Positions 1 to 64,000 of a stretch of 64,000 bases of DNA are shown in pieces. The DNA is from Venenivibrio stagnispumantis. Lineage in GTDB: Bacteria; Aquificota; Aquificia; Aquificales; Hydrogenothermaceae. Numbering within the stretch: the stretch's first letter is position 1; each line of letters starts with the position of its first letter. The position numbers and the translations under genes are program-made. The stretch spans positions 1 to 64,000 of the forward strand of contig NZ_FXTX01000004.1 of assembly GCF_900182795.1 (NCBI RefSeq). The letters run 5' to 3'. Under the pieces are notes generated by a model, which saw only the letters and a list, made by a program, of their open reading frames with translations, was not told where the DNA came from and did no database searches.

Positions 1-43
1 CTGGCTGCGAGAGCGGTCGGAAAAGTAGGTCGATGCCGGGGCC
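1..43 (+). rRNA. rrf: 5S ribosomal RNA, 3' part (5' end outside window)
   Basis: The first 43 bases are far more GC-rich than the rest. Bases 1-20 fold into an 8-bp hairpin (CTGGCTGC and GCGGTCGG around a GAGA tetraloop, with G-U pairs), as expected for 5S helix IV. The following GTAGGTCGATGCCGGGGCC matches the usual 5S 3' end, where the final GCCGGGGCC would pair with a 5' strand lying before the window. It is therefore probably the end of an rRNA operon read rightwards. The exact 3' end could be a few bases further on. Confidence 0.82.
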
Positions 44-50
44 TTTATCC

Positions 51-959
51 CTACTTCACCCTGTAAAATATCACCCCCATTTCCTCTTCCTCTTTTATTT
101 CCCCTTCTTTAAGTAGTTCTAAAAAATTTTTCTTGCTATTTTCATCTAATAATCCTTCTATATCATCTTTTGTATAAGCTCTTTTTTTTAAAGTGTTTAT
201 AATATCCTCTTTTGTTAAAGAAAATTTCGGCACAGACTCATTTTTTCTTGATACTACTACTACATTTTGACCTTCTATTAAAGAAGCTAAATGATATAAT
301 TCTTCATTTGATACAGGATAAACTCTATAAGCAGGAGGTCTATCTATAGTTCCTATATCTACTCTATCCGGTTTTATTCTTTTTAAAACTTCTGATATAT
401 TTTTTATGTTTTCTTCTGTGTCATTTACATTTTTAACAACTAATATCTCTATTATTAATAATCCGTTATATTCTTTTCTGAATTCTTCCATACCTTTTAT
501 TATATCTGCTATTGAAATACCTTTTAAAGGTTTATCTACTTTTCTAAATGTTTTTTCATCTGCTGCATCTAAGGATAATTTTACTATATCAAATTTTTTT
601 AAAGCTTTTCTCACATTTGGATTATTGATAGTTGAACCATTTGATAATATTAATGTTTTTGAACCGTTTTTTATTTGATTTAATTTATCTATAAGCTCTT
701 CTAATTTTGAATATAAAGTTGGTTCTCCATTTGCTGTAACTGTTATAACATCAGGGTAAGGATTTTTAGATAGAAATTCTTTTACCTCTTTTATTATATC
801 TTCCACAGGAGGTTCATTTTCTATTTTAGAAACAGGTTTTGCTTTTTCAAGCTCACAATATAAACAATCAAAATTACAACTTTTTTTATCTGGAGATAAA
901 TCTATTCCAAGAGAAATACCAAATCTTCTTGATTTAACCGGTCCAAATATATATATCAT
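51..959 (-). CDS. Radical SAM protein (COG0731-like)
   Basis: 302 residues. The CX3CX2C radical-SAM cluster motif is at C28, C32 and C35 (SCNFDCLYC), followed by TVTANGEPTL and LILSNGS, typical of the small radical SAM family related to wyosine-synthase-like proteins. The substrate is unknown. I start it at the ATG at 959: a GAGGA ribosome site sits just before it and the upstream thiE stop is one base away. A start at 971 would overlap thiE and lack a site. It converges on the 5S gene with only a few bases between. A general radical SAM enzyme is certain; the specific reaction is not. Confidence 0.85.
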   Translation of the reverse strand: MIYIFGPVKSRRFGISLGIDLSPDKKSCNFDCLYCELEKAKPVSKIENEPPVEDIIKEVKEFLSKNPYPDVITVTANGEPTLYSKLEELIDKLNQIKNGSKTLILSNGSTINNPNVRKALKKFDIVKLSLDAADEKTFRKVDKPLKGISIADIIKGMEEFRKEYNGLLIIEILVVKNVNDTEENIKNISEVLKRIKPDRVDIGTIDRPPAYRVYPVSNEELYHLASLIEGQNVVVVSRKNESVPKFSLTKEDIINTLKKRAYTKDDIEGLLDENSKKNFLELLKEGEIKEEEEMGVIFYRVK

Positions 960-960
960 C

Positions 961-1575
961 TTAATCCTCAAATAATTTTTTATATTCTAATGCTCTTTTT
1001 GTTATATTTTCTTGTTTCCATATATCACTTACAACTGCTATCATATCTGCTCCAAGATTAATTAATTCTTTTGCATTTTCTATGTTTATTCCACCGATAG
1101 CACATATAGGGATTTTAAGGGTTTTTTTTGCTTCTTTTATTATCTCTTTTTGAACTAAGTTTGGTTTTGGTTTTGTAGGAGATGGAAAAAATGAGCCAAA
1201 TGCTACATAATCTGCTCCATCTTCTTCCATCTTTTTAGCTCTTTCAATACTTCCATAACAAGATACTCCTATTATTTTATCCGGTAAATATTTTCTTAAA
1301 TCTTTTATATCATCATACTCTTCTCCTACATGAACTCCATCTGCATCAACCTTTTTTGCTAAATCTATCCTATCATTTATTATAAATATTGCATCATATT
1401 TTTTACATAAATTTTTTAATTGGATTGCATAATCCTGTATATCTTCATCTTTATTATTTTTATCCCGAAGCTGAACTATTTTAGCACCTCCTATTAAAGC
1501 TTTTTCTACCATAGATAAAATCTTATCATAAGGTGTTAATTTTTCATCGGTAATAACATATAAACCTTTTAACAT
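961..1575 (-). CDS. thiE: Thiamine-phosphate synthase
   Basis: 204 residues, normal length. ThiE joins the hydroxymethylpyrimidine diphosphate and thiazole phosphate moieties to make thiamine phosphate in the cytosol. Seen: QLRDK near residue 35 and the phosphate-binding AIGGI near the end of the TIM barrel, plus the FGSFFPSPTKP loop. The start is the ATG at 1575, seven bases after AGGAGG; the GTG just before it is too close to that site. It is co-transcribed with the downstream radical SAM gene. thiL, the next pathway kinase, is elsewhere in this window (55362). Confidence 0.95.
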   Translation of the reverse strand: MLKGLYVITDEKLTPYDKILSMVEKALIGGAKIVQLRDKNNKDEDIQDYAIQLKNLCKKYDAIFIINDRIDLAKKVDADGVHVGEEYDDIKDLRKYLPDKIIGVSCYGSIERAKKMEEDGADYVAFGSFFPSPTKPKPNLVQKEIIKEAKKTLKIPICAIGGINIENAKELINLGADMIAVVSDIWKQENITKRALEYKKLFED

Positions 1576-1630
1576 CACTTATCCTCCTTGTTGATGTTAT
1601 AATAAGATATATCAAAATTTGGAGATTTGT

Positions 1631-2080
1631 ATGAGAGATAAAATTGCTTATTTGTTATCAACAGGGTTTTATGTTGGTAAATTACCAATAGCTCCGGGAA
1701 CTTTTGGCACATTAGTTGCTATTCCTCTTATACTAATTTATTGGGATAAAGGTATTTTAGCTCAAATATCAATTAGTTTGGCTGTATTTTTTGTAGGAAT
1801 ATGGGCTTCTACAGTCGTTTCACAAAATTTTTCAAATGATGACCCGGATTTTGTTGTTATAGATGAGATAGCAGGTTTGATGGTAAGTATGATAGGTATA
1901 AAACCAACTTGGGAATATATTTTGATAGCTTTTATACTTTTTAGGATTTTTGATATATTAAAACCTTTTCCTATAAAAAGATTTGAAAAATTGGAAGCAG
2001 GTCTTGGTATTATGGCAGATGATATTGCGTCAGGTATTTATGTTCTTATTTTAATGCATATTATTACAAAATTTATTTAG
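1631..2080 (+). CDS. pgpA: Phosphatidylglycerophosphatase A
   Basis: 149 residues. Integral membrane enzyme that dephosphorylates phosphatidylglycerophosphate to phosphatidylglycerol. The family motifs GKLPIAPGTFGT (N-terminal) and VIDEIAGL (acidic catalytic segment) are present, as are three or four hydrophobic segments. The in-frame TTG at 1619 is rejected in favour of the ATG at 1631, which has GGAG seven bases upstream. It is divergent from thiE across 55 bases that contain TATAAT-like boxes, and runs into purM ten bases later. Confidence 0.93.
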   Translation: MRDKIAYLLSTGFYVGKLPIAPGTFGTLVAIPLILIYWDKGILAQISISLAVFFVGIWASTVVSQNFSNDDPDFVVIDEIAGLMVSMIGIKPTWEYILIAFILFRIFDILKPFPIKRFEKLEAGLGIMADDIASGIYVLILMHIITKFI

Positions 2081-2090
2081 GAGTAGAAAG

Positions 2091-3113
2091 ATGCTTACTT
2101 ACAAAGATGCCGGTGTAGATATTGAAAAAGCTGATAAATTTGTTTCCCAGATAAAAGGTTTTGTTCAAAAAACATTTAATAAAAATGTAATAACGCCAAT
2201 AGGTGGATTTGCTTCTGCTTATTTACTTGATATTGTAAATTACAAAGAGCCGGTTATAACTTCATCAACAGATGGGGTTGGGACAAAATTAAAGATAGCA
2301 CAGCAACTTAATAAACACGATACCATAGGTATAGATTTAGTGGCAATGTGTGTAAATGATTTAATAACAACAACATCAAAGCCTTTATTTTTCCTTGATT
2401 ATTTTGCTACCGGAAAATTAGAACCTGAAACGGCAGCTACCGTAATAAAAGGCATTGCAAAAGGATGTGAAATTGCAAGATGTGCCCTTGTTGGTGGAGA
2501 AACAGCAGAGATGCCGGGAATGTATAAAGAAGGAGAATATGATTTGGCAGGTTTTGCTGTTGGTGTTGTTGAAAAATCAAAGATGGTTGATGGCTCTAAA
2601 ACAGAAGATGGAAATATATTAATAGGCTTAGCTTCTTCCGGTGTCCATAGCAATGGTTATTCTCTTGTTAGAAAGATAATTGAACTAAAAAATCATGATT
2701 TAAAAGAGTATTATGATAAATTCGGTAAAACCCTTGGAGAAGAATTATTAACACCAACAAAAATATATGTGGATGCGGTATTGACCCTTGCAGAAAAAAT
2801 AGATATAAAAGCAATAGCCCATATTACAGGAGGAGGCATCCCGGGAAATCTTATCAGAGTTATAAATGATGGTTTGAAAGCTGTTATAGAAGAAGGCTCT
2901 TGGGAAATACTACCTATATTTAAATGGATAGAAAAAGAAGGAAATGTCCCAAAAGAAGATATGTATAAAACATTTAATATGGGTATAGGATTGATAATAG
3001 CTATTGATAAAAAAGATGAAAAAGAAACAATTAAGATTTTAGAAGATATTGGAGAAAAACCTTATATAATTGGCTATCTTACAAAAGGAGAAAAGGCGGT
3101 AGAGATTTTATGA
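2091..3113 (+). CDS. purM: Phosphoribosylformylglycinamidine cyclo-ligase (AIR synthetase)
   Basis: 340 residues, the family length. It catalyses ATP-dependent ring closure of FGAM to AIR in purine synthesis. The N-terminal SSTDGVGTK nucleotide-binding loop, GGETAEMPGMY, and the C-terminal HITGGGIPGNL are all present. The ribosome site TAGGAG overlaps the end of pgpA. It overlaps purN by four bases (ATGA), so the two purine genes are translationally coupled. This gene and purN are the only purine biosynthesis genes in the window. Confidence 0.97.
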   Translation: MLTYKDAGVDIEKADKFVSQIKGFVQKTFNKNVITPIGGFASAYLLDIVNYKEPVITSSTDGVGTKLKIAQQLNKHDTIGIDLVAMCVNDLITTTSKPLFFLDYFATGKLEPETAATVIKGIAKGCEIARCALVGGETAEMPGMYKEGEYDLAGFAVGVVEKSKMVDGSKTEDGNILIGLASSGVHSNGYSLVRKIIELKNHDLKEYYDKFGKTLGEELLTPTKIYVDAVLTLAEKIDIKAIAHITGGGIPGNLIRVINDGLKAVIEEGSWEILPIFKWIEKEGNVPKEDMYKTFNMGIGLIIAIDKKDEKETIKILEDIGEKPYIIGYLTKGEKAVEIL

Positions 3114-3760
3114 AAAATATTGTAGTTCTTGCATCAGGTAGAGGTTCTAACCTTCAAGCTATAATAAATGCTATAAAAGAAAAGAAGATAAATGCTAAAA
3201 TATCCCTTGTCCTATCGGATAAAAAAGAAGCAAATGCTTTAAAAATAGCTTCAGAAAATAATATAAAATCAAAATTTATAGACCCATCTTTTTTTGCTTC
3301 ACGGGAAGGTTATGATATATATATTGCAGAACTGATAAAAAAGGAAAATCCTGATTTAGTTGTTTTAGCTGGTTATATGAGAATATTAACTGATAAATTT
3401 ATAGATAGTTTTGAAGGTAAATTAATAAATATTCATCCTTCTTTAATACCTGCTTTTCAAGGTTTAAAGGCACAAAAAAAAGCTGTTGAGTATGGAGCTA
3501 AATTTTCCGGATGCACCGTTCATTTTGTTACAAAAGAGTTAGATAATGGTCCAATTATTATACAGGCTGTTGTGCCGGTTCTTCCGGAAGATACAGAAAA
3601 AGAGTTATCAGAAAGAATATTATTTTACGAACATAAAATATATCCTCAGGCTATAAAATGGATTTTAGAAGATAGAGTTATTATTGAAGGCAGGAAGGTA
3701 GTTATAAAAAATGCTAAATATGGAACTTTACCTGTTAATCCTGCCCTTGAAGATTTTTAA
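3110..3760 (+). CDS. purN: Phosphoribosylglycinamide formyltransferase
   Basis: 216 residues. Transfers a formyl group from 10-formyl-tetrahydrofolate to GAR. SGRGSNLQAI binds the phosphoribosyl group; NIHPSLIPAF contains the catalytic Asn and His, and GCTVHFV precedes the catalytic Asp in ELDNGPI. It is coupled to purM by a 4-bp overlap. Its stop codon sits in the palindrome TTAA at 3757-3760, which also supplies the stop codon of the converging ttuA. Confidence 0.97.
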   Translation: MKNIVVLASGRGSNLQAIINAIKEKKINAKISLVLSDKKEANALKIASENNIKSKFIDPSFFASREGYDIYIAELIKKENPDLVVLAGYMRILTDKFIDSFEGKLINIHPSLIPAFQGLKAQKKAVEYGAKFSGCTVHFVTKELDNGPIIIQAVVPVLPEDTEKELSERILFYEHKIYPQAIKWILEDRVIIEGRKVVIKNAKYGTLPVNPALEDF

Positions 3761-4689
3761 TTTTTAACAAGTTGTTTTAATCTGCATACAGAACATATAT
3801 CATTAAAGGAAGGCTCACCACATATAATACAATGTTTTAAACTTTTTTCTTCTTTTTCTACGGAATTTAATATTGGATACATCTTTTTTAAAAATTGGGT
3901 ATAAAATTTTAATTTTGTTCCGGGATGCTTATTTTCAAGTTCATTTAAAAATATTTTATACTCAATGGAAGATGCTCCTTCAGCAAAAGGGCATTCATAC
4001 TCAATATAATCTATATTATTTAAAAAAGCATATAAAGCACTTTCTTTTTCTGTTATTTTACAAAGGGGTTTTACTTTCTTTATAAATCCATCTTCTTCTT
4101 TTAATACCGGATATTGTTTTTTTAAAAAATCTATTTCCCAATTTAATGTATTTGAAAATAAAACTGCTGCCTCATCATCAAGATTATGTCCGGTTGCTAT
4201 AATGTTATATCCAAGTTCTTTTGCGTATTTATTTATATAATACCTTTTTATAGTTCCACACGCTGAGCAGGTAGGTCTATTTGTTTTTTCTTTTATCTCG
4301 GGAATTGATGCAATTTCTTCTTTTAAAGAAATGATATGAAGCTTTTTACCAATTTTATCTGCAAATTTTTGTGCTAATATCTTAGAATCTTCAGAATATT
4401 CATTGATACCAAGATTAATATAAAATCCATCGGCATTATATCCAAGTTTATATAAAGCATTCCATAAAGATAAACTATCTTTTCCACCGGATACTGCAAC
4501 AAGAATATTATCATTTTTATCAAACATTTTAAACTCTTTTATAGTTTTATCTACTCTTTTTTCAAACCATTCTATAAAATGTTCTTTACATAAAGCTAAT
4601 CTATGATGAGGTAAAAATACAATAGCCTTATTATTTAAATTTTTTGCCTTACAGATAGTGCATCTTGTTCCTTTTTTTAATTCATTCAT
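3757..4689 (-). CDS. ttuA: tRNA-5-methyluridine(54) 2-sulfurtransferase
   Basis: 310 residues. PP-loop ATPase (VAVSGGKDSL near residue 64) flanked by an N-terminal zinc finger (CTIC ... LCKEHF) and a C-terminal one (CIICGEP ... CSVC), with the internal CSAC and ECPFAEGA cysteines that hold the catalytic iron-sulfur cluster. This layout is that of TtuA, which thiolates T54 of tRNA in thermophiles using sulfur carried by TtuB. The gene immediately upstream is TtuB-like and overlaps it by four bases. TtcA or NcsA would be alternatives, but the two zinc fingers and the partner favour TtuA. Confidence 0.9.
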   Translation of the reverse strand: MNELKKGTRCTICKAKNLNNKAIVFLPHHRLALCKEHFIEWFEKRVDKTIKEFKMFDKNDNILVAVSGGKDSLSLWNALYKLGYNADGFYINLGINEYSEDSKILAQKFADKIGKKLHIISLKEEIASIPEIKEKTNRPTCSACGTIKRYYINKYAKELGYNIIATGHNLDDEAAVLFSNTLNWEIDFLKKQYPVLKEEDGFIKKVKPLCKITEKESALYAFLNNIDYIEYECPFAEGASSIEYKIFLNELENKHPGTKLKFYTQFLKKMYPILNSVEKEEKSLKHCIICGEPSFNDICSVCRLKQLVKN

Positions 4690-4895
4690 ATTTTTCCACC
4701 TGATATAGCATTTATTACTTTTATTTCATCTTCCGGATTTATTATTTCATCTTCTGAAACTATCTCTCCATTTTTGGCTACAAAAGCATAAGTTGAAGAT
4801 AACCCTAAATATTTTAAAATATCTTTTGCAGTAATTTTTTCTTTATCAAATTTAATTATCTGCTCTTTACCTCTATATTTAATTTTTATCTCCAT
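4686..4895 (-). CDS. ttuB: TtuB-like ubiquitin-fold sulfur carrier
   Basis: 69 residues of the ThiS/MoaD/TtuB beta-grasp type: a short basic N-terminus, FDKEKITAKDILKYLGL, and the end NAISGGKI. It is expected to carry thiocarboxylate sulfur at its C-terminal Gly-Gly to TtuA, whose gene overlaps it. The oddity is that two residues, Lys-Ile, follow the Gly-Gly, whereas sulfur carriers normally end in GG. They may need removal, or be a by-product of the ATGA overlap with ttuA. A plausible ribosome site (AAGGAAGG) precedes the ATG. Confidence 0.8.
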   Translation of the reverse strand: MEIKIKYRGKEQIIKFDKEKITAKDILKYLGLSSTYAFVAKNGEIVSEDEIINPEDEIKVINAISGGKI

Positions 4896-4997
4896 TTTAC
4901 CTTCCTTTTGTGTATTTCATAATTAAATTATTTTACAACAGACAAAATTTTATGTTATTATAATATAGCTTTAAATATAAATAAGGAGGCAAAAAAA

Positions 4998-5438
4998 GTG
5001 CATGTAGGTATAGAGCTAAATCAAACATTATTTATTCAACTTATTTTGTTCTTAGGTTTTATGTTTATAATGAAAAAAATATATTTTGACCCTTATCTTG
5101 AAGCATTAGAAGAAAGAGAACAAAACATAGAAAAAATGCTCAAAGAAGCAGAAGAAAATAATAAAAAAGCAAAAGAAATCTTAAAAGAAGTAGATATATT
5201 ATTAACAAAAGCAAAAGAAGAATCTAAAAATATCCTGGAACAATCAAGAAAAGAGACAAATCAAATAGTGGCTGATATACTCAAAAAAGCCTCAGAAGAA
5301 GCAGAAAAAGAGATAGAAGAAGCTAAAAAAGATATAGAAAAAGTTGTTGAAATAGAATTAAAAGCATTAGATAAAGCTATTGAAATAGTTTCACAAGATA
5401 TAGCTAAAAAGATACTATCCTTAGGAGAGGCGGCATGA
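4998..5438 (+). CDS. atpF': ATP synthase subunit b'
   Basis: 146 residues. One N-terminal membrane helix (residues 8-27), then a long charged coiled coil rich in Lys, Glu and Ala: the peripheral stalk of F1Fo. It is the b' member of a b/b' pair, followed by b with a 4-bp overlap. The start is GTG at 4998, eight bases after AAGGAGG; no ATG is available. It is first in the operon b'-b-delta-alpha-gamma-beta. A TATAAT box at 4959-4964 probably drives it. Subunits a and c are not here. Confidence 0.92.
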   Translation: MHVGIELNQTLFIQLILFLGFMFIMKKIYFDPYLEALEEREQNIEKMLKEAEENNKKAKEILKEVDILLTKAKEESKNILEQSRKETNQIVADILKKASEEAEKEIEEAKKDIEKVVEIELKALDKAIEIVSQDIAKKILSLGEAA

Positions 5439-5983
5439 TAAAGAAAAGTTTAATTTTTTCATTATTTGTTGTAGCTTTCGCATTCGCCGGTGAAGAAGCT
5501 TCACATTCTTCTGAGCTTTTCTGGGAAACTGTAAATACAATTATACTTCTTGGAATAATAGCATTTTTTGGTGGCAAATATATAAAGAAAGCATTAAATG
5601 ATAGAAGAGAAGCTGTTATATCTATGGTAGAAGAAGCAAAAAAAGCAAGGGAAGATAGCATAAAAGCAATAAAAGAAGCAGAAGAAAAATTAAAAGAAGC
5701 CCAGTATAAACTTGAAGAAGGAAAGAGAATAGCCCAAGAAAGAGCTAAAATGGAAAGAGAGCATGCAATAGCTCAGGCAAATGAAATTGCAGAAAGAATA
5801 AAAAAACAAGCTAAGGAAACAATAAATATAGAAATCAAAAAAGCAGAAAGTTATCTAAAAAAATATGCAACTGAGAAAGCCATAGAAATTGCAAACAAAA
5901 TAATTGCAGAAAATATGAATGACAATCTTAATAAAGCAGTTGTAAAAAACAGCATAAAGAAACTTAAAGAAGGAGGAGCTTAA
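5435..5983 (+). CDS. atpF: ATP synthase subunit b, with signal-peptide-like N-terminus
   Basis: 182 residues. After a basic start (MIKKS), a hydrophobic stretch ends in FAFAGEE, which looks like a signal peptidase I site. A second hydrophobic segment (NTIILLGIIAFFGG) is the usual membrane anchor, followed by the stalk coiled coil. The extra cleavable-looking segment is unusual for subunit b. It overlaps b' by four bases, so b and b' should be made in equal amounts and pair in the peripheral stalk. Confidence 0.92.
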   Translation: MIKKSLIFSLFVVAFAFAGEEASHSSELFWETVNTIILLGIIAFFGGKYIKKALNDRREAVISMVEEAKKAREDSIKAIKEAEEKLKEAQYKLEEGKRIAQERAKMEREHAIAQANEIAERIKKQAKETINIEIKKAESYLKKYATEKAIEIANKIIAENMNDNLNKAVVKNSIKKLKEGGA

Positions 5984-5984
5984 A

Positions 5985-6533
5985 TTGAAGATAGATAAAA
6001 AGTTCCTGAAAAAAATAGTAAAGGAAGCTATATCCATTTTACCAAAGGAAGAAGAGAGATTGGTGAAAGTTGCAGACCAGTTTGAAACACTTTCTTATCT
6101 ATATAAAAGAATTCCATATTTTAGAAATTTATTATCAAATCCAAAATTGGAAAATCAAAAGAAATTGGAGTTCATAAATAAGCTATCATCTGAGCTTGGA
6201 TTAGACGAAGTAGTAAAACTGAGCCTAAATAAAATCATTGAAAATAAAAAAGCAAATGTTCTTAAAGAGATATCAAAAGTATTTAGATTTGAGGTTGAAA
6301 AATTCTTTGCTACTGTTAAAGGAGAAGTAATTACAGCTTATCCTATAGATGAAGAACTTTTAAATGAAATAAAAGAAGTTGTTGAAAATAAAATTGGTAA
6401 AAAAATAGAGTTTGAAACAAAAGTAGATAACTCAATTATTGGAGGAGTTATTATAAAAGCCGGTAGTTATATAATAGATAGCTCAATAAAAAATTATATA
6501 AAACAACTTGAAACTACTTTGACAAAAATTTAA
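5985..6533 (+). CDS. atpH: ATP synthase subunit delta
   Basis: 182 residues, the OSCP/delta length. It links the peripheral stalk to the top of F1. The N-terminal helical bundle and a conserved C-terminal section (VDNSIIGGVIIKAGSYIIDSS) are recognisable. Translation starts at TTG 5985, one base past the b stop, with AGGAGG eight bases before it. No ATG lies nearby in frame. Confidence 0.94.
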   Translation: MKIDKKFLKKIVKEAISILPKEEERLVKVADQFETLSYLYKRIPYFRNLLSNPKLENQKKLEFINKLSSELGLDEVVKLSLNKIIENKKANVLKEISKVFRFEVEKFFATVKGEVITAYPIDEELLNEIKEVVENKIGKKIEFETKVDNSIIGGVIIKAGSYIIDSSIKNYIKQLETTLTKI

Positions 6534-6544
6534 GGAGGTTTTAG

Positions 6545-8059
6545 ATGTCTGTAATAAGAGCTGATGAAGTGGTAGAAAATTTAAAATCACAGCTATCTGA
6601 ATTTGAAGCAGCTGTAAAATTGGAAGAAGTAGGAACAGTTATTCAGGTTGGTGATGGTGTTGCCCGTATATTCGGACTTGAAAAAGCAATGATGGGAGAA
6701 ATGCTTGAATTTGAGAATGGAATAGTCGGTGTTGTATTTAACTTGGAAGAGGATAACGTAGGTGCTGTTTTACTTGGTTCTGAAGTTGGTGTGTCTGAAG
6801 GCTCTACCGTAAAAAGAACAGGAAAAATTTTATCAGTTCCAGTTGGTAAAGGATTACTTGGTAGAGTTGTTGATGGTCTTGGAAATCCAATAGATGGAAA
6901 AGGACCATTAACAGATATAGCTTATTATTCACCGGTTGAAAAAATTGCTCCGGGTGTAGTAAAAAGAAAATCTGTCCATGAACCTCTTCAAACAGGTATT
7001 AAAGCAATAGATGCAATGATACCTATCGGAAGAGGACAAAGGGAGTTAATCATCGGTGATAGAGCAACAGGTAAAACAACAGTTGCAATAGATACAATTT
7101 TAAATCAAAAAGGACAAGGAGTTTATTGTATATATGTAGCTATCGGTCAAAAAAGAGCTAATGTAGTTCATATTGTTGAAACATTGCAAAGATACGGTGC
7201 AATGGAATATACAACTGTTGTAGCCGCTACCTCTTCTGACCCTGCTACAATGCAATATATAGCTCCATTTGTTGGTTGTACCATAGGTGAGTATTTCAGA
7301 GATAATGGAATGCATGCCCTTGTTATATATGATGATTTAACAAAACATGCTTATGCTTACAGACAGCTATCTCTTCTCCTTAGAAGACCACCTGGAAGGG
7401 AAGCATATCCAGGAGACGTTTTTTACTTACATTCAAGACTTCTTGAAAGAGCAGCTAAATTAAATGATGAACTCGGTGCAGGTTCTTTAACAGCATTACC
7501 TATTATTGAAACTCAGGCTGGAGACGTTGCTGCTTATATTCCAACAAACGTTATATCTATTACAGATGGACAGATTTTCCTTGAAACAGACTTATTTAAT
7601 AAAGGTATAAGACCGGCTATTAACGTTGGTATATCTGTATCAAGGGTTGGTGGTGCAGCTCAAATAAAAGCTATGAAACAGGTAGCAGGTACATTAAGAC
7701 TTGACCTTGCACAATTTAGAGAGTTGGAAGCATTTGTTCAGTTTGCTTCAGAACTTGATAAAGCTACTCAGGAACAAATTGCAAGAGGACAAAGAATGGT
7801 TGAGTTATTAAAACAACCACCAAACCAACCTGTTCCGGTAGAAAAACAAGTTGCAATAATATATATAGCAGGTCAAGGATATTTAGATGATGTTCCTGTT
7901 AATGCTATACAAAAATTTGAAAAAGAGTTTTATACATATTTAGATACAGAAAGACCGGATATACTTGAAGATATAAGAAGAGAAAAGGCTATGACAGACT
8001 CTATAAAAGCTAAATTAGACGACGCTGTTAAAGAGTTTAAGAAAAAAGTTGCTTTCTAA
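6545..8059 (+). CDS. atpA: ATP synthase subunit alpha
   Basis: 504 residues. Non-catalytic nucleotide-binding subunit of F1. The P-loop GDRATGKT lies near residue 170, and the alpha signature [14 protein letters not shown] near residue 360 (with the conserved Arg) is present. Strong ribosome site (AAGGAGG). The length and order within the operon are standard. Confidence 0.98.
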
Positions 8060-8070
8060 GGGGATGAAAA

Positions 8071-8946
8071 ATGGCTAAATTATCTCCCAGAGATATTAAA
8101 AGAAAGATAAACGGTATAAAAAACACCCAAAGAATTACTAAGGCTATGAAGGCTGTTTCTGCAGCCAAGTTAAGAAAAGCACAGTATTTACTTCAATCAA
8201 CAAGACCTTATTCTGAAAAGTTATATGACCTAATAAATGATTTGGCTTCTGCTATAGATAGGGAAGCCCATCCCCTCTTGGCTTTAAGGGAAGAAAATAA
8301 AGTAGATTATGTTATTATAACTGCAGATAGAGGACTGGCAGGAGCGTTTAACTCTAATGTTTTAAAAACTGCATACAGAAATTTATTAGATTTACAAGAA
8401 AAAAATAAACAAATAAATCTTATACTCATTGGTAGAAAAGCAGTTAATTTCTTTAAAAATAAAGGCTTTAACATAGTTGCATCTTATGAAGATATATACA
8501 GAGATAATCTTAATTTATCATTTAGTTCAAAAGTTGGAGCTATATTGGCAAATAGATATAAAGAAGCAAATACAGATGCAATCTATCTTGTAAACAATGA
8601 AATGATAACTTCTGCTTCTTATGAAACAAAAGTAAGAAAATTATTCCCGATAGAACCTTCTATAGATGTAGAAAAATTAGATACAATTGCTCTATACAAT
8701 ATAGAGCCTTCTAAAGAAGAAGTTTTAGAAGAATTACTTAAAAGATATATTAACTTCCAGCTTTATAGAGCATTGGTAGAATCAAACACAGCAGAACATT
8801 TTGCAAGAATGATAGCTATGGATAATGCAACCAAAAATGCCGGTGAAGCTATCAGAAAATGGACGATTATATTTAATAAAGCAAGACAAGAAGCAATTAC
8901 AACAGAACTTATTGATATTATTAATGCTGCAGAAGCTATTAAGTAA
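8071..8946 (+). CDS. atpG: ATP synthase subunit gamma
   Basis: 291 residues. Central rotor shaft of F1. The N-terminal helix (RDIKRKINGIKNTQRITKAMKAV) and the C-terminal signature region (ARMIAMDNATKNAGEAI) are both conserved. Eleven bases separate it from atpA and it has a GGGGATG ribosome site. No insertion or truncation is evident. Confidence 0.97.
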   Translation: MAKLSPRDIKRKINGIKNTQRITKAMKAVSAAKLRKAQYLLQSTRPYSEKLYDLINDLASAIDREAHPLLALREENKVDYVIITADRGLAGAFNSNVLKTAYRNLLDLQEKNKQINLILIGRKAVNFFKNKGFNIVASYEDIYRDNLNLSFSSKVGAILANRYKEANTDAIYLVNNEMITSASYETKVRKLFPIEPSIDVEKLDTIALYNIEPSKEEVLEELLKRYINFQLYRALVESNTAEHFARMIAMDNATKNAGEAIRKWTIIFNKARQEAITTELIDIINAAEAIK

Positions 8947-8966
8947 AGAATTTAGGAGGAGTATAA

Positions 8967-10391
<1,425 letters not shown>

Positions 10392-10401
10392 ATATATATA
10401 C

Positions 10402-10428
10402 AAGGCAGGTTATTTGCCTGCCTTTTTT
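10402..10428 (+). terminator. Intrinsic terminator of the ATP synthase operon
   Basis: An 8-bp stem AAGGCAGG / CCTGCCTT (10402-10409 and 10417-10424) with a 7-base loop, running into a run of six T (10423-10428). It follows atpD. The T-run overlaps the stop codon of the converging tsaD. Confidence 0.9.
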
Positions 10429-11443
10429 ATTTTAAATATTCTTTAAATCTATCCATTCTACATTTAGCCATAGGTTGGAAATCTACTGTAATCGTTTCTC
10501 CTTTTTCTTTAAATCTTTTATAACCTGTATATGCTACCATTGCTGCATTATCTGTGCAAAGATATAAAGGTGGAAAATAAACATTTATGCCTTGTTTTTC
10601 TGCTTCCTCTTTTAACTTTTCCCTTAATCTTGAGTTTGCAGAAACTCCACCGGCTACAACTATATTTTTTAAATTAAATTCATTACAGGCATCTAATGCT
10701 TTAAAGACTAAAACATCAACAGCTGCATTTTGAAAAGAACAGGCAATATCTTCTTTTTTATAAATACCTTTTTCTATCTCTCTAATTGTTGCACTTTTTA
10801 AACCACTAAATGAGAAGTTAAACCTATTTTTTCCTTTCTCATTAAGTAAAGGTCTTGGTAATTTAATAACTTCATTTCCTTCTTTTGAAAGTTTATCTAT
10901 TATTGGTCCCCCAGGATAACCAAGATTTAATGCTCTTGCTACTTTATCGTATGCTTCTCCTACTGCATCATCTAAGGTGCTTCCTACGAATTGATAATTT
11001 CCAAAATCATTAATAATATACATCTCTGTATGACCACCAGATACAACCAAGGCTAAAAATGGGTATTCTACTTTTTGAGTTAAAAATATTGAGAATATAT
11101 GGGCTTCTATATGATGAACCGGTATAAGTGGTTTATTTAATAAAACAGACAAACTTTTTCCAACAGATACTCCTATAACCAAGGATACTATCAATCCTGG
11201 AGAAACGGTTATTGCTACTGCATCTATATCTTTTAAAGTTAAATCTGCATCTTTTAATGCTTTATCTAAAACAGGAAATATATTCTTTGTATGTTCCCTT
11301 GCTGCAAGCTCAGGAAATACTCCACCCCATTCTTGATGTATCTTGGTTTGGGAAGAAACTACATTGGATAGTAGCCCCTTCTTTTCATCATAAAGGGCTA
11401 CTGCTGTATCATCACAAGATGTTTCTATTCCGAGAATTACCAT
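10427..11443 (-). CDS. tsaD: tRNA threonylcarbamoyladenosine (t6A37) transferase subunit
   Basis: 338 residues. TsaD/Kae1/Gcp family ATPase that transfers threonylcarbamoyl to A37 of ANN-decoding tRNAs. ETSCDDTA at the N-terminus, the metal-binding HHIEAH near residue 110, LVVSGGHTEM, and the C-terminal FPPLYLCTDNAAMVA are all present. Its ATG shares one base with the ctpA stop (TGATG), so the pair is coupled. The 3' end lies in the atpD terminator. Confidence 0.97.
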   Translation of the reverse strand: MVILGIETSCDDTAVALYDEKKGLLSNVVSSQTKIHQEWGGVFPELAAREHTKNIFPVLDKALKDADLTLKDIDAVAITVSPGLIVSLVIGVSVGKSLSVLLNKPLIPVHHIEAHIFSIFLTQKVEYPFLALVVSGGHTEMYIINDFGNYQFVGSTLDDAVGEAYDKVARALNLGYPGGPIIDKLSKEGNEVIKLPRPLLNEKGKNRFNFSFSGLKSATIREIEKGIYKKEDIACSFQNAAVDVLVFKALDACNEFNLKNIVVAGGVSANSRLREKLKEEAEKQGINVYFPPLYLCTDNAAMVAYTGYKRFKEKGETITVDFQPMAKCRMDRFKEYLK

Positions 11444-12669
11444 CAGTTTAATTTTTTAGCAAAATTAAGTATTTTAACAGCATTTATAGCAGCTTCAAGT
11501 TGAGGGTCTTTTATTTCTACTTCTTTTCCGTTTAGCTTAGCATCTCTTTCTGCTTTCATTCTGTTTATCTCTTCTTCTTCACTTACTTTTACGATTATAT
11601 CAGGAACTATTCCTTTATTCATAATAAGAGCACCACTTGGTGTGTAATAATGGGCTGTTGTTAATTTTATACCGGAACCATCAGGAAGTGGTATTAAAGT
11701 TTGAACAGAAGCCTTTCCAAAAGTTGTATCTCCAACAATAATTGCTCTTTTATTATCTTTTAAAGCTCCTGTTAATATCTCAGATGCACTTGCAGAGCCT
11801 TTATTTACAAGCACAACAATAGGCATAGAAGTTGGAATAATAGGGTCTGATGTTGAAAAATAATCTTCTCTACTTTTTGGGTCTTTTCCTTGGGTATAAA
11901 CAATTAATTTTCCTTTTGGAAGAAGTTGGTCTGCTATTGATATAGCTACCGTTAATAATCCACCAGGGTCATTTCTTAAATCAATAATCAATCCTTCTTT
12001 ATCTTTAAACTGCTTTAATGCTTTTTCAAATTCTTCTGCTGAATTTTCTTGAAATTGGGCAAGTCTTATATATCCTATTTTTCCATTTTCAAGTTCTTTT
12101 GTTTTTACACTTTTAACTTTAATAATATCCCTAACTATTTCAACCTTAAAAGGTTTATCTACACCTTTTCTGAAAATTGTTAAAGTTACTTTTGTTCCAG
12201 GTTTTCCTCTCATAAGTTTAACTGCCTGAGGCAAGCTCATTTTATCGGTAGGTTGTCCATCTATTTCTAAGATTACATCTCCGGCTTTTATACCTGCTTT
12301 ATAAGCCGGTGTATCTTCAATAGGAGATACTACCATCAATCTGTTGTTTTCCATGGTTATCTCTATACCGAGTCCACCAAACTCTCCTTGGGTTTCGGTA
12401 GTAAATTCTTTAAACTCTTCCGGTGTAAAGAATGTAGAGTATGGGTCTAATGCTGATAACATACCTCTTAAAGAGCCATAAAGTAAATCCTTTGGTTTTA
12501 CAGGGTCAGGATAATTTTCTTCTACCAATTTTAAAACATCTGTATAAGTGCTGATTATCTGCAATTCATCACTATAATCTTTTTTCTCGGTTTTAGTATT
12601 TAAACCAAAACTTACACCTGCAATAAATATAGACAAAACACCGATAATTGTAAGTAATTTGTTTCTCAT
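11443..12669 (-). CDS. ctpA: Carboxy-terminal processing protease (S41 family)
   Basis: 408 residues. N-terminal signal anchor (LLTIIGVLSIFIAGVSFG), then a PDZ domain (about residues 90-170, GGLGIEITMENN onward), then the S41 protease domain with the catalytic Ser in VLVNKGSASASEILTGAL and Lys in FGKASVQT. It acts in the periplasm on protein C-termini. The start is the ATG at 12669, six bases after AAGGAG; the two upstream TTG codons fall between site and ATG. Confidence 0.95.
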   Translation of the reverse strand: MRNKLLTIIGVLSIFIAGVSFGLNTKTEKKDYSDELQIISTYTDVLKLVEENYPDPVKPKDLLYGSLRGMLSALDPYSTFFTPEEFKEFTTETQGEFGGLGIEITMENNRLMVVSPIEDTPAYKAGIKAGDVILEIDGQPTDKMSLPQAVKLMRGKPGTKVTLTIFRKGVDKPFKVEIVRDIIKVKSVKTKELENGKIGYIRLAQFQENSAEEFEKALKQFKDKEGLIIDLRNDPGGLLTVAISIADQLLPKGKLIVYTQGKDPKSREDYFSTSDPIIPTSMPIVVLVNKGSASASEILTGALKDNKRAIIVGDTTFGKASVQTLIPLPDGSGIKLTTAHYYTPSGALIMNKGIVPDIIVKVSEEEEINRMKAERDAKLNGKEVEIKDPQLEAAINAVKILNFAKKLN

Positions 12670-12719
12670 CAACAACTCCTTTTTAAAATTTTTATGTAGG
12701 ATATATTTTAATCCAATTT

Positions 12720-12748
12720 TTGTTTTATTGCATGAAATTTGATATAAT
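12720..12748 (+). promoter_or_regulatory. Promoter placing the start of mscS near the 5' end of its mRNA
   Basis: TTGTTT (12720-12725), 17 bases, TATAAT (12743-12748). The ATG of the channel gene begins eight bases after the -10 box and no Shine-Dalgarno sequence lies between. The transcript should be leaderless or nearly so. Confidence 0.5.
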
Positions 12749-12756
12749 AAATAATT

Positions 12757-13773
12757 ATGAGTGTAGAAATTAAAATAATCATTTTAATATCTGTTTTTAT
12801 CGGGTTATTTATCATTCGGGAAATTTTGTTAAAATTTTTAGGTAAAATAGTTGAAAAAAACCAAATAGAGATTGATGATGTAATCTTTAATATTTTTAAA
12901 AAATCATCAATATTGGTTATTATATTAATTACATTATATATTGCCTCTAAATTTTTAGAGCTTCCGGAACACCACTCAAAGATAATAGATAAATTATTTT
13001 CATCGGTATTAATATTTACTATTTCTGTTATTATTGCAAACATACTCAGCGAGTTGTTTAAATTTTATGTAAGAAAGAATAATTTATTATCTGCACCGAC
13101 CGGTATCATAAATTTTCTTATAAAAAGTTTAGTTATACTTCTTGGAATAATCACTATTTTTGATATATGGGGCATTCCGGTTAATCATTTTATTACAGCA
13201 CTTGGTATAGGTGGATTGGCAGTTTCTTTGGCTTTACAGCCTGTTTTATCTAACTTTTTTTCCGGATTAAATATAATAGCTTCAAAACAAATAAAAATAG
13301 GTGATTTTGTTAAATTAGAAACAGGAGAAGAGGGTTATGTCCATGATATAACATGGATGAATACTGTTATAAAAACATTGCAGAATAATTTTTTGATAGT
13401 TCCAAACTCAAAACTTGCAAGCTCTATTATTTTAAATTATTTTATGCCTGAACCAGAAATTTTAGAAATCATACCTGTATCAGTTAGCTATAATAGCGAT
13501 TTGAATAAAGTTAAAGATATAACATTAAAAGTGGCAAAATATATACAGGAAAATGAAGAAGAAGCCGTAAAAAATTACCAGCCGAAAATCTTTTTTACAA
13601 ATTTTGGAGATTCAGGTATAGAATTTAATGTAGTTTTAAGGGTGAAAGATAGAACTGTAAGACCAGAGCTTAGGGATAAATTTATAATGAAGCTATTTGA
13701 AGAATACAACAAAGAGAAAATTGAAATTCCTTATCCAACCAGAACAGTTTTGTTGAAAAATATTGAAAATTAA
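12757..13773 (+). CDS. MscS-family mechanosensitive channel
   Basis: 338 residues. Hydrophobic segments at about 1-25, 45-65 and 80-100 precede the pore helix, where GIGGLAVSLALQPVLSNFFSG is the Gly/Ala-rich TM3 of MscS. The beta domain follows (IKIGDFVKLETGEEGYVHDI ... IVPNSKLASS). Expected to be an inner-membrane safety valve against osmotic downshock. There is no recognisable ribosome site, and the ATG lies right after a -10 box, suggesting leaderless translation. Confidence 0.93.
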   Translation: MSVEIKIIILISVFIGLFIIREILLKFLGKIVEKNQIEIDDVIFNIFKKSSILVIILITLYIASKFLELPEHHSKIIDKLFSSVLIFTISVIIANILSELFKFYVRKNNLLSAPTGIINFLIKSLVILLGIITIFDIWGIPVNHFITALGIGGLAVSLALQPVLSNFFSGLNIIASKQIKIGDFVKLETGEEGYVHDITWMNTVIKTLQNNFLIVPNSKLASSIILNYFMPEPEILEIIPVSVSYNSDLNKVKDITLKVAKYIQENEEEAVKNYQPKIFFTNFGDSGIEFNVVLRVKDRTVRPELRDKFIMKLFEEYNKEKIEIPYPTRTVLLKNIEN

Positions 13774-13819
13774 CTATATTTCTTGTGCTAAAATTTATAA
13801 TAAAAAGAGGTGGTGATTT

Positions 13820-14923
13820 ATGCTTTTAGAAGATATTAAATTAAAGATAGAAAATATAAATGAGAAATTTAATTTGATTAAAGAGATTTTAAAACCTGAG
13901 AAATTGCAGGAAGAGCTAAAAAAACTTGATGAAGAGATGGGAAATCCGGATTTTTGGAATGATACCAAAAAAGCAAAGGAAATCTCTGCAAAAAGAACAA
14001 TGGTTGCAGAGCAACTACAAGAGATTAACTCTTTAATAAAAAAAGTAGAAGATATAAATGAGTTATTACAACTGATAGAAGAAGAACCGGAACTTATGGA
14101 TGAGTTTTCAAATCAGTTATCAGAAGTTGAAAAAGAGATAGAAAAATTTGAGTTAAATAGTTTATTATCAGGAGAGTTTGATAGTAAAAATGCAATCTTA
14201 ACCTTACAAGCCGGTTCAGGTGGTGTAGAAGCTTGCGACTGGACACAGATGCTTATGAGAATGTATCTAAGATGGGCAGAGAAAAAAGGTTTTGATATAG
14301 AGATAATAGATTATCAACCGGATGATGTAGCAGGTGTAAAAAGCACAACAATTTTAATAAAAGGATTATATGCTTACGGATATTTAAAGGGAGAACAAGG
14401 GGTTCATAGATTAGTTAGAATATCTCCATTTGATGCAAACAAAAGAAGACATACTTCTTTTGCAGCAGTTTCTGTAATACCGGAAATAGATGAAGATATA
14501 AATATTGAGATAAAAGAAGAAGATTTAAGAATAGACACATATAGAGCAAGCGGAGCAGGTGGACAGCATGTAAATAAAACAGATTCAGCTGTAAGAATAA
14601 CCCATATTCCAACAGGCATAGTTGTAGCGTGTCAAAGTGAAAGGTCTCAACTTCAAAACAAATTAAAAGCAATGCAGATGTTAAAAGCAAAATTATATCA
14701 GCTTGAACTTCAAAAACAAAAAGAAAAACAGAAAGAGCTTGAAGGAGAAAAAAAAGATATAACTTGGGGTAGCCAGATAAGGTCTTATGTATTTCAACCT
14801 TACCAGCTTGTAAAAGATTTAAGAACCGGATATGAAACAGGAAATATAGAAGCAGTTATGGATGGAGAAATTGATGAATTTATAAATAGTTATCTAAAAT
14901 GGAGTGCAAAAAGCAATGGATAA
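13820..14923 (+). CDS. prfB: Peptide chain release factor 2
   Basis: 367 residues. The GGQ loop ([14 protein letters not shown]) triggers peptide release, and the SPF tripeptide in [12 protein letters not shown] reads UGA, which separates RF2 from RF1. The programmed +1 frameshift found near codon 25 in many bacteria is absent: the frame is open from the ATG through [12 protein letters not shown]. It overlaps queC by eight bases. Confidence 0.96.
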
Positions 14924-15590
14924 TATAATTATTTTGCTATCTGGTGGAATGGATAGTGCAACATTATTATGGCTTGCAAAAAAAGAGTTTAAAAAAATAT
15001 ACACAATATCATTTGATTATGGACAAAAGCATAATATAGAGCTTAAATTTGCAAAAGAGTTATCTGAGTTAGCCAAAGTAGAAAAACATTTTATAGTAGA
15101 AATTCCACATCTTAAAAATTTAGAAGGGAATGCATTAACAGATAAAAATTTAGAAATTCCGTCAGAAAATTATCCGGATGACCCACCTATAACCACAGTG
15201 CCAATGAGAAATCTAACTTTTTTATCAATAGCAGCAGCATTTGCAGATACATATGAGATTGAGAATATAGGTATAGGCATTCATTCTGTTGATTCGCCAT
15301 ATCCAGATTGTAGGGCAGAGTTTGCATCTGCTGTTGAAGCTGCTATTAATGCATCATCTATAATGGTTGCAAAAAAGAAAAACAGAATCAGGGTATATAC
15401 ACCATTCTTAGGTAAAACAAAAACTGATATACTAAAATTAGGCTTAGAACTTGGAGTGCCTTATGAAAAAACATATTCTTGCTACAAAGGAACAATACCA
15501 CCTTGTGGTGAATGTGCTACCTGCTTACAAAGAAAAGAAGCTTTTGAATCGGTTGGATTAAAAGATTATATAGAGGTAAATGATGAGTAA
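14916..15590 (+). CDS. queC: 7-cyano-7-deazaguanine synthase
   Basis: 224 residues. Converts carboxydeazaguanine to preQ0 in queuosine synthesis. The PP-loop [12 protein letters not shown] is at the N-terminus and the zinc site is [17 protein letters not shown] near the C-terminus. I use the ATG at 14916, which gives the usual family start; the upstream in-frame GTG at 14904 lies inside prfB and its ribosome site. It is followed by topA with an overlap of a few bases. Confidence 0.95.
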
Positions 15591-17637
15591 AAATAAAATA
15601 GTTATCGTAGAATCACCAAAAAAAGCAAAAGAGATACAAAAATTTCTCGGAAAAGATTTTATAGTAGAAGCTACCATAGGACATTTTAAAGATTTACCGG
15701 AAGATGAGCTTGCAGTAGATTTAGAAAGTTTTGAACCAAAATTTGTTATAAAATCTAAAAAACATAAAGATATATTATCAAAAATAAAAAAAATTGCAGA
15801 AAATTCTGAGGTTATAATAGCAACAGACCCTGATAGAGAAGGATATGCAATAGGATATTTTATGTTTGAAGAGTTAAAAAAGAAAACAAAAGATATAAAA
15901 AGAGCAGAATTTCACGAAATAACAAAAGAACATATTCAAGAAAATATAAAAAATGCACTGCCCTTTGAAAAAACAAATTTTGGATTATTTAATGCTTTTC
16001 TTGGCAGACGGGTAGGAGATAGAATTGTTGGATATATTATATCACCAGTAGCATCAAGAGAAATAGGCGGAAGATACAGCGTTGGAAGAGTCCAATCTCC
16101 AGCAGTTAGATTAATAATAGAAAGAGAAAGAGAAATCCAATCATTTATACCAAAGGCTTACTATCTTATAAATACAACTTTAACAAAATCCAACATAGAT
16201 TTTAATGCTTTTTATACAGAAAATAAAAAGAGTATAGAAAGTTCTAAAATAGAAGATAAAGAAGTTGCAGAAAAGATATATAATCAGATAAAAGAAGAAA
16301 AATTTGCAATCGTAGAAAAAATAGAAAAAAAAGAGATAAAAAAATCACCAAAAGCACCATTTACAACATCTACATTGCAACAAACCGCAAACTCACAGCT
16401 TGGATTTTCGCCAGAAAAAACTATGCAACTTGCACAGGATTTATTTGAAGCAGGACTTATCACATACCATAGAACAGATAGCACAAGAATATCAGAAAAA
16501 GCTATCATAGGAATAAGAGAGTTAATAAAACAGTTATTTTCTGAAAATTATCTTCCAAAAAACCCAAGACAGTATAAATCTAAAAATACACAGGCAGATG
16601 CCCATGAAGCAATAAGAATAACAAATTTCGTAGATATAAAAGAGCAGGAAAATCTTATAAAAGAAAAAGGATTAACAAATGACCATTTTAAATTATTAAA
16701 ACTTATATATGAAAGAACCTTAGCTTGCCAGATGGCAGATGCAATATTTGATAGAACTAATGTATGGCTAAAAATAGGAGATTATACATTTGGAACTTCC
16801 GGCTCAATTCTAAGATTTAGTGGATATAAAGCAATATATGAAGATGAAGAAAAAGAAGAAACAATAAAACTTCCATCTTTGGAAAAAGGAGAAAAGGTAG
16901 AGATCAAAGATATTAAAATTGAAGAAAAATGGACTAAACCACCGGCAAGATACACAGAAGGAAGCCTGATAAAAAAACTTGAAGAGCTTGGAATAGGAAG
17001 ACCTTCAACTTATGCAACAATTATTAAAACGATAAAAGATAGAGGATATGTAATAAAGGAAGGAAATTCATTAAAACCAACAGAAAATGCTTTTCATCTT
17101 ATAGATTATCTTAATCAAAAATATCATTGGGTTATAGATTATGAATTCACAAAAAAGATGGAAGATTTTCTTGATGAAGTAGAAGAAAATAAGAAAAATT
17201 GGAAGGATTTTGTTAAACAGCTATATGAAAAATCAAAACCAACCAAAATAAATGGAGTTTCCAAAAAGATGCTTGATTATGCGTTAGATTTGGCAAAAAA
17301 ACATAATATAGATATAACTGATATATTAGAGCATCCAGAAAAAATTAAAGAGTTTATAAACCAATATGCAGATAATAAACCTTCTGAAAAACAGATAGCA
17401 TATGCTAAATCTCTTGCAGAAAAAACCGGATTAAAACTTGATGATAAAATATTACAGGACAAAAAAGCAATAAAAAAATGGATAGATAAAGCAAAAAAGG
17501 AAGCTATGAAAAATTATAATTTATCAGAAAAACAAAAAAATATATTGATAAAAGCAGGAAAAGAAGATTTGCTCCAAAATCCGGAAAAAGCATTAAAATG
17601 GTTAAACAGTTATTTGAAAAAGTATAAGAAAAAATGA
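15583..17637 (+). CDS. topA: DNA topoisomerase I (type IA) without zinc fingers
   Basis: 684 residues. Toprim domain (VIVESPKKAKEI, ATDPDREG), then the type IA core with the active tyrosine in LITYHRTDSTRIS near residue 305. The C-terminus has no CxxC zinc fingers. It has two or three related helical repeats of about 45 residues that begin SKKMLDYALDLAKKHNI, SEKQIAYAKSLAEKTGL and SEKQKNILIKAG. These probably replace the zinc fingers in DNA binding. The second ATG (15583) has better spacing to GAGG than the first (15580). The start overlaps queC. Confidence 0.95.
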   Translation: MSKNKIVIVESPKKAKEIQKFLGKDFIVEATIGHFKDLPEDELAVDLESFEPKFVIKSKKHKDILSKIKKIAENSEVIIATDPDREGYAIGYFMFEELKKKTKDIKRAEFHEITKEHIQENIKNALPFEKTNFGLFNAFLGRRVGDRIVGYIISPVASREIGGRYSVGRVQSPAVRLIIEREREIQSFIPKAYYLINTTLTKSNIDFNAFYTENKKSIESSKIEDKEVAEKIYNQIKEEKFAIVEKIEKKEIKKSPKAPFTTSTLQQTANSQLGFSPEKTMQLAQDLFEAGLITYHRTDSTRISEKAIIGIRELIKQLFSENYLPKNPRQYKSKNTQADAHEAIRITNFVDIKEQENLIKEKGLTNDHFKLLKLIYERTLACQMADAIFDRTNVWLKIGDYTFGTSGSILRFSGYKAIYEDEEKEETIKLPSLEKGEKVEIKDIKIEEKWTKPPARYTEGSLIKKLEELGIGRPSTYATIIKTIKDRGYVIKEGNSLKPTENAFHLIDYLNQKYHWVIDYEFTKKMEDFLDEVEENKKNWKDFVKQLYEKSKPTKINGVSKKMLDYALDLAKKHNIDITDILEHPEKIKEFINQYADNKPSEKQIAYAKSLAEKTGLKLDDKILQDKKAIKKWIDKAKKEAMKNYNLSEKQKNILIKAGKEDLLQNPEKALKWLNSYLKKYKKK

Positions 17638-17643
17638 TAAATT

Positions 17644-17673
17644 AAAAAGGGGTGGGTCTTTGGCGACCCACCC
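17644..17673 (-). terminator. Intrinsic terminator on the minus strand
   Basis: Read on the minus strand, a 9-bp GC-rich stem GGGTGGGTC / GACCCACCC (17665-17673 and 17650-17658) with a 6-base loop is followed by C and TTTTT (17648-17644). On the plus strand no T-run follows the hairpin, so it is unlikely to be the topA terminator. No minus-strand gene lies upstream, which implies a short minus-strand transcript. Confidence 0.75.
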
Positions 17674-17740
17674 AGATATGGAGGGGGAGGGAGGGGGGAT
17701 GCCTAAATTGAGAAACAAACTAAATTAAGTTATAACTAAT
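17644..17740 (-). ncRNA. Candidate small RNA with anti-Shine-Dalgarno C-rich segment
   Basis: Minus-strand transcript inferred from the intrinsic terminator at its 3' end. Immediately 5' of the terminator stem is a pyrimidine tract complementary to 17680-17698 (runs of 6, 3, 5 and 2 C separated by single U), containing several CCUCC copies. CCUCC is the complement of the ribosome-binding GGAGG. Part of the tract (CCCUCCC) could instead pair with the terminator arm GGGUGGG. The 5' end is not known; TATATT- and TATAAC-like boxes occur upstream on the minus strand around 17725-17745. The plus-strand neighbours are topA and gatC. Confidence 0.5.
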
Positions 17741-17815
17741 ATAAGATATAAGTATTAGAAATAAAATGATTTTCATCATAAATTTGATATAATAATAAAA
17801 AAGGAGAGTAAAAGG

Positions 17816-18112
17816 ATGAAAGAGATTAAAAAGGAAGATGTAATAGCTATTGCTAAGCTTGCAAAATTAAGTTTAAAACAGGAAGAGATAGAGCTTTTTT
17901 CAAAACAGTTTGCAGATATAGTTTCTTTTATTGAGAAATTAAATGAAGTTGATACAGGGGATATAAAACCATTTTATGAATTAACTACCACAGAAAGCTT
18001 TATGAGGGAAGATATTCCACATGTATCCTTATCAAATGAAGAAGCATTGAAAAATGCACCGGATAAAGAAGGAGGATTTTTCAAAGTTCCAAGGATTGTA
18101 GGAGAAAGTTAA
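17816..18112 (+). CDS. gatC: Asp/Glu-tRNA amidotransferase subunit C
   Basis: 98 residues. Small subunit of GatCAB, which amidates Glu-tRNA(Gln) and Asp-tRNA(Asn). The family pattern is clear: VIAIAKLAKLSLKQEEIELF, FIEKLNEVDT, then REDIPH and the C-terminal GGFFKVPRIV. gatA and gatB are not in the window. A TATAAT box (17788-17793) and AAGGAG precede it. Confidence 0.94.
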   Translation: MKEIKKEDVIAIAKLAKLSLKQEEIELFSKQFADIVSFIEKLNEVDTGDIKPFYELTTTESFMREDIPHVSLSNEEALKNAPDKEGGFFKVPRIVGES

Positions 18113-18181
18113 AATTTTTGCAATAATCTATTTTTAGAAATAAATTTATATGGTATTTATTAAGAAGGAGGTTTTTTATAA

Positions 18182-19186
18182 ATGGATAATTTGGACTTAG
18201 AAGTTAAGAAAAAAGCACTTGAAACTGCGATATCCCAGATAGAGAAAAGATACGGTAAAGGCTCTATTATGACCTTTTCATCCGAGGCTATAAAAAATGT
18301 TGATACAATTCCATCCGGCTCAATTTCCTTAGATATAGCGACAGGTATAGGTGGAATACCAAAAGGAAGGGTAACGGAAATATATGGACCGGAAAGCTCA
18401 GGGAAAACAACATTAACCCTTCATATTATAGCAGAAGCACAAAAAAGAGGAGGAAAGGCTGTTTTTATAGATGCAGAACATGCTTTTGACCCAAAATATG
18501 CAAAATCTATCGGTGTAAATCTTGATGATTTGATAATATCCCAGCCTGATTATGGAGAGCAAGCCCTTGAAATAGCAGAAACATTGATAAGAAGTGGTGT
18601 TATAGATGTAGTTGTTATTGACTCTGTAGCAGCCCTTGTCCCAAAAGCAGAGCTTGAAGGAGATATAGAGGATTCCAATGTAGGATTACATGCAAGATTA
18701 ATGTCTAAGGCAATGAGAGTTTTAAAAGGAGCAGTAAATAAAAGCAATACAGCCTTAATCCTGATAAACCAAGTTAGAGAAAAGGTAGGGGTAATGTTTG
18801 GAAACCCTGAAACAACAACCGGTGGAAGAGCTATAAAATTCTTTGCAGATATGAGAATGGAAGTAAGAAAAAGCGATATAAAAGATGCCGGAGAAAAGGT
18901 AGGAAGCAGGGTAAAAGTAAAGGTAGTAAAAAACAAATTAGCACCACCATTTAAAGAAGCAGAATTTGATGTTATTTATGGAGAAGGCATATCAAAAGAA
19001 GGTGAGATATTAGATTTAGGAGAAAGCCTTGGAATAATTAAAAAAAGCGGAGCTTGGTATTCTTATAAAGATGAAAAGATAGGACAGGGAAGAGAAAAAG
19101 CAAGAGAGTTTTTAAAACAAAACCCACAGATAGCATTAGAAATAGAAGAAAAAATCAGAGAGGAACTATTGAAAAATGGAGCTTGA
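18182..19186 (+). CDS. recA: Recombinase RecA
   Basis: 334 residues. DNA strand exchange and SOS co-protease. N-terminal KRYGKGSIM, Walker [10 protein letters not shown] near residue 67, the MAW-like region, [24 protein letters not shown] (L2 loop) and a short acidic C-terminus are all standard. The AAGGAGG site is about 10 bases before the ATG. It overlaps the following PilT-like gene by 11 bases; recX follows that gene. Confidence 0.98.
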
Positions 19187-20291
19187 TGAGATACTTATAA
19201 CTGCTGTAAATAAAAAAGCATCAGATATTCATCTAAAAATAGGTTCAAAACCAAAGGTAAGGATAAATACTATTTTAGAGACACTGGAAGAATTTGGTAT
19301 TATTACACCGGAGGATATAGCTAAATTTGTAACTAAAATTATCTCTAAAAGTGAAACTAAAAAACAAGAATTATTAGAAAATGGAGAAGTAGATATATCT
19401 TACGCTATACCAAAAGTGAGTAGATTTAGGGTTAATATATATAAGCAAAGGGGAACATTTGCTATAAATTTAAGGGTTTTAAAAACCAAAATACCATCTT
19501 TTGAAGAATTGATGCTACCAGAAAAATTAAAAGAGATAGCATTAGAATCAAGAGGTCTTGTCCTTGTAACCGGTCCTACAGGGTCAGGAAAATCAACCAC
19601 ATTAGCAGCAATGCTTGATTATAGAAACCAAAAAGAAAAAGAAACTATAATAACAATTGAAGATCCAATAGAGTATGTTTTTCAAGATAAAATGTGTTAT
19701 ATTGCCCAGAGGGAAGTTGGACTTGATACAAAGAGTTTTTATACCGGTTTAAGGGCAGCTTTAAGGGAAGATCCTGATGTTATACTTGTTGGAGAGATGA
19801 GGGATTTAGAAACAATAGAAACAGCTCTTAGAGCAGCAGAAACAGGGCATTTTGTTTTATCTACCCTTCATACACAGGATGCAAAAGATACTTTAAGCAG
19901 AATAATTAATATGTTTCCACCAGGTGAACAAAATCATTTAAGAATACTCCTTGCAGCAGTTTTAAAAGCAGTTATATCCCAGAGACTTCTCCCAAGGAAA
20001 GATGGGAAAGGAGTTGTTCCTGCTGTAGAGATATTAATAAATACAGGAGCTGTATTTGAAGCAATCAAAGACCCTGATAAGTTCTTTATGATACAGGATT
20101 TAATGGAAAAAGGAAGAAAACAATATGGTATGCAAACCTTTGACCAGGCTATTTTAGATTTATACAATCAAGGTCTAATAAGTTATGAAACGGCTTTAAC
20201 ATATGCTACCAATCCTTCTGATGTTGAGCTTAAAATTAAAGGTGTTGAAACAGCAAGTAGCGAAGAAGATATATTCTTTGGAAGCATATGA
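19176..20291 (+). CDS. pilT: PilT-like twitching motility ATPase
   Basis: 371 residues. Type IV pilus retraction ATPase family: N-terminal ASDIHLK motif, Walker [10 protein letters not shown] near residue 133, Walker [14 protein letters not shown] with the Asp and His boxes (IIDPIEYVF-like [20 protein letters not shown]), and a PilT-like C-terminus. PilU or a PilB-related protein are alternatives, but the length and the lack of an N-terminal GSPII domain favour PilT/PilU. It is wedged between recA and recX, with overlaps on both sides. Confidence 0.88.
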
Positions 20292-20698
20292 ATATAAAAA
20301 AATATGCAATTATTCTTCTTTCTAAAAGAGATTATTTTGAGAAAGAGTTAAAAGAAAAATTATACAAAAAAGGATACAGCAAAGAAGAGATAGATAATGT
20401 TATAAAAGAGCTAAAAGAAGAAGGATATATAAATGATGAAAAATTATTAAATAGATATAAAGAGTTATCTTTACAAAAAGGATACAGTACCCTGAAACTG
20501 AAAAAAAAGTTATATCAAAAAACTGAAATCACTCAAAATTTATCTGAAGAAGAGGAGTTATTATCTGCCTTAAATCTTTTAGAAAAATCATTTAAAAAAG
20601 AAAAAAATTTTATAAATGTAGTAAAATTTTTAAAGAATAGAGGTTTTAGCTGGAATACAATACAAAAGGCAGTAAAAAAATTTTTAGATGGAGAATAA
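20288..20698 (+). CDS. recX: Regulatory protein RecX
   Basis: 136 residues, Lys/Glu-rich. Family features: LSKRDYFEKELKEKLYKKGYS, VIKELKEEGYINDEKLLNRY and a third tandem helical repeat. RecX binds RecA filaments and modulates them. It lies one gene downstream of recA rather than directly after it. It overlaps pilT by four bases and ribF by one (TAATG). Confidence 0.85.
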   Translation: MNIKKYAIILLSKRDYFEKELKEKLYKKGYSKEEIDNVIKELKEEGYINDEKLLNRYKELSLQKGYSTLKLKKKLYQKTEITQNLSEEEELLSALNLLEKSFKKEKNFINVVKFLKNRGFSWNTIQKAVKKFLDGE

Positions 20699-21621
20699 TG
20701 ACAAAGATTATATTTGAGAAAGATTTACCACTAAAAGAGATAACTGTATGCACCATAGGTAATTTTGATGGTGTCCATAAGGGACATGCAGAGATTTTAA
20801 AAAAGTTAAAAGAAGATGCAAAAATAATAAATGCAAAGTCTGTTGTAATAACATTTTACCCTCATCCAAGAAATGTTATTTACAAAGATAAAAAGATATG
20901 TGCAATCACAAATTTAAAAACCAAACTAAAATTGATAAAAAATTTTGATATTGATTATATATTAGTCATTGAGTTTAGAAAACAGTTTTATCAGCAAACT
21001 GCAAAACAATTTATGGAGTTTTTAAAACAAAATCTAAATCCTGCAAAAATAGTTATAGGGGAAGATTGGAGATTTGGATATAAAAAAGAAGGAGATATAG
21101 AGTTTGCTAAAAAATATTTTGATTTAGATGTTGTTAAACCTATCTTGACGGATAATCATAAAATAAGTAGTTCACAAATAAGGGAGTATCTATCAGAAGG
21201 AGATATAGAAAAAGCAGTGGAACTTTTGGGGCATGAATATTTTATTATAGAGGAAGTTATAAAAGGAAATAATATCGGTAGCAAAATTGGCTTTCCAACA
21301 ATAAATTTAAAAGCAGAAACTGAGCTTTGCCTTAAAAAAGGTGTTTATGCCGGATATAGCATAATAAATGGAAATAAATATAAATCTGTGATAAATTACG
21401 GATACAGACCTACCGTAGATGGAAAAAATCTTGTTATGGAAGCCCATATTATAGAAGATTATAATATAGAGAAACTACCAAAAGAAATAGCAATACAGTT
21501 TGAAAAATTCATAAGAGAAGAAAAAAAATTTAAAGATTTAGAAGAGCTAAAAAAACAAATATCGGAAGATATAAAAACTGCAAAAAATATTTTGGAGAAA
21601 AAAGATGTATTGGTTAAATAG
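20698..21621 (+). CDS. ribF: Bifunctional riboflavin kinase / FAD synthetase
   Basis: 307 residues. N-terminal nucleotidyltransferase domain (TIGNFDGVHKGHAEIL, FYPHPRNV) and C-terminal flavokinase domain (GSKIGFPTINL, GVYAGYSIING, NYGYRPTVDG). Makes FMN and FAD from riboflavin. It overlaps recX by one base and the next gene by 17. Confidence 0.96.
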   Translation: MTKIIFEKDLPLKEITVCTIGNFDGVHKGHAEILKKLKEDAKIINAKSVVITFYPHPRNVIYKDKKICAITNLKTKLKLIKNFDIDYILVIEFRKQFYQQTAKQFMEFLKQNLNPAKIVIGEDWRFGYKKEGDIEFAKKYFDLDVVKPILTDNHKISSSQIREYLSEGDIEKAVELLGHEYFIIEEVIKGNNIGSKIGFPTINLKAETELCLKKGVYAGYSIINGNKYKSVINYGYRPTVDGKNLVMEAHIIEDYNIEKLPKEIAIQFEKFIREEKKFKDLEELKKQISEDIKTAKNILEKKDVLVK

Positions 21622-24313
21622 ATTTATCTTTTTTACATTAATAGTAGTATTTAAGATTTTTGCAGAAGAAGTGGTAAATCTACCTTCAACTTATATACCT
21701 ATTGAGATTATCTCGGAAAAATATGAGGAAAAACCAAGGCTAAATCCGCCATCTACTCTTAATTTGATACCTTTAAACCAAAATTTAGATATATCAAAAA
21801 AAATAAATAAACCAAAACCTATAAACGCTTCCCCGATGATAATAACCTTTGAAAAACCAAAGGTAATTTTAGGACTACCTTTATCTAATGCATTACTTTC
21901 AGATGCTATAGATTATTATCTAAAAGGAGATTATATATTCAGCAAAGTAAGCCTGCAAAATTTTATATCAAAATATAAAGATGATAAAAATATTCCTTAT
22001 GCCTACTTTTTACTTGGACTGAACTCCTTTAAATTAAAAGAATATAAAAAATCAGCAGAATATTTTGAAATTTCCTGTAATCTTGGATTTAAAAAAGAAG
22101 CCTGTATAAATGCTGTATTTATGCATATTTACAATGGAGATTTTGATAAAATCAAAAATATAGATATAGATGATGCTAATATAAAATTTTTCAAAACAAT
22201 AGCAGAAAACAAAAAACCAAATTGTGAAGATGTTGATTTATCATTTATAGATTATTGTAAAGATATGCAAAGTTATTATGCATTCTTACAGAAAGATTAT
22301 AAAAATGCTTTACAAATAAGCAAATCTACTGAAGAAGGCTATATAATAAGAGGATTTTCTTATCTTTATCTTTCTGAGTTTAACTTGGCAGAGAAAGAAT
22401 TCAAAGATTATTTAAATACTTATGGATACATAAATGGATATTCTAATTTAGCAATATATGGTCTTGGATTGATAGATTTAAATAAAAATGATTTAGAAAG
22501 CCTAAAAGAAAAAGCTCAAATTTTGGAAACAAGGGATGAAGAACTGTCTCAGTATTTGTATATTCAGTATGCTTATAAACTAAATAATATGGAAGAGGCA
22601 TTTTATTATTACCAAAAAGCTATATCTTTGCAAGGAGATTTTAAAGAGATAATAAAACAAAATATAGGTATTATTGCTTATAATATGAAAAATTATGATT
22701 ATTCACAAAAGATATTTGAATCTATGGAAGAAAATCCGAAGATGCTTTTATATGCCGGATACAGTGCAATAAATAGAAATGATTTAAAATCTGCAGAAAA
22801 ATATTTTTCAAAACTTTATCAAATCTCTACGGATAAAGATATACAAAAAGAAGCTCTCTTATATCTTGCCGATATATATTATCTAAGAAATGAGGATAAT
22901 AATTATGTTGATGTAGTATCAAAATTAAGAGATTATGATGAAAAAGAAGCCCTTAATCTGCTTGGATGGTTTTTCTTTAAAAATAAAGATTATAAAAATG
23001 CATTTAAAGCATTTCAGGATAATTATATGAAAGCAGTTTCTGCTTACAATACAGGAGATTTAAAAACTGCTGAAGATTTAATAAAAAATATGTCGGATGA
23101 TAAAACATTATTCTTTTTAAGTTATATCTATTTAAGAAAAGGAGAAATAGATAAAGCAAGGGAAACCTTAGCTAAAATTAAGGATAAAGATATAAAAATA
23201 AAGGCAGATTATCTTTATGCTTATACATATTTTGCAAATGGAGATTATGAAACAGCTATCTCTGAGTTTAATAAATTTTTGAAAAAATATAAAAATAAAG
23301 ATAATGAATATACAAAAAAAGCTATTTTAAGAATAGCAGATAGCTATTATAATATTGGAGAAGTGGAAAAAGCCCGTCAAATTTATAATGATTTTATAAA
23401 AAAATACAGCAATACAAAAGAAAGTATAGATGCAGCATATCAGCTTGTTATACTTGAAACAAAAGAAGCCACAGGCGATGCAAAAAAACAGATTGAGGAC
23501 TTCATCCAAAAATATCCGGATTATCCACTTACTCCGATTTTAAAAATTCAGCTTGCCCAAATTTATACAGAAGAAGGGGATTATAACCAAGCAGAAAATA
23601 TACTAAAAGAAGTTATAAATCTAAATAACAACTATTCAGAACTTGCTTCTCTTAAATTGGCTCAGCTTTATTATAATGAAGGTAAAAAAGAAGATGCTAA
23701 AAGTATACTTGAAGATTATATAAAATCCGGTGGAAAAGATTATATAAATGAAGTAAAAGATTTAGTTGCAAAAATTTATGAAGAAGAAGGAAATCTAGAT
23801 AAAGCCTTAGAGATTTATAATAGTATGGAAGATACAGATGAAAACAAATTTAAAATAGCAAATATACTACTTAAAAAAGGAGATTATGAAAAAGCAAAAG
23901 AGATATTTAGCTATCTTTATGATAAATATCCGGAAAAAAGAAAGGATATAGCATATTATCTTGCAAATATTAATTATATGTTGAAAAATTATGATGAAGC
24001 ATTAAAATATATAGATGAAGCAAAACAATCACAAGATTATTTAACGGCAGCAGAAAGCTATTATTTAGAAGGGATGATTTATAAAGAAAGTGATAAAAAT
24101 AAAGCATTAAATGCTTTCTTAAACCTTATTTATCTTTATCCACAGGCAAAAGAAGTAGTAGCAAAAGCAAGAATTGAAGCATCTGATATTTTAAAAGAAA
24201 AAGGAAAGAAAAAGGATGCATCTTGTATTTTAAAACCATTATTGCAAGAAAATGATATAAATATATTAAATCAAGTAAAAGAAAGGTTAGAAAATCTTCC
24301 GGCGTGCTACTGA
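21605..24313 (+). CDS. Secreted tetratricopeptide-repeat protein
   Basis: 902 residues. An N-terminal hydrophobic segment (RFIFFTLIVVFKIFAEE) resembles a signal peptide with cleavage near residue 20. The rest is mostly TPR helical pairs, for example NNMEEAFYYYQKAISL, GDYETAISEFNKFLKKYKN and GDYEKAKEIFSYLYDKYPE. The spacing and the periplasmic prediction suggest a scaffold for an envelope complex, in the style of YbgF/BamD-like repeats. I do not recognise a specific family. It overlaps ribF by 17 bases and ends two bases before rimM, so it belongs to the recA-ybeY run. Confidence 0.85.
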   Translation: MYWLNRFIFFTLIVVFKIFAEEVVNLPSTYIPIEIISEKYEEKPRLNPPSTLNLIPLNQNLDISKKINKPKPINASPMIITFEKPKVILGLPLSNALLSDAIDYYLKGDYIFSKVSLQNFISKYKDDKNIPYAYFLLGLNSFKLKEYKKSAEYFEISCNLGFKKEACINAVFMHIYNGDFDKIKNIDIDDANIKFFKTIAENKKPNCEDVDLSFIDYCKDMQSYYAFLQKDYKNALQISKSTEEGYIIRGFSYLYLSEFNLAEKEFKDYLNTYGYINGYSNLAIYGLGLIDLNKNDLESLKEKAQILETRDEELSQYLYIQYAYKLNNMEEAFYYYQKAISLQGDFKEIIKQNIGIIAYNMKNYDYSQKIFESMEENPKMLLYAGYSAINRNDLKSAEKYFSKLYQISTDKDIQKEALLYLADIYYLRNEDNNYVDVVSKLRDYDEKEALNLLGWFFFKNKDYKNAFKAFQDNYMKAVSAYNTGDLKTAEDLIKNMSDDKTLFFLSYIYLRKGEIDKARETLAKIKDKDIKIKADYLYAYTYFANGDYETAISEFNKFLKKYKNKDNEYTKKAILRIADSYYNIGEVEKARQIYNDFIKKYSNTKESIDAAYQLVILETKEATGDAKKQIEDFIQKYPDYPLTPILKIQLAQIYTEEGDYNQAENILKEVINLNNNYSELASLKLAQLYYNEGKKEDAKSILEDYIKSGGKDYINEVKDLVAKIYEEEGNLDKALEIYNSMEDTDENKFKIANILLKKGDYEKAKEIFSYLYDKYPEKRKDIAYYLANINYMLKNYDEALKYIDEAKQSQDYLTAAESYYLEGMIYKESDKNKALNAFLNLIYLYPQAKEVVAKARIEASDILKEKGKKKDASCILKPLLQENDINILNQVKERLENLPACY

Positions 24314-24314
24314 T

Positions 24315-24797
24315 ATGGTAATAATAGGTAAATTACATAAAGCTCACGGTATAAAAGGAAATATAAAGATTGAGATATACCTGCAGAATTTTCGCTTACC
24401 TGATATTGTTTATATAAAAGAAGATAATGAGTTTAAACCTTTGCAGATAGAATTCTTAGATAGGAAAACTAATCTTGTAAAATTTAAAAATATAGACACA
24501 CCGGAAAAGGCAAAAGAGTTAAATCAAAAATATATATACATAGAAGAAGATAAACTTCCAAAACTAAAAAAAGATGAGTTTTACCATTTTCAGCTTATAG
24601 ATTGTTATGTGGTATTAGATGATAAGATTATCGGAAAGGTTGAAAATATAGATGATAGAACAGCCCAGCCACTTTTGATAATAAAAGATGGAGAAAAAGA
24701 AAGAATACTTCCTTTTATAAAGGAGTTTGTAAAAGAGATAGATATAAAAAATAAAAAAATATATATAACTCCACCGGAAGATTGGATAAATTTATAA
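24315..24797 (+). CDS. rimM: 16S rRNA processing protein RimM
   Basis: 160 residues. IIGKLHKAHGIKGNIKI is the RimM N-terminal barrel motif, and the PRC-barrel part carries YHFQLIDCYVV and ERILPFIKEFVKEIDIKNKKI. It helps 30S assembly at the 3' domain of 16S rRNA. It begins just after the TPR gene and has no obvious ribosome site of its own, so coupling to the upstream gene is likely. rpsP and trmD, frequent neighbours, are absent. Confidence 0.93.
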   Translation: MVIIGKLHKAHGIKGNIKIEIYLQNFRLPDIVYIKEDNEFKPLQIEFLDRKTNLVKFKNIDTPEKAKELNQKYIYIEEDKLPKLKKDEFYHFQLIDCYVVLDDKIIGKVENIDDRTAQPLLIIKDGEKERILPFIKEFVKEIDIKNKKIYITPPEDWINL

Positions 24798-24840
24798 ATT
24801 TGGATAAATTATCAAAAAATTTTCGTAGGAGGTGCTGAAT

Positions 24841-25806
24841 ATTTTAAAGTTAGAAATTGAAATTCCGGTTGAAGCATTTTTTAATGTTGTAGGTTCAAAA
24901 GATGAAAATCTAAAATATTTTTCTGAGATTTTTAATTTGGATATTTTTGCAAGAGGAACATCTATTATTGCATCCGGTGAAGAAAAAAATTTAGAACGAT
25001 TTGAAGAATTTATGCAAAAAATCTCTTCTTATTTTGAAGTAGGGCATGTATTATCACCACAGGATGTTAGAAATCTTGCAGTAGGCTTTAAGGTAGAAAA
25101 AGAAGAAAAATATCCGGAAACAGGAGATGTTATTTTATTTTCTTACAGAAAAAAGCCTATAATGGCAAAAACACCAACACAAAAATTATATGTCCAAACA
25201 ATAAAAGAAAATGATATAACCTTTGGAGTAGGACCTGCCGGAACAGGAAAAACATATCTTGCAATGGCAGTAGCAGTAGCTTATCTAAAACAGCAAAAAG
25301 TAAATAGAATAATCCTTACAAGACCGGCAGTAGAAGCCGGAGAAAAACTTGGATTTTTACCCGGTTCATTGGAAGAAAAAGTTGACCCATATTTAAGACC
25401 TTTATATGATGCTTTATATGATATGGTTGACCCTGATAAGGTTGTCAGTATGATTGAAAAAAAGGTTGTAGAAGTAGCACCGCTTGCATTTATGAGAGGA
25501 AGAACATTAAACGATGCATTTATAATCCTTGATGAAGCCCAAAACACAACAAAAGAACAGATGAAAATGCTTCTTACAAGAATAGGCTTTGGCTCAAAAG
25601 TAGTTATTACCGGAGATATAACCCAGATAGATTTACCTAAAACAGCCGAATCCGGATTAATAGAAGCCATAAAAGTTTTACAAAATGTAAAAGGAATAGG
25701 ATTTGTCCAATTTTCAGATAAAGATGTAGTAAGACACCCAATTGTCCAAAGAATAATACAGGCTTATGATAGATACGAACAAACCAAAGCAGGTAAAAAT
25801 GAATAA
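24841..25806 (+). CDS. phoH: PhoH-family ATPase with a probable non-AUG start
   Basis: 321 residues from the start used. RNA-binding-type N-terminus, then a P-loop (GPAGTGKTYLAMAVA) near residue 133, and FIILDEAQNTT as Walker B. PhoH proteins of this type sit next to ybeY in many genomes and may act in RNA processing. The start is odd. AGGAGG lies at 24827-24832 and a TAG stop at 24826-24828. The only in-frame codons near the right distance are CTG 24835, AAT and ATT 24841. ATT 24841 has the best spacing (8 bases). The first in-frame ATG would delete about 58 conserved residues. Confidence 0.9.
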   Translation: MLKLEIEIPVEAFFNVVGSKDENLKYFSEIFNLDIFARGTSIIASGEEKNLERFEEFMQKISSYFEVGHVLSPQDVRNLAVGFKVEKEEKYPETGDVILFSYRKKPIMAKTPTQKLYVQTIKENDITFGVGPAGTGKTYLAMAVAVAYLKQQKVNRIILTRPAVEAGEKLGFLPGSLEEKVDPYLRPLYDALYDMVDPDKVVSMIEKKVVEVAPLAFMRGRTLNDAFIILDEAQNTTKEQMKMLLTRIGFGSKVVITGDITQIDLPKTAESGLIEAIKVLQNVKGIGFVQFSDKDVVRHPIVQRIIQAYDRYEQTKAGKNE

Positions 25807-26260
25807 AATATTGATTAATAAAGAGATAAAAGATAGAAAAATCACAAAAAAATTTATAAAAGAAGCAGTATTTCTTATTTTACAAAATCTAAATCTTGAC
25901 AATGTAGAGATAAGTATATCATTGGTAGATGATGAAACAATGCGAAATCTAAATAGAGAATGGAGAGGAAAAGATAAAACCACCGATGTTCTTTCTTTTC
26001 CTATGGAAGATGAGTTTGGTATATCAAAATACAGATTACTGGGTGATGTTATTATATCTTTACCATATGCAGAAAAACAAGCAAAAGAAATAGGATATAC
26101 AATAGAAGAGGAGATAATAAGATTATTAACCCATGGAATACTTCATCTTCTTGGCTATGACCACGAAACTTCGGAAGAAGATGCAAAAATAATGTTTGAT
26201 TTACAGGATAAAATCTTTGAAAAGGTAGTTTCAGTTTGTAGGGTGCCTATGAAGAGTTGA
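25799..26260 (+). CDS. ybeY: Endoribonuclease YbeY, C-terminus encoded by a CRISPR repeat
   Basis: 153 residues. Zinc endoribonuclease for 16S rRNA maturation and ribosome quality control. The metal site HGILHLLGYDHE is intact, as are WRGKDKTTDVLSFPM and LGDVIIS. The start is the ATG at 25799, overlapping phoH by eight bases; the longer version starting at 25766 would lie inside phoH. The last eight codons (VCRVPMKS) and the stop are read from a diverged CRISPR repeat at 26234-26263; ordinary YbeY proteins end soon after the LQDKIFEK helix. Confidence 0.95.
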   Translation: MNKILINKEIKDRKITKKFIKEAVFLILQNLNLDNVEISISLVDDETMRNLNREWRGKDKTTDVLSFPMEDEFGISKYRLLGDVIISLPYAEKQAKEIGYTIEEEIIRLLTHGILHLLGYDHETSEEDAKIMFDLQDKIFEKVVSVCRVPMKS

Positions 26261-26263
26261 AAC
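26234..26263 (+). repeat. Solitary diverged CRISPR repeat inside the end of ybeY
   Basis: Thirty bases matching the array repeat at 26936-27165 except for two or three positions (GGGTGCC for GCGTGCC, ATGAAGAG for ATGAGGAG). It starts GTTTGTAGG and ends GTTGAAAC. It is in the same orientation as the array, about 670 bases upstream of it. The ybeY stop codon is at 26258-26260, inside the repeat. No second repeat follows within a spacer length. Confidence 0.9.
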
Positions 26264-26320
26264 AAATAGCATCTATAGTTAAATATTTAGATATGAGATT
26301 TTAAAATAGAGGTATAAAAG

Positions 26321-26518
26321 ATGACACAAGTAATAATAAAACCCGAAAATCAAGAAGAAATAATTATTTCTACCTCTTTATCTGCGGAAGAGATTGAGAA
26401 GTTAATCAAGCTAAATGAACTATCAAAAGCAAAATTAGAAACTGCCATTTTAAGCGAAACAGCATTAAAAAACGATTGGCTATCTCCGGAGGAAGATGAA
26501 GCTTGGAAAGATTTATAA
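26321..26518 (+). CDS. Antitoxin partner of the MazF-like toxin
   Basis: 65 residues, acidic. A short structured N-terminus (MTQVIIKPENQEEIIISTSL), then a helical region and the C-terminus DWLSPEEDEAWKDL, a tail common in small antitoxins that pair with PemK/MazF toxins. It precedes the toxin gene and overlaps it by 16 bases. The recognised fold is not certain; the call depends mostly on context. GAGG lies before the ATG. Confidence 0.75.
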   Translation: MTQVIIKPENQEEIIISTSLSAEEIEKLIKLNELSKAKLETAILSETALKNDWLSPEEDEAWKDL

Positions 26519-26835
26519 AAGGAGATATAGTTGTAGTTCCTTTCCCATTTTCAGATTTAACTCAATTTAAAAAGAGACCGGCTCTTGTAATTGCAAATTT
26601 AGAAGGGGAAGATTTAATTTTATGTCAAATAACCAGTAAATATAAAAAGGATAAATATGCTATAAATTTAACCCAATCAGATTTTACAGAAGGAAACCTA
26701 AAAGTTGATAGCTACATTAGACCAAATAAAATTTTTACAACTCATAAAGATTTAATTCTCTATAAAGTAGGACATATAAAAGAAGAAAAAATATATGAAG
26801 TTTTAGAAAAATTAGAGGAAATTTTAAAAAGCTAA
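26503..26835 (+). CDS. MazF/PemK-family toxin (endoribonuclease)
   Basis: 110 residues. The N-terminal KGDIVVVPFPFSDLTQFKKRPALVIAN motif is the SH3-like barrel of MazF/PemK, and the Arg and Thr positions near ICQITSKYK and SYIRPNKI fit the RNase active site. Probably cleaves mRNA when unpaired from its antitoxin. It starts at TTG 26503, nine bases after GGAGGA, and overlaps the antitoxin. It lies between a solitary CRISPR repeat and the CRISPR leader. Confidence 0.85.
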   Translation: MERFIKGDIVVVPFPFSDLTQFKKRPALVIANLEGEDLILCQITSKYKKDKYAINLTQSDFTEGNLKVDSYIRPNKIFTTHKDLILYKVGHIKEEKIYEVLEKLEEILKS

Positions 26836-26935
26836 ATAAAAACTTTGACAGAAAATAAATTTTTGTATTATGATATAATATAGATAATTAATTGTAAGCA
26901 TTACTTAGCAACTGAATATGATATAAAATTTCTGG
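26836..26935 (+). promoter_or_regulatory. CRISPR leader with promoter
   Basis: AT-rich 100 bases between the toxin stop and the first array repeat. TTGACA (26845-26850), 18 bases, TATGAT (26869-26874) gives a near-consensus promoter pointing into the array. The array direction agrees: repeats end in GTTGAAAC and the decayed repeat is at the distal end. No gene is seen here. Confidence 0.7.
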
Positions 26936-27233
26936 GTTTGTAGCGTGCCTATGAGGAGTTGAAACTTTGATTTTTGATTTCTTCAAAATTTTTATCATAG
27001 CTTGTTTGTAGCGTGCCTATTAGGAGTTGAAACTTTTGTATATGTAAGTGTTTTCTTCTTGCGGAATTTGTTTGTAGCGTGCCTATTAGGAGTTGAAACT
27101 ATAGAGTCTTTACAGCAGTTAAGGCTATTTGTAAAGTTTGTAGCGTGCCTATTAGGAGTTGAAACTATCTTTCTTCAATGCTTAATCCACAAGGGATTTT
27201 TTGGTTTGTAGCGTGCCTATGAGGATTGGTTTT
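26936..27233 (+). CRISPR. Short CRISPR array, 4 intact repeats and 1 decayed repeat
   Basis: 30-base repeats at 26936-26965, 27004-27033, 27070-27099, 27136-27165 and a terminal one at 27204-27233 whose last eight bases have changed. The repeat starts GTTTGTAGCG and ends GTTGAAAC. The first copy has ATGAGGAG where the middle three have ATTAGGAG. The four spacers are 38, 36, 36 and 38 bases. The GTTGAAAC end suggests a type I or III system. No cas gene lies in the window. The long stretch from 26836 to 27354 holds the leader, this array and an AT-rich argG promoter region only. Confidence 0.97.
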
Positions 27234-27354
27234 TTCTTAAAAATTCAATCTATTTTTTCAAACTTTCTCTTCTTTATCTTTTGCTCAAATCTGAGGAATC
27301 GTTTTTCTGATAAAATATTTATCTACATTTTTAAACAGATGGAGGTATATATTT

Positions 27355-28554
27355 ATGTCTAAAAGAGTTATATTAGCTTATTCTGGTGGGCTTGATACAT
27401 CGGTTATTGTTAGATGGCTAACAGACAGAGGATTTGAAGTTATCACCTATACAGCAGATGTAGGACAGGGAGAAGAACTATCAGAAATAGAAGAAAAGGC
27501 ATTAAAAGCCGGAGCAGTAAAAGCCATTATAGATGATATAAAAGAAGAGTTCGCAAGAGAATATATCCTTCCACTCATAAGAGCCGGAGCATTATATGAA
27601 GGAAAATATACATTATTATCTTCCTTATCAAGACCATTAATATCTAAAAAACTCGTAGAACTTGCCCATAAAGAAAATGCCCATTATGTAGCCCACGGTT
27701 CAACAGGAAAAGGAAACGACCAAGTTAGATTTGAAGTTTCTGTTTGGGCACTTGACCCTGATATAGAAGTTTTAGCACCGGTTAGAGAATGGGAGTTCAA
27801 ATCAAGAGAAGAAGAAATAGAATATGCTTTAAAACATGGAATACCGGTTAAAGCCACAAAGGAAAAACCTTACTCTTATGACAAAAATCTATGGGGAGTA
27901 GCAATAGAAGCCGGAGATTTAGAAGACCCTTGGAAAGAGCCACCGGAAGATGCCTTTGAATTAACAGTATCTCCTGAAAAAGCACCGGATACACCGGAAT
28001 ATATAGAAATAGAATTTAAAGAAGGAACACCTTATAAACTAAACGGAAAAGAATATCCGGAGCTTTGGAAATTAATATGGGATTTAAACATAATAGCAGG
28101 TAAACACGGCGTTGGAAGAATAGATATGGTAGAAAACAGATTAGTTGGAATTAAAACAAGAGAAGTTTATGAATCTCCGGCAGGAGTAATATTAATAAGA
28201 AGTTATGACGAAATAGAAAGTCTTGTTTTAGATAGATTTACATACCATTATAAATTAGAACATATTAAAGCACCTTATGCAAAATTAGTTTATGAAGGAT
28301 TATGGTTTTCAAAATTAAGAGAATCCTTAGATGCTTTCAATAACGAAATTGCAAAAATAGTTAATGGAACAGTCAGAATAAAACTTTATAAAGGAAACTT
28401 CTATATTGTTGGAAGAAAATCTCCAAACTCATTATACTCAGAAGAACTTGCAACATACAGCCCACAAGATGCCTTTGACCACAAAGCCGGTGGAGCATTT
28501 ACAAAAGTTTGGGGATTACCACTTAAAGTATTTGCAAGAGCAAATAAAAAATAA
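27355..28554 (+). CDS. argG: Argininosuccinate synthase
   Basis: 399 residues. Condenses citrulline and aspartate to argininosuccinate, using ATP. N-terminal LAYSGGLDTSVIVRWL is the PP-loop; AHGSTGKGNDQVRFE and the SLSRPLISK motif are intact. The GGAGGT site precedes ATG 27355. It stands 120 bases from the CRISPR array and is followed by valS after 16 bases. Confidence 0.98.
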   Translation: MSKRVILAYSGGLDTSVIVRWLTDRGFEVITYTADVGQGEELSEIEEKALKAGAVKAIIDDIKEEFAREYILPLIRAGALYEGKYTLLSSLSRPLISKKLVELAHKENAHYVAHGSTGKGNDQVRFEVSVWALDPDIEVLAPVREWEFKSREEEIEYALKHGIPVKATKEKPYSYDKNLWGVAIEAGDLEDPWKEPPEDAFELTVSPEKAPDTPEYIEIEFKEGTPYKLNGKEYPELWKLIWDLNIIAGKHGVGRIDMVENRLVGIKTREVYESPAGVILIRSYDEIESLVLDRFTYHYKLEHIKAPYAKLVYEGLWFSKLRESLDAFNNEIAKIVNGTVRIKLYKGNFYIVGRKSPNSLYSEELATYSPQDAFDHKAGGAFTKVWGLPLKVFARANKK

Positions 28555-28570
28555 TCAGGAGGTTTTCCTG

Positions 28571-31498
28571 TTGCTTACAGAATACAATCATTTACAGATA
28601 GAAGAAAAATGGGTAGAGAAATATAAAAATAGTAATCTATTTACAGCTATATCCGGAAAAAAGCCATATTTCAGCGTAGTTATGCCACCACCCAATGTAA
28701 CCGGAAGCCTCCATATAGGGCATGCTTTAAATATGACCCTGCAAGATATAATAGTAAGATACAAAAGAATGGAAGGATTTAATACATTATGGCTACCAGG
28801 ATTTGACCATGCAGGTATTGCTACCCAATGGGTTGTAGTAAGACAGCTTCAAGAAAAAGGAATAAGCAGATTTGAGCTTGGAAGAGAAAACTTCTTAAAA
28901 AAAGTATGGGAATGGGTGCCAATATCAAGAGACACAATTAAAAAACAGATTGAAAGAATCGGAGCATCTTGCGATTGGACAAGACAAAGATTTACCTTAG
29001 ATGAAGGATTTGCGAGGGCAGTAAGAGAAGCATTCATAAAACTTTATGAAGAAGGATTAATATTTAAAGCACCTTATATAGTAAATTGGGACCCAAAAGA
29101 AAGAACAGCTATTTCAGATTTAGAAGTAGAGTATCAGGAAGAAAAAGGAAAAATATATTATCTAAAATATCCCCTTGAAGATAATTCCGGATATATAGTA
29201 GTGGCAACAACAAGACCGGAAACAATGCTTGGCGATACAGCAGTAGCAGTAAATCCGGAAGATGAAAGATATAAACATCTAATCGGCAAAAGAGTAAAAC
29301 TACCACTTGCACCGGAGATAAGAAAAGATTTTAACAATAATCCGGTATCAAATCTAATACCAATAATAGCAGATGATTATGTTGACCCTGCATTTGGAAC
29401 AGGAGCAGTAAAAATAACACCGGCACACGACCCAAACGATTTTGAAGTAGGAAAAAGACATAATCTCCCTATGGTTGTGGTAATGGATGAATCAGCCACA
29501 ATCAATGAAAATGGTGGAATTTACAAAGGATTATACAGATACGAAGCAAGAAAAAAGATTATAGAAGATTTAGAAAAACTTGGACTTGTTGAAAAAATAG
29601 AAGAACATATCCATAATGTAGGACATTCCCAAAGGTCTAAGGAAGTTATAGAACCATATCTATCAACTCAATGGTTTGTAAATACAAAAGAGCTTGCCAA
29701 AAAAGCCATTGAAGTTGTGGAAGAAAAACAGATAAAATTCTATCCTGAAAACTGGACAAAAACATATCTAAACTGGATGTATGATATAAGAGAATGGTGC
29801 ATATCCAGACAGATATGGTGGGGACATAGAATTCCTGTTTGGTATTGCCAAGATTGTAAAAACACAAATGCATTTAGCGATGAAATTTTTGATACCTTAG
29901 AAGAACAAGTTATATTCAATCTATATGCAGATGGGAAATTAAATCAGATATTTTGCATAGATGATGTAATAGATATTTTAAATAAACCAAATTTCTCACA
30001 ACAAGACAAAACAAATCTTGAATTTTATGAAAAAGTTGTATTCCATAAAGAGATAACCGGATTAAAATCCAAAACAGAGCTTGAAAAAATACTACAAAAT
30101 AGCAAATATTTTAAAAAGTTATATGATGAAAGATATCAACTAACTTTAAAATGTAAAAAATGTGGTAGCGAAAATTTAAAACAAGAAGAAGATGTATTAG
30201 ACACATGGTTTTCTTCTGCATTATGGCCTTTTGGAACTCTCGGATGGCCTGAAAAAACAGAAGACCTACAAACATTTTATCCAACTTCTTTATTAGTCAC
30301 CGGATTTGATATTATCTTTTTCTGGGTTGCCAGAATGATAATGATGGGAACTAAATTTATGAATGATATTCCATTTGAAGATGTATATATCCATGCCCTT
30401 GTAAGAGATGAAAAAGGCGAAAAAATGTCAAAAACAAAGGGAAATGTTATAGACCCCCTTGAAATGATAGAAAAATACGGAGCAGATGCATTAAGATTTA
30501 CCCTTACAGCCCTTGCCGCCCAAGGAAGAGATATAAGATTATCAGAAAGAAGAATTGAAGGATACAAACATTTTGTAAATAAAATATTTAATGCTTCTAA
30601 ATTTGTTTTAATGAATGTTGAAAATTATAAAGAAAATATAAAAGAGCTAAATATAGGTTATGAAGAAAAATGGATATTAACAAAATTTCAAGAAACAATC
30701 CAAAAAATAAAAGAAAGCATTTCAAGTTATAAATTTAATGATTATGCTTCCTTAATTTATGATTTTTTCTGGCATGAATATTGCGACTGGTATATAGAAA
30801 TCTCTAAAACAAAATTGTATAAAGGAAATGAAGAAGAAAAATTAGTAGCATCTTCCGTTCTCGTTTATATTTTAAGAGAATCATTAAAACTATTACATCC
30901 TATAATGCCATTTATAACAGAGGAGATATATAGCCATCTTCCAAATAAAGAAAATGATTTTATAGCAATTTCTAAATTCCCTGATGTAGATGAAAATCTA
31001 ATCTATCTATACGAAACACAAAAAATAGAAGAACTAAAAGAAGTAATAACAGCTATAAGAACAGCAAGAGCAGATTTTAATATAGAACCATCAAGAAAGT
31101 TATCTATTTTTATAAAACCTACTAATGAAGAAAATAAAAAATTCATACAGACAGAAAAAGATGTAATAGAAAACCTTTCAAAAGTTGAGCTATTAGAGAT
31201 AGAAACAGATATGGAGAAACCGGAAAAAACATTAACAGCAATATCCAAAATAGCAGAAATCTATATAGATATAGCCGGTATAATAGATATAAATAAAGAA
31301 ATAGAAAGACAGGAAAAAATATTAAAAGATATTGAAAAATCTATAAAAATATCAGAAAATAAATTATCAAATGAAAACTTTATAAAAAAAGCTCCAGCTG
31401 AAGTTGTAGAAAAAGAAAAAGAGTTATATAATGAATTAAAAGAAAAATATAACAAAATTATTAGTATTATTGAAAATTTAAAATCTGTGGGAGGTTAG
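28571..31498 (+). CDS. valS: Valyl-tRNA synthetase with an insertion in its zinc ribbon
   Basis: 975 residues, class I synthetase. PPPNVTGSLHIGHALN carries the HIGH motif and GEKMSKTKGNVIDP the KMSKS motif; TTRPETMLGDTAVAV is the editing site. The start is TTG 28571, eight bases after AGGAGG; upstream in-frame sequence belongs to argG. Around residues 430-527 about 95 residues are inserted between the two CxxC pairs (CQDC and CKKC) of the zinc ribbon that normally lies between CQDC and the DVLDTWFSS motif. The C-terminal coiled coil is present. Confidence 0.96.
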   Translation: MLTEYNHLQIEEKWVEKYKNSNLFTAISGKKPYFSVVMPPPNVTGSLHIGHALNMTLQDIIVRYKRMEGFNTLWLPGFDHAGIATQWVVVRQLQEKGISRFELGRENFLKKVWEWVPISRDTIKKQIERIGASCDWTRQRFTLDEGFARAVREAFIKLYEEGLIFKAPYIVNWDPKERTAISDLEVEYQEEKGKIYYLKYPLEDNSGYIVVATTRPETMLGDTAVAVNPEDERYKHLIGKRVKLPLAPEIRKDFNNNPVSNLIPIIADDYVDPAFGTGAVKITPAHDPNDFEVGKRHNLPMVVVMDESATINENGGIYKGLYRYEARKKIIEDLEKLGLVEKIEEHIHNVGHSQRSKEVIEPYLSTQWFVNTKELAKKAIEVVEEKQIKFYPENWTKTYLNWMYDIREWCISRQIWWGHRIPVWYCQDCKNTNAFSDEIFDTLEEQVIFNLYADGKLNQIFCIDDVIDILNKPNFSQQDKTNLEFYEKVVFHKEITGLKSKTELEKILQNSKYFKKLYDERYQLTLKCKKCGSENLKQEEDVLDTWFSSALWPFGTLGWPEKTEDLQTFYPTSLLVTGFDIIFFWVARMIMMGTKFMNDIPFEDVYIHALVRDEKGEKMSKTKGNVIDPLEMIEKYGADALRFTLTALAAQGRDIRLSERRIEGYKHFVNKIFNASKFVLMNVENYKENIKELNIGYEEKWILTKFQETIQKIKESISSYKFNDYASLIYDFFWHEYCDWYIEISKTKLYKGNEEEKLVASSVLVYILRESLKLLHPIMPFITEEIYSHLPNKENDFIAISKFPDVDENLIYLYETQKIEELKEVITAIRTARADFNIEPSRKLSIFIKPTNEENKKFIQTEKDVIENLSKVELLEIETDMEKPEKTLTAISKIAEIYIDIAGIIDINKEIERQEKILKDIEKSIKISENKLSNENFIKKAPAEVVEKEKELYNELKEKYNKIISIIENLKSVGG

Positions 31499-31502
31499 AA
31501 AA

Positions 31503-32159
31503 ATGAAAGTAGGAGTTTTACTTGCAGGATGTGGCGTTTTTGATGGGGCAGAAATTCATGAGGCAACTTTGACATTGTACTTTTTAGATAAAGAAGGAGT
31601 AGAGATTGTTTGTATGGCTCCAAATATACCTCAAAAAGATGTTATCAACCATCTAACCGGCCAGCCGATGGATGAAAAAAGAAATGTGCTAATAGAGGCA
31701 GCAAGAATAGCCAGAGGAAATATAAAAGATATAGATGAAGTTTCTGTAGATGATATAGATGCTTTAATTATGCCGGGAGGATACGGAGTAGCAAAAAATT
31801 TTTCAAATTTCCTTGAAAAAGGAGCTGATGCAGAAGTTATACCTCAGGTTAAAAGATTACTCGTAGATTTATTTAAAGCAGGAAAGCCAATAGGGGCAAT
31901 ATGTATATCACCGGTAATTGTAGCATCTGCCTTAAGAGAAGCAAAACCAACAGTAACAATCGGAACAGATATAGATGTAGCAAAAACAATAGAAGCAATG
32001 GGAGCAAAACATTTAACCTGCCCAGTAAATGAAATGGTTGTTGATGAAGAACATAAAATAGTTACTACACCGGCTTATATGCTTGGCAAATCTATAAAAG
32101 ATGTAGCAGAAGGAATAGAAAAATTAGTTAAAGAAGTTATAAAATTGGCAAAAAAATAA
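31503..32159 (+). CDS. elbB: ElbB-type DJ-1/PfpI-family glyoxalase
   Basis: 218 residues of the ES1/ElbB subgroup of class I amidotransferase-like proteins. GVFDGAEIHEATLTLY, LIMPGGYGVAKN and AICISPVIVA (with the nucleophilic cysteine) are typical. In other bacteria ElbB has been linked to isoprenoid biosynthesis and glyoxalase activity; its role here is unknown. It begins four bases after valS, with GGGAGG before the ATG. Confidence 0.88.
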   Translation: MKVGVLLAGCGVFDGAEIHEATLTLYFLDKEGVEIVCMAPNIPQKDVINHLTGQPMDEKRNVLIEAARIARGNIKDIDEVSVDDIDALIMPGGYGVAKNFSNFLEKGADAEVIPQVKRLLVDLFKAGKPIGAICISPVIVASALREAKPTVTIGTDIDVAKTIEAMGAKHLTCPVNEMVVDEEHKIVTTPAYMLGKSIKDVAEGIEKLVKEVIKLAKK

Positions 32160-32214
32160 AAATTTATGATATAATAAATTCATTATAATCAATTTTTTTA
32201 AGGAGGTATGTTTT

Positions 32215-32517
32215 ATGAAAAAATTAGTTTTAGCATCTGCTTTAGTTTTATCTTCTGCAGTATTATTTAGCTGCCAAAAGAAAGAAGAGCAACCAGCTGA
32301 GCAACCAGCTCCAGCTGAGCAACAAGCTCCAGCACAGCAACAACCAGCTGAACAGCAAGCTGCTCCAGCAGGTCAAGAGCAACAAGCTCCAGCAGCAGGT
32401 CAAGAACAACAAGCTGCTCCAGCAGGACAAGAGCAACAAGCTCCAGCTGGACAAGAACAACAAGCTGCTCCAGCAGGACAAGAGCAAGCTCCAGCACAAC
32501 AACCAGCTGGAAAATAA
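32215..32517 (+). CDS. Pro/Ala/Gln/Glu-rich repeat lipoprotein
   Basis: 100 residues. Signal peptide with a lipobox (SSAVLFSC, Cys about residue 20) followed by a low-complexity tail of QEQQAPA- and QAAPAGQ-like units and no other domain. Probably an abundant small envelope lipoprotein tethered to a membrane, with an extended, disordered tail. The strong AAGGAGG site, the TATGATATAATA box upstream and its own terminator indicate a single-gene unit. No function is recognised. Confidence 0.85.
   Translation: MKKLVLASALVLSSAVLFSCQKKEEQPAEQPAPAEQQAPAQQQPAEQQAAPAGQEQQAPAAGQEQQAAPAGQEQQAPAGQEQQAAPAGQEQAPAQQPAGK
32330..32500 (+). repeat. In-frame tandem repeats coding for the lipoprotein tail
   Basis: Imperfect repeats of about 27-33 bases, containing CAAGAACAACAAGCTGCTCC-like units, each encoding roughly GQEQQAAPA. 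They are prone to slippage, so the tail length may differ between strains. Confidence 0.85.
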
Positions 32518-32546
32518 TTTAGTAAACAATCTTATTTCTTTACAAG

Positions 32547-32570
32547 AAGGGGCTTTAAAGCCCCTTTTTT
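32547..32570 (+). terminator. Intrinsic terminator after the repeat lipoprotein
   Basis: The 20-base palindrome AAGGGGCTTTAAAGCCCCTT (32547-32566) runs into a T-tract (32565-32570), 29 bases after the lipoprotein stop. Confidence 0.93.
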
Positions 32571-32583
32571 AATTTTTAGTTAA

Positions 32584-32682
32584 GAAAGTTGCATTAAATC
32601 AAATATTGTCCCGCCAAATCAAGCTAATGAACTTTTAAATGAGTTTGGAAAAATAATTTTTCAAGGTGGAGAAAATGGTTAA
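32584..32682 (+). pseudogene. Possible remnant of an unknown small coding sequence
   Basis: A 32-codon open stretch with no start, reading NIVPPNQANELLNEFGKIIF and a few more residues before a stop that overlaps the start of dapB. It reads like protein with a helical tail, similar in feel to small antitoxin C-termini. It is too short to identify and could be chance. Confidence 0.2.
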
Positions 32683-33478
32683 TATCGGAATATCCGGTAT
32701 AATGGGAAGAATGGGAAGAAAAATTGCAGAACTTGCATCTGACGATAAAGATATTATTATAGCTGCCGGGATAGGAAGACCTGATTGTGCAGTTTACCAT
32801 AGCACAGTTGGAGAAATAATAAACAAAAATATAGATGCTCCTATCACTTCAGATTTATCAAAAGTAATAGATTTAATAGATGTTTTAATAGAGTTTGCTT
32901 CAAATACAGAGGCAGTATTAGGACATTTAAGATTGCTTGCTGCTGACAAAAATAAAAAAGCAGCAGTAATAGGAACTACCGGATTTAGTCAAAAGGAATT
33001 AGATGAAATAAAGCAGTTAAGTAAAGATATTCCTATTGTTTTAGCTCCAAATATGAGCATAGGAGTAAATCTTTTATTTAAATTAATAGAAGAGGCAGCA
33101 AAAACTCTCAAAGACAAAGGATATGATATAGAAGTTGTTGAGATGCACCATAGATTTAAAAAAGATGCTCCATCAGGCACAGCAACAAAAATAGTTGAAA
33201 TTTTGAAAAATGCTACCGGCATAGAAAAAGTAGTATATGGAAGAGAAGGTATAACCGGAGAAAGAGATAATAAAGAGATAGGTGTTTTTGCATTAAGAGG
33301 TGGAGATGTTGTCGGAGACCATACGGTAATATTTGCCGGTATGGGAGAAAGAATTGAAATTAGCCATAAAGCTTCTTCAAGAGATATATTTGCAAAAGGT
33401 GCAATTGAGGCAGCAAAATGGGTTAAAGATAAACAAGCAGGTCTTTATGATATGTTAGATGTTTTAAATTTAAGATGA
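32675..33478 (+). CDS. dapB: 4-hydroxy-tetrahydrodipicolinate reductase
   Basis: 267 residues. NAD(P)H-dependent step of lysine/diaminopimelate synthesis. GISGIMGRMGRKIAE binds the cofactor, and EMHHRFKKDAPSGTA holds the catalytic His and substrate loop. The ATG at 32675 is preferred over the GTG at 32666, because AAGG and GGAG lie just before it. It overlaps atpZ by four bases. Confidence 0.96.
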   Translation: MVNIGISGIMGRMGRKIAELASDDKDIIIAAGIGRPDCAVYHSTVGEIINKNIDAPITSDLSKVIDLIDVLIEFASNTEAVLGHLRLLAADKNKKAAVIGTTGFSQKELDEIKQLSKDIPIVLAPNMSIGVNLLFKLIEEAAKTLKDKGYDIEVVEMHHRFKKDAPSGTATKIVEILKNATGIEKVVYGREGITGERDNKEIGVFALRGGDVVGDHTVIFAGMGERIEISHKASSRDIFAKGAIEAAKWVKDKQAGLYDMLDVLNLR

Positions 33479-33705
33479 GAAAAAATATAACCAAATATAT
33501 TTCTATAGGTTCAGTTGGGCTTCATTTAGTTTCCGGCATTATAGTAGGAGTGCTAATTGGATATTTTCTTGATAAATTTTTCAATACTTCACCTTGGTTA
33601 ACAATAATATTTTTCTTTCTTGGAATAATAGCCGGTTTCTGGAATATGTATAAAGATGTTTCTAAATATATAAATGAAGAAGAGAAGAATCATTCTGGTT
33701 CATAA
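33475..33705 (+). CDS. atpZ: AtpZ/AtpI-family small membrane protein
   Basis: 76 residues with two hydrophobic helices (GSVGLHLVSGIIVGVLIG and IIFFFLGIIAGFW), separated by LDKFFNTSP, the characteristic arrangement of AtpZ/AtpI. It may help c-ring assembly or ion supply for the ATP synthase. It overlaps dapB. The atpB and atpE genes that often follow are absent; instead a converging gene overlaps its end by 16 bases. Confidence 0.82.
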   Translation: MRKNITKYISIGSVGLHLVSGIIVGVLIGYFLDKFFNTSPWLTIIFFFLGIIAGFWNMYKDVSKYINEEEKNHSGS

Positions 33706-34400
33706 TGTAAATATCTACCACAATTAGGACAGGTTAAAAGTTGTTCTCCTTTTAATAATTGACTATATACTTTAGGTGGTATCAATGTATAACAACCGGT
33801 GCATGTAGTATTTTCCACTTTTGCTATAACTTTTTTATTTTTTACTCTTTGTTTAATTGTTTCATATTTAGCTAAAACTTCCGGAGCTATTCTATTTCTT
33901 AAGGATTTTTCTTCTTCTTTTAATTTTTTTAATTCTTCTTCCAATTTTGGTATCTCTTCTTGAAGTTCTTTTATATTTTTATCAATCTCTTCTTTTTCTT
34001 TTTCAACCTGAACTGCTAATATTTCTCTTTCTTTTTTTAGATTTTCTAAATCTTCCATAATTTTTAGTATCTCATCTTCAAGTTCCAAAATGGCTTCTTC
34101 TGCCTGAGCTTTTTCCCTAAGATACATTTTATATTCTTCATTAGTTCTAACTTTTTCTAATATTGATTCTATTTTTTTTATTTTTTCTTGGAATGTTTGA
34201 ATATCTATTTCTCTTTCCTTTTTAGTAAGTTCTAAATTCTTAATTTCCCTGTCTATATTATAAAGTTTAGATAAAATATTTTCTTTTTCTTGGTTTAATT
34301 TTTCTATTTGTGCAGGAATTTCTGTTAATTTTTTTTCAATTTGAGAAATTTTTGATTCTATTTCTTCCAATAATAGCAACTCTTTTAACTCTTCATTCAT
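33690..34400 (-). CDS. Coiled-coil protein with C-terminal C4 zinc ribbon (COG1579)
   Basis: 236 residues. Long coiled coil of Lys/Glu/Leu heptads (residues 10-175) followed by a zinc ribbon, CTGCYTLIPP and CPNCGRYLHY. This is the COG1579/CdsZ-like family, whose members have been linked to RNA or ribosome processes; the function here is unknown. GGAG precedes the ATG. The gene converges on atpZ. Confidence 0.85.
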   Translation of the reverse strand: MNEELKELLLLEEIESKISQIEKKLTEIPAQIEKLNQEKENILSKLYNIDREIKNLELTKKEREIDIQTFQEKIKKIESILEKVRTNEEYKMYLREKAQAEEAILELEDEILKIMEDLENLKKEREILAVQVEKEKEEIDKNIKELQEEIPKLEEELKKLKEEEKSLRNRIAPEVLAKYETIKQRVKNKKVIAKVENTTCTGCYTLIPPKVYSQLLKGEQLLTCPNCGRYLHYEPE

Positions 34401-34431
34401 TTTTTCTCCATTGATTAAGAGATGATTTAGA

Positions 34432-34505
34432 TGGGCCCGGAGGGACTCGAACCCCCGGCCGGACGGTTATGAGCCGTCTGCTCTAACCAACTGAGCTACG
34501 GGCCC
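34432..34505 (-). tRNA. tRNA-Met (CAT anticodon)
   Basis: 74 bases on the minus strand. The seven-base acceptor stem begins GGGCCCG; the D stem, anticodon loop GGCTCATAACC (CAT), a variable loop and GGTTCGAGTCC T-arm are all in place. The discriminator is A and CCA is not encoded. Elongator Met is the simplest reading. A lysidine-modified tRNA-Ile2 also carries a CAT gene anticodon and cannot be excluded from the sequence alone. Confidence 0.93.
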
Positions 34506-34520
34506 AATTTCAGCTTAAAT

Positions 34521-34549
34521 AATATAATATTTTTTTTGCAACTTGTCAA
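34521..34549 (-). promoter_or_regulatory. Promoter of tRNA-Met
   Basis: On the minus strand, TTGACA (34549-34544), 17 bases, TATATT (34526-34521), about 15 bases before the tRNA 5' end. Its -35 box lies in the palindrome CTTGTCAAG, shared with the opposite promoter. Confidence 0.7.
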
Positions 34550-34571
34550 GATGAAAAAATTAGTTTATAAT
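34543..34571 (+). promoter_or_regulatory. Promoter of the lytic transglycosylase gene
   Basis: TTGTCA (34543-34548), 17 bases, TATAAT (34566-34571). The -35 box lies on the same palindrome as the divergent tRNA-Met promoter. Confidence 0.65.
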
Positions 34572-34598
34572 GGGTTAAACCTTTAAAGGAGGATTAAA

Positions 34599-35501
34599 AT
34601 GATAAGGATTAAGTTATTGATAATAACATTAATTTTAATAACGACACAAATTTTTGCAAAAGATTTTATTGAAGAAAAAGAAATTAATACAAAGGTAGAA
34701 GAAAAAATATCATCTTTAAAAGAACTCAAAGAACTTGAATCATTTTTAAACGAGGTAGAGTTTAAAGATAAAGAACTAAAAAAATGGCAAGAATATTACA
34801 ACACAAGAGGTAAAAAAGAAGTAGAAATATCCTTAGAAAGAGGTAAATCATACATTCCATTTATAAAAGCAATATTTGAAAAAGAAGGCATTCCTCAAGA
34901 ATTCATGTTTTTACCTATAGTAGAAAGTAAATTTATAATGCAGGCAAAATCCCCAAAAGGAGCAGCCGGAATATGGCAGTTTATGCCACAAACTGCAAGA
35001 AATTACGGTCTTGTTGTTAATAAATATATAGATGAAAGACTTGACCCGATAAAATCAACCATAGCAGCAGCTAAACATCTTAAATCCCTTTACAGAATAT
35101 TTTCAGACTGGGTATTGGTAATAGCAAGTTATAATAGTGGAGAAAATAAAATAATTAGAAAGGTTAGCTTACATGGTTCAAGTTATACAGATATTAAAAA
35201 TTATCTACCTTCTCAAACAAAAAGTTATGTTCCTTCATTTATTGCATTAATTGAAGTAGCAAAAGAGTTAGCAGAAAAGAAAGGATATCTATATAAAGAT
35301 ACAGATATAGAAGTAGTTAAGGTAGATAGAGGATTAAATCTTAAAGAAGTAGCAAAAAAGCTTGATATATCATTTGAAAAGATAAAATCTTTAAATCCTC
35401 ATATATTAAAAGGTGTAATACCGGATGATAATAGGGTTTATAATTTATATTTACCGAAAGGATATACTACTGATTTTTTAACAAAGGTAATGGTTGATTA
35501 A
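34599..35501 (+). CDS. MltD-like lytic murein transglycosylase
   Basis: 300 residues. Signal peptide (IIFTLILITTQIFAK-like, residues 1-20). The SLT domain has the catalytic Glu in FLPIVESKF, with GAAGIWQFMPQTARNYGL and IASYNSGENK following. The C-terminal 60 residues (DRGLNLKEVAKKLDI) look like a LysM peptidoglycan-binding module. It cleaves peptidoglycan between MurNAc and GlcNAc in the periplasm. AGGAGG precedes the ATG. Upstream is the tRNA-Met; downstream is tRNA-Cys. Confidence 0.9.
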   Translation: MIRIKLLIITLILITTQIFAKDFIEEKEINTKVEEKISSLKELKELESFLNEVEFKDKELKKWQEYYNTRGKKEVEISLERGKSYIPFIKAIFEKEGIPQEFMFLPIVESKFIMQAKSPKGAAGIWQFMPQTARNYGLVVNKYIDERLDPIKSTIAAAKHLKSLYRIFSDWVLVIASYNSGENKIIRKVSLHGSSYTDIKNYLPSQTKSYVPSFIALIEVAKELAEKKGYLYKDTDIEVVKVDRGLNLKEVAKKLDISFEKIKSLNPHILKGVIPDDNRVYNLYLPKGYTTDFLTKVMVD

Positions 35502-35507
35502 ATCAAT

Positions 35508-35536
35508 TTGCAATTTGATACTAACTAATCTATAAT
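35508..35536 (+). promoter_or_regulatory. Promoter of tRNA-Cys
   Basis: TTGCAA (35508-35513), 17 bases, TATAAT (35531-35536), 14 bases before the tRNA 5' end. Confidence 0.75.
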
Positions 35537-35550
35537 ATATATGAATTTAT

Positions 35551-35622
35551 GGCGGGGTAGCCAAGTGGTAAGGCAGGGGACTGCAAATCCCTTATACGTG
35601 GGTTCGATTCCCACCCCCGCCT
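35551..35622 (+). tRNA. tRNA-Cys (GCA anticodon)
   Basis: 72 bases. Acceptor GGCGGGG pairs with CCCCGCC, anticodon loop ACTGCAAAT gives GCA, and the T-arm GGGTTCGATTCCC is intact. The discriminator is T (U73), a cysteine identity element. CCA is not encoded. A HEPN/MNT toxin-antitoxin pair begins 16 bases downstream. Confidence 0.97.
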
Positions 35623-35638
35623 TTTCAGGTTAAATTAT

Positions 35639-36058
35639 ATGAAAGAAGATATAAGATGGAAACAAAGATTTGAAAATTTCAAAAAAGCTTTTAATCAATT
35701 AAAAAATGCAATCAATCAATATAAATCTGTCGGTCTAAATGAACTTGAAAAACAGGGGTTAATTCAATCTTTTGAATATACATTTGAACTTGGATGGAAT
35801 TTATTAAGAGATTATTTAATATATCAAGGCATCACAGATATAAGAGGTTCCAGAGATGCTATTAAAACAGCTTTTAAGTATGGATTAATTCAAGATGGTG
35901 AAAATTGGATAAAGATGATTACAGCAAGAAATTTAACTTCACATACTTATAACGAAAATATTATTGAAGAATTAATTGAAGATATAGTAAATATTTATTT
36001 TAAATTATTTGAAGATTTATTAGAAAGATTTTCGTATTTATATAATGCAAATGATTAA
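35639..36058 (+). CDS. HEPN-domain protein (HI0074-type), toxin or substrate-binding subunit
   Basis: 139 residues, helical. FEYTFELGWNLLRDYL and the motif R97-NLTS-H102 (an Rx4H of the HEPN family) identify the 'nucleotidyltransferase substrate binding' group. Paired with the following minimal nucleotidyltransferase gene, it resembles the HEPN/MNT toxin-antitoxin modules in which the MNT protein AMPylates the HEPN toxin. It begins 16 bases after tRNA-Cys and overlaps the MNT gene by 14 bases. Confidence 0.85.
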   Translation: MKEDIRWKQRFENFKKAFNQLKNAINQYKSVGLNELEKQGLIQSFEYTFELGWNLLRDYLIYQGITDIRGSRDAIKTAFKYGLIQDGENWIKMITARNLTSHTYNENIIEELIEDIVNIYFKLFEDLLERFSYLYNAND

Positions 36059-36371
36059 GAAAGATAATTTTGGCATTCCAGATAAATATTTAGAGATTTT
36101 CAAAGAAATATTCAGTAAATATCCTAAGATAGAAAAAGCTATACTTTATGGTTCAAGAGCAAAAGGGAATTTTACCACCGGCTCAGATATAGATATAGCA
36201 TTAGTTGCTCCAAAAATGAGTTTTTCTGAGTATTTATCAGTATTGGCAGAGTTAGAAGATTTAGATATTCCTTATAAACTTGATATAACTAAATATGAAT
36301 TGTTAGATGATAATATAAAAGAGCATATAAAAAGAGTTGGAAAAATAATTTATCTTAAAGATAATTTATAA
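36045..36371 (+). CDS. Minimal nucleotidyltransferase (MNT) antitoxin
   Basis: 108 residues. ILYGSRAKGNFTTGSDIDIA is the GSx10DxD motif of polymerase-beta-like minimal nucleotidyltransferases (Ser37, Asp48, Asp50). Expected to modify and neutralise the adjacent HEPN protein. The ATG at 36045 or 36051 is possible; neither has a clear ribosome site because the gene is coupled to its partner. It overlaps the converging YdcF-like gene by 22 bases. Confidence 0.85.
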   Translation: MQMIKKDNFGIPDKYLEIFKEIFSKYPKIEKAILYGSRAKGNFTTGSDIDIALVAPKMSFSEYLSVLAELEDLDIPYKLDITKYELLDDNIKEHIKRVGKIIYLKDNL

Positions 36372-37072
36372 AAAATATAGCCTATATACTCTCTAATTGC
36401 TTTTGTGGAGTCTTGCATTACATTCATTTTAGGAAAGTAGCTGTAGATATTATATTTTTTATCCATTTTAAAATCGGTAGGATATGGTGTTATGTCTAAT
36501 CCGGTAAATCTAAACAGATATACTGCTCTTTTCATATGATATGCAGATGTTACCAAGATAATCTTTTTAAATCCTTTTTCCTCACATATTTTTTTTACAA
36601 AAAAGGCATTTTCATTTGTATCCCTACTATTTTTATCTGTATAAATCATATTTTTATCTACACCAAGTTCTATAAGCATCTGTTTCATAACTTCTGCTTC
36701 TGGCAATACAGAGATTGCTGAACCACCTGATAGTATTATTGGTTTATTTAATTTTTTGTGAAGAATAAATCCGGTTAGCAATCTTTTCATAGAATCTTCT
36801 GTTAATATACCGGTATTATAAGCTCCACCACCAAGAACTACAATAACATCTCCATCTACAACCTTAAGTTGAGTATAAGAACTTTCTAACGGCTCTAAAA
36901 GTTTATCTTTTACCGGTTCAATAGATATAAGATAAAGTAATATTGCTGAAGCTAAGGATATATAGAATACAGATTTAACCTTTCTTCCAAGATAAGCAAT
37001 AATCAATAAAACAGATATAAATAATCCCGGTGGCAATATAAAGAATGTTATTAATTTTTTTATAAAAAACAT
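36350..37072 (-). CDS. YdcF/SanA/ElyC-family (DUF218) membrane protein
   Basis: 240 residues. Two N-terminal membrane helices (residues 8-55), then the DUF218 domain: GDVIVVLGGGAYNTG, LSGGSAISVLPEAEVM, DTNENAFFV and LVTSAYHMKRAVYLF. Such proteins act in envelope or cell-wall homeostasis, but no precise reaction is known. AAGGA precedes the ATG. It is two bases downstream of the cupin gene. Confidence 0.85.
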   Translation of the reverse strand: MFFIKKLITFFILPPGLFISVLLIIAYLGRKVKSVFYISLASAILLYLISIEPVKDKLLEPLESSYTQLKVVDGDVIVVLGGGAYNTGILTEDSMKRLLTGFILHKKLNKPIILSGGSAISVLPEAEVMKQMLIELGVDKNMIYTDKNSRDTNENAFFVKKICEEKGFKKIILVTSAYHMKRAVYLFRFTGLDITPYPTDFKMDKKYNIYSYFPKMNVMQDSTKAIREYIGYIFYKLSLR

Positions 37073-37074
37073 AT

Positions 37075-37368
37075 CTAATCCTTAGAAGCACAGATATATT
37101 TTACGCCTTTTTCTGTTTTAGCCCAGTGTCTACTTTTAGCCGGAACAATAAGCATATCTCCGGCTTTTAGATGATATTCTTTATCTTCTGTTCCGATAAT
37201 TATTTCTCCTTTTATTATCCATCTTACTTCATCAAAATTATGGATATGCCAATTATAAAATGTGCTGGCAAAATCTTCCCAGATATATATATTTTTATAC
37301 CCTTCTTTTTGTAATATTTTTCTTATTTCCTTTTCATCTGTTATATTAGTTTTTCTCAATAACTCCAT
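37075..37368 (-). CDS. Small cupin-domain protein
   Basis: 97 residues in one cupin barrel: WHIHNFDEVRWIIKGE, then HLKAGDMLIVPAKSRHWAKTEK, with metal-binding His and Glu residues (H and H-x-E like). It is probably a metal-binding enzyme or sensor; the substrate is unknown. No ribosome site is seen. The ATG lies six bases after a TATAAT box on the minus strand, so the mRNA may be leaderless. It is divergent from kdsC. Confidence 0.8.
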   Translation of the reverse strand: MELLRKTNITDEKEIRKILQKEGYKNIYIWEDFASTFYNWHIHNFDEVRWIIKGEIIIGTEDKEYHLKAGDMLIVPAKSRHWAKTEKGVKYICASKD

Positions 37369-37374
37369 AAAAAT

Positions 37375-37384
37375 ATTATATAAT
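37375..37384. promoter_or_regulatory. Palindromic, divergent -10 element for kdsC and the cupin gene
   Basis: ATTATATAAT is a perfect palindrome. It contains TATAAT on the plus strand (37379-37384) and on the minus strand (37380-37375). Each -10 is followed by exactly six bases and then the ATG: kdsC at 37391 and the cupin at 37368. No good -35 is visible on either side. Transcription starts would fall at or next to the ATGs. Confidence 0.6.
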
Positions 37385-37390
37385 AATTGT

Positions 37391-37912
37391 ATGATGAAAG
37401 AGAAAGCAAAAAATATTAAATGGTTTGTTTTTGATGTTGATGGTGTTTTAACAGATGGGAAAATTATTTATGATAGTGAAGGAAGAGAACTGAAAAATTT
37501 CTGTGTAAAAGATGGTCTTGGAATATATCTTTTATATCAAGCCGGAATAAATACTGCAATCATCACCGGAAGAAATTCTATAACAGTAGAAAGAAGAGCA
37601 AAAGAGCTACATATAACAGAAATTATACAGGGTGCCAAAGAAAAACTTCCTGCTTATATCAGTTTTAAAGAGAAATATAATATAAAAGACGAAGAGATTT
37701 TATTCATAGGTGATGATTACATAGATTTACCAATTTTGAGAAGGGTAGGCTTTCCGGTATCTGTCCCATCTGCACCGGATATTGTAAAAAGGCATTGCAT
37801 ATATATAACCAAAAAAGAAGGTGGAAATGGGGCAGTTAGAGAAGTGGTTGAACTTATTTTAGATTATCAAGGTAAATTGGAAGAGCTAATTAAAAAGTTA
37901 TATCTGATTTAA
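37391..37912 (+). CDS. kdsC: KDO 8-phosphate phosphatase (HAD family)
   Basis: 173 residues. FVFDVDGVLTDG at the N-terminus is HAD motif I, TAIITGRNS is motif II, and FIGDDYIDLPIL is motif IV. Length and ALPILRRVGFPV-like end match KdsC, which makes KDO for lipopolysaccharide. I reject a longer version from 37262 because its first 40 residues are non-homologous and overlap the cupin. The ATG at 37391 or the adjacent one at 37394 is preferred. No ribosome site is present. It shares a TTAA stop palindrome with ubiD. Confidence 0.93.
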   Translation: MMKEKAKNIKWFVFDVDGVLTDGKIIYDSEGRELKNFCVKDGLGIYLLYQAGINTAIITGRNSITVERRAKELHITEIIQGAKEKLPAYISFKEKYNIKDEEILFIGDDYIDLPILRRVGFPVSVPSAPDIVKRHCIYITKKEGGNGAVREVVELILDYQGKLEELIKKLYLI

Positions 37913-39732
37913 AAATCTATTATCTGATATTTTTTGAGAAAATCATCATCCACATCTATTATTTTCCTTTCCCGTAAAGATTGGATAATATCTTTATTAC
38001 AAAACAAATCTTCCGGCCATTCTCTATTATAACCATCTTCTTTATTTTTTGCAGTAGCATCTATACCCCATATCTCTTCTATCCATACATCATATAAAGG
38101 GTCAAAATTTCCAGATATTCTCCAAACAAGCATATAAGGATTATCTAAATCATTCATATAATCATCAATAAAAATAACTATTTTTAAATGCTGTTTTAAT
38201 TGTTTTAATTTATCAAATATTTTTTTAACCGGTTTTGTTTTATTTATTTTTATTATAGTTATCGGGTTTGGTGTATCTGTAAAAAACTGCTTTAAATTGG
38301 TTATATCGTTATCTATCTGTTTTACTTTTTCTAAAAGAATATTGTCAGGTAAGATATTAATGTCGGTTTTTATCGGATTTCCGGTTGCATCTATTCCGAG
38401 TTTTCCACCTACAAGTGGCTCATAACTTGAATGGTCAAGCTGGTCTACAATTCCTTCTGTTATTAAAAATGATTTTTCTGTCAATCTGTTTAATATATAT
38501 TTTGTTAAAGCCTGATAATCTGTAAGAGCCGGAGCATCTTCATTTACAAAGATTGCATTTCTTAAAAAGCTCATCTGTCCGACGCCCCATAATGCATGCA
38601 TAATTTGTTTTGCATGTCCTTTATATAAGGGTTTTATTTTTGCAATTAATAAATTATGAAAACAGCCATTTTCCGGCATATGGTAATCTATTAAATCCGG
38701 TGATGTTGTTTTTAAAAGTGGTAAAAATATTCTTTCTGTTGCCCAGCCCATATATTTATCTTCAAGGGGTGGTTTTCCCACCACTGTTGCCATATATACA
38801 GGATTTTTTTTCATTGTTATTGCTTTTATATTTAGCACCGGAAAAAGCTCCACCGGCGTATAATATCCGGTATGGTCTCCAAAAGGTCCTTCAGGTGCTA
38901 AATTTTCCGGCTCAATTTCTCCTTCTATTACAATATCCACATCATAAGGAATATATATATCATTTGTTATGGATTTTACAAGTTTTAGATTTTCATTTCT
39001 GATAAATCCATAAAGAAGGAGTTCAAACATATTAGGTGGAAGGGGTGCCTGCCCACACCAAAAATAAAGAGGGTCTCCACCGATAGCTATTGATACAGGC
39101 ATTTTTTTACCGGCTTTTTTATATTGATGGAAAAAATGATTACCATCTTTATGTATTTGCCAATGTATTATAACTTTATCCTTTGATAATTTTTGTATTC
39201 TGTAAAGCCCGAGATTTTGAAATTTTCCATCTAAGGATTTTGTATAAATCTGTCCTGCTGTTATAAATTTATCTGCATCTTTTTCCCAAGTTTTTAATAT
39301 CGGTATAATATCTAAATTTACATCTTCTCCGATATATTTAATTTCTTGACATATACCTTCTTTTTTTAATCTTTTTGGAAAGATATTTTTTATTTTAAAA
39401 AGTTTAGATAATGAAGATAGTTTTTCAAATATACCTTCCGGTGGCTTTATATGAATAATTTCTTCTATTTCTTTTGCTATTTCATCCGGATGTTTGCCGA
39501 ATATAAATTCCGTTATCTCAAAATTTGCAAATGTATTCATTAAAACCGGAATATTATATTTTATGTTTTCTTTTTTATCTACCGGATTTGTAAAAAGCAA
39601 TACTTTTGAGTTTTGTTTTTTAACTTCTATATAAGCTATATGTGGTATCTCTAAATTTACATCCAAAGGCTCATCAATAACCTTTAACCAATCTCTTTCT
39701 TTTAGCTTTTGAAGAAAATATTCTAATAACAT
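37909..39732 (-). CDS. UbiD-family decarboxylase (menaquinone/futalosine-type)
   Basis: 607 residues, prenylated-FMN decarboxylase of the UbiD family. The central region with YIPYDVDIVIEGEIEP, LAPEGPFGDHTGYY and AITMKKNPVYMAT carries the E-rich active site. At 607 residues it is the size of the longer UbiD homologues used in futalosine-pathway menaquinone synthesis in Aquificota and Campylobacterota, but that is an inference. The start overlaps the last base of the restriction endonuclease stop. The stop lies in TTAA, shared with kdsC. Confidence 0.87.
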   Translation of the reverse strand: MLLEYFLQKLKERDWLKVIDEPLDVNLEIPHIAYIEVKKQNSKVLLFTNPVDKKENIKYNIPVLMNTFANFEITEFIFGKHPDEIAKEIEEIIHIKPPEGIFEKLSSLSKLFKIKNIFPKRLKKEGICQEIKYIGEDVNLDIIPILKTWEKDADKFITAGQIYTKSLDGKFQNLGLYRIQKLSKDKVIIHWQIHKDGNHFFHQYKKAGKKMPVSIAIGGDPLYFWCGQAPLPPNMFELLLYGFIRNENLKLVKSITNDIYIPYDVDIVIEGEIEPENLAPEGPFGDHTGYYTPVELFPVLNIKAITMKKNPVYMATVVGKPPLEDKYMGWATERIFLPLLKTTSPDLIDYHMPENGCFHNLLIAKIKPLYKGHAKQIMHALWGVGQMSFLRNAIFVNEDAPALTDYQALTKYILNRLTEKSFLITEGIVDQLDHSSYEPLVGGKLGIDATGNPIKTDINILPDNILLEKVKQIDNDITNLKQFFTDTPNPITIIKINKTKPVKKIFDKLKQLKQHLKIVIFIDDYMNDLDNPYMLVWRISGNFDPLYDVWIEEIWGIDATAKNKEDGYNREWPEDLFCNKDIIQSLRERKIIDVDDDFLKKYQIIDF

Positions 39733-40397
39733 TATTCATTTCCTTTTAATCTTTCTATTTCTTTTTTTATATCTTCTATTACTTCTTTATTAAAAATCTT
39801 TTTCTTCCCATCTTCTTCTTTTATGGAAAATATAATAAAAACTTTTCCACCATATTTCTTTTGAAACTTTTTATGGGCTTCTTCTATGAAATTTTGTATA
39901 TTCTGATTTATTTGTTTATATGTAATTGGTTTTATTTGTATTCCTATGTATTTATCTCCTATTTTTATAAAAAAATCTACATTATATTTCCTATCCCATT
40001 CATCAGGTGCAGGTTCAATTTTTAAGCCAATTTCTTTTTCTAATTGACCGTAAATTGTTTTTATTTCCGTGTCATATCCTTCATAAGTTCTATCTATTAC
40101 AAGCTTATAAATATATTCAATACAATCTTCTTCTTTAACCTCATTAATTTCTGATTGCATAACCTCTGTAATTTTTATATATAACTTTTTACCGAGTTCT
40201 TCAAGATATTCATCGGGAGATATTTTTATTCCTTTATTATTTAAAAATTCTGAAAGTTTTTTCTTATAACATTCTTTCCAATCTTCTTTATTTTTTGGGC
40301 TACATTCTCTTATCCACTCTGAAACCGTACCAACACTATTTTTTTTATTAAGTCCCCATCTACTTGTTGCTGAATTAAGTATCCATTCTTTTGCCAT
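39732..40397 (-). CDS. MjaI-family type II restriction endonuclease
   Basis: 221 residues. The N-terminus MAKEWILNSATSRWGLN and SVGTVSEWIRECSPKN match the MjaI family, whose founder recognises CTAG. A nuclease core, VDFFIKIGDKYIGIQIKP (D ... Q-x-K), lies near residues 143-162. The gene starts inside its methyltransferase gene (23-bp overlap), downstream of it on the same strand. The recognition site is inferred from the family. Confidence 0.85.
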   Translation of the reverse strand: MAKEWILNSATSRWGLNKKNSVGTVSEWIRECSPKNKEDWKECYKKKLSEFLNNKGIKISPDEYLEELGKKLYIKITEVMQSEINEVKEEDCIEYIYKLVIDRTYEGYDTEIKTIYGQLEKEIGLKIEPAPDEWDRKYNVDFFIKIGDKYIGIQIKPITYKQINQNIQNFIEEAHKKFQKKYGGKVFIIFSIKEEDGKKKIFNKEVIEDIKKEIERLKGNE

Positions 40398-41616
40398 TAT
40401 AAATATCTCCTTCTATTTCAATAAATTTATTCTTATATTTATGCTCTTTTATTCTTTCTGCTTTTGCAATACCTGATTTAATAAGATAAGCATTTATAAA
40501 TATTTTATTTTTTAAATATACATAAGCTTCTACCGTATTTTGATTTATAACATTATTACTATCAAATTTCAAAAAAACTTCTTTTTTTAGAAGATACTTT
40601 TTAAAATAATCTAAGGCTTTGTCTTTATCTATTATTTTTACTCCTAAGAATTTTACATTTAAATCTGTATTTAATTTTAAAGTTTCTTCATCTATTATTT
40701 CCACTACTTTATAAAGATGATCTTTTCCGAATTTTAATTTACTTTGTTCTATTTGTGGTTTTGCGTCTTTAATTCTCGGAATATAGTCTATAGCTTCTAT
40801 ATTTGGAGTATTTTCTCTTTTTATAACTTTGATATTATTATTTACTTTATTTTTTATAATTTGTAAGAAATTTTCATTAATTTCATAACCTATCGGTATT
40901 CTTTCTAATTCCAAAGCAACTTTCATTGTTGTTCCGCTTCCTACGAATGGGTCTAAAACTTTATCACCTACGAAAGAAAACATTTTTATTAATCTTCTTG
41001 GTAATTCTTCCGGAAACATAGCTTCATGTTCTAACTGCTTAACACCCGGAAAATTCCAATGTCCTGAGAAATATTCTTTCCATTCTTCTTTTGATAATTT
41101 TGATTTTTCTTTAATTTCTTTTGAAACTTTTATTTTTGTTTTACCGGGTTTTTTAAATATAAGAATATATTCATAATCTATTTCCAATATCCCATTTGGC
41201 GGATAAGGATAAGAACCCATTATATTTGCTCCACCGGTTGTATTCATTGTAGTTTTCTTTTGCCAAATTATAGCTCCCATATAGTCAAAACCTATCTCTT
41301 CACATTGAGATATAATTTCCGAATGCAAAGGTATTACTTTATATCTACCATAAACGACAGAACGGGCAAATTGGTCTCCAATATTAATACATAATCTTTT
41401 TCCCGGTTTTAAAACTCTATAACACTCTTTCCAGACACTATATAAATCCTTCAAATATCCGTGTAAAGTTTGTCCGTAGCCTATTTGTTTATCTACTCCA
41501 TAATCTTTTATATGCCAATATGGTGGTGAAGTAATAATAACATCTATAGATTCGTCTTCAATTTCTATCATCTTACGGCTATCGCCAATTATTAGTAATC
41601 CCTTATCTAATAACAT
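40375..41616 (-). CDS. DNA methyltransferase (beta class) with an SNase-like C-terminal domain
   Basis: 413 residues. TSPPYW (residues 29-34) precedes DPFVGSGTT (about 221-229), the permuted order of beta-class enzymes; SPPY suits N4-cytosine methylation. About residues 295-390 form an added domain, VKFLGVKII ... KKYLLKKEVFLKFD ... AYVYLKNKIFINAYLIKSGIAKA, resembling a staphylococcal-nuclease fold. The Arg/Glu catalytic residues of SNase appear replaced, so it probably binds DNA or protein. Partner of the MjaI-like endonuclease. Confidence 0.87.
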   Translation of the reverse strand: MLLDKGLLIIGDSRKMIEIEDESIDVIITSPPYWHIKDYGVDKQIGYGQTLHGYLKDLYSVWKECYRVLKPGKRLCINIGDQFARSVVYGRYKVIPLHSEIISQCEEIGFDYMGAIIWQKKTTMNTTGGANIMGSYPYPPNGILEIDYEYILIFKKPGKTKIKVSKEIKEKSKLSKEEWKEYFSGHWNFPGVKQLEHEAMFPEELPRRLIKMFSFVGDKVLDPFVGSGTTMKVALELERIPIGYEINENFLQIIKNKVNNNIKVIKRENTPNIEAIDYIPRIKDAKPQIEQSKLKFGKDHLYKVVEIIDEETLKLNTDLNVKFLGVKIIDKDKALDYFKKYLLKKEVFLKFDSNNVINQNTVEAYVYLKNKIFINAYLIKSGIAKAERIKEHKYKNKFIEIEGDIYNGKRMDT

Positions 41617-42614
41617 TTTTCTGTCTCCAATATAAGCTCTTTCAATGCCTGTATAAAAATTGGATGGGTTTTTAATGTAGGTATTCTTTTATAATCTTCA
41701 ATACCTACTTCTTTTGCAAGATTTCCATATTGATAATCAAGTTCATAAAGGGTTTCTGAATGTTCTGAAACAAATGCAACCGGTATAACTGCAAGCTTTT
41801 TTATTCCTTCTTTTGCAAGCCTTTGTATCTCCTCATCTGTAAATGGTTCAAGCCATTTAACCGGTCCAACTTTACTTTGATATGCAAGAGAGTATTTGTT
41901 TTCCGGAAAATGCTCCATTATAAGCCTAACTGTTTCTTCTACTTGTTTTTGATAAGGGTCTCCTTCCTGTATAATTTTTACCGGCAGACTATGGGCTGAA
42001 AATAAAAAGTAATAATCTTTATACTCCGGTAAATTTTCTTTTATGTTTTCTACCATTGCTTTTATATATGTTGGATGATTAAAATAACAATTTATCTTTT
42101 TTATCTTAGTATCTGATGGATAAAAATATGGTTTTTCCTGTCCTTGCAATGTTGTTAAAACAAAATTTTTACCTTTTTTAAAGATTTTTCTATATACCCT
42201 GTCAAACTCATTAAAAGATGAGCCGGTGGTAGTTCTGCTATATTGTGGATAAAGAGGAAGAAGTATAATTTTTTTTATATTTTCATTTTTTAGCTGTGAT
42301 AATGCTTCTTCTGTAAATGGATGCCAATATCTCATAGCCACTACAACTTTATAATTTTCTCCGAGAGCTTCTTGCAAAGCTTTTGCCTGCTCCTCTGTCT
42401 GTTCTCTTTGGGGAGATTTTCCACCCATTATTTCATAATATATCTTTGTTTTTTTTGCTCTTGTTTTAGAGATAATCCATGCTACCGGTTTTTGTATAAT
42501 TTTTGGTATCCGGATAATATCATGGTCTGAAAACAGATTATACAAAAAAGGCTGTATTGCATCTAAGCTATCAGGTCCTCCCATATTTAAAAGCACAACT
42601 GCTGTTTTTCCCAC
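41607..42614 (-). CDS. hemH: Ferrochelatase
   Basis: 335 residues. Inserts Fe(II) into protoporphyrin IX. LLNMGGPDS at the N-terminus, AMRYWHPFTEEAL, LPLYPQYSRTTTGS and FSAHSLPVKII (catalytic His) are family signatures; AFVSEHSETLYELD also fits. The start is GTG 42614, nine bases after TGAGG; the in-frame TTG upstream overlaps that site. Its end overlaps the methyltransferase gene by 10 bases. Confidence 0.95.
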   Translation of the reverse strand: MGKTAVVLLNMGGPDSLDAIQPFLYNLFSDHDIIRIPKIIQKPVAWIISKTRAKKTKIYYEIMGGKSPQREQTEEQAKALQEALGENYKVVVAMRYWHPFTEEALSQLKNENIKKIILLPLYPQYSRTTTGSSFNEFDRVYRKIFKKGKNFVLTTLQGQEKPYFYPSDTKIKKINCYFNHPTYIKAMVENIKENLPEYKDYYFLFSAHSLPVKIIQEGDPYQKQVEETVRLIMEHFPENKYSLAYQSKVGPVKWLEPFTDEEIQRLAKEGIKKLAVIPVAFVSEHSETLYELDYQYGNLAKEVGIEDYKRIPTLKTHPIFIQALKELILETEKCY

Positions 42615-42728
42615 TAAACTTAACCTCAAAAAATTTTTTATATTATAAAATAAATTATGCTAAATTTATATAAAATAGTTTAAATTTTAATTTAGATTAA
42701 AAAAATGTCATTTTAAAAAGGAGCAGTG

Positions 42729-43346
42729 ATGAAAAGAATATTAATTGCAACTACTAACAAAGGAAAGTTGAGAGAGTTCAGGGATTTATTATCCGGTTTA
42801 AATATTGAAGTTTTATCCCTTGAAGATATGGAAAATAAAATTGAAGTAGAGGAAGATAAGGAAACTTTTTTAGAAAATGCTATAAAAAAAGCAAAAGAGT
42901 ATGCAAAATTTTATAATATGCCGGTTATAGCAGAAGATGCCGGATTGGAAGTTCAGGAGCTAAATGGTTATCCCGGAGTTTATTCTGCAAGATTTTATGA
43001 GATAGATTTTGGCGGTAAGGAAGATATTACGGAAAATAAAGATAAAGCTAATATAAAAAAATTACTTAGATTATTACAAGGCAAAGAAAACAGAGATGCG
43101 AGATATGTGAGTGTTGTTGTGTTTTATAATCCGGAAGATTTTGGAATATGGACAGAAGGATTTTGTTATGGAAAGATAGCAGAAAAGCCAATCGGAGAAG
43201 GTGGCTTTGGATATGACCCTATCTTTATACCACAAGGATATGATAAAACAATGGCTCAACTTTCACCGGAAGAAAAAAATAAAATATCCCATAGAGGCAT
43301 TGCAGTCAGGAAATTAATAAATATTTTAGAAAAAGTTATCCATTAA
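42729..43346 (+). CDS. rdgB: XTP/dITP pyrophosphatase
   Basis: 205 residues. House-cleaning enzyme hydrolysing non-canonical purine NTPs. [11 protein letters not shown] at the start, AEDAGLEV, and the C-terminal [11 protein letters not shown] and [10 protein letters not shown] are the RdgB/HAM1 motifs. The ATG at 42729 follows AAGGAG by six bases; GTG 42726 is rejected. It overlaps the converging hyfI-like gene by 11 bases. Confidence 0.95.
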
Positions 43347-43854
43347 CTTTTCCTTTTAATAAAATCAGTAAGCCGGAGATAATATCTATTGGTTCCGGTG
43401 GACATCCTTTAATCCATAAATCAACAGGTAATTTATCTTTTATTCCATCCATTATTGCATAACTTCCCTTAAAAATGCCACCATCTATTACACAATCACC
43501 TACTGCTATAACAAATTTTGGAGATGGAACATTTTCGTATGCTTTTAAAACTGCCTCATACATATTTCTTGTTAAACAGCCGGTTATCATAATTGCATCT
43601 GCATGTTTTGGAGAAGCAACAAATTTTATTCCAAATCTTTCAATATCATAATAAGGATTTGTTAAAGCAGATATTTCATATTCGCAGGCATTACAGGAGC
43701 CACTATCTACTTCTCTTATTGCAAAACTACCATCAAAATATTTATCAATAATTTCTTTTAATTCTTTACCAAGTATCTCAACATTTTCATCTCTTATTTC
43801 TATATCTTCTGCTTTTATTCCTTCTTTAAAAAGATATTTTACTAATTTAAACAT
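43336..43854 (-). CDS. Ehr/Hyf complex small subunit (HyfI/NuoB-like)
   Basis: 172 residues. Carries the proximal 4Fe-4S cluster: Cys54 and Cys57 (GSCNAC), Cys121 (VGDC) and Cys151 (KGCPPEP), with a further Cys93. Last gene in the minus-strand operon HyfB-C-E-F-G-I. The iron-sulfur ligands are intact although the partner large subunit has lost its NiFe ligands. A 46-bp part of this coding sequence (43408-43453) recurs at 51984-52029. Confidence 0.9.
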
Positions 43855-43863
43855 TTTACTACC

Positions 43864-45441
43864 TCACAAATCATTTCCTGCATAACTTAGATTTAAACTT
43901 TTATTTACTATTGGAAAGTCTGCAACTATATCTCCAAGCACTGCAAATTGGATAGTTTGCCAGTTATTAAAAGATGGGTCTCTTATTTTCCATCTTTCAA
44001 TTTTACCTTCCTCATCTATTTTTACAAAATGTATAATATTTCCTCTTTGGCTTTCTGCATATCCAAGAGTCCAGCTATTTTTCTTTATTTCATTTAAATT
44101 TGTTTTTATATCGCCTTCCGGTAAATCTGCCAATACTTGCTTTATTATGGAGATACTATCTTCAATATCGCTTAATCTACATTTTAAACGGGCTAAAACA
44201 TCTCCTTCTTCAAAAATTTTGCTTTCAAAAGTTAATCTATCATATATAAGATAAGGATGCTCTTTTCTTATATCTGAATATAATCCGGAAGCCCTTGCCG
44301 TATATCCAACTGCTGATAAATCTTTTATTGTTTCATATCTTATTCTTCCTGTTGTTTCCAGCCTATCAAGTATTGAAGCTGAGCTGAATAATATCTTTTT
44401 AAATTCTTCATATTTTATATATACTTTATCTACGGTTTCTATTATATCTTTTATTTTTTCATCATTTAAATCTACATTTACACCACCAAAAGATAACACT
44501 CCTTTATTAAATCTGCTTCCGGATAATCTTTTATTTAATCGCATAATATCTTCTTTTAATGCAAACATATTCATTGCACCAAAGGTATAGGCAACATCTT
44601 GAAATAACCAACCAAAATCATTTATATTACACATCAATCTCTCAAGTTCTGCAAATAAAACCCTGAGGTATTTTGCCCTTTCCGGTATTTTGGTATCAGA
44701 TAATTTTTCTATTGCCTGAATATAAGCTAATGTATGGGCAAAAGAATGGTCTCCGGATATTTTATCTGTAAAATTTAAAAGTTCTTCCGGTTTTTTCCCT
44801 TCTGCTAATTTTTCTATACCTCTATGTTTAAAAAATAATCTTATTTCAAGTTGTAAAATATGCTCTCCTGCTAATGAAAATCTAAAATGTCCCGGCTCTA
44901 TAATACCTGCATGTATAGGCCCTACCAATATATTAAATACACCTTCTCCCTTCACTTCTTTATACTCATACTTTCCATATTTTTTAAACTCTAACTTTGT
45001 ATTATAAGGAAAATCTTTTCTTAATGGATGGACATTTTGTGGAAAATTTTCAGGAAATAAAATAAGTGGTCTTAAATCCGGATGATTTAAAGGAGTTATA
45101 CCAAACATATCATTTATTTCCCTTTCATACCAGTTAAGTGCAGGGATTATATTTGCAAGGGAGTTAAATCTTTCCTTAACTTTTATCTCAATAATAAAAA
45201 ATACATTTTTCTTATGATAAGAATAAACATATCTAATTGTAAAACAGCCTTCTTTTTCTCTATCATCTGTTGCTACCACTGTTGCAACTTCACAATCTAA
45301 ATCTTTAAAAAGATATTGAGAAACAAGAGCAAGATTAAAATCTATAAGATGAATTACAACTTCATTCTCACTATTTAAAGAAAAATCTGTAATTTTATCA
45401 AGAACTGGAGCTAAAAGTTCTTTAACTTCCTCAATACTCAT
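43864..45441 (-). CDS. Ehr-type large subunit (HyfG/HycE-like) lacking the NiFe site
   Basis: 525 residues, fusing a NuoC-like N-terminal domain (GCFTIRYVYSY ... ALNWYEREINDMFGI) with a NuoD/hydrogenase large subunit. In NiFe hydrogenases the first metal motif is RxCGxC before FAHS; here about residues 228-236 read ISGDHSFAHT, with no cysteine. The second motif, DPCxxC, reads DPSFNNW near residue 487. All four ligands are gone. Thus it cannot bind NiFe and belongs with energy-converting hydrogenase-related (Ehr) complexes. Confidence 0.9.
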   Translation of the reverse strand: MSIEEVKELLAPVLDKITDFSLNSENEVVIHLIDFNLALVSQYLFKDLDCEVATVVATDDREKEGCFTIRYVYSYHKKNVFFIIEIKVKERFNSLANIIPALNWYEREINDMFGITPLNHPDLRPLILFPENFPQNVHPLRKDFPYNTKLEFKKYGKYEYKEVKGEGVFNILVGPIHAGIIEPGHFRFSLAGEHILQLEIRLFFKHRGIEKLAEGKKPEELLNFTDKISGDHSFAHTLAYIQAIEKLSDTKIPERAKYLRVLFAELERLMCNINDFGWLFQDVAYTFGAMNMFALKEDIMRLNKRLSGSRFNKGVLSFGGVNVDLNDEKIKDIIETVDKVYIKYEEFKKILFSSASILDRLETTGRIRYETIKDLSAVGYTARASGLYSDIRKEHPYLIYDRLTFESKIFEEGDVLARLKCRLSDIEDSISIIKQVLADLPEGDIKTNLNEIKKNSWTLGYAESQRGNIIHFVKIDEEGKIERWKIRDPSFNNWQTIQFAVLGDIVADFPIVNKSLNLSYAGNDL

Positions 45442-46913
45442 GCTTTAACTCCGATTATAAAGTTGATATTTTTAATTAAGATATTTAAACTTTTCGGTAT
45501 ATAAAATGTAAATATAACTGCAATAAGCAAACCTATAATAGATGGAATTATTAAATATAAATTCTCTTCTTTTTTATGATTGCTTTCATCTTCACCCATT
45601 AACATTTGGGAAAAATGATATATAAAGCCACCGAAAATAGCCACTAATAATGATAATAACAATACTGCCTGCCAGATAAAATTATTTCTAATAGCTTCAA
45701 GGGTTATTAAAAACTCTGTTATAAATAAACTAAATGGTGGCATTCCGGTAATTGCTAATACAGATAATAACAAAATAGATGCTGTAATTGGCATTTTACC
45801 AAATAATCCTTTAATATTAAAAATCTCTTTTGTATGGTAATTTACTAATATAGAGCCAACAGAATAAAATATAGAACCTTTAATAAATGCATGGCTTAAA
45901 GTATGTAATATACCTGCAAAAATTGATAATTTTGTATTTATTCCAAAAGCAATAGCTATAATACCCATATGCTCCATAGAAGAATAAGCAAGTAATCTTT
46001 TATAATCTACCTGTCTTATTATAAACATCATTGCCACAAAAACTGTAAATAATCCGAAAAACAAAAGAAAGTTAGAAGATAAATATCCAATAGATGCTTT
46101 ATTCATAAAAGAATCTACTCTCAAAATAGCATAAAATGCACAATTTAATAAAACACCGGACATTAGAGCACTAATAGGTGTAGGAGCTTGGGAGTGGGCA
46201 TCCGGAAGCCAAAAATGTAAAGGAGCAAATCCTACTTTTGTTCCAAAACCAACAACAATAAATATAAAAGCTATTGTTAATAATCTTTTATCAAATTTAT
46301 CTGCTACATCAAATATATTTGATATTTGCAATGCCTGAATACCTTCACCGAGCAAATGAAATGAAGCAAAATATATAACTATAATTCCAAATAAAGCAAA
46401 AGATATTCCTATGGAACATAGAATAATATATTTCCATCCGGCTTCTACTGCTTCTTTATTTCTATAAAAAGATATTAAAAATGCAGTTGCAAGGGTTGTG
46501 CCTTCTATTGCTATCCATAATATTCCAAAATTATTTGATAAAGCCACAATAAACATTGCAAAAATAAATAAATTCATCCAAAAATAAAATTCATTTACCT
46601 TTTTCTCCGGTAAGCCGGCATTTATCTCTTTACTCATATATCCAATAGAATAAATAGAAGAAAGTAAAGCAAGTATAAGAATAACAATAAAAATAACTGC
46701 ATTTAAAGCATCTAAAAATAAAAATCCGGATAACTCATAAATTGCTTTATATCCATTGGAATATTTTAATAACTCTATCAACCTATAAATTAAAGATAAA
46801 CCTATCAATAGATTTAAAGAAGATATAACTATCTGCATTCGCATAGCAGTCCTAACAGATACAAAATAAGAAACAATACTCCATACAAGCTGTAATAACA
46901 AAATCTCTATCAT
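45438..46913 (-). CDS. Antiporter-like membrane subunit (HyfF-like)
   Basis: 491 residues, about 14 membrane helices. The Mrp/NuoL/M/N fold is indicated by the charged motifs GTKVGFAPLHFWLPDAHSQAPTPISALMSG and YKRLLAYSSMEHMGIIAI, with conserved His and Lys/Glu residues for ion movement. It is located in the Hyf-like operon between E and G subunits, overlapping G by four bases. Confidence 0.9.
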   Translation of the reverse strand: MIEILLLQLVWSIVSYFVSVRTAMRMQIVISSLNLLIGLSLIYRLIELLKYSNGYKAIYELSGFLFLDALNAVIFIVILILALLSSIYSIGYMSKEINAGLPEKKVNEFYFWMNLFIFAMFIVALSNNFGILWIAIEGTTLATAFLISFYRNKEAVEAGWKYIILCSIGISFALFGIIVIYFASFHLLGEGIQALQISNIFDVADKFDKRLLTIAFIFIVVGFGTKVGFAPLHFWLPDAHSQAPTPISALMSGVLLNCAFYAILRVDSFMNKASIGYLSSNFLLFFGLFTVFVAMMFIIRQVDYKRLLAYSSMEHMGIIAIAFGINTKLSIFAGILHTLSHAFIKGSIFYSVGSILVNYHTKEIFNIKGLFGKMPITASILLLSVLAITGMPPFSLFITEFLITLEAIRNNFIWQAVLLLSLLVAIFGGFIYHFSQMLMGEDESNHKKEENLYLIIPSIIGLLIAVIFTFYIPKSLNILIKNINFIIGVKA

Positions 46914-46914
46914 T

Positions 46915-47565
46915 TTACTCCCTTAAATTAGATAATTTTGTTGTATCTATGGATTCTATGGTTCCTCTAATCTGATATATAAGTATTCCGGACATTAAAG
47001 CCCCTACAAATACATCAAAAAATATACCTATTTCTACTATAAGTGGCATTCCTTTTGTTATAGAAGTCCCTGCAAGCATTATACCGTTTTCAATAGTTAA
47101 AAAACCTATAATCTGATTTAATGCCTTTTTCCTTGTTATCATTATAAAAGCACCGACAAGAATAATTGCAATTGAAATATCAAAAATATTTTTTGCTATA
47201 ATTTCTCCAACTATCTGCACTTTTCTTGTAATAAAAAAAGAAAATATGACGATAAAAGCTGTAATTATAAGCGAGTTTGTAATATTTATAAATGGTTTGC
47301 TTTCTCTTTCTATTTTAACTTTTTCCATAACTTTATTTAAAAAATAAGGTATTGCTATTACTTTTATCAGAAATGTAAGAAAAGCAGTAATATACAAATC
47401 TATATAATTGCTATATATACCTATGCTTAATATAGAAAATGCTAAGAAAAATGATTGAACCCTGTATATTTTTACAGATAGATTTAATCTATCTGTTGCT
47501 ACCTGAAAAATTGCAAAAAATAAAACCAAACTACCAAGCAGTTCAATAAAAGTAGTAATATTCAT
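46915..47565 (-). CDS. HyfE/NuoK-like membrane subunit
   Basis: 216 residues with about seven hydrophobic helices. The C-terminal half (IIGFLTIENGIMLAGTSITKG) is NuoK-like and the longer N-terminal part matches HyfE. Start: ATG 47565 with GAGGGAG before it. The longer frame from 47577 begins with GTG upstream of that site and is less likely. It is one base upstream of the HyfF-like stop/start boundary. Confidence 0.85.
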   Translation of the reverse strand: MNITTFIELLGSLVLFFAIFQVATDRLNLSVKIYRVQSFFLAFSILSIGIYSNYIDLYITAFLTFLIKVIAIPYFLNKVMEKVKIERESKPFINITNSLIITAFIVIFSFFITRKVQIVGEIIAKNIFDISIAIILVGAFIMITRKKALNQIIGFLTIENGIMLAGTSITKGMPLIVEIGIFFDVFVGALMSGILIYQIRGTIESIDTTKLSNLRE

Positions 47566-47573
47566 AATCTCCC

Positions 47574-48509
47574 TCACAAATAATGGAGTATCAAGGAAAT
47601 AACAGATAACACAAATCCAAGCATAATAATTTCCGGAACTCTGAAAAATCTAAATTTAGCAATACTCATCTCAACAACAGCAATAGGAATTGCAAATATT
47701 AAAAGTTTTATAATATAAAAAATTACACCAATCAATATAGCAGTAATTGTAGCCTCATTATAAAATCCAATAGGTATAAAAATATTTGAAGCAATTGTAA
47801 TAAAAACGGCAAGTTTTATATATGAAGCCATCTCTATCAGGGCAAGATGTCTTCCGGAAGCTTCTAAAATCATAGCCTCATGCACCATAGTTAATTCAAG
47901 ATGGGTTTCCGGATTATCTATCGGAATTCTTCCATTTTCTGCAAGGGCAATAATAAAAAGAGCCATCAATGCAAATATATAAGACACAGGAAATGTTGCT
48001 ATTCCGGTTTGATGTATTTTGCTAAAAATCTCGCTAATATTCGTGCTTCCTGTTTGAATGGCAAATGTAAATATAATTAACATCAAAGCCGGTTCAGCCA
48101 AAGAAGATATTGTTATTTCTCTACTACTACCAAGTCCACCGAATGCAGAAGCCTGATCCATACCATACAAAACAAAAAAAAATGTTCCAAAAGCTAAGAT
48201 ATAAACAACTGCTATAATATCTCCGGTAAAACTAAGCAATGTATAACTATTGATAACCGGTAAAAACAATACAGCCCAGATTGTAGAAAGAAAAATCATA
48301 TATGGTGCAGTCCTTGAAATAAAAGAAGCATCCTTAGATATTACAGCCTCTTTTTGCAATAATTTATATATATCTCTATACGGTTGAAAAAGAGAATGCC
48401 CTTTCTGTCCTCTGAGTATAGCCTTTATCTTATGAATAAAAGCCTTAAGAAAAGGAGCAACAACCACAATAACTATAAGCTGAAAAATTCCAATTAAGAT
48501 ATTTTCCAT
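47574..48509 (-). CDS. NuoH/HyfC-like membrane subunit
   Basis: 311 residues, about eight helices. RGQKGHSLFQPYRDIYKLLQKEA and ALAENGRIPIDNPETHLELTMVHEAMILE are the quinone-site loops of NuoH/HyfC; the acidic residues there are conserved. The ATG at 48509 has AGGGGTG ahead of it; the ORF reading from 48536 adds a non-homologous MFYGFRGVK. It couples the soluble and antiporter-like parts of the complex. Confidence 0.9.
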   Translation of the reverse strand: MENILIGIFQLIVIVVVAPFLKAFIHKIKAILRGQKGHSLFQPYRDIYKLLQKEAVISKDASFISRTAPYMIFLSTIWAVLFLPVINSYTLLSFTGDIIAVVYILAFGTFFFVLYGMDQASAFGGLGSSREITISSLAEPALMLIIFTFAIQTGSTNISEIFSKIHQTGIATFPVSYIFALMALFIIALAENGRIPIDNPETHLELTMVHEAMILEASGRHLALIEMASYIKLAVFITIASNIFIPIGFYNEATITAILIGVIFYIIKLLIFAIPIAVVEMSIAKFRFFRVPEIIMLGFVLSVISLILHYL

Positions 48510-48519
48510 CTTTACACCC

Positions 48520-50517
48520 CTAAAACCATAAAACAAAAATAAGAAGCCCGATTAATGTTATAACGATGTATGCTATATATACATGAATAATTCCAGCTTG
48601 AAAATAATATCTAACTTTTAAGAATATGTTGATAAACACATTTAAAATTTGATTATATATCTTTTCTATAACATCATAAATCTGCAGGATATATCTTTTT
48701 TCCGGATAAAAATATTTTAATTTTCCGGAAGATTGTTTTAACTCTTCTTTATAACCATAAACAAAAGAGAAAATTCTCCTAAGTGCTGCAGAAAATCCGG
48801 TTGCAGAATATTGGGCTTTATTTGTTAGATTATCTTCCGTTAAGCCACAAGCCCATGTTTCATAATATCTTGTTTTTGCATTAGAAACCAATCTGATAGA
48901 TAGATAAACTATAATAAAAGCAACAACTCCTGCCAAAAATAAACCCATAGGAGATAATCTTCCAAATTCATAATCAACAGGAACTATTATAAATCCGTAT
49001 TTATAACTAATAATATTAAAAATTGGTATTTGGGTAAAATTTTTAAAAATATCATCTATGATGTAAATCGGAATCATAGGGAAAATACCAAGAATTACAA
49101 CTAAAATAGACAATAAAAACATACCAGTAAGCATAAATATTTTTGATTCTTTTGCATGATATTCTGTTCTTGGTTTACCAAGAAATGTTAAACCAAACAT
49201 TTTACTAAATGTGCCAAGAGCAAAAGCTCCGGTCAATGCAAGCAAAGAAGCAAATATAGGAGTAAAAATCTGAATAACATCATTATCAATATTATTACTA
49301 AACAATAAAGATTGATAAATTAACCATTCACTTACAAATCCATTAAAAGGTGGTAATGCAATAATACCTAAAATACCTATTAATGTAATAACAGCAGTTT
49401 TAGGCATAAATTTAACAAGACCACCGAGTTCTTCTATATTTTTTTTATGGGTATTAAATAAAATTGTTCCTGCACTCATAAATAACAAAGATTTAAATAC
49501 TGCATGATTTAAAGTATGATACAAAAATGCTATAAAAGATATTCCGGCTAATAGAAAATTGCCCTGTGATAAAAACATTATAGAAAGACCCATTCCAATA
49601 AAGATAATACCTATATTCTCCATAGAAGAGTATGCAAGCATTCTTTTTATATCATTATTGATATATGCATACATAATGCCATAAATAGCAGATAAAGCAC
49701 CAATAGCAAGCACAATAATGCCAAGATAAAAAGAATAATCTTTTAAAAATTCAAAATAAAATCTAACAAGCATATAAACTGCTATTTTTATCATAACACC
49801 TGACATAATCGCAGAAACATTGGAAGGAGCAACCGGATGAGCTTTTGGAAGCCAAATATGCAGAGGAAATATTCCAGCCTTTGTTCCAAAACCTATCAAA
49901 CTAAGGATAAATACAAGAATTTTTGTATTTTCATCAAGATTACTTTTTGCCCAAACTGTAAAATCTAAACTATTTGTAGATAGAAACATAAAGATAAAAG
50001 CAAGAATTATAAAACCGGTTCCAAAGTGAGTCATAAAGATATAATAAATACCGGCATTTTTATTTTCTTCATCTTTATAATTAAATATAACCAAAAAATA
50101 AGATATAACAGACATTATCTCCCAAAATATCAAAAATGAAAAAGCATTGGAAGACAAAATAACAAACACAATTGAAGAAATAAAAAAGTTATATAAAAAT
50201 GCAAGCAAACTTTTATTTTTAAATTCTTCTACATAATTTATAGAATAGATAGATGTTGCAAAAGATATTAATGATACTACACTAACAAAAAAAGCAGAAA
50301 GGTTATCCAATCTAAATGAAAATGTTAAATAATCAATTGAAGAAGGAATATTTAAAATAATTTCTTTATTAAAGGATAAAATAGATAAAACAATAATAGT
50401 TAATCCGGATATCGCCGAAGCTAAAAAAGATAATTTAGGTTTAAAAGATAGAGTGATAGGTAAAATTGAAAGTAAAAGAATTGAGATTAATATATAACTT
50501 CCTTCTACATCTTCCAA
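48520..50517 (-). CDS. Antiporter-like membrane subunit (HyfB-like)
   Basis: 665 residues, about 16 helices. It is the NuoL-type subunit with GTKAGIFPLHIWLPKAHPVAPSNVSAIMSG and IKRMLAYSSMENIG, and a HyfB-type C-terminus ETWACGLTE ... ALRRIFSFVYGYKEE. It heads the operon B-C-E-F-G-I. Start is TTG 50517, seven bases after AAGGAGT. Ferredoxin (HyfA/HyfH) and HyfD-like subunits are missing here. Confidence 0.9.
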   Translation of the reverse strand: MEDVEGSYILISILLLSILPITLSFKPKLSFLASAISGLTIIVLSILSFNKEIILNIPSSIDYLTFSFRLDNLSAFFVSVVSLISFATSIYSINYVEEFKNKSLLAFLYNFFISSIVFVILSSNAFSFLIFWEIMSVISYFLVIFNYKDEENKNAGIYYIFMTHFGTGFIILAFIFMFLSTNSLDFTVWAKSNLDENTKILVFILSLIGFGTKAGIFPLHIWLPKAHPVAPSNVSAIMSGVMIKIAVYMLVRFYFEFLKDYSFYLGIIVLAIGALSAIYGIMYAYINNDIKRMLAYSSMENIGIIFIGMGLSIMFLSQGNFLLAGISFIAFLYHTLNHAVFKSLLFMSAGTILFNTHKKNIEELGGLVKFMPKTAVITLIGILGIIALPPFNGFVSEWLIYQSLLFSNNIDNDVIQIFTPIFASLLALTGAFALGTFSKMFGLTFLGKPRTEYHAKESKIFMLTGMFLLSILVVILGIFPMIPIYIIDDIFKNFTQIPIFNIISYKYGFIIVPVDYEFGRLSPMGLFLAGVVAFIIVYLSIRLVSNAKTRYYETWACGLTEDNLTNKAQYSATGFSAALRRIFSFVYGYKEELKQSSGKLKYFYPEKRYILQIYDVIEKIYNQILNVFINIFLKVRYYFQAGIIHVYIAYIVITLIGLLIFVLWF

Positions 50518-50532
50518 TACAACTACTCCTTA

Positions 50533-50561
50533 ATTTTATTATGATAAAATTTATTATAGCA
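50533..50561 (+). repeat. 29-bp direct repeat, left copy
   Basis: ATTTTATTATGATAAAATT followed by TATTATAGCA. It matches 52036-52064 in 28 of 29 positions and lies 28 bases before the AAA ATPase gene. It is AT-rich and overlaps a probable promoter, so part of the match may be shared promoter sequence. Confidence 0.8.
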
Positions 50562-50589
50562 GTTTTATATTAAGCATGCAAGGAGTGTT

Positions 50590-51624
50590 ATGTTAGATTT
50601 AAAGCTTAAACTAAAAAACTTTTTATCAATAAGAGAGGCAGATTTAAGAAGTAAAAATAATATAACCATTTTAATTGCACCAAACAGAGCCGGTAAAACA
50701 CAAATAATGCTTTTACTTTATTCTATTTTTTGGAGCTATTGGAAGATTTCTAAAGAAAATTTAGAAAAAAATAATAAAGATTTTGAGAATATATTAAAAA
50801 GAAAAATAAAAGATGTATTTTTATTAAAAAATATAGATGAACTTAAAGCTTGGGACAAAAAAACATATAACATAGAATTAAATTCTCAATATACAACCAT
50901 CTCTTTTTTTGGAGAACCTTTCAAATTACAAGAATTTAGTATCGAAGATTTTAAATTTTTTGAATTTTTACAAATAAGCCCTTTATATATGCAACTATCC
51001 GGATTGGGAGATTACTATAAAGGTATATACTCTTTAAAAAAATACTATCCTCACTGGAAACTGATTTCAGAGGCTATAACCGATTTACTTTCAGATTTAT
51101 TTATAATTTCTTCTGAAAAGGTAGAAACTAATATAGAGAAAGAAAATCAAGAACTTTTAAATTTATTTGAAAAACTTTTTAACTCAAAATTTTACATACA
51201 GGATGAAAGAATATATATACAGGAAAAAGGTAAAAAATATGGAATTGAAAAAACAGCTTCAGGTTTAAAAGCTTTAAGCTTGTATTATTTGATTTTAAAA
51301 TACAATCTTATGGGAAATATATTATTCATTGATGAACCAGAAGTAAACCTTCACCCGATTTATATAGACAAATTGGCTGAGTTTTTATATAAACTGTCTA
51401 AAGGAAGAAAATTATTTATAGCGACTCATTCAGACTATTTAATAGAAAGTTTTAACAAACTTATCTCTAAAAACAATTTTAAAATTGATGTTTGGGAAGG
51501 AGTTTTAAAAGAAGATGGAGCTGTCTATAGTTGCTATGAAGCTGATAAGGATAATCTTATAGATAATTCACCTTTAACAGAAGTTTATCTAAACATATTA
51601 AAAGAAGGATTTGGATATGAATGA
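50590..51624 (+). CDS. AAA-type ATPase (ABC/OLD-like) of a putative two-gene module
   Basis: 344 residues. Walker A is APNRAGKT (residues 30-37) with Ala in place of the first Gly; KTASGLKALS is an ABC-like signature; LFIDEPEVNLHP is Walker B, and ATHSDY is the H-switch. Such ATPases (AAA_21) drive several bacterial defence and toxin-antitoxin-type systems. No TOPRIM domain is seen. The second gene follows directly, overlapping by eight bases. A 29-bp direct repeat precedes the gene and recurs after the module. AAGGAG lies before the ATG. Confidence 0.82.
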   Translation: MLDLKLKLKNFLSIREADLRSKNNITILIAPNRAGKTQIMLLLYSIFWSYWKISKENLEKNNKDFENILKRKIKDVFLLKNIDELKAWDKKTYNIELNSQYTTISFFGEPFKLQEFSIEDFKFFEFLQISPLYMQLSGLGDYYKGIYSLKKYYPHWKLISEAITDLLSDLFIISSEKVETNIEKENQELLNLFEKLFNSKFYIQDERIYIQEKGKKYGIEKTASGLKALSLYYLILKYNLMGNILFIDEPEVNLHPIYIDKLAEFLYKLSKGRKLFIATHSDYLIESFNKLISKNNFKIDVWEGVLKEDGAVYSCYEADKDNLIDNSPLTEVYLNILKEGFGYE

Positions 51625-51988
51625 GTTTTCTTTTGAAGAAATAAGTAAAATTTTTCAAGAATTTTTCAGAATAGATACTATTAGCCATTGTGATATTTTA
51701 AAGTTAGATGGGAATAATATTCTTTTAATAGAGGAAACGGTATACATTAATAAAAATTTGCTTGATAATAATATTTATAATAACGAAGTAGTTGAAATTG
51801 TTAAAAAAATGTGGGGAACTCATTCCATTTTAGTTTGGTATTTAGAACCGGATACATTTAGAAAAAAGAAAATTTTTATTTTAAAAGCAAAAGTTGACCC
51901 AAGATTTTCAAAGATTTTAGGCAAATTAAACAGGGAAATAAGAAGATTTAAAAATGGAGCTTATTCTGATATAAAATTTATCATTTAA
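51617..51988 (+). CDS. Unknown protein paired with the AAA ATPase
   Basis: 123 residues; I do not recognise the family. It is acidic in the first half (FEEISKIFQEFFRIDTIS ... IEETVYINKN) and has a basic second half, DTFRKKKIFILKAKVDPRFSKILGKLNREIRRF. The ATG at 51617 sits after GAAGGA, overlapping the ATPase stop. The TAA stop is inside a duplicated fragment of hyfI. Context suggests an effector or regulator of the ATPase, but nothing in the sequence shows an activity. Confidence 0.7.
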   Translation: MNEFSFEEISKIFQEFFRIDTISHCDILKLDGNNILLIEETVYINKNLLDNNIYNNEVVEIVKKMWGTHSILVWYLEPDTFRKKKIFILKAKVDPRFSKILGKLNREIRRFKNGAYSDIKFII

Positions 51989-52029
51989 TCCATAAATAAA
52001 CAGGTAATTTATCTTTTATTCCATCCATT
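51984..52029 (+). repeat. 46-bp copy of an internal hyfI fragment
   Basis: Identical to 43408-43453 in 45 of 46 positions (one C-to-A change), same orientation. In hyfI it encodes part of [16 protein letters not shown] on the minus strand. It begins at the end of the unknown gene, whose stop codon is its TAA, and is followed within six bases by the right copy of the 29-bp repeat. Confidence 0.9.
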
Positions 52030-52035
52030 TTATTG

Positions 52036-52064
52036 ATTTTATTATGATAAAATTAATTATAGCA
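52036..52064 (+). repeat. 29-bp direct repeat, right copy
   Basis: ATTTTATTATGATAAAATT followed by AATTATAGCA; pair of 50533-50561 in the same orientation. It sits 20 bases before yjbQ and may contain its promoter (TATGATAAAAT). Confidence 0.8.
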
Positions 52065-52084
52065 AAAGCACACAGGGAGATAAG

Positions 52085-52486
52085 ATGTTTGCAGAGATTA
52101 AAGTTATAACAGCTCAAAGAACTGAGTTTGTTGAGATTACAGAGCCGGTAAAAGATATTGTAGAAAAAAGTAAGGTAAAAGATGGTGTTTGTTTTATATA
52201 TGTGCCTCATACGACAGCCGGAGTTTTTATAAATGAAAATGCTGATGAAGATGTTGCTACTGATATAAAAAATACCCTTGAAAAATTGATTCCATGGATA
52301 AATGGATATAAACATATAGAAGGTAATGCTGCAGCACATATTAAATCGGTTTTAACCGGAAATAATGTAGCTATACCTATAAAAGATGGAAAATTAACCC
52401 TTGGAAGATGGCAGGGTATATTTTTTGCAGAGTTTGATGGTGGAAGAACAAGAAAAGTTTATATAAAAATCCTTGAAGGAGTTTAA
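52085..52486 (+). CDS. yjbQ: YjbQ/UPF0047 family protein
   Basis: 133 residues. VPHTTAGVFINENADEDV, HIEGNAAAHIKSVLTGNN and LGRWQGIFFAEFDGGRTRKV are the family motifs. Some members have weak thiamine-phosphate synthase activity in other organisms; the physiological role is unresolved. GGGAGAT precedes the ATG. It is two bases upstream of aguB, and thiL is four genes away in the same run. Confidence 0.92.
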   Translation: MFAEIKVITAQRTEFVEITEPVKDIVEKSKVKDGVCFIYVPHTTAGVFINENADEDVATDIKNTLEKLIPWINGYKHIEGNAAAHIKSVLTGNNVAIPIKDGKLTLGRWQGIFFAEFDGGRTRKVYIKILEGV

Positions 52487-52488
52487 AA

Positions 52489-53370
52489 TTGGTAAATGTA
52501 GGATTGATACAGACAAAAAATAGTAGCAATACAAAAGAAAATTTTGAAAAAACTGTTGAATATATAATAAAAGCAGCGAAAGATGGTGCAAATATAATAT
52601 GCACCCAAGAACTTTTTAAATCTTTATATTTTTGCCAAACAGAAGATTGGGAAAATTTTAAATTGGCAGAAGAAATAAATCCTGAAAATCAAACAATAAA
52701 AATATTATCAGAGATTGCAAAACAATATAAAGTGGTAATAATTGCTTCATTATTTGAAAAAAGAACAGCCGGAATTTATCATAATACAGCAGTGGTTATT
52801 GATGCAGATGGAGAATATCTCGGGAAATACAGAAAAATGCATATTCCGGATGACCCACATTTTTATGAAAAATTTTATTTTACACCGGGAGATTTAGGAT
52901 ATAAAACATTTAAAACAAAATATGCAGATATTGGAGTTTTGATTTGCTGGGACCAATGGTATCCGGAAGCAGCAAGATTAACGGCTTTATCAGGAGCTAA
53001 AATAATTTTTTACCCAACTGCAATAGGATGGCTACCTTCAGAAAAAGAGCAGTTTGGAAAATCCCAGTATAATGCTTGGGAAACAGTCCAGAAAGGGCAT
53101 GCAGTAGCAAATGGTGTTTATGTTGTGGCAGTAAATAGAACAGGATTTGAGGAATCACCGGATAAAAATGAAGGAATACAATTTTGGGGACAGAGCTTTG
53201 TTGCAAACCCTTACGGAGAAATTATAAAAAAAGCATCGGAAGACAAAGAAGAGATATTAGTTGTTCCGGTAGATTTAGATATGATAGAAGAAGTAAGAAC
53301 GGTATGGCCATTTTTTAGAGATAGAAGAATAGATAGCTATCAAGATATAACAAAAAGATTTATAGATTAA
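52489..53370 (+). CDS. aguB: N-carbamoylputrescine amidase
   Basis: 293 residues, nitrilase superfamily. Glu in CTQELFKSLYFC, Lys in GKYRKMHIPDDPHFYEKFYFTPGD and Cys in VLICWDQWYPEAAR form the catalytic triad. Makes putrescine from N-carbamoylputrescine. Start TTG 52489 follows AAGGAG by eight bases. It is followed by aguA, the preceding pathway step. Confidence 0.95.
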   Translation: MVNVGLIQTKNSSNTKENFEKTVEYIIKAAKDGANIICTQELFKSLYFCQTEDWENFKLAEEINPENQTIKILSEIAKQYKVVIIASLFEKRTAGIYHNTAVVIDADGEYLGKYRKMHIPDDPHFYEKFYFTPGDLGYKTFKTKYADIGVLICWDQWYPEAARLTALSGAKIIFYPTAIGWLPSEKEQFGKSQYNAWETVQKGHAVANGVYVVAVNRTGFEESPDKNEGIQFWGQSFVANPYGEIIKKASEDKEEILVVPVDLDMIEEVRTVWPFFRDRRIDSYQDITKRFID

Positions 53371-53381
53371 AAGGAGAAAAT

Positions 53382-54380
53382 ATGCTTAGAATGCCGGCAG
53401 AATGGGAAAAACATAGAGGAACTTGGCTTTCTTATCCTCATAATCCGGATACATTTTTTGAAAAAATAGATAATGTAAGAGAAAAATATGTAGAAATGAT
53501 TTATTGGGTATCAAAAGGAGAAGAAGTTCATATAAATGTTAATGATGAAGAGATGGAAAATGATTTAAAAAGAAGATTACAAAAATATCCGGATTTAGAT
53601 AAAAATAAAATATTTATACATAAATTTCCTACAAATGATGCATGGTGTAGAGACCACGGAGCAATCTTTGTAAAAGATGAAAATAATAATCTTATTGCCC
53701 TTGATTTTAAATTTAATGCTTGGGGAAATAAATATCCCCATGATTTAGATGACCAAATACCTCAAAAAATGGCAGAATATCTAAAAATACCTTCCATAAA
53801 AATAGATATGGTTTTAGAAGGTGGCTCAATAGATGTAAATGGAGAAGGATTACTTCTTACAACAGAAAGCTGTCTTTTAAATCCAAACAGAAATCCTAAT
53901 TTATCAAAAGAAGAGATAGAGCAAAATCTTAAAAAATATTTAGGTGTAGAAAAGATTTTATGGCTAAAAGATGGTATTGTAGGCGACGATACAGACGGAC
54001 ATGTTGATGATATTACAAGATTTGTAGATAAAGACACAGTAATAACCATAGTAGAAGAAAATAAAAATGATGAAAATTATGAGCCACTTAAAGAAAATCT
54101 GCAAAGATTAAAATCTTTCAAAGAAATAAAAAATATAATAACATTACCTATGCCAGAGCCGGTTTATTATAAAGGAGATAGGCTTCCGGCAAGCTATGCA
54201 AATTTTTATATATCAAATTATGCAGTTATTGTGCCTATATTTAATTGCCAGCAAGATAAAATAGCTTTACAAACCCTTCAATCAATATTTAAAGATAGGA
54301 AAGTTATTGGTATAGAAGCAAATGATATAGTAGTAGGACTTGGAACTTTTCATTGTTTAACACAGCAAATTCCGGCATAA
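53382..54380 (+). CDS. aguA: Agmatine deiminase
   Basis: 332 residues. Converts agmatine to N-carbamoylputrescine. PAEWEKHRGTWLSYPHN, NDAWCRDHGAIF and GLGTFHCLTQQIPA (nucleophilic Cys near the C-terminus) are the peptidyl-arginine-deiminase-type features. With aguB it gives a complete agmatine-to-putrescine route. AAGGAG before the ATG. Confidence 0.96.
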   Translation: MLRMPAEWEKHRGTWLSYPHNPDTFFEKIDNVREKYVEMIYWVSKGEEVHINVNDEEMENDLKRRLQKYPDLDKNKIFIHKFPTNDAWCRDHGAIFVKDENNNLIALDFKFNAWGNKYPHDLDDQIPQKMAEYLKIPSIKIDMVLEGGSIDVNGEGLLLTTESCLLNPNRNPNLSKEEIEQNLKKYLGVEKILWLKDGIVGDDTDGHVDDITRFVDKDTVITIVEENKNDENYEPLKENLQRLKSFKEIKNIITLPMPEPVYYKGDRLPASYANFYISNYAVIVPIFNCQQDKIALQTLQSIFKDRKVIGIEANDIVVGLGTFHCLTQQIPA

Positions 54381-54390
54381 AGAGGTAAAA

Positions 54391-55359
54391 ATGAATAAAG
54401 TAGCAGTTATAGATATAGGAACATATTCAACCAGAATGCTTATAGCATCTTACCAGCTTAAAGAAACCTTAGAAGAAAGTATAAAAACAATAAAAGATAT
54501 TTTATCTCTTGGAAAAATAACATCTCTTGGAAAAAAAGTTCAGGAAACCGGATATATCCAGCAAGAATCAATGCTTGAAACACTTACAGTTTTAAAAGAG
54601 TATGTTATGATGGCCAAAGAGTATAAAGTAGAAAATATAATAGCCTCTGCAACCCAAGCTTGCAGAATAGCAAAAAATGCTTCAGAATTTTTACTTAAAG
54701 TAAAATCTCTTGGAATAGATGTATCCGTAATATCCGGTGAAGAAGAAGCAAAATTATCATTTTTGGCCACGGCCTATGGGGTTATGCCTGAAAGCTCTTT
54801 CGTAGTAATAGACCAAGGGGGCGGAAGCACAGAATTTGCCTATGGTAAAAAAGAAGATGAAAAATATAAACTAATAAAAGCAATATCTTTTCCTTTTGGA
54901 ATAGTTAATCTAACGGAAAAATATATAAAATCAGACCCACCAAAAGAAGAAGAAATAAACCAAATGAGAAAATATCTCAAAGAACAAATAAAAATAGCAT
55001 ACCAAGATATGAAGGATACAAAAGAAATAATAGGGCTTGGTGGAACTATAACAACAGTTATGGCTCTTGAAAAACATATATATCCTTATGATTCTTCCAA
55101 AATTCATAACCAGATACTTACATTTGAAGCAATAGACAGATGGCTTAATAAATTATCAAAAATGACAATCCAAGAAAGAAAAGCTATTCCAATGATAGAA
55201 GATAAAAGAGCAGAAGCAATAATATCCGGAATAGTTATATTCCATACAGCAATGCAGATATTTAATGCAGATAAAATAAAAATCAGTGAATATGGTTTAA
55301 GACATGGAAGATTAATTAAATATATTGCAGATAAGTTAAATTTAGATTTAGGAGTTTAG
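54391..55359 (+). CDS. Ppx/GppA-family phosphatase
   Basis: 322 residues, ASKHA (sugar kinase/Hsp70) fold. VAVIDIGTYSTRMLIA is the first phosphate loop, and FVVIDQGGGSTEFAYG the second; SGEEEAKLSF and IIGLGGTITT are conserved. It hydrolyses polyphosphate and/or pppGpp; the sequence alone does not separate the two. It lies between aguA and thiL in one run with very short gaps. Confidence 0.9.
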   Translation: MNKVAVIDIGTYSTRMLIASYQLKETLEESIKTIKDILSLGKITSLGKKVQETGYIQQESMLETLTVLKEYVMMAKEYKVENIIASATQACRIAKNASEFLLKVKSLGIDVSVISGEEEAKLSFLATAYGVMPESSFVVIDQGGGSTEFAYGKKEDEKYKLIKAISFPFGIVNLTEKYIKSDPPKEEEINQMRKYLKEQIKIAYQDMKDTKEIIGLGGTITTVMALEKHIYPYDSSKIHNQILTFEAIDRWLNKLSKMTIQERKAIPMIEDKRAEAIISGIVIFHTAMQIFNADKIKISEYGLRHGRLIKYIADKLNLDLGV

Positions 55360-55361
55360 AT

Positions 55362-56291
55362 TTGAAGATTGGAGATATTGGAGAGTTTGGATTAATAGAT
55401 AGGTTATCTTCTATTATAAAGACAGATGATAAAGATGTTATTGTAGGAATAGGAGATGATACTGCCTGTGTTAATATTAACGGGAAGCTAATATTATTTA
55501 CTGTTGATATTCAGGTAGAAAATACCCATTTTATTAAAGATAAAATAAATCCGGAATATCTTGGTTGGAAGCTTGCAACAACAAACGTTAGCGATATAGT
55601 AGCCTGTGGTGGCGTTCCAAGATGGAGTTTAATATCATTTACAGCATCAAAAGATACAGATTTATCATTTATAGAAGCCGTTTATAAAGGAATAAAAGAA
55701 GCAATAGATTATTATAAATTTTCCGTAATTGGTGGAAATATCTCTTCTTCAGATAAGCTTGCTTTTGATATGTTTTTTGTAGGAGAAACGGAAAGATTTG
55801 TCGGAAGGGATACTGCAAAAGTTGGTGATTTTGTTTATTTATCTGCACCTGTTGGATTATCAAGGGCAGGTTTAGAGCTTATATTAAATAAACAAGATAT
55901 TAAAGAAGATTTTGAAGAAAAACTGATTTTAAACCATTATAAACCGGTAGCAAGGATAGATTTAAAAGATACAATTTTAAAATATGCCAATAGCTGTATA
56001 GATATTAGCGATGGACTTGTGCAAGATTTATACCATATTTCCGAAAAAAGTAATGTAAAAATAGTTTTGCAAAAAGATAAATTACCGATAGACCAATCTC
56101 TTCTTGAATTTTGTAATAAATACAATAAGGATATTTATGATTATATACTTTATGGCGGGGAAGATTACCAAATAGTTTTAACATCAGATAAAGAGTTAAA
56201 TAATATGCTTAAAATAGGATATATAGAAGAAGGAAGCGGTGTTTATTTAGATAACACCAAACTTCCCAAGAAAGGATTTAACCATTTTTAA
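55362..56291 (+). CDS. thiL: Thiamine-monophosphate kinase
   Basis: 309 residues. Phosphorylates thiamine phosphate to thiamine diphosphate. VGIGDDTACVNI, TNVSDIVACGGVPRW and CIDISDGLVQDLYHIS are the AIRS/PurM-fold ThiL motifs. Start TTG 55362, seven bases after AGGAG. Its stop is in the TTAA palindrome shared with the converging KaiC-like gene. Confidence 0.95.
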   Translation: MKIGDIGEFGLIDRLSSIIKTDDKDVIVGIGDDTACVNINGKLILFTVDIQVENTHFIKDKINPEYLGWKLATTNVSDIVACGGVPRWSLISFTASKDTDLSFIEAVYKGIKEAIDYYKFSVIGGNISSSDKLAFDMFFVGETERFVGRDTAKVGDFVYLSAPVGLSRAGLELILNKQDIKEDFEEKLILNHYKPVARIDLKDTILKYANSCIDISDGLVQDLYHISEKSNVKIVLQKDKLPIDQSLLEFCNKYNKDIYDYILYGGEDYQIVLTSDKELNNMLKIGYIEEGSGVYLDNTKLPKKGFNHF

Positions 56292-57169
56292 CCACCGGTT
56301 AAAGGTTCACCTATCTTAACAAGACCAAGTTCTGTTATCTCCATAAATCTTGTTCTTGTATCATGTCCGCACATTCTGCAACCATCTATTCTGAATAATC
56401 TAACTATCTCTCCGATTGGCTTTTTGTAAAGTTTAGATTGGGTAGGTGTTAATATTAGCTCTTTTGCCAATACCATAGAACAATCTACTATATGGCTTAT
56501 GGCATATCCACCGGCTGCCTCTGCTGTTAATTCTTCATGTCCGCTTCTTTTCTGGGAAACAAATAAAGCAGTTTGATACCATTTTTTCATAAAGTTAAAT
56601 AACTGCCTTACAACTGTTCTTGCCATCATCTCTTTTGATTCATATAAACCTGTTACAGAATCTATTAGTGTATGTTTTACTTTATAATTTTTTATGGCAA
56701 AAGCAAGGGTAGCAAGTAAATTAGGTATATTTTCCCTTAAAGAAGTATGGGAAGCGGCATCTATTAAGATAATTTTATTTTCAATCTCTTCAAAATTTAT
56801 TCCCATTGCTGTAGCCCTTTCCCTTAAACCAACAGTAACAAATGGAGCCGGAGATTCTACTGTTATAAATGCTACTGCTTCACCTCTTGAAGCTTGTGTT
56901 ACTGCATATTGCTCAACCATAAGGGATTTACCGGTGTCAGATACACCGGTTATATTAGTTACAGAATAGGCAGGAATTCCGCCGAGAGATTTTTTTATAA
57001 CTTTTCCATCCTTTATTTCAGCAGAGAAAAAAAGATTATCTAATCCTTCTATACCAGTAGGAACTCCATAAAGTTTTGGAGCTTTTTTTAAAGCCTCTCC
57101 TGCTACCCAAATACCTTCTTCTATAACCTTTGGTTTTTCATATCCTTCAGTTTTTTCAAACTCATCCAT
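56288..57169 (-). CDS. KaiC-like RecA-superfamily ATPase
   Basis: 293 residues. Walker A is GVSDTGKSLMVEQYA, ITVESPAP and HTLIDSVTGLYE follow the KaiC pattern, and a small zinc-finger-like DGCRMCGHDTR lies at the C-terminus. It is probably a regulatory ATPase. The gene upstream encodes a probable HTH partner with one base between. Such pairs occur in thermophiles, but the process controlled is unknown. Confidence 0.82.
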   Translation of the reverse strand: MDEFEKTEGYEKPKVIEEGIWVAGEALKKAPKLYGVPTGIEGLDNLFFSAEIKDGKVIKKSLGGIPAYSVTNITGVSDTGKSLMVEQYAVTQASRGEAVAFITVESPAPFVTVGLRERATAMGINFEEIENKIILIDAASHTSLRENIPNLLATLAFAIKNYKVKHTLIDSVTGLYESKEMMARTVVRQLFNFMKKWYQTALFVSQKRSGHEELTAEAAGGYAISHIVDCSMVLAKELILTPTQSKLYKKPIGEIVRLFRIDGCRMCGHDTRTRFMEITELGLVKIGEPLTGG

Positions 57170-57170
57170 C

Positions 57171-57806
57171 TTACTCTACCCCGTGCATTTTTAAATTTTC
57201 TTTTATTTTATGTAAAAGCTCTGCAGGGTTTTTAACAGGATATTCTATCTCTGCTAAAACTTCTGATGCATCTCTACCTTTTATTTTGATATCTGCAACC
57301 TTTTGAATAATATCATCCTTAGAGTTAATAGGAAAATCTGTTCCTTTAATTCTTTTTAATAATAGATATGCCCAAGGAATATCAAGAGCTGTTGCTACAA
57401 TACCGGCATATTCTAGTAAAAGTTTTGATTCTTCATGGCCTTCTTTTACAAGTTTGTAAGCCAATTTAGCCAAACCACCTGCTGTATGAACTTTTAATTC
57501 TTTTTTTTCTTCTTCTGTAAGTTCTTCTATTCTTTTAATTTTTTCAATGGCTAAATTAGGGTCAGCTCTTAATATATTTCTTACTGTTTGTTTTGTGAGA
57601 CCTACAAAATCTGCAATCTCTTCTTCTGTTTTAAGATATTCTTCTCTTAAAACTACTGCAAATGAAGCTCTGGCAAGAGATGGAAGCCATGTTAAAGTCT
57701 TATACTCTGCTAATTTTTGAAGCCCTCCAATTAAATCAATAGATTTTAAAAATACTCTAAGAACCAAAGTTTCAACATCTACATTGACCGGTTGTAAAAT
57801 CACCAT
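57171..57806 (-). CDS. HTH-type regulatory protein upstream of the KaiC-like ATPase
   Basis: 211 residues. EEYLKTEEEIADFVGLTKQTVRNILRAD is a helix-turn-helix (residues about 53-80). The rest is helical with no recognised ligand domain; a repeated use of Glu/Lys is seen. AGGAGG is eight bases before the ATG. It likely partners the KaiC-like ATPase in a gene-regulatory pair. Confidence 0.75.
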   Translation of the reverse strand: MVILQPVNVDVETLVLRVFLKSIDLIGGLQKLAEYKTLTWLPSLARASFAVVLREEYLKTEEEIADFVGLTKQTVRNILRADPNLAIEKIKRIEELTEEEKKELKVHTAGGLAKLAYKLVKEGHEESKLLLEYAGIVATALDIPWAYLLLKRIKGTDFPINSKDDIIQKVADIKIKGRDASEVLAEIEYPVKNPAELLHKIKENLKMHGVE

Positions 57807-57936
57807 CTCTCATTCCTCCTGTAATTAAATTTTTTATAAATTTAAATATAAAAAAAACAATTGTGAAATGCAATATAAAATTAAATTTTTAAAATATGCT
57901 ATAATTTTTTCAAAATTTCTTTGTAGGAGGAAACTT

Positions 57937-60246
57937 ATGCCAATTAAAACAACGGTTTTTGATTATCCGAAAATAGGGCCAAACAGAGAACTAAAAAAAG
58001 CAGTAGAAAGCTACTGGAAAAAAGAGATTTCTAAAGAAGAATTATATAAACAGGCAGAAAATATAAATCTTGGAAGAATAAACACAATAAAAAATGCCGG
58101 AATAGATATAATTCCTTCAAATGATTTTTCTTTATATGATTTTATTTTAGATTTATCAACAATGTTTAATGTAATCCCTGAAAGATTTAAAAATATAGAA
58201 GATGGTTTGGATAGATATTTTGCAATGGCAAGAGGCAGTAAAGATGCAGTAGCCTGTGAAATGACAAAATGGTTTGATACAAATTATCATTATATTGTTC
58301 CTGAACTTACAGGCAATTTTAAATTGTTAAAAAATAGACCTCTTGAATCATACAAAGATATAAAAGAAAAATTAAATATTGAAACAAAACCTGTTCTTGT
58401 AGGGCCTTTTACCTATATATATCTTGGAAAAGTTTATGAAAGAAAAGAAGGCTCATTACTTATGCATATGGTAAAAGCAAATGAAAGTATCAAATTTAAA
58501 CCATTTTTATTTGAAATAGCTTCTATATATAATGAGCTCTTATCAGAGCTTGAAGAAGCCGGAGTAAAAGAAGTTCAGCTTGATGAGCCTGCACTTGTTT
58601 TAGATTTAACAGAAGAAGAAACAAATGCATTAATAGAAGCTTACCAAATAGTGATGCATAATATTAAAAATCTAAAAGTTTATGTTCAAACATATTATGA
58701 ATCTTTATCTAACTATGAAAAAATAGTAAATGAACTTCCGGTATCCGGTATAGGACTTGATTTTGTTGTAAATGATGAAAATCTGGAAAATATAAGAAAA
58801 TATGGATTTCCAAAAGGTAAAACCTTAATTGCAGGAATTGTATCCGGAAGAGACCCTTGGAAAACAGATTATAAAAAAGCAGTATCCCTTGTAAAAGAGC
58901 TTATAAATATAGTAGGAGAAGATAATTTAATCATATCAAATGCAGCCCCATTATTCCATCTTCCTGTATCCTTAGAGCCTGAAAAAGGACATCTTCCAGA
59001 AAATCTCATTAAATTATTATCTTTTGCTAATGAAAGACTTGAAGAATTAACTACAATAAGAGATATAATCAATAATAATAAAGAAATACCGGAGCAAAAT
59101 TTACAAGAGCTTAGAGATAGCTTTAAAAATGAAGAAGTTAGAAAAGCTATATCAAATATAGATGAAAGTAAGATAGGAAGAAAAGAAGATTTCAAAACAA
59201 GATATAAAAAACAGATACAGCTTCTTGGTCTTCCAAGATTTCCAACCACAACAATAGGTAGTTTTCCTCAAACTCAAGAAGTTAGAAAGAAAAGGGCAGA
59301 TTACAGAGCCGGAAGAATTACAAAAGAAGAGTATGAAGAATTTATTAAAAAACAGATAGAATATGTAATAAAATTACAGGAAGAGCTTGAGCTTGATGTA
59401 TTGGTGCATGGAGAGTTTGAAAGAACAGATATGGTTGAGTTTTTCGGAGAAAAGATGAATGGCTTTGCATTTACAAAAAATGGATGGGTTCAATCTTATG
59501 GTTCAAGATGTGTAAGACCACCTATAATATATTCCGATGTATCAAGACCAGAGCCAATGACTGTAAAAGAAATTACTTATGCCCAATCTTTAACAAACAA
59601 ACCTGTGAAAGGAATGTTAACAGGTCCGGTTACTATACTAAACTGGTCTTTTTACAGAAAAGATATTCCGAAGAAAGAAATAGCATATCAAATAGCATTG
59701 GCTCTAAAAGAAGAAGTATTAGATTTAGAAAAAGCAGGAATTAAGATTATTCAGATAGATGAACCGGCATTTAGAGAAGGATTACCTCTCAAAAAAGCAA
59801 AACAAAAAGAGTATTTAGATTGGGCAGTAAAAGCATTTAAATTATCAAATGATACAGTTAAGGAAGAAACCCAGATACATACCCATATGTGCTACTCAGA
59901 ATTTAACGAGATTATAGAATATATTTATGCAATGGATGCAGATGTTATATCAATAGAAGCATCAAGAAGTAAAGGGGAAATATTAGAAGCCTTTGAAAAA
60001 TTCAATTATGACCACGGCATAGGTCTTGGTGTTTATGATATTCACTCTCCAAGAATACCTTCAGTTGAAGAAATGCTTGAAATTGCCGAAAGGTCTGTAA
60101 AGGTTATAGATAAAAATCTAATCTGGATAAATCCGGATTGTGGATTAAAAACAAGAGGATATGAAGAAACAATACCAGCACTTAAAAATATGGTTCAAGT
60201 TGCAAAAATTATGAGGGAAAAATACGGCAAAAATTACGATTGGTAA
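57937..60246 (+). CDS. metE: Cobalamin-independent methionine synthase
   Basis: 769 residues. Transfers methyl from 5-methyl-THF-glutamate directly to homocysteine. FDYPKIGPNRELKKAVE at the N-terminus, VQLDEPALVLD, TTIGSFPQTQEVRKKRADYRAG, GEFERTDMVEFFGEKMNGF, IDEPAFREGLPL and the zinc residues HTHMCYSEF and NPDCGLKTRGY are present. The ATG at 57937 has AGGAGG six bases upstream; the extension to 57868 is non-homologous. Confidence 0.97.
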   Translation: MPIKTTVFDYPKIGPNRELKKAVESYWKKEISKEELYKQAENINLGRINTIKNAGIDIIPSNDFSLYDFILDLSTMFNVIPERFKNIEDGLDRYFAMARGSKDAVACEMTKWFDTNYHYIVPELTGNFKLLKNRPLESYKDIKEKLNIETKPVLVGPFTYIYLGKVYERKEGSLLMHMVKANESIKFKPFLFEIASIYNELLSELEEAGVKEVQLDEPALVLDLTEEETNALIEAYQIVMHNIKNLKVYVQTYYESLSNYEKIVNELPVSGIGLDFVVNDENLENIRKYGFPKGKTLIAGIVSGRDPWKTDYKKAVSLVKELINIVGEDNLIISNAAPLFHLPVSLEPEKGHLPENLIKLLSFANERLEELTTIRDIINNNKEIPEQNLQELRDSFKNEEVRKAISNIDESKIGRKEDFKTRYKKQIQLLGLPRFPTTTIGSFPQTQEVRKKRADYRAGRITKEEYEEFIKKQIEYVIKLQEELELDVLVHGEFERTDMVEFFGEKMNGFAFTKNGWVQSYGSRCVRPPIIYSDVSRPEPMTVKEITYAQSLTNKPVKGMLTGPVTILNWSFYRKDIPKKEIAYQIALALKEEVLDLEKAGIKIIQIDEPAFREGLPLKKAKQKEYLDWAVKAFKLSNDTVKEETQIHTHMCYSEFNEIIEYIYAMDADVISIEASRSKGEILEAFEKFNYDHGIGLGVYDIHSPRIPSVEEMLEIAERSVKVIDKNLIWINPDCGLKTRGYEETIPALKNMVQVAKIMREKYGKNYDW

Positions 60247-60262
60247 AAAATAGGAGAAAGAG

Positions 60263-60910
60263 ATGGCAAGGTTATTATTAATATTAAACATCATACTTGT
60301 CATCTCTTCTTTTTCTTTTGCCGGTTATGTATGTATAGAGACAGAAGAAGGTGCTAAAAGCTGTTATACCGTAAGAGAATATAAACCTGAGAATGGAAAA
60401 AAAGTAAAAAAGACAAACTATTCTACAAAAAATAATAGTAATACTACAAATATAACCAACATAAATTCAATGCAATTAAATGAATGCTTTTTATCAGCAG
60501 CTAATAGATATAATATTCCGGTAGCTTTACTTTATGCAATAGCAAAAGTAGAAAGCGGATTTAGACCTTATGTTATAAATATAAACTCAAATGGAAAATC
60601 AATAAAAGTTATAAATCCTTCAAATTATGAAGAAGCAGTAAAAACCTTAGAATATCTATATAATAGCGGATATAATTTTGATGTTGGGATAGGACAGATA
60701 AATATATGGAATATAAAAAGACTTAGATTAAATTATGCAGATTTATTAGACCCTTGTAAAAATATACATGTTTCTGCTTATATTCTTAAAGAAAATGTAG
60801 ATAGATACGGACTTACTTGGGATGCCATATGGAGATATAACGGCAGAAAAGATTATGCCTTCAAAGTTTATAAAGCTCTCTTACAAATTGGTGCATTCGC
60901 AAAAAGATAA
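60263..60910 (+). CDS. VirB1-like lytic transglycosylase
   Basis: 215 residues. Signal peptide (residues 1-20), a Thr/Asn-rich linker (TNITNINS), then the transglycosylase domain with Glu in LYAIAKVESGFRP and DVGIGQINIWNIKRL. Of the type that opens peptidoglycan for secretion or pili. It is followed eight bases later by an XRE-type regulator. Confidence 0.87.
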   Translation: MARLLLILNIILVISSFSFAGYVCIETEEGAKSCYTVREYKPENGKKVKKTNYSTKNNSNTTNITNINSMQLNECFLSAANRYNIPVALLYAIAKVESGFRPYVININSNGKSIKVINPSNYEEAVKTLEYLYNSGYNFDVGIGQINIWNIKRLRLNYADLLDPCKNIHVSAYILKENVDRYGLTWDAIWRYNGRKDYAFKVYKALLQIGAFAKR

Positions 60911-60938
60911 ATAAATATTGAAAAAAAAGAGATTAAAG

Positions 60939-61283
60939 ATGAATTTGAAAGAATGGTTGGAAGAAAATAAATATGATACTGAACGTATTTATTATGGATT
61001 ATTATTAGACCTGTCCTACTATCTAAAAGAGTTTATGATTGAAAAAGGATTAAATAAAAAACAATTAGCAGAAAAAATGGGAGTTTCTCCGGCTTATATT
61101 ACAAAGATTTTTAGCGGTCAAAACATCTCTCTAAAAACAGTATCTAAAATATTATCTGCTTTAGAAATAGATGCCGGCATAAAATTAATTAATAGAGAAA
61201 AAGAACAAATAAACTCCAAGAAGGAACGAGAAAATTTAGAGTTAAAGCAAAAAAGTAAAAAAACGTTAGAAATTGTTAAATAA
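60939..61283 (+). CDS. XRE-family helix-turn-helix protein
   Basis: 114 residues. KKQLAEKMGVSPAYITKIFSGQNISLKTVSKI is a Cro/C1 helix-turn-helix with a family-typical flanking; the C-terminus is Lys/Glu-rich. DNA-binding regulator or antitoxin. The ATG at 60939 (MNLKEWLEENKYD) is preferred to TTG 60918. It ends three bases before the converging mtaD gene. Confidence 0.78.
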   Translation: MNLKEWLEENKYDTERIYYGLLLDLSYYLKEFMIEKGLNKKQLAEKMGVSPAYITKIFSGQNISLKTVSKILSALEIDAGIKLINREKEQINSKKERENLELKQKSKKTLEIVK

Positions 61284-61286
61284 ATT

Positions 61287-62591
61287 TTAATTACCACAAA
61301 TTATTTTTTCTTTCCACTTTTTAGCTTTTTGTAGAATTTCTGATTTATCTATTGTTAAAACTTCTTTATTTCTTACAACAATTTTCCCATCTATTATAAC
61401 AGTATCCACATCTGTGCTTTTTGCAGAATAAACAAGCTGAATATAAGGGTCAAACATAGGTTGTATATGAGGTTGATTTATATCTATAATTATAATATCT
61501 GCATATTTACCTTTTTCAAGGGTTCCAATTTTATCTTGTAATCTTAATGCTTTTGCTCCCTCTCTTGTTGCCATAGATAATGCCTGTTTCGCATTTAATA
61601 AAACCGGATTTTTATTATAACCTTTATGAAGTTTTGCAGCTGTTGAAATTTCTCCGAGTATATCAAGGTCATCATTTGAAGCAGTTCCATCTGTTCCTAT
61701 GGAAACAGTTATTCCGGCTTCTATCATCTTAGGCACCGGAGCTATACCTGAAGCGAGTTTTAAATTACTTTCAGGGCAGTGGGATATCTTTACTTTTTTT
61801 TCTGCCATCAGATAGATTTCTTCTTCTGTTGGATGAACCATATGGGCTGCTAAAACTCTATCATTTAAAACACCTATATTATCAAGATGTTTTACAGGTG
61901 TTGCATTATATCTATTTAATATATCTTGAACTTCATGCTCCGTTTCTGATAAATGGATATGAAATAAAACATCATAATCTTCTGCTACTTGCATAGCTTT
62001 TTGCAAAGTTTGTGGCGAACAGGTATAAGGTGCATGAGGGCCAATACAAGGATAAATATATCTGCTTTCTTTATATTCTTTTATAAAATCTTTTGTTTTT
62101 TCTATACCTTCATCCGGTGTTTTTGCTCCCGGTGTTGGAAAATCTAAAATACCGGTGCAAAGAACTGCTCTCATTTTAGCTTGCAATACTGCATCTGCTA
62201 CTGCATTTTCATAAAAATACATATCAACAAATGTAGTAACCCCATTCCTAAGCATCTCATAACAGGCAATATCTGTTCCATCTTTTACAAATTCATAACT
62301 TACAAATTTTCTTTCTACCGGCCATATATATTGCTCAAGCCAAACTTTTAAAGGATTATCACTTCCATATCCTCTAAGTAAAGTCATAGCCGCATGTGTG
62401 TGGGTATTTATTAATCCGGGTAATACGACATTTCCACCGGCATCTATTATCTCATCTGCTTCATAATTTATATTCTCTCCAATATCTAAAATCTTTCCAT
62501 CTTTTATTGCAATATTACCATTTTTATATTCTGTAAAATTTTCATCCATTGTAAGTATATATCCATTTTTTATAACTAAATCAGCCTTCAT
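61287..62591 (-). CDS. mtaD: 5'-methylthioadenosine/S-adenosylhomocysteine deaminase
   Basis: 434 residues, amidohydrolase family. Zinc ligands: GLINTHTHAAMTLLRG near residue 64, HIHLSETEHEV, AHMVHPTEEE, and SIGTDGTASNDDLD. This pattern matches the MtaD/SsnA-like deaminases of the methionine salvage route, which would work with metE upstream. A guanine-deaminase-like activity is the less likely alternative. GAGG precedes the ATG. Confidence 0.9.
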   Translation of the reverse strand: MKADLVIKNGYILTMDENFTEYKNGNIAIKDGKILDIGENINYEADEIIDAGGNVVLPGLINTHTHAAMTLLRGYGSDNPLKVWLEQYIWPVERKFVSYEFVKDGTDIACYEMLRNGVTTFVDMYFYENAVADAVLQAKMRAVLCTGILDFPTPGAKTPDEGIEKTKDFIKEYKESRYIYPCIGPHAPYTCSPQTLQKAMQVAEDYDVLFHIHLSETEHEVQDILNRYNATPVKHLDNIGVLNDRVLAAHMVHPTEEEIYLMAEKKVKISHCPESNLKLASGIAPVPKMIEAGITVSIGTDGTASNDDLDILGEISTAAKLHKGYNKNPVLLNAKQALSMATREGAKALRLQDKIGTLEKGKYADIIIIDINQPHIQPMFDPYIQLVYSAKSTDVDTVIIDGKIVVRNKEVLTIDKSEILQKAKKWKEKIICGN

Positions 62592-62626
62592 TTCCTACCT
62601 CTTCTTTTTTTGTAATTATTATAACT

Positions 62627-63055
62627 TTATATTATCTTCTCTGCAAAATCTTTTGTATGTATCTTTTTTATATCCGGTGAATAAAAGTTATCATCATTTG
62701 ATAAAATCAAATCACATTTATTTTCTCTTGCTAAAACATATTGAAGCGTATCTTCTAAATCTTTAAAATTTTTATCTTTCTGCATTAATTCTATGGCTTT
62801 TTTAGTTTCATCATTTGAAAACGGTATTAAGTATAATAATTCCAGAGCATATGAAAGGTTTTCTAAAGCTTTTTCTTTGTCGTATTTTCTTAACACATAG
62901 TAAACCGTTGTTATTAAATCACAACTTGTTAAAAGTTTTACATTATTTTTTTGTAGATAGAAAAAAGCTTCTTTAGAATATTCACTATAAGGTCTGTTAT
63001 CTAAAAATAGGTCTAAAATGACATTGGCATCTATAAATACTTTTTTATGGCTCAC
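62627..63055 (-). CDS. vapC: PIN-domain toxin (VapC-like)
   Basis: 142 residues. VFIDANVILDLFLDNR (first acidic residue), FKDLEDTLQYVLA and CDLILSNDDNFY supply the acidic cluster of a PIN nuclease. Start is GTG 63055, with the partner gene overlapping by 11 bases. It forms a module with the upstream ribbon-helix-helix gene. Confidence 0.85.
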   Translation of the reverse strand: MSHKKVFIDANVILDLFLDNRPYSEYSKEAFFYLQKNNVKLLTSCDLITTVYYVLRKYDKEKALENLSYALELLYLIPFSNDETKKAIELMQKDKNFKDLEDTLQYVLARENKCDLILSNDDNFYSPDIKKIHTKDFAEKII

Positions 63056-63308
63056 TTCCCATTTGCTCCTTGATTTTTTGGATACTAAGATTTGGGTCTA
63101 TTCCTTTAAAATACTTTCTGTTTTCAATTATTCGTTTTAGAGCTTCTAATTTTTTCTTTTTTTCTATTTCTTTATAAACATTTTCTATAAGTTCTTCTAT
63201 TAGCTCACTTTGGGATTTATTTTCTATTTTTGCAAGTTCTTTTAATTTTTCTTCTGCTTTTTTTGAAATCGTAATATTTTTTCTAACTTTTTTTTCTTTC
63301 ATTTTCAT
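63045..63308 (-). CDS. Ribbon-helix-helix antitoxin (VapB-like)
   Basis: 87 residues. The basic N-terminus KVRKNITISKKAEEKLKELAK is a ribbon-helix-helix DNA-binding fold, followed by an acidic helix and KYFKGIDPNLSIQKIKEQMGS, which probably wraps the toxin. AGGAAGG lies eight bases before the ATG. Confidence 0.82.
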   Translation of the reverse strand: MKMKEKKVRKNITISKKAEEKLKELAKIENKSQSELIEELIENVYKEIEKKKKLEALKRIIENRKYFKGIDPNLSIQKIKEQMGSEP

Positions 63309-63367
63309 TTTATATACCTTCCTAATTTTATTTTCCTAAATAAATTTATATGTAAATTTTTTTCATG

Positions 63368-64000
63368 TCAAATATTTTTTATCAACTCTTTTAATTTTTT
63401 TTCATCTTCTTTTGAGATTTTTTTATCTTTATAATATAAATTTTCAAACGCTCTAACAAAGAGATACGCCCTTTCTTTTAACTCTTTTTCATTTATTTTA
63501 TTTATAAATTCTTCCAATCCTTCATTTCTATCTTTTTTATAGCCATATTTTTCCATTTTCTTTAAAAATTGCTCTAAAATTTTTTCTTCTTTTGTTTTTA
63601 TCTTAAATTTGAAATTAGATTTATATGCTAAAAAACCGATGATTAGTATCAAAATTAAAACTAATATATATTTTTTATTTATAGAGAAATTGATTTCCGG
63701 TTTTTTAATCATACTGCTAATTTGCCTAAATATAGCCATCTGTTTCTTAAAATCAAATCCAATAACAAAGGTAATATAATAATAATTTATCGTATCAAAA
63801 AATAGCTTGATTTTAGATATTTTATTTTCTTTAATTTTATCTGATATAGAGATAGCAGAAGTAGGGTCATATCTTACCCAGCCTATATTGTCTATATAAG
63901 CTTCTACCCATACGTGAGCATCTTTCTGTTTTACCATATAATATTTACCAATATTGTTATAAATACCGCCTTTGTATCCGGCTACTAATCTTGCAGGAAC
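63368..64000 (-). CDS. Transglutaminase-like membrane protein, C-terminal part
   Basis: Reaches the window edge, so the N-terminus is outside. VPARLVAGYKGGIYNN (at 64000-63950) and DAHVWVEAYIDNIGWVRYDPT are the end of a transglutaminase core with the His and Asp of the triad; the Cys lies outside the window. One membrane helix (YILVLILILIIGFLAY) and a Lys/Glu-rich tail follow. This suits the TgpA/DUF3488-type protein. An internal ATG at 63937 is not a likely start. Confidence 0.85.
   Translation of the reverse strand, partial: VPARLVAGYKGGIYNNIGKYYMVKQKDAHVWVEAYIDNIGWVRYDPTSAISISDKIKENKISKIKLFFDTINYYYITFVIGFDFKKQMAIFRQISSMIKKPEINFSINKKYILVLILILIIGFLAYKSNFKFKIKTKEEKILEQFLKKMEKYGYKKDRNEGLEEFINKINEKELKERAYLFVRAFENLYYKDKKISKEDEKKLKELIKNI

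Follow-up and report, generated by a model that had tools for sequence, protein, structure and literature searches.

The window analysed here is a 64,000-nucleotide stretch of the Venenivibrio stagnispumantis genome. The gap between its topA and gatC genes (named as in a preliminary description of this DNA) holds a predicted small RNA (sRNA) gene on the minus strand, with the following features.

15580–17637, plus strand: topA, from its open reading frame (ORF) and synteny; convergent neighbour
17644–17731, minus strand: predicted sRNA of ~88 nt, its 5' end placed from the -10 element
17644–17649, minus strand: terminator tail, C plus U5
17650–17673, minus strand: intrinsic terminator hairpin, 9 bp with a loop of 6, from covariation
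17678–17702, minus strand: near-invariant segment GCATCCCCC(C)TCCCTCCCCCTCCAT, from alignments
17680–17698, minus strand: C-rich tract CCCCCCTCCCTCCCCCTCC, unpaired, with three CCUCC; putative pairing region
17738–17743, minus strand: -10 hexamer TATATT, of the same type (TAnnnT) at 30 of 30 loci
17766–17779, minus strand: palindrome ATGATGAAAATCAT (TGA-N6-TCA), putative site of a CRP/FNR-family protein, centred near -41.5
17816–18112, plus strand: gatC, from its ORF and synteny; divergent neighbour at most but not all loci

Read 5' to 3', the RNA would begin with a leader, continue with the C-rich stretch GCAUCCCCC(C)UCCCUCCCCCUCCAU, which is unpaired, and end in the 9-bp terminator and C plus U5; three-frame translation of 17644–17731 gave no ORF. 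The preliminary description had placed the element at 17644–17740, which is too short, the promoter and activator site that it missed extending to 17779. On the minus strand (17673–17650) the hairpin reads GGGTGGGTC-GCCAAA-GACCCACCC, forming nine pairs followed by C and TTTTT, and this end falls just beyond the topA stop codon. Read on the plus strand, the same hairpin is followed by AGATATGG, without a T run. Since terminator-like sites are by themselves not rare (two in 2 kb versus 1.1 expected in a hairpin scan), the case for the element rests on conservation. The window contains the exact tract pattern once, versus 0.00 expected from 100 dinucleotide shuffles. The several CCUCC copies noticed earlier in this tract number three, and in minimum-energy folds essentially the whole tract is free in 24 of 24 loci, with at most three Cs paired (in the window copy).

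Two further observations concern the window itself. At 17650–17698 the plus strand has a very high G content (GGAGGGGGAGGGAGGGGGG), and a G-quadruplex or a purine-rich DNA triplex could form there; the minus strand at 26936–27165 carries CRISPR repeats of the Rfam type CRISPR-DR2.

Conservation and covariation in Hydrogenothermaceae

A BLAST comparison of the region with 61 genomes detected the element throughout the window's family, Hydrogenothermaceae (best relatives at E 2.7e-10 and 9.3e-10), and scanning the GTDB genomes for the exact pattern gave 16 contigs, labelled Sulfurihydrogenibium, Persephonella, Hydrogenothermaceae or Aquificota MAGs. Because MAFFT put the stems out of register when both clades were aligned, the model was derived from one clade and the other clade was aligned to it. 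The covariance model, built from 11 loci with the window's genus left out, matched 31 of the 41 Hydrogenothermaceae genomes searched at 45–86 bits. A covariance search had been proposed as a check in the preliminary description, and the window copy was indeed recovered by this model from other loci, at 48.1 bits (E 3e-11). Family genomes without the element are mostly incomplete, and the model search found none in all three genomes of one genus (G009, G016, G022). Other families gave weak matches only. Weak matches of the model, L082, L083, L086 and L090 for example, have a high GC content or are coding and are probably due to chance.

Across 24 loci, GCATCCCCC-TCCCT-CCCCC-TCCAT is almost invariant, the window copy of the segment having one extra C. 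The terminator stem, by contrast, differs between groups. The window has GGGTGGGTC, Sulfurihydrogenibium-like genomes have GGCTGGGA or GGTCGGGA and Persephonella-like genomes have GCGGGTC or GCGGGTTG; in every locus C and a T run come after the stem. In an alignment that was fitted to the structure, the hairpins being also plain in the unaligned sequences, 147 of 147 stem cells are paired and 4 of 7 pairs have changed on both sides. Such two-sided changes occupy 27 cells compared with 7.5 ± 2.5 after shuffling (0 of 500 shuffles as high), and sliding the partner by one column leaves about 58% paired. The earlier proposal of a minus-strand sRNA with its own terminator is thus borne out by the one-sided T run, the family-wide conservation and the stem covariation.

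Hairpin and tract had also been expected to be conserved between topA and gatC. They usually lie there in the 31 genomes, but elsewhere in some: topA is on the sRNA 3' side in nearly all loci, gatC was not found adjoining the sRNA in L016, L019 and L022, and L026/L027 yielded neither topA nor gatC. Judging by these gene orders, the predicted sRNA gene is independent of its neighbours. An own promoter, no ORF, an intrinsic terminator and conservation independent of neighbours, all seen here, are the general marks of a trans-acting intergenic sRNA.

The intergenic gap is short and its plus strand G-rich with GGA repeats, as would be expected if the minus strand held no gene and the locus combined an ordinary terminator with a low-complexity G/C tract, or contained a plus-strand element such as a G-quadruplex, a gatC leader or a GGA-rich CsrA decoy. 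We regard these possibilities, even jointly, as very improbable: the minus-strand T run is present in every locus and the -10 element and palindrome occur at a fixed distance on that strand, whereas the plus strand of the window has no -10 at that distance and some loci lack gatC.

A predicted CRP/FNR-type promoter and its regulon

Upstream of the tract, every locus contains ATGAT-N4-ATCAT or a near form of this palindrome, which is the core of CRP/FNR-family sites; in L023 both half-sites are altered together (ATGAC...GTCAT). Among 30 non-redundant loci, the distance from the palindrome to TAnnnT is 22 nt in 28 and 21 nt in two, although the letters of the spacer have diverged. The start site was placed from the -10 element; if the hexamer occupies -12 to -7, 21–22 nt past the palindrome, the palindrome centre falls near -41.5, where class II sites lie. 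Unlike the promoters of the sibling RNAs described below, that of the sRNA has no TTGACA -35 box, either in the window or at the 30 of 30 loci. TGA-N6-TCA near -41.5 with a -10 and no -35 element is the arrangement of a class II CRP/FNR promoter, and most FNR-activated promoters of Escherichia coli have their site at ~-41.5 (-42.5 in fnrS; PMC3688515). Activation of the predicted sRNA promoter by a CRP/FNR-family protein in class II mode is therefore a well-supported reading of the motif and its geometry.

A search with one Pfam model, HTH_Crp_2, identified one protein in the genome, of 227 aa with a cNMP-binding and a Crp HTH domain, whose nearest solved relatives are CRP/FNR-family proteins, DNR among them. 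One ortholog is present in 35 of 37 Hydrogenothermaceae genomes searched, and the recognition helix TVETAIR is identical in all 17 family members examined for it. An E-x-x-x-R recognition helix reads TGA half-sites, and a conserved CRP/FNR protein with such a helix is thus encoded. As read from its sequence, the protein lacks the N-terminal Cys cluster of FNR, which carries an Fe-S cluster. On the strength of the motif, the geometry and its being the sole such protein found, it is most likely the activator of the sRNA promoter. The genome also encodes Fur, a PerR-like protein and two matches to Hfq. As a separate observation, L105 and L106 represent two Hfq matches in one small genome, the second frame being reported with one internal TAA.

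The pattern ATGATNNNNATCAT occurs nine times in the V. stagnispumantis genome compared with two for a reversed control. Sites with a -10 at 21–22 nt lie in front of the genes for desulfoferrodoxin (superoxide reductase) and, in the divergent direction, for Fe/Mn SOD, and also in front of a peroxiredoxin gene, OsmC and a rhodanese gene. In seven other genomes, TGATNNNNATCA-N22,23-TANNNT gave 82 matches versus 13 for the reversed pattern. Among the genes downstream are those for peroxiredoxin, thiol peroxidase, superoxide reductase and three hemerythrins; for IscA-like, NifU/IscU and Nfu proteins and NUBPL/Mrp-type iron-transfer NTPases; and for a ferredoxin, a NapA-like molybdoenzyme and ferredoxin-thioredoxin reductase. 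The thiol peroxidase and NapA subtypes are presumptive, judged from the sequences. The sRNA is apparently switched on together with genes for oxygen damage and Fe-S clusters, as suggested by these shared sites. In two genera (L173, L193), class II CRP/FNR-type sites also stand in front of a CO_dh (PF02552) gene.

The palindrome is AT-rich and resembles a Fur box, both Fur and PerR-like proteins are encoded, and peroxiredoxin and superoxide reductase among the site-bearing genes would suit PerR. The sRNA gene could then be real and its palindrome a Fur or PerR box, making the RNA iron-repressed or peroxide-derepressed like RyhB, FsrA and IsrR. A Fur box, however, would be a 7-1-7 palindrome over the promoter, and the site has the even symmetry TGAT-N4-ATCA (TGA-N6-TCA) instead of this odd form. 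Its fixed position at about -41.5 with no -35 box, in 30 of 30 loci, is typical of an activator, and the predicted regulon holds NapA-like, IscU, IscA, Nfu and hemerythrin genes, with no iron-uptake genes seen among the palindrome sites examined. Because of the symmetry, the -41.5 geometry and the co-regulated genes, the Fur-box reading was dropped, and we consider Fur or PerR control improbable.

Predicted pairing of the C-rich tract and candidate targets

The exposed C-rich region is able to pair with Shine-Dalgarno (SD) sites, as in known C-rich anti-SD sRNAs. Pairing energies of the tract were -7.26 kcal/mol for 61 translation starts versus -3.0 kcal/mol for coding interiors (p 7e-15). The order of its letters, however, is no better suited to generic SDs than random, 96 of 300 random orders being as good. 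The SD preference of the tract comes from its composition, and no optimisation of its order for generic SDs was found. Of the anti-SD role originally suggested, the preference for translation starts is supported, and action on SD sites is putative. Since the order is no better than random, the invariance of the tract needs specific targets or a protein.

The second of these options would mean that the RNA is real but that its C-rich tract binds or titrates an RNA-binding protein, with no antisense pairing. The near letter-for-letter conservation of 24 nt exceeds what SD pairing needs, the tract order is not optimised for SDs, and sibling RNAs have a 15-nt core, C5UC3UC5, in common, all of which would agree with protein binding. 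On the other hand, single-stranded C-rich regions are a known means of finding SDs in AT-rich genomes (PMC9410917), the tract prefers translation starts, and acs starts are G-rich in several genera. We consider protein binding without antisense pairing unlikely, though less so than the other alternatives.

For the antisense reading, mRNA targets were sought by pattern, namely GGAGGG ahead of an ATG start in this genome. Acetyl-CoA synthetase (acs) starts have GGAGGG in 12 of 30 cases and GAGGGG in two more, compared with GGAGGG in 0 of 61 window genes and 0 of 41 regulon genes; it is absent from acs in the three genomes of the sRNA-less genus (G009, G016, G022). The acs lead is partly circular, because acs was picked for its GGAGGG in this genome, and the genomes are also related, so that acs as the best candidate target is suggestive only. 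A search for complements of the whole core (up to 3 mismatches) returned mainly sRNA loci and other G-runs and no clear target; the reversed pattern is of no use as a control for this search, being identical to the forward one.

The preliminary description had also raised the possibility of a regulated terminator, in which the tract pairs with a terminator arm and so switches read-through. In the window, CCC.CCC can indeed pair with GGGUGGG (-11.4 kcal/mol as a duplex). However, the GGGUGGG arm is confined to the window's genus, others having GGCUGGGA, GGUCGGGA or GCGGGU, and the window hairpin folds at -19.0 kcal/mol alone versus about -10 to -11 kcal/mol for the alternative, with the tract essentially unpaired in every fold. 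Only the antisense of topA lies downstream. Both the comparison and the folding thus speak against such a switch, which we hold to be the least probable of the alternatives considered.

Sibling and look-alike C-rich RNAs

A second C-rich RNA with the 15-nt core C5UC3UC5, a TTGACA promoter and its own terminator is present elsewhere in most Hydrogenothermaceae genomes (L074–L081, L145–L147, L149–L151 and L159, with tract and terminator mid-locus). A possible copy in the V. stagnispumantis genome lies at L087:612–663, possibly on contig C36. Several of these siblings have repeats like GTTATGAAC/GTTATTAAC upstream, which may be operator sites. In the window's own genome, L088:641–704 could represent a third C-rich RNA (CTACCTACCCTACCTCCTCCTCCAT before a strong terminator).

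Look-alikes with other terminators were found in one genus of a second family (L084, L085, L255 and L256) and in five genomes of a fourth family (L245, L247, L248, L250 and L254). Those of the second family have CTCCCTCCCTCCCCCTCCC before a GCACCGC terminator, and in L256 ATGATAAATATCAT stands immediately upstream of TTGACA. Those of the fourth family comprise a C-rich RNA CTATCCCCCTCCCTCCTCCCC, TTGACA and a conserved AACTATTATTAATA adjoining the -10; L254 has a Fur-box-like segment, TGATAACTATTATTA, twice.

The sRNA might be the founding member of a phylum-wide Aquificota set of C-rich sRNAs, forming with the siblings and look-alikes a thermophilic network of redox and translation control, a proposal that we make tentatively and at somewhat less than even odds. 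If true, most Hydrogenothermaceae would have a CRP/FNR-activated RNA together with a TTGACA sibling, and two neighbouring families would have look-alikes with promoters of their own.

Discussion

The comparative evidence indicates that the sRNA gene is real and extends through the family; its kind (C-rich, trans-acting, redox-controlled) is known, and as a family it is new. No Rfam family reached its gathering score in the region, the matches being at chance level only (E up to 10); RoxS/RsaE, FsrA, FnrS and RyhB gave no Rfam match as sequence families, although possibly not all of them have Rfam models. We found no published description of this RNA, and RNAs of its type seem not to have been reported from the phylum Aquificota. 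Nor did we find any report of a trans-acting regulatory sRNA from Hydrogenothermaceae for which a regulon is likely. The novel ncRNA candidates of Lechner et al. 2014 belong to the same order, Aquificales, but come from Aquifex aeolicus; topA, gatC, C-rich and CCUCC are absent from the main text of that paper (PMC4227106).

Among known systems, RoxS of Bacillus and Staphylococcus (RsaE in staphylococci), a redox/NO-controlled C-rich sRNA, resembles the predicted RNA in redox-controlled transcription and single-stranded C-rich regions, and its B. subtilis target acsA parallels acs, the best candidate target here (PMC8216469). The two are unrelated in sequence: RoxS is controlled by ResD/SrrA and Rex instead of a CRP/FNR protein and has separate C-rich regions, whereas the Aquificota sRNA has one tract of 18–24 nt directly before the terminator. 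FnrS of E. coli likewise has a class II CRP/FNR-family site (-42.5 versus about -41.5) and belongs to a redox regulon (PMC3688515, PMC8139620). It too lacks any sequence relation, and FnrS represses oxidative-stress genes, which here appear to be co-activated. The FNR protein has an Fe-S cluster, unlike the present protein without N-terminal cysteines. C-rich anti-SD regions in AT-rich genomes are also used by FsrA (B. subtilis) and IsrR (S. aureus) (PMC9410917). Both are Fur-repressed and iron-sparing, whereas the site of the Aquificota sRNA is not Fur-like in symmetry or position. The sRNAs CcsR1–4 of Rhodobacter sphaeroides carry CCUCCUCCC motifs. Searching the literature for CCUCCUCCC in Rhodobacter brought up no papers. 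CcsR1–4 are also stress-related, but are processed from a 3' UTR, depend on alternative sigma factors and belong to unrelated bacteria (PMC8307010).

Our preferred interpretation, to which we assign a probability of about 0.7, is that the locus is an autonomous, non-coding gene for a trans-acting, redox-controlled antisense sRNA under a CRP/FNR-family activator. The sequence supports the early steps of such a mechanism: a dimeric activator would bind ATGAT-N4-ATCAT, centred about 41.5 bp before the start, and recruit RNA polymerase to a -10-only promoter, as it would at antioxidant and Fe-S cluster genes, and a 65–90-nt RNA would stop at its own intrinsic terminator with the 24-nt C-rich segment left single-stranded. 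We infer that the RNA builds up under the redox signal sensed by the activator, probably with Hfq, and that its CCUCC/CCCCC blocks may then block translation of selected mRNAs by pairing with their G-rich Shine-Dalgarno regions. The sRNA thus probably silences other genes by covering their ribosome-binding sites, of which those named here are candidates.

With a regulator and a signal class (redox/Fe-S) that are both predicted, a candidate target, and a defined 24-nt segment for pairing that is conserved in more than 30 genomes, the proposal can be tested directly. A C-rich anti-SD strategy of AT-rich Firmicutes would reappear, unrelated in sequence, in chemolithotrophs of hot springs and vents. 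There, short RNA duplexes must hold at high temperature, a need that may be met by long, unbroken G-C pairing.
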